Assembly: GCA_903930095.1 (NCBI GenBank)
Contig: CAIYXE010000027.1
Location: forward strand, 1-10,060
Reading direction: 5' to 3'
DNA length: 10,060 nt
Source: an uncultured Hyphomicrobiales bacterium
GTDB taxonomy: Bacteria > Pseudomonadota > Alphaproteobacteria > Rhizobiales > Aestuariivirgaceae
How positions within the stretch are numbered: position 1 is the stretch's first letter; each line of letters opens with the position of its first letter. Under the pieces are notes generated by a model. The model was not told the DNA's origin, did not search any database, and was given only the letters and a program-made list of their open reading frames with translations. Shown here one piece after another: positions 1 to 10,060 of the stretch. A program made the position numbers and the translations under genes.

Positions 1-255
1 CAGGTCGATGCCGTCGAACATGATGGTGCCGTCGACAATGCGGCAGCCGGGCCTCGCAAAACCCATGGCCGCCAGGCCGATCGTCGACTTGCCGGCGCCT
101 GACTCGCCGATGAGGCCCAGAACCTCGCCACGCTTCAGCGTAAGGTCCACACCCTTGACGATCGGATGCCAGACGCCATCGGAGTTGCCTTCGATCTTCA
201 GGCCGCGGATCTCGAGAAGGGTCTCGCCCTTGACGCGTTGCTTATCACTTTTCAT
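1..255 (-). CDS. Peptide-type ABC transporter ATP-binding protein, N-terminal part (runs off window)
   Basis: This is the cytoplasmic ATPase subunit that would energise the importer encoded by the preceding genes. Only the first 85 codons are inside the window and the frame is open at the edge. The Walker A (P-loop) motif GESGAGKST lies at residues 50-58, after a beta-strand region (LLEIRGLKI, then VDLTLKRGEVLGLIG) typical of DppD/OppD-type ATPases. The ATG at 255-253 overlaps the end of the upstream permease gene by 11 bases. There is no convincing Shine-Dalgarno sequence, so translation is probably coupled to the permease. Walker B, the signature motif and the C-terminal oligopeptide-transporter extension lie outside the window, so a DppD-like or fused DppD-DppF form cannot be told apart. 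The ATPase assignment is firm; the substrate is unknown. Confidence 0.93.
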   Translation of the reverse strand, partial: MKSDKQRVKGETLLEIRGLKIEGNSDGVWHPIVKGVDLTLKRGEVLGLIGESGAGKSTIGLAAMGFARPGCRIVDGTIMFDGIDL

Positions 256-1147
256 CGCGCAGCCCGCTGGTCTTGTGGAGGAACCAGTCCACCACGAAAT
301 TGATCGCAACCGTCAGCAGCGCGATGGCGATGGCCGGATAGAAGGGCGCCGGGATCCACGGGAAGCTGCGGACCGGGAAGGTGATGAGCGTCTTGCTCTC
401 GGCCACCATGGAACCCCAGTCGGCGGTGGGCGGCTGGATGCCGACACCCAGGAACGACAGGGCGGAGATGGTGAGGAAGACGAAGCAGAAGCGCAAGCCG
501 AACTCGGTAATCATCGGCGGCAGGATGTTGGGCAGCACTTCCCTGAAGATGATCCAGCTCATCCTCTCGCCGCGGAGCTTGGCGGCTTCGACATAGTCCA
601 TCACCACCACGTCCAGCGCCGTGGCGCGCGCCAGGCGGAAAACGCGGGTCGCATCGAGCAGCGCGAGGATGAAGACGAGGTTGATGATGCTCTTGCCGAA
701 GACGGCGAGCAGCATCAGCGCGAAGATCAGGACCGGGATCGCCAGGAAGGCATCGACGACGCGCGAAACGACCTGGTCGAGCCAGCCGCGCTTCAGCGCC
801 GTGAGCACCCCGAGCGTGCCGCCGATGATGAAGGACAGCAGCGTGGTGAAGAAGGCGATGCCAATCGTGTTGCGCGCACCATAGATGAGGCGCGAGAACA
901 GGTCGCGGCCGATCTGGTCGGTGCCGAGCCAGAAATCAGGGCCGGCTGGCTGGTAGGCCTTGCCCACCACCTCGGACTCGCCAAAGGGCGCGATCCATGG
1001 CGCGAAGACTGCGGCGATCACATAGATCAGGATCACGATCATGCCGAACCAGGCGCTGAGCGGTGCGGTCGCAAGCGTGCGCTTCGCATTCTCCCAGAAG
1101 GTTCGGCGGGCGCGGACGTTGCGGATGTCGGGGGCTTGCGCGGTCAT
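245..1147 (-). CDS. ABC transporter permease, DppC/OppC type
   Basis: This is an inner-membrane permease of 300 residues, the usual size for the DppC/OppC subunit of peptide/nickel-type importers. An N-terminal cytoplasmic stretch is followed by a first hydrophobic segment (about residues 34-54). The segment LGTDQIGRDLFSRLIYGAR (about 74-92) is typical of this subunit. Further membrane segments lie near 95-117, 132-150, 153-165, 215-235 and 272-290. The EAA loop that contacts the ATPase is at about 187-209 (YVEAAKLRGE followed by REVLPN), and LSFLGVGIQPPTADWG follows at 230-245. The ATG overlaps the stop of the upstream permease as ATGA, and the stop overlaps the start of the downstream ATPase, so the three genes are one transcription unit. 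It would form the translocation channel as a heterodimer with the other permease. Substrate cannot be read from the sequence. Confidence 0.95.
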   Translation of the reverse strand: MTAQAPDIRNVRARRTFWENAKRTLATAPLSAWFGMIVILIYVIAAVFAPWIAPFGESEVVGKAYQPAGPDFWLGTDQIGRDLFSRLIYGARNTIGIAFFTTLLSFIIGGTLGVLTALKRGWLDQVVSRVVDAFLAIPVLIFALMLLAVFGKSIINLVFILALLDATRVFRLARATALDVVVMDYVEAAKLRGERMSWIIFREVLPNILPPMITEFGLRFCFVFLTISALSFLGVGIQPPTADWGSMVAESKTLITFPVRSFPWIPAPFYPAIAIALLTVAINFVVDWFLHKTSGLRDEK

Positions 1148-2115
1148 TTCGGGTGCAACAGACGCGGATTGGTGATGATCGAGATGATGTCAGCCGAGAG
1201 GTTGAGCAGGATATAGGTCGCCGCGAAAATCAGCGTGCAGGCCTGCGCCACGGGCATGTTGCGGCTCGAAACTGAGTCGACCATCAGCTGGCCGATGCCG
1301 GGATAGACGAAGACAACCTCCACCACCACGACGCCGACCACGAGATAGGCAAGGTTGAAGGCGATGACGGTGGCGATCGGCGCCCAGGCATTGGGCAGCG
1401 CATGCTTGACGATGGCCTCACGCTTGGGAACGCCCTTAAGCTGCGCCATTTCCATGTAGGGGCTGGAGAGGAGGTTGATCAGCGCCGCCCTGGTCATGCG
1501 CATCATATGCGCCACGATGACGAGGGTGAGCGTGAGGGCGGGAAGTGCCGCGCGCCAAACATGCTCGAGAAACGCCGTCGAATCCGAGACGGTCGACAGC
1601 GTGGGGAACCACTTGAGCTTGAGCGCCAGGAAGAACATCAGGAGATAGGCGATGAAGAACTCGGGCGTGGCAATCGTGGTGAGCGTCACGGAGTTGACGA
1701 TCCGGTCATACCAGCTGTTGCGGTACAGCGCCGCCAGGATGCCGAGGATGAGCGACAGCGGCACCGCAACGATGGCCGTCATGATGGCGAGGAAGAAGGT
1801 GTTGTAGAGGCGGGGCGCGATCAGGTCCGTGACGCTCTGCTTGATGGAGCCGCCGAGGCCTGCATAGGAATAGCCGAAATCGCCCGTCAGCACGCCGCCG
1901 ATCCACTCCAGGTAGCGCACCGTGGCCGGCCGGTCGAGGCCGATCTCGCGGTTGAATGCGGCCACGGTTTCAGGCGTTGCGCCCTGACCGAGAATCGCTT
2001 CCGCAAATCCTCCTGGCAGCAATTCGAGGGACGAGAAGATCAAGACCGACACCACGAAAAGCGTCAGCAAACCCAGTCCCAAGCGCTGCAGTACGGTTTT
2101 CAGAACCGGATGCAT
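1144..2115 (-). CDS. ABC transporter permease, DppB/OppB type
   Basis: This is the partner inner-membrane permease, 323 residues from the chosen ATG at 2115-2113. That start has an AGGGGAG ribosome-binding sequence a few bases upstream and gives the family's usual N-terminus (MHPVLKTVLQRLGLGLLTLF), in which the first membrane segment spans about residues 10-32. The frame stays open upstream to 2229, but those 38 extra residues look non-native. Other membrane segments lie near 103-130, 150-168, 190-207, 247-272 and 292-315. The EAA loop is at about 220-244 (YMEMAQLKGVP, then KHALPNAW). The DppB hallmark VVEVVFVYPGIGQLMVDSV is at 264-282, and the cytoplasmic LGLDRPATVRYLEW-type segment is near 59-71. 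It follows a solute-binding protein gene after a 198-base spacer with two hairpins and overlaps the next permease by 4 bases. Confidence 0.95.
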   Translation of the reverse strand: MHPVLKTVLQRLGLGLLTLFVVSVLIFSSLELLPGGFAEAILGQGATPETVAAFNREIGLDRPATVRYLEWIGGVLTGDFGYSYAGLGGSIKQSVTDLIAPRLYNTFFLAIMTAIVAVPLSLILGILAALYRNSWYDRIVNSVTLTTIATPEFFIAYLLMFFLALKLKWFPTLSTVSDSTAFLEHVWRAALPALTLTLVIVAHMMRMTRAALINLLSSPYMEMAQLKGVPKREAIVKHALPNAWAPIATVIAFNLAYLVVGVVVVEVVFVYPGIGQLMVDSVSSRNMPVAQACTLIFAATYILLNLSADIISIITNPRLLHPK

Positions 2116-2187
2116 GACACTCCCCTGGAGCATCACCCGCAGCGGTGGGAACCACTCTTGCGGCGGGATCGTGCTCGCACTTTTTCT

Positions 2188-2202
2188 CCGGCCTCTCGCC
2201 GG
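2188..2202. repeat. Small GC hairpin flanked by T and A runs
   Basis: CCGGC-CTCTC-GCCGG forms a 5-bp perfect stem with a 5-base loop. On the plus strand it is preceded by TTTTTCT and followed by GCCGTTTTT, which would resemble a weak terminator for plus-strand transcription. No plus-strand gene lies upstream, and in the minus-strand transcript it is flanked by A runs instead. It lies in the leader of the permease genes, about 75 bases before the first permease start. It may be an mRNA structure; a function is not evident. Confidence 0.35.
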
Positions 2203-2257
2203 GCCGTTTTTATGACAGTAGCAGAACAAGCTGCCTGCGCTACTGCAAAATTGAAGA

Positions 2258-2289
2258 GGGGCCGGATGGCGCTGCCGCCATCCGGCCCC
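2258..2289 (-). terminator. Intercistronic hairpin after the second solute-binding protein gene
   Basis: A perfect 13-bp inverted repeat (GGGGCCGGATGGC / GCCATCCGGCCCC) with a 6-base loop lies 24 bases past the stop codon at 2314. In the minus-strand transcript it is followed by TCTTCAATTTTG, only a partial U-tract. It therefore looks like a leaky terminator or an mRNA-stabilising stem. Such stems between binding-protein and permease genes are known in other importer operons (malE-malF is the classic case), where they allow more binding protein than permease. The structure is seen directly; the degree of read-through is inference. Confidence 0.6.
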
Positions 2290-2313
2290 GGGTTAGCGGG
2301 TGTTATCCCCGGG

Positions 2314-3921
2314 TCAGGCCGTGAACCACCAACGCTCGGCGATGCGCATGCCGTCGAGTTGCCAGTTGGCCGCCACCTTGCCGTGGCCCAGGTTCTTGGC
2401 ATGGGCCTCGACGTAGGAGTTGAACAGGATGTTCACAAGTCCGCCGTCGTCATGCAGGATCTGCTGCATCTCGGCATACATGGCGGCGCGCTTGGCTTCA
2501 TCCGTCTCGGAGCGGGCGGCGACGAGCAGCTCGTTGAACTTCGGATGCTTCCAGAACGTGTCGTTCCACGCAGCATCCGCCGCATAGGCCGTGGTCATCA
2601 TCCAGTCGACCGTGGGACGGCCGCTCCAGTAGGAAGCAACGAAGGGCTTCTTGAGCCAGACATTGTCCCAGTAGCCGTCATCCGGCTCACGGATCACGTT
2701 GATGTCGATGTTGCAGGCCTTGGCGTGCTCCTTCCAGAGGATGGCGGAGTCCACCGCGCCCGCGAAGGCGGCATCTGCCACCGACAGGTCGAACGAGAGG
2801 CTCTCGAGGCCTGCCTTCTTCAGATATTCCTTGGCCTTGTCGGGGTTGTAGACGTGGCGCGGCTGCGGATCGACCGCGAACTTCACCGTGGGTGCGATCG
2901 GGTTGTCGTTGCCCACCGTGCCGTGGCCGAGGAACACCTTCGCCAGCACGTCATCGCGGTTGATCGAGTGCTTGATGGCAAGCCGGACGTTCACATCGTC
3001 GAAAGGCTTCGCCGTCACGTTCATCACGTAGATGTAATGGCCGTAGCCGGTGATCTCCTGCACGGTGACGTCGGGGTTCGACTTCAGCATGTCGAGGGTC
3101 TTCAGGTCGCAGCGGTCCATGTAGTGGATCTCGCCCGAGAGCAACGCATTGGTGCGCGCCGCCACATCCTTGATCGACAGGAACTCGACCCGGTCGAACC
3201 AGCCCTTGCCAGACTTGTAGTAGTTCTCGTTCTTGGTGAAGGTCGCGGTGACGCCCGGCTCGAACTTCTCGAGCTTGTAAGCGCCGGTGCGGTTGCCGGA
3301 TTCCCAGTCCACGGTGCCATCAGCCTTCTTCGGCATGATCGGCATGTGATAGTCGGACACGGTGTAGGGGAAATCGGCGTTGCCGCCCGAGAGTTCGAAG
3401 ACGACCGTCTCGGGGCCATCGGCCTTCATGCTGGTCACTTCCTTGAGAAGCGACTTGGCGGCCGACTTCGAGTTCTCGCCAAGGTGATGCTGCAGCGAGG
3501 CGATCACGTCATCGGCGGTCACTGTCTTGCCGTCGTGGAAGGTGATGCCCTTCCTGACCTTGAACACCCACTTCTTGGCGCCGTCGGCCGGCTCGAAGCT
3601 CTCGGCCACGTCGCCGATCACGCTGCCGTCGGCATCGATCTCGGTCAGGCTGTTCGCCAGCGTGCCCCAGAGCGCCGTGCCGGTGAACTGGTCAGGATAG
3701 GTGCCAGGGTCCATGGAGTCGGTGGTGGCGCCATGGCCCACGCCGATCTTCAAGGTGCCGCCCTTCTTCGGCTCCGAAGCATGTGCCGTCGTGAACATGC
3801 TGTTGGCAGCCGCGAGGCTGACGCCAGAGGCGAGCGCCAGCTGGGTAAATTCACGCCGCGTGATGCGGCCCTTCACGGCCTGCCTGAGCGCGGTATCAAG
3901 CTTGTTCTGGATGTCGTTCAT
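2314..3921 (-). CDS. Tat-exported ABC transporter solute-binding protein, family 5 (second of two paralogues)
   Basis: This periplasmic solute-binding protein of 535 residues belongs to the extracellular family 5 group (peptide, nickel and opine binders). The N-terminus has a twin-arginine signal: TRREFTQLAL with the Arg pair at residues 22-23, a hydrophobic stretch to about 43, and a probable cleavage site after AHA (48). The mature start PKKGGTLKIGVGHG and the conserved AESFEPADGAKKWVFKVRKG and DGKTVTADDVIASL regions are typical of the family. The start has a purine-rich ribosome-binding stretch (AGGGAGAG followed by AAGAG). It closely resembles the neighbouring gene at 4174-5769 along its whole length, so the pair arose by duplication. 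It sits directly upstream of the permeases and would capture their substrate. The ligand cannot be deduced, and a dipeptide or oligopeptide is only a guess. Confidence 0.93.
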   Translation of the reverse strand: MNDIQNKLDTALRQAVKGRITRREFTQLALASGVSLAAANSMFTTAHASEPKKGGTLKIGVGHGATTDSMDPGTYPDQFTGTALWGTLANSLTEIDADGSVIGDVAESFEPADGAKKWVFKVRKGITFHDGKTVTADDVIASLQHHLGENSKSAAKSLLKEVTSMKADGPETVVFELSGGNADFPYTVSDYHMPIMPKKADGTVDWESGNRTGAYKLEKFEPGVTATFTKNENYYKSGKGWFDRVEFLSIKDVAARTNALLSGEIHYMDRCDLKTLDMLKSNPDVTVQEITGYGHYIYVMNVTAKPFDDVNVRLAIKHSINRDDVLAKVFLGHGTVGNDNPIAPTVKFAVDPQPRHVYNPDKAKEYLKKAGLESLSFDLSVADAAFAGAVDSAILWKEHAKACNIDINVIREPDDGYWDNVWLKKPFVASYWSGRPTVDWMMTTAYAADAAWNDTFWKHPKFNELLVAARSETDEAKRAAMYAEMQQILHDDGGLVNILFNSYVEAHAKNLGHGKVAANWQLDGMRIAERWWFTA

Positions 3922-4109
3922 GTCTTCTCTTCTCTCCCTCAGCCGGGTTGGCCGGCATATGAATGGCGGTTCCGTTCATGACGGCCGCCGTCGTTGCGTG
4001 ATACGGCGCGGGCCTTGAAACTCCGCCTCCCGCAGGCGTGCCATGAATTGAATTCTCATGGCTTCGACTGGACCTGCCACCATCACATGGCCCAAAGGTT
4101 CTCATGACG
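3922..4109. other. Intergenic spacer between the two solute-binding protein genes
   Basis: This 188-base spacer presumably holds the promoter of the downstream solute-binding protein gene, since a strong terminator closes off the upstream gene. I could not pick a convincing -35/-10 pair. It holds a dyad at 4040-4062 (listed separately) and a short GCCT/AGGC hairpin at about 4025-4037. No coding sequence is apparent. Confidence 0.4.
4040..4062. promoter_or_regulatory. Operator-like dyad upstream of the second solute-binding protein gene
   Basis: GCCATGA and TCATGGC form perfect 7-base inverted arms around a 9-base AT-rich centre (ATTGAATTC). The spacing and AT-rich middle suit a dimeric regulator. 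It lies about 120 bases before the start codon at 3921, in the only spacer that could hold that gene's promoter. No regulator gene is in the window, and the same arms were not noticed before the other solute-binding protein gene. This is a sequence pattern only. Confidence 0.3.
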
Positions 4110-4140
4110 AAAAGACCCCGTCAACGCTGTTGACGGGGTC
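4110..4140 (-). terminator. Intrinsic terminator of the first solute-binding protein gene
   Basis: A perfect 12-bp stem (GACCCCGTCAAC / GTTGACGGGGTC) with a 3-base loop lies 33 bases past the stop codon at 4174. In the minus-strand transcript it is followed by TTTTCGTC. This is the clearest Rho-independent terminator in the window. It suggests that the first solute-binding protein gene is mostly transcribed on its own and that the second has its own promoter. Confidence 0.85.
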
Positions 4141-4173
4141 CGGAACCACAAATTTAAGTAATGTCAGCCTGAC

Positions 4174-5769
4174 TTAGGCCATCCACCAGCGATCATACAT
4201 GAAGCCGCCGTCATGGTCGAAGTCCGAGTTGAACTCACCATGGCCGATCTTGGTGGAGAGCGCGCCAACGTAGTTGTTGAACATCAGGTTGATCTGACCG
4301 CCGTCGTCGTGGACGAGCTGCTGGCACTCGGCATACATCGCCTGGCGCTTGGCCTCGTCCGTCTCCGCACGGGCCGCGACGAGCAGCTCGTTGAAGCGCG
4401 GGTTCTTCCAGCGCGTGTCGTTCCAGGCAGCATCAGCGGCGAGCGAGATCGACAGGAACGCATCCGCCGTGGGACGGCCGCCCCAGTAGCAGAGGCTCCA
4501 GGGCTTCTTGAGCCAGACGTTGTCCCAGTAGCTGTCGTTCGGTTCGCGCACGACGTTGATCTCGATGCCGGCGGCCTTGGCGTGTTCGGCCATCAGCAGT
4601 GCGGCGTCGACACCACCGGGGAAGGCGGCATCCGAAGCCGAGAGATCGACCTTCAGGTTCTCGAGGCCGGCCTTCTTGAGCAGCGACTTGGCCTTCTCCG
4701 GGTCATAGCTGTAGACCGGCTCGGCGTTGATCGCATACTTGAGCGAGGGCGACAGCGGGTTGTCGTTGCCGGGTGAGCCGTAGCCATAAAGGATCTTGTC
4801 GACCAGGTCCTGGCGGTTGATGGCCCACTTGATGGCCTGGCGCACTTCGACCTTGTCGAAGGGAGCCGTGTCGCAGTGCATGGGCGCTGTGTAATGCGCG
4901 AAGCCCGAGACGTTGTAGAGCTCGGTTTCCGGCGCGTTCTTCAGCAGGTCGATGGTCTTCACGTCGGCGCGGTCGATGTAGTGCACCTCGCCCGAGAGAT
5001 AGGCATTGGTGCGCGCGGCGACGTCGATGATCGAGAGAACCTCGATGCCGTCGAACCAGGTCGTGCCGAAGTAGTTGGGGTTGCGCTCGGCGATGAGCTT
5101 GACACCCGGCTCGAAGGACTTGAGCACATAGGGGCCAGCGCCGATGCCCTGCTCCCACTGGATCTTGCCGCCCTCGGAGGGGTACATCGACAGATGGTAG
5201 TCGGAGAGCAGATAGGGGAAGTCGGCGTTGCCGCCGCTCAGCTCAAACACCACCGTGTCCGGACCATCAGCCTTGACGGCCGTGACGTTCGAGAGAACGC
5301 CCTTGGCGGGAGACTTGGAGTCGGGTCCGATGTGATAGTTGATGGTGGCCACCACGTCATCGGCGGTCAGCGCCTTGCCGTTGTGGAAGGTGATGCCCTT
5401 GCGGATCTTGAAGATCCACTTCTTGGCGCCGTCAGCCGGCTCGAAGCTCTCCGCGACGTGGGGAACGACATCGTTCTTCTGGTTGATCTGGACGAGCGGC
5501 GCACCCATCACCGACTTGCCCCAGGCGAAAGTGAAGCCGTTGGACCAGGTGGAGGGATCGAGCGAGTCCGTCGTCTGGCCGTGGCCGACAGCTGACTTGA
5601 ACACGCCGCCCTTCTTGGGCTCAGCGCGGGCGGCGGTGGCGAACAGCGTCTGGGCGGCCGCCAGCGTCATGCCGGAGGCCAGCGCGAACTGGATGAAATC
5701 GCGGCGGGACAGCCGGCCGAGGCCAACGGCCTTCTGCGCGGCCTTCATCTTCATTTCGAATTCGGTCAT
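4174..5769 (-). CDS. Tat-exported ABC transporter solute-binding protein, family 5 (first of two paralogues)
   Basis: This is a periplasmic solute-binding protein of 531 residues, the same family and layout as its neighbour at 2314-3921. The twin-arginine signal is LSRRDFIQFAL (Arg pair at 22-23), followed by a hydrophobic stretch and a likely cleavage after ARA (49), just before EPKKGG. Segments shared nearly unchanged with the paralogue include VAESFEPADGAKKW, KADGPDTVVFELSGGNADFPY, NPRFNELLVAARAETDEAKR and YWDNVWLKKP. The most divergent parts are the stretch after the mature N-terminus (about 70-95) and the C-terminal tail, which may shift ligand preference. The ATG at 5769 is preceded by AAGGAG at good spacing. 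A strong terminator follows. It may feed the same permease pair as the second paralogue. The ligand is unknown. Confidence 0.93.
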   Translation of the reverse strand: MTEFEMKMKAAQKAVGLGRLSRRDFIQFALASGMTLAAAQTLFATAARAEPKKGGVFKSAVGHGQTTDSLDPSTWSNGFTFAWGKSVMGAPLVQINQKNDVVPHVAESFEPADGAKKWIFKIRKGITFHNGKALTADDVVATINYHIGPDSKSPAKGVLSNVTAVKADGPDTVVFELSGGNADFPYLLSDYHLSMYPSEGGKIQWEQGIGAGPYVLKSFEPGVKLIAERNPNYFGTTWFDGIEVLSIIDVAARTNAYLSGEVHYIDRADVKTIDLLKNAPETELYNVSGFAHYTAPMHCDTAPFDKVEVRQAIKWAINRQDLVDKILYGYGSPGNDNPLSPSLKYAINAEPVYSYDPEKAKSLLKKAGLENLKVDLSASDAAFPGGVDAALLMAEHAKAAGIEINVVREPNDSYWDNVWLKKPWSLCYWGGRPTADAFLSISLAADAAWNDTRWKNPRFNELLVAARAETDEAKRQAMYAECQQLVHDDGGQINLMFNNYVGALSTKIGHGEFNSDFDHDGGFMYDRWWMA

Positions 5770-6045
5770 GCGTCTCTCTCCTTAAGTGACCGGTCAATCA
5801 TGCGGAAGGGGCGGGCGAATGAAGCACCGGGATGGACCGCCTTTGGCCTCCCAGCCTGGATCCTCCGCCTGTCCCTGTTCCGTTCTTCTTCTGGTTGGGG
5901 CCCGGGGGCCCTTTCTCCTGAAACAGTCTTTTGAAACTGTCATGGAGCATTCACTCCGTCAATGACACTCTCATAACGCAGTGGTGAATAGAACTCACAA
6001 TTCGGACAGGTTTCGGTTCAAATGCGACAGCGGCCGGATTCCGTC
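5770..6045. other. Non-coding spacer between hslO and the transporter genes
   Basis: This 276-base spacer precedes the first solute-binding protein gene and must hold its promoter. A weak minus-strand candidate is TTGTGA (6000-5995) and TTATGA (5976-5971) with an 18-base spacer. Other structure includes a 10-base palindrome TGACCGGTCA at 5787-5796, just upstream of the ribosome-binding site. Two GGGCCC palindromes lie at 5898-5903 and 5906-5911. An ACAGT/ACTGT inverted repeat lies near 5923-5940. I see no clear terminator after hslO and no credible coding frame. Confidence 0.4.
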
Positions 6046-6993
6046 TCACCGGGCGAGTTCCGACGGCCTGACATGGTAGGTGGTTGAACAGAACTCGCAG
6101 GTGACGGCAATTTCGCCGTTTTCCACCATATCGGCCTGATCTTCTGCGGGAAACCGGGCCAGCATGCTGGTGATGCCCTCCTGCGAACAGCTGCAATAGC
6201 GCGCCAGCGGGGTGGCGGCATAGGCGGTGACGCCGTCCTCATGGTAGAGGCGGTAAAGCAGCTGCTCGGCTGAAAGCTGCGGATCCAGCAACTCATGGTC
6301 TTCCACCGTGTCCAGCAGCAGCCGCGCCTTGACCCAGTCGTCATGCTCCTGCGGGGCGGCATCATCCCCCCCGGGTGCATCGCCAGAATGGGTGGGAAGC
6401 GGGCTCTGGCCCCCCTCGCGCGGCAGGTGCTGCACCATGATGGCGCCGGCCCGCCAGCTCTCCGCCTTGCTGCCGCGCTGCATGAGCGGGCCTGCCGCCA
6501 GGCGGATTCGGGTGGGGATCTGCTCGGACTTCTCGAAATAGCCGTGGGCCGCCGCCGTCAGGTCTTCGCCGTGGAGCGGCACGATGCCCTGGTAGCGTTC
6601 CATGTCCGGCCCCTGGTCCACCGTCATCGCCAGATAGCCATTGCCCAGAAGGGCCTGCTGCGTAGGGCTTTCGAGTGCGGCCACGCGCGCGGCATCGAAG
6701 CGGGCATAGCCGCGGATGCGGCCGGGCGACACGTAGTCCGCCACGATCATGTCCACTGGCCCGTCCGTCTTGGTCTGGAGGATGAATTTGCCGTCGAACT
6801 TCAGCATGGCGCCCAGCATGGCAGTCAGCGCCACGGCTTCCGCCAGCAGGGCAGAGACGGGCGGCGGGTAATCATGGCGGTGCAGGATGTCGTCCACCGC
6901 CGCACCCAGCCGCACCAGCCTGCCGCGCACGCCAAGCGGCTTGATCTCGAAGGGAAGAACCAGGTCCTCGCCCGGCAGGTCCAGCTCCGCCAT
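6046..6993 (-). CDS. hslO: Hsp33 redox-regulated molecular chaperone
   Basis: Hsp33 is a cytoplasmic holdase chaperone that is zinc-bound and inactive when reduced, and activated by oxidative unfolding. The protein has 315 residues from the ATG at 6993. The C-terminal redox switch is intact: C267 and C269 (CSC) and C299 and C302 (CEFC) form the zinc-binding Cys-x-Cys and Cys-x-x-Cys pairs. The N-terminal domain shows the conserved DGPVDMIVADYVSPGRIRGYAR region (about 78-98) and GNGYLAMTVDQGPD (117-130). A low-complexity stretch at about 192-216 (rich in Gly, Pro, Asp) adds length relative to E. coli Hsp33. A GTG at 6996 is in frame, but the ATG is better spaced from GGGGG and forms TGATG with the argF stop. 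This implies translational coupling as the last gene of argD-argF-hslO. Confidence 0.96.
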   Translation of the reverse strand: MAELDLPGEDLVLPFEIKPLGVRGRLVRLGAAVDDILHRHDYPPPVSALLAEAVALTAMLGAMLKFDGKFILQTKTDGPVDMIVADYVSPGRIRGYARFDAARVAALESPTQQALLGNGYLAMTVDQGPDMERYQGIVPLHGEDLTAAAHGYFEKSEQIPTRIRLAAGPLMQRGSKAESWRAGAIMVQHLPREGGQSPLPTHSGDAPGGDDAAPQEHDDWVKARLLLDTVEDHELLDPQLSAEQLLYRLYHEDGVTAYAATPLARYCSCSQEGITSMLARFPAEDQADMVENGEIAVTCEFCSTTYHVRPSELAR

Positions 6994-7922
6994 CACGCCC
7001 CCAGGCAGTGGAGCAGGATGCTCTTCTGGATATGAAGGCGGTTTTCCGCCTCGTCGAGGATCAGGGAGTTGGGTCCATCCATCACCTCGTCCGTCACTTC
7101 CTCGCCGCGGTGCGCGGGCAGGCAGTGCATGAACTTGGCGTTTGGCCGGGCCAGCGCCATCAGGCGCTCGTTCACCTGGTAGGGCTTCAGCAGGTTGTGC
7201 CGGCTCTCGCCATCGGTGTCATGCATGGACACCCAGGCATCGGTGATCACGCAATGCGAACCGTCGACCGCCTCTTCGGGCGACTGCATCAGGCTCACGT
7301 CAGCGCCCTGCGCCCTGGCCCAGGCCATGAGTTCGGGGGCGGGGGCAAGCTGCTCCGGTGCGCCGATCCTGAGCTTGCCGCCCAGGCGGCCCACGGCATG
7401 GATCCATGAGGCGGCGACAGTGTAGCCATCGCCCACCCAGCTCACGGTAAGGTCCTTGAGGGGTGCCACATGCTCCTCCAGGGTCATCACGTCGGCCATG
7501 ACCTGGCAGGGGTGGGAGAGGTTGGTGAGGCCGTTGATGACCGGAACGGTGGCGGCAGCGGCCAGTTCCGTGAGGTTCGAATGGCGCGCCGCGCGGATCA
7601 TGATGGCATCGACATAGCGCGAGAGCACACGTGCCGTGTCGGCGATGGTCTCGCCGCGGCCGAGCTGCATGTCGGCGGCGGTGAGCACCAGCGTCTGCCC
7701 GCCCAGCTGGCGCATGCCGACTTCGAAGGATACGCGCGTCCTGGTGGAGGGCCGCTCGAAGATCAGCGCCAGCATGCGGCCCTTCAACGGCTCGTCCTTT
7801 TCCAGCAAGCCCTTGGGCAGGCCGCGGCGCGCGTCCTTCATGGCGCGCGCCCTGGACAATATGCCGTTCAGCGTTGCCGCGTCGAAATCGGAGATATCAA
7901 GAAAATGCTTCGGAGCCGCCAT
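6993..7922 (-). CDS. argF: Ornithine carbamoyltransferase (with unusual ornithine-site residue)
   Basis: This cytoplasmic enzyme joins carbamoyl phosphate and ornithine to give citrulline, the sixth step of arginine synthesis. The 309-residue length from the ATG at 7922 (GAGG ribosome-binding site 8 bases upstream) is normal, so the 15-residue longer in-frame start at 7967, inside argD, is not used. Carbamoyl-phosphate motif STRTR is at 59-63, HPCQ at 137-140, the ornithine-side DAWVSM at 228-233, and HCLP with the catalytic Cys at 266-269. The segment that normally reads GDGNN reads GDGYT (164-168). The second Asn, which contacts ornithine in characterised enzymes, is therefore Thr here (T168). 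It follows argD after 10 bases and its TGA touches the hslO start. Because it sits next to argD, an anabolic role is most likely; a relaxed or changed amino-acid substrate is possible. Confidence 0.93.
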
Positions 7923-7932
7923 GATCTGGTCC

Positions 7933-9114
7933 TCAGGCCGCCTGCGCTTCAAGTGCGCGGGCTGCACGGTCGAGCTTGTCGACCGCCTCCGCGATGTCGG
8001 CGTCGGTCACGATCAGGGGCGGCAGCAGGCGCAGAACATTATCGCCCGCGCCAATGGTGAGAAGATGCTGGTCGAGGGCTGCGGCCTGAAGAGCGGTATT
8101 GGGCACCTTGCACTTGATGCCGACCATCAGCCCCGCGCCGCGAACATCCTCGATGATGGTGGGGTGCTGGTCCTTCAGCGCGGCGAGCTTCTGCTTCAAT
8201 GTCAGGGCGCGCTGCTGCACGCTCTCGAGAAAGCCCGGCGCCAGCACCACGTCGAGCACGGCGTTGCCCACCGCGGTTGCCAGCGGATTGCCGCCGAAGG
8301 TGGAACCATGCGTTCCCGCCGTCATGCCGGAGGCGGCCTTTTCGGTGGCAAGGCAAGCGCCCAGCGGAAAGCCACCGCCGATGCCCTTGGCAATCGCCAT
8401 GATGTCAGGCGCAACACCCGCCCATTCATGCGCAAAGAGCTTGCCGGTGCGGCCGATGCCGCACTGGACCTCATCGAAGATCAGCAGCAGGCCATGGGCA
8501 TCGCACAGCTCGCGCAGGCCCTTCAGGCACTGCGGCGGCACCGGGCGGATGCCGCCCTCGCCCTGCACAGGTTCGATCAGGATGCCAGCCGTCTCAGGGC
8601 CAATCGCGGCCTTCAATGCGTCATGATCGCCGAAGGGCACCTGGTCGAAGCCTTCGACCTTGGGGCCGAAGCCCTCGAGATATTTCGCCTGGCCGCCCGC
8701 CGCGATGGTGGCAAGTGTCCGCCCATGGAACGCGCCTTCGAAGGTGATGAGGCGATACTTCTCCGGGTGGCCATTGGCAGAATGATACTTCCGCGCCATC
8801 TTGATCGCGCATTCGAGCGCCTCAGCACCGGAGTTGGTGAAGAACACCGTGTCGGCAAAGCTGTGTTCGATCAGCTGCAGCGCCAGCTTTTCCTGGCCCG
8901 GCATCTGATAAACATTCGAGGTGTGCCACACCTTGTTGGCCTGAGTGATGAGCGCCTGAAGAAGATGCGGGTGGCGATGGCCGCAGCTGGTCACCGCCAC
9001 GCCGGCGCCGAAATCGAGATAGGCTTCCCCTTCCGGTGTGAACAATCGCGCGCCCTCGCCCCGCTCGAAAGAGACCTTCGCTCTGGCATAAGTGGGAAGA
9101 ACGGGCGTGATCAT
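7933..9114 (-). CDS. argD: Acetylornithine aminotransferase
   Basis: This PLP-dependent class III aminotransferase transfers the amino group of glutamate to N-acetylglutamate semialdehyde in arginine synthesis. Many family members also serve as succinyldiaminopimelate transaminase in lysine synthesis. The product has 393 residues. NSGAEA (94-99) and FHGRT (129-133) help bind the cofactor phosphate and ring. [11 protein letters not shown] (214-224) holds the Asp that pairs with the pyridine nitrogen, and K243 in [10 protein letters not shown] is the Schiff-base lysine. [11 protein letters not shown] (267-277) is also conserved. The start at 9114 has AGGA 8 bases upstream and yields the usual [12 protein letters not shown]-terminus. 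The frame is open a further 65 codons to 9309, but that stretch covers the promoter and leader hairpin. It is the first gene of the argD-argF-hslO operon. Confidence 0.96.
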
Positions 9115-9142
9115 GGCGGAATCCTGGGCTGTCGAAATCAAA

Positions 9143-9171
9143 AGGCGCCCGCCGTTGAATGGTGGGCGCCT
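9143..9171 (-). terminator. Leader hairpin of argD, attenuator-like
   Basis: In the minus-strand transcript, AGGCGCCC and GGGCGCCT form an 8-bp perfect stem. It can be extended by two more pairs past an A-C mismatch, leaving a 7-base loop (ATTCAAC). It is followed by TTTTGATTT. It starts about six bases after the predicted argD transcription start and ends about 28 bases before the start codon. The shape fits an intrinsic terminator or attenuator inside the leader, or a structure that protects the 5' end. No leader peptide is visible between promoter and hairpin. Confidence 0.5.
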
Positions 9172-9183
9172 CGGAGGAAAAAC

Positions 9184-9212
9184 CTTATAATTCCAAGGCC
9201 GCGCACGGTCAA
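9184..9212 (-). promoter_or_regulatory. Predicted sigma70-type promoter of argD-argF-hslO
   Basis: On the minus strand, TTGACC (9212-9207) and TATAAG (9189-9184) are separated by exactly 17 bases. They match the sigma70 consensus well (5 of 6 at -35, 5 of 6 at -10). Transcription would start near 9177, giving a leader of about 63 bases. This is the only good promoter match seen for the operon. Confidence 0.65.
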
Positions 9213-9263
9213 TCACGGCTTGGGGGCCAGATTGATTCACGCGATCCCGGCCCTGATTCACGG

Positions 9264-9272
9264 TTGTCCACA
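9264..9272 (+). promoter_or_regulatory. DnaA-box-like sequence
   Basis: TTGTCCACA differs by one base from the DnaA consensus TTATNCACA. It lies between two GANTC sites, about 277 bases before the gcrA start. In Caulobacter DnaA is known to activate gcrA, which makes the position suggestive. A single box with one mismatch in a GC-rich genome could also be chance. Confidence 0.4.
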
Positions 9273-9313
9273 CTGAGTCAAAACAGCGCATGGACCACCG
9301 ATTCGTCACGCTG

Positions 9314-9332
9314 GTAAGGTTTCATTAACCAT
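9314..9332 (+). promoter_or_regulatory. Predicted CtrA box upstream of gcrA
   Basis: GTAA-N7-TTAACCAT matches the CtrA consensus TTAA-N7-TTAAC at all positions but one (G for T in the first half-site). The extended TTAACCAT half is typical of alphaproteobacterial CtrA sites. It lies 217 bases upstream of the gcrA start codon, inside the GANTC cluster. In Caulobacter CtrA represses gcrA, so a conserved regulatory loop is plausible here. Confidence 0.55.
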
Positions 9333-9548
9333 GCGGCAGGGTCTGGAAACTGGGGAAAACAGGTCCGATTCCAGCGCCAAAGGTTGCGGGTGAGTTACCG
9401 CGTATTGTAGTGATGTGGCGTCAGGCTACGAGATGTAGCGCTTAACTGTCAGTTTTGTTGTCGAACGCGCTGGAACGGATCTGGGTCCGGCGAGGCATGA
9501 GGGATTCCGTTGTTGCACGAGCAGGAAATCAATCTTGGAGGGGCGAAA

Positions 9549-10060
9549 TTGTCCTGGACAGACGAGCGCGTCGAACTCTTGAAGAAGCTCTGGACGGAAG
9601 GGCTGAGCGCCAGCCAGATCGCCGGACGGCTCGGCTCCGGCGTGACCCGCAATGCCGTGATCGGCAAGGTGCACCGCCTCAACCTGTCGGGCCGCGTGCA
9701 GCAGCAGCGCAGCGCCCAGCCGAGGGCGCCCCGCAAGCAGCGTGAGCCGAGCCTCGCCCCGCGTGCGGGCGGCAGCATGCCGAGCATGCCCACTGCCGGC
9801 AACAACGCGCTGAAGCCGATGATGCGGGCCGAGGTCCATGTCCGGCCTGCCGCCATCCCCGAACCGCAGCCCTTGCGCTTGGTCGATCTTCCGCAGGACG
9901 GCCGGGTGACGATCCTTCACCTCTCCGACAAGACCTGCAAATGGCCGATCGGCGACCCGGGCAGCGAGGAGTTCTGCTTCTGCGGTCATGGCCCCCGTGA
10001 AGGCTCGCCCTACTGCGAGTATCATGCCCGGCTCGCCTACCAGCCGATGCAGGACCGGCG
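9549..10060 (+). CDS. gcrA: GcrA cell cycle regulator (3' end just outside window)
   Basis: GcrA is a transcription regulator that binds RNA polymerase holoenzyme through sigma70 and stimulates promoters carrying methylated GANTC sites. The N-terminal domain SWTDERVELLKKLWTEGLS (2-20) and the helix-turn-helix-like SQIAGRLG ... TRNAVIGKVHRLNLSGR (22-49) are classic. A basic, Pro-rich linker follows (about 50-110). The C-terminal sigma-interacting domain has TCKWPIGDPGSEEFCFCGHG (129-148) and CEYHARLAYQP (156-166), with C130, C143, C145, C156 and H159. The start is TTG, preceded by GGAGGGG at 5 bases; the upstream ATG at 9496 is in another frame. 170 codons are present, close to the length of Caulobacter GcrA, so only a few residues should be missing. 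It is divergent from argD. Confidence 0.96.
   Translation, partial: MSWTDERVELLKKLWTEGLSASQIAGRLGSGVTRNAVIGKVHRLNLSGRVQQQRSAQPRAPRKQREPSLAPRAGGSMPSMPTAGNNALKPMMRAEVHVRPAAIPEPQPLRLVDLPQDGRVTILHLSDKTCKWPIGDPGSEEFCFCGHGPREGSPYCEYHARLAYQPMQDR

Follow-up and report, generated by a model that had tools for sequence, protein, structure and literature searches.

The closest described counterpart of the locus analysed here is gcrA of Agrobacterium tumefaciens, a ccrM-bearing host in which a GANTC cluster likewise lies upstream of the orthologous gene, with six sites in 250 bp (PMC11514494). A gcrA promoter-lacZ fusion is less active in A. tumefaciens when methylated, and the same is seen in E. coli with active CcrM, a host from which, as the authors point out, Alphaproteobacteria-specific regulators are absent (PMC11514494). 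Overexpression of ccrM lowers gcrA mRNA in A. tumefaciens (PMC11514494), and the authors propose that gcrA is activated by transient hemimethylation after replication (PMC11514494, Martin et al. 2024). Methylation control of gcrA in Agrobacterium is therefore already known from published work.

In Caulobacter, the ctrA P1, podJ and mipZ promoters also contain GANTC, and their activity follows methylation state or cell-cycle stage (PMC4287350, PMC3667746). Transcription starts with a GANTC between −10 and −35 are activated at 40–60 min, while those with a GANTC outside this interval are at their lowest then, and in ctrA P1 the site lies at about −28 (PMC4287350). These Caulobacter promoters are targets of GcrA (PMC4287350, PMC3667746), whereas at the present locus the gene concerned is gcrA itself. 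In Sinorhizobium meliloti, gcrA is divergent from argD, as it is here, and has a long leader, a transcript that starts at −122 from the AUG (PMC4414408) and a CtrA motif; there, unlike here, the transcription start falls within the CtrA motif, and the region is also acted on by NtrX and by the small RNA EcpR1 (PMC3616915, PMC4414408, PMC9223101). Intergenic over-representation of GANTC by more than 1.5-fold is general in ccrM-bearing Alphaproteobacteria (PMC3973325). GANTC upstream of alphaproteobacterial cell-cycle genes have been counted, with no conclusion on control drawn (PMC2877005), and no report of order-wide GANTC conservation at gcrA was found in the titles and abstract openings searched.

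The window is the whole stretch of 10,060 nucleotides analysed here, from an assembly of an uncultured Hyphomicrobiales bacterium (820 contigs, 89.8% complete, 5.8% contamination). The closest named ArgD records, among the best 80 of 589, are from Aestuariivirga, at 92 and 88% identity. The GANTC cluster occupies the intergenic spacer at 9115–9548, between two divergent genes:

7933..9114, minus strand: argD, acetylornithine transaminase, divergent from gcrA (NCBIfam PRK01278)
9549..10060, plus strand: 5′ part of gcrA, cut by the contig end (PF07750; NF050816 below cut-off, the protein being cut)

The start codon of gcrA is the TTG at 9549 or an in-frame TTG at 9510. Rfam gives no matches in the window at its gathering threshold. 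Elsewhere in the window, two adjacent and related substrate-binding proteins of dipeptide/nickel-type ABC transporters are encoded at 2314–3921 and 4174–5769 (minus strand), adjoining permease genes at about 245–2229.

Seven GANTC sites stand in the 434 bp of the intergenic spacer (9119, 9234, 9255, 9275, 9300, 9367 and 9503) compared to 12 in the remaining ~9.6 kb, which gives 16.1 per kb against ~1.25 per kb, a difference of ~13-fold. The earlier note on this DNA had estimated about a dozen sites outside the spacer, a more than tenfold difference in density, and spacings of 21, 20 and 25 bp between the four central sites, and exact counting bears out all of these figures. Every other 434-bp stretch of the window holds at most two GANTC. 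Dinucleotide shuffles of the spacer contain 1.78 sites on average and reach at least seven in only 3 of 5000, so the enrichment over a shuffled background is real and chance composition is rejected. Part of the contrast between spacer and window arises because GANTC is scarce elsewhere, and the cluster nonetheless exceeds its own shuffles. The whole window holds 19 GANTC compared to 48.6 in shuffles, and 700 kb of a genome of the same genus (G017) hold 805 compared to ~2185 expected from base composition, so that GANTC is scarce genome-wide.

A density of this kind is rare in the DNA sampled, including the unrelated intergenic regions in which a similar density would have spoken against the earlier note. 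In the 700 kb of G017, four places have at least five GANTC per 434 bp, with gcrA at the top with eight; the remaining three are a repeat with six sites in 77 bp and two others with six and five. This repeat (G017:C22:280241-280317) is of low complexity, has mostly 15-bp steps and is denser per base than the gcrA cluster, and it is probably not regulatory. In 300 kb of the same genome, simple ORF calls leave 102 intergenic stretches of 100 bp or more; 100 of them hold 0–2 sites, the exceptions being gcrA and the low-complexity repeat. In 97.5 kb of the window's own genome, not an unbiased sample since it includes a contig chosen for ccrM, two places reach at least five per 434 bp, namely gcrA and the start of ccrM. 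Two places in G017 have four GANTC within ~60 bp (C12:197766-197826) and ~160 bp (C12:147110-147269), lying between reading frames or at their edge, and are candidates for further methylation-controlled promoters.

The cluster could in principle be a by-product of lower GC and of the genome-wide scarcity of GANTC, with spacer DNA merely tolerating the site. The scarcity itself and the general intergenic over-representation in ccrM-bearing Alphaproteobacteria (PMC3973325) fit this idea, but the shuffles of the spacer, the low counts in other intergenic stretches and the conserved positions of the sites (see below) do not. It is largely refuted already and can be given almost no weight.

Conservation was followed in several sets of loci. 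The genus set contains the gcrA region of 36 of 37 genomes (G008 was left out because its match is split); its alignments contain 35 loci, L032 having too little upstream DNA, with 25 of them displayed in one alignment. The named order loci come from the best 80 of 589 records by ArgD likeness, of which six are in the genus (L034–L039); eight of the other 74 have no nearby gcrA start, leaving 66. The fairest set consists of 25 representatives of other families in the order, because the genus and named loci contain many close relatives; some named loci are also the same records as genomes in other sets. The class set matched in 47 of 76 genomes; two of these, the window's genome and one other, belong to the order itself. 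Nineteen of the 45 matching genomes of other orders, for the most part those with the strongest matches, form the set used, and the 26 left out include G096 (contig edge) and G131. Some genus, order and class genomes encode a second, diverged GcrA-like protein (G027:C2:26600-27112, G040:C5:225774-226196 and G069:C1:1878811-1879269).

Over the 400 bp that precede the gcrA Met codon, GANTC occurs at 13.0 per kb in the genus (n=36), 10.6 per kb in the 66 named order loci (from the best 80 of 589), 8.2 per kb in the families (n=25) and 3.4 per kb in other orders (n=19). Seven composition-matched control palindromes occur at 1.6–5.5 per kb in the genus and order sets and at 1.2–5.5 per kb over all sets. 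GANTC exceeds the mean of these controls in 21 of 25 families (p=1e-4), while in other orders it does so in 10 of 19 genomes, an enrichment that is not significant (p=0.16). Ten of the 25 families have fewer than three GANTC upstream of gcrA, and one has none at all.

The individual sites are kept to different degrees, and the following elements are needed to describe them:

9234..9304, no strand assigned: four central GANTC sites at 9234, 9255, 9275 and 9300 (position count and genus alignment)
9274..9290, plus strand: 17-bp block TGAGTCAAAACAGCGCA holding site 9275 (pattern search in genus loci)
9503..9507, plus strand: GATTC in the gcrA 5′ leader (position count and genus/order comparison)

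Site 9275 is aligned in all 35 genus loci and leader site 9503 in 34 of them. Site 9300 falls in one set of alignment columns in 27 of 35 loci and is shifted in some others, and sites 9234 and 9255 are present in 11 of 35. A GANTC within 85 bp of the gcrA Met codon is found in 35 of 36 genus loci, 62 of 66 named order loci (from the best 80 of 589) and 17 of 25 family loci. The sites thus recur in relatives, as the earlier note would expect; the cluster is real and probably under selection. The earlier note also took the central spacings for about two helical turns, which would place the sites on similar faces of the DNA. This description suits 21 and 20 bp, but 25 bp is ~2.4 turns. In the genus, the last two spacings (20 and 25 bp) are themselves well kept, while the equivalent of the 9234–9255 spacing is 21–22 bp in 8 of the 11 loci with both sites but 13, 23 or 10 bp in the other 3. 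The case for similar faces is therefore weak, and helical phasing was rejected on the genus spacings.

The position of the sites relative to the gcrA promoter depends on two further elements:

9367..9371, plus strand: GATTC, ~53 bp upstream of the putative gcrA start of transcription (position count)
9384..9413, plus strand: putative gcrA core promoter, TTGCGG, 18-bp spacer, TAGTGA (homology with the S. meliloti start)

The core promoter and the predicted start of transcription near 9420 were placed by laying the −122 start of S. meliloti onto the relatives, a comparison that did not include S. meliloti sequence. A consensus scanner found no sigma70-type promoter in 9000–9700, so the gcrA and argD promoters both rest on homology and conservation. 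In relatives, the TTG of the first hexamer would be the −35, with GACTC abutting it and GAGTC in the promoter spacer near −28. The element GACTCTTG-N5-GAGTC surrounds this −35 box in 55 of 66 named order loci (from the best 80 of 589), which are not independent cases, having been chosen by ArgD likeness with many close relatives among them. In the form GAYTCTTG-N5-GAGTC, the element is counted in these 55 loci, in 3 of 25 family loci, 8 of 36 genus loci and none of the 19 other-order loci, and GAYTCTTG alone in 8 of 25 families.

Six GANTC are present at L096, the locus from A. larrymoorei, with GACTCTTG-N5-GAGTC among them. The window lacks this arrangement. No GANTC abuts its −35, from which the GATTC at 9367 is 12 bp away, and none lies in the promoter spacer, where the corresponding position reads GAGTT (9392–9396), one base off GAGTC; the promoter-spacer site has thus been lost. 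It is kept in L005 to L010 and L012 and absent in L011 and L013, and in 7 of 35 genus loci the ~60 bp preceding the putative start are free of GANTC. The promoter-spacer GAGTC is a feature of the relatives, not one shown to be needed.

The earlier note thought it possible that gcrA is also controlled by its own product. In such a scheme GcrA would act with sigma70 at a methylated GANTC between the −35 and −10 of gcrA. The element TTG-N5-GAGTC, which puts a site in the promoter spacer, is present in 59 of 66 named order loci (from the best 80 of 589), and in Caulobacter it is the promoters with GANTC in this interval, such as ctrA P1 with its site at about −28, that are activated at 40–60 min (PMC4287350). 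However, no more than 6 of 25 families and 19 of 36 genus loci have the element, it is lost in the window, and methylation represses in Agrobacterium and also in E. coli (PMC11514494). Two GcrA papers searched for terms of autoregulation contain none. Autoregulation is improbable, and because of the Caulobacter timing (PMC4287350), activation by GcrA is a live rival for the relatives that keep the promoter-spacer site.

Several other elements are interspersed with the GANTC sites upstream of gcrA:

9264..9272, plus strand: DnaA-box-like TTGTCCACA (DnaA box forms of PMC4285127)
9314..9332, plus strand: CtrA-like site GTAA-N7-TTAACCAT (motif as in PMC4287350)
9350..9360, plus strand: CTGGGGAAAAC, containing the reverse complement of TCCCCA (W-box consensus of PMC4285127)

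Within 360 bp upstream of gcrA, 22 of 36 genus loci have a TCCACA core on one strand or the other. The CtrA-like site of the window has one mismatch to TTAA-N7-TTAA, which is perfect in several genus loci, and xTAA-N7-TTAA is found in 35 of 36, the exception (L032) having a short upstream region. TCCCCA is a weak DnaA W-box of Caulobacter (PMC4285127), and [CT]TGGGGAAAA is present upstream of gcrA in 32 of 36 genus, 9 of 25 family and 59 of 66 named order loci (from the best 80 of 589), and in none of the 19 other-order loci. DnaA and CtrA may therefore bind here, judging by these motifs. The 17-bp block TGAGTCAAAACAGCGCA is found by pattern in 31 of 36 genus loci. When up to four mismatches are allowed, a single copy is present in the 700 kb of G017 and another in the 97.5 kb sampled from the window's genome; both lie at gcrA, and none was found in the scanned order loci outside the genus. 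The features that set Aestuariivirga apart from Agrobacterium are additional upstream sites together with a CtrA-like site and this 17-bp block.

These elements suggest another explanation, in which the sites upstream of 9310 are operators of other proteins (of the block, DnaA and CtrA) and the GANTC are carried along or allow methylation to influence these proteins. All positions of site 9275, flanks included, are invariant in the genus alignment, which suggests a candidate protein operator that contains GANTC, and conservation of the block extends far outside its GANTC, with a single occurrence in 700 kb. At the promoter-spacer site, moreover, the middle base (0.77) is as conserved as the fixed bases (0.60–0.91). 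Proteins such as MucR shield GANTC from CcrM. MucR is mentioned in connection with GANTC shielding in PMC7987155. On the other side, the fixed bases of site 9300 (0.83–0.91) are more conserved than its middle base (0.69) and flanks (0.31–0.57), although the alignment splits this site, and the middle base of the leader site is T, G or C (9, 4 and 2 times) in 15 family loci, being nearly always T in the genus and named loci. The evidence that methylation itself is what selection acts on is thus mixed, and the operator explanation, while unlikely, keeps an appreciable share of the probability.

The argD side of the spacer contains the following features:

9119..9123, plus strand: GAATC adjoining the argD start codon (position count, alignment)
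9143..9171, minus strand: argD leader hairpin resembling a terminator, with a T-rich tail (hairpin search locus by locus)
9184..9212, minus strand: putative argD promoter TTGACC-17-TATAAG (homology and conservation)

The earlier note suggested that, through its neighbouring promoter, arginine synthesis could also be tied to the cell cycle. The divergent region is indeed shared, and the conserved block lies only 25–83 bp beyond the argD −35. However, this distance is not kept (sd 17.9, 31 loci), while that from the block to the gcrA Met codon is 273 bp with an sd of 5.4 and a range of 262–295 (31 loci); because the conserved 9275 site holds its distance to gcrA and not to argD, argD was rejected as the target of the cluster. 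There is no GANTC within the putative argD −35/−10 of the window, and site 9119 is absent from the ten nearest aligned relatives (L005–L014), with L018 and L020 having a GANTC at the same end of the spacer. The word argD is also absent from the main text of PMC11514494. Control of argD by methylation is accordingly very improbable, and the owner of the cluster is gcrA.

From the putative argD promoter, transcription is predicted to start near 9177. GGTCAA (its −35 on the plus strand) is present in 35 of 36 genus loci; the consensus scanner missed this promoter because its rule needs a T ending the second hexamer. As a means of argD control, the leader hairpin between this putative promoter and the argD start codon is the stronger candidate. 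Comparable hairpins are found in 35 of 35 genus, 14 of 18 family and 51 of 66 named order loci (from the best 80 of 589). The same test gave 0 genus, 0 named (from the best 80 of 589) and 1 family hairpin in the gcrA leader, and 1 genus, 13 named (from the best 80 of 589) and 0 family hairpins in the mid-spacer. The stems vary in sequence yet pair, which suggests a selected structure; RNAalifold gave a weak consensus on the argD leaders, which aligned poorly. That the hairpin is an attenuator is a guess, and the literature search found no report of argD attenuation or an argD terminator in rhizobia.

The reading of the cluster as a target of methylation presupposes CcrM, and the window's genome carries a ccrM gene, as identified by its domains: a 377-aa protein encoded at L001, with PF01555 and RAMA, whose best NCBIfam match is CcrM NF050803, at 625 bits, below the cut-off of 830. 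The absence of ccrM, which the earlier note named as a point against itself, is thus not observed. A second GANTC cluster lies at the ccrM start (L130, G000:C661, 2417–2809), with five sites upstream and two within the likely coding start. The 400 bp upstream of ccrM hold 3–6 GANTC in all 30 genus loci examined (from 30 of 37 genomes, GANTC alone being counted), and TTAACCA stands near the upstream GANTC of ccrM in nine genus sequences inspected. It has earlier been proposed from GANTC conservation that ccrM is a core GcrA target (PMC7987155).

A relation of the cluster to the replication origin was given a light test only, by hemE position. In rhizobia, hemE is an origin marker. The two genes are on different contigs in G017 and G027, ~0.84–0.85 Mb apart on the same contig in G048 and G055, and at 3.60 and 0.51 Mb of a 3.74-Mb contig in G069. 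The origin reading found no support.

Taken with the precedent at the orthologous Agrobacterium promoter (PMC11514494), which by analogy lends weight to the earlier note's proposal that gcrA is under methylation control, these observations make it reasonably probable that the cluster renders the gcrA promoter methylation-repressed, with relief when the sites are hemimethylated behind the fork. Fully methylated GANTC both at and upstream of the core promoter would lower gcrA transcription. Passage of the replication fork would leave the sites hemimethylated until CcrM acts again, and gcrA transcription would rise in this interval. In the genus, such a switch would be layered with the CtrA-like and DnaA-box-like sites, so that gcrA may read replication, DnaA and CtrA together. 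In the window, which is without the core spacer site, such an effect would have to depend on the sites that are left.

This proposed methylation switch is supported by the density of GANTC compared to controls, by the conservation of the sites, by the presence of ccrM and by the Agrobacterium reporter data. Against it stand the loss of the promoter-spacer GAGTC, the seven genus loci with no GANTC close upstream of the start, the restriction of the composite element to 3 of 25 families, the ten families in which gcrA has two upstream sites at most, and site 9275, whose invariant flanks suggest a protein operator. GANTC is presumably methylated in this organism, and the direction of the effect, repression by methylation, is carried over from Agrobacterium by homology.

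In a wider and tentative reading, a large part of the Hyphomicrobiales has a dedicated gcrA switch, while other lineages, including the window's genome, have dropped core sites and lean on an upstream array; this is possible, though the odds are against it. With GAYTC abutting the −35 and GAGTC just behind it, methyl groups would sit on both edges of the sigma70 −35 contact. Together with the GANTC-rich ccrM promoter, the switch would form a loop of two genes, with CcrM repressing the gene whose product reads CcrM methylation; fork passage would set the timing of this loop, and CtrA and DnaA would gate it. As far as the literature was searched, what is new is the extent of the cluster over the genus and much of the order, the −35 geometry in many relatives, the partial loss of the cluster in the window's genome and the matching sites at ccrM. 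If the methylation switch is right, control of gcrA by methylation, shown so far in one Agrobacterium species, would be older and wider in the Hyphomicrobiales. The sites to mutate are then named, the repression of gcrA by CcrM and the GANTC-rich ccrM promoter region would make a testable loop, and the lineages in which core sites are kept or lost would provide a natural series.
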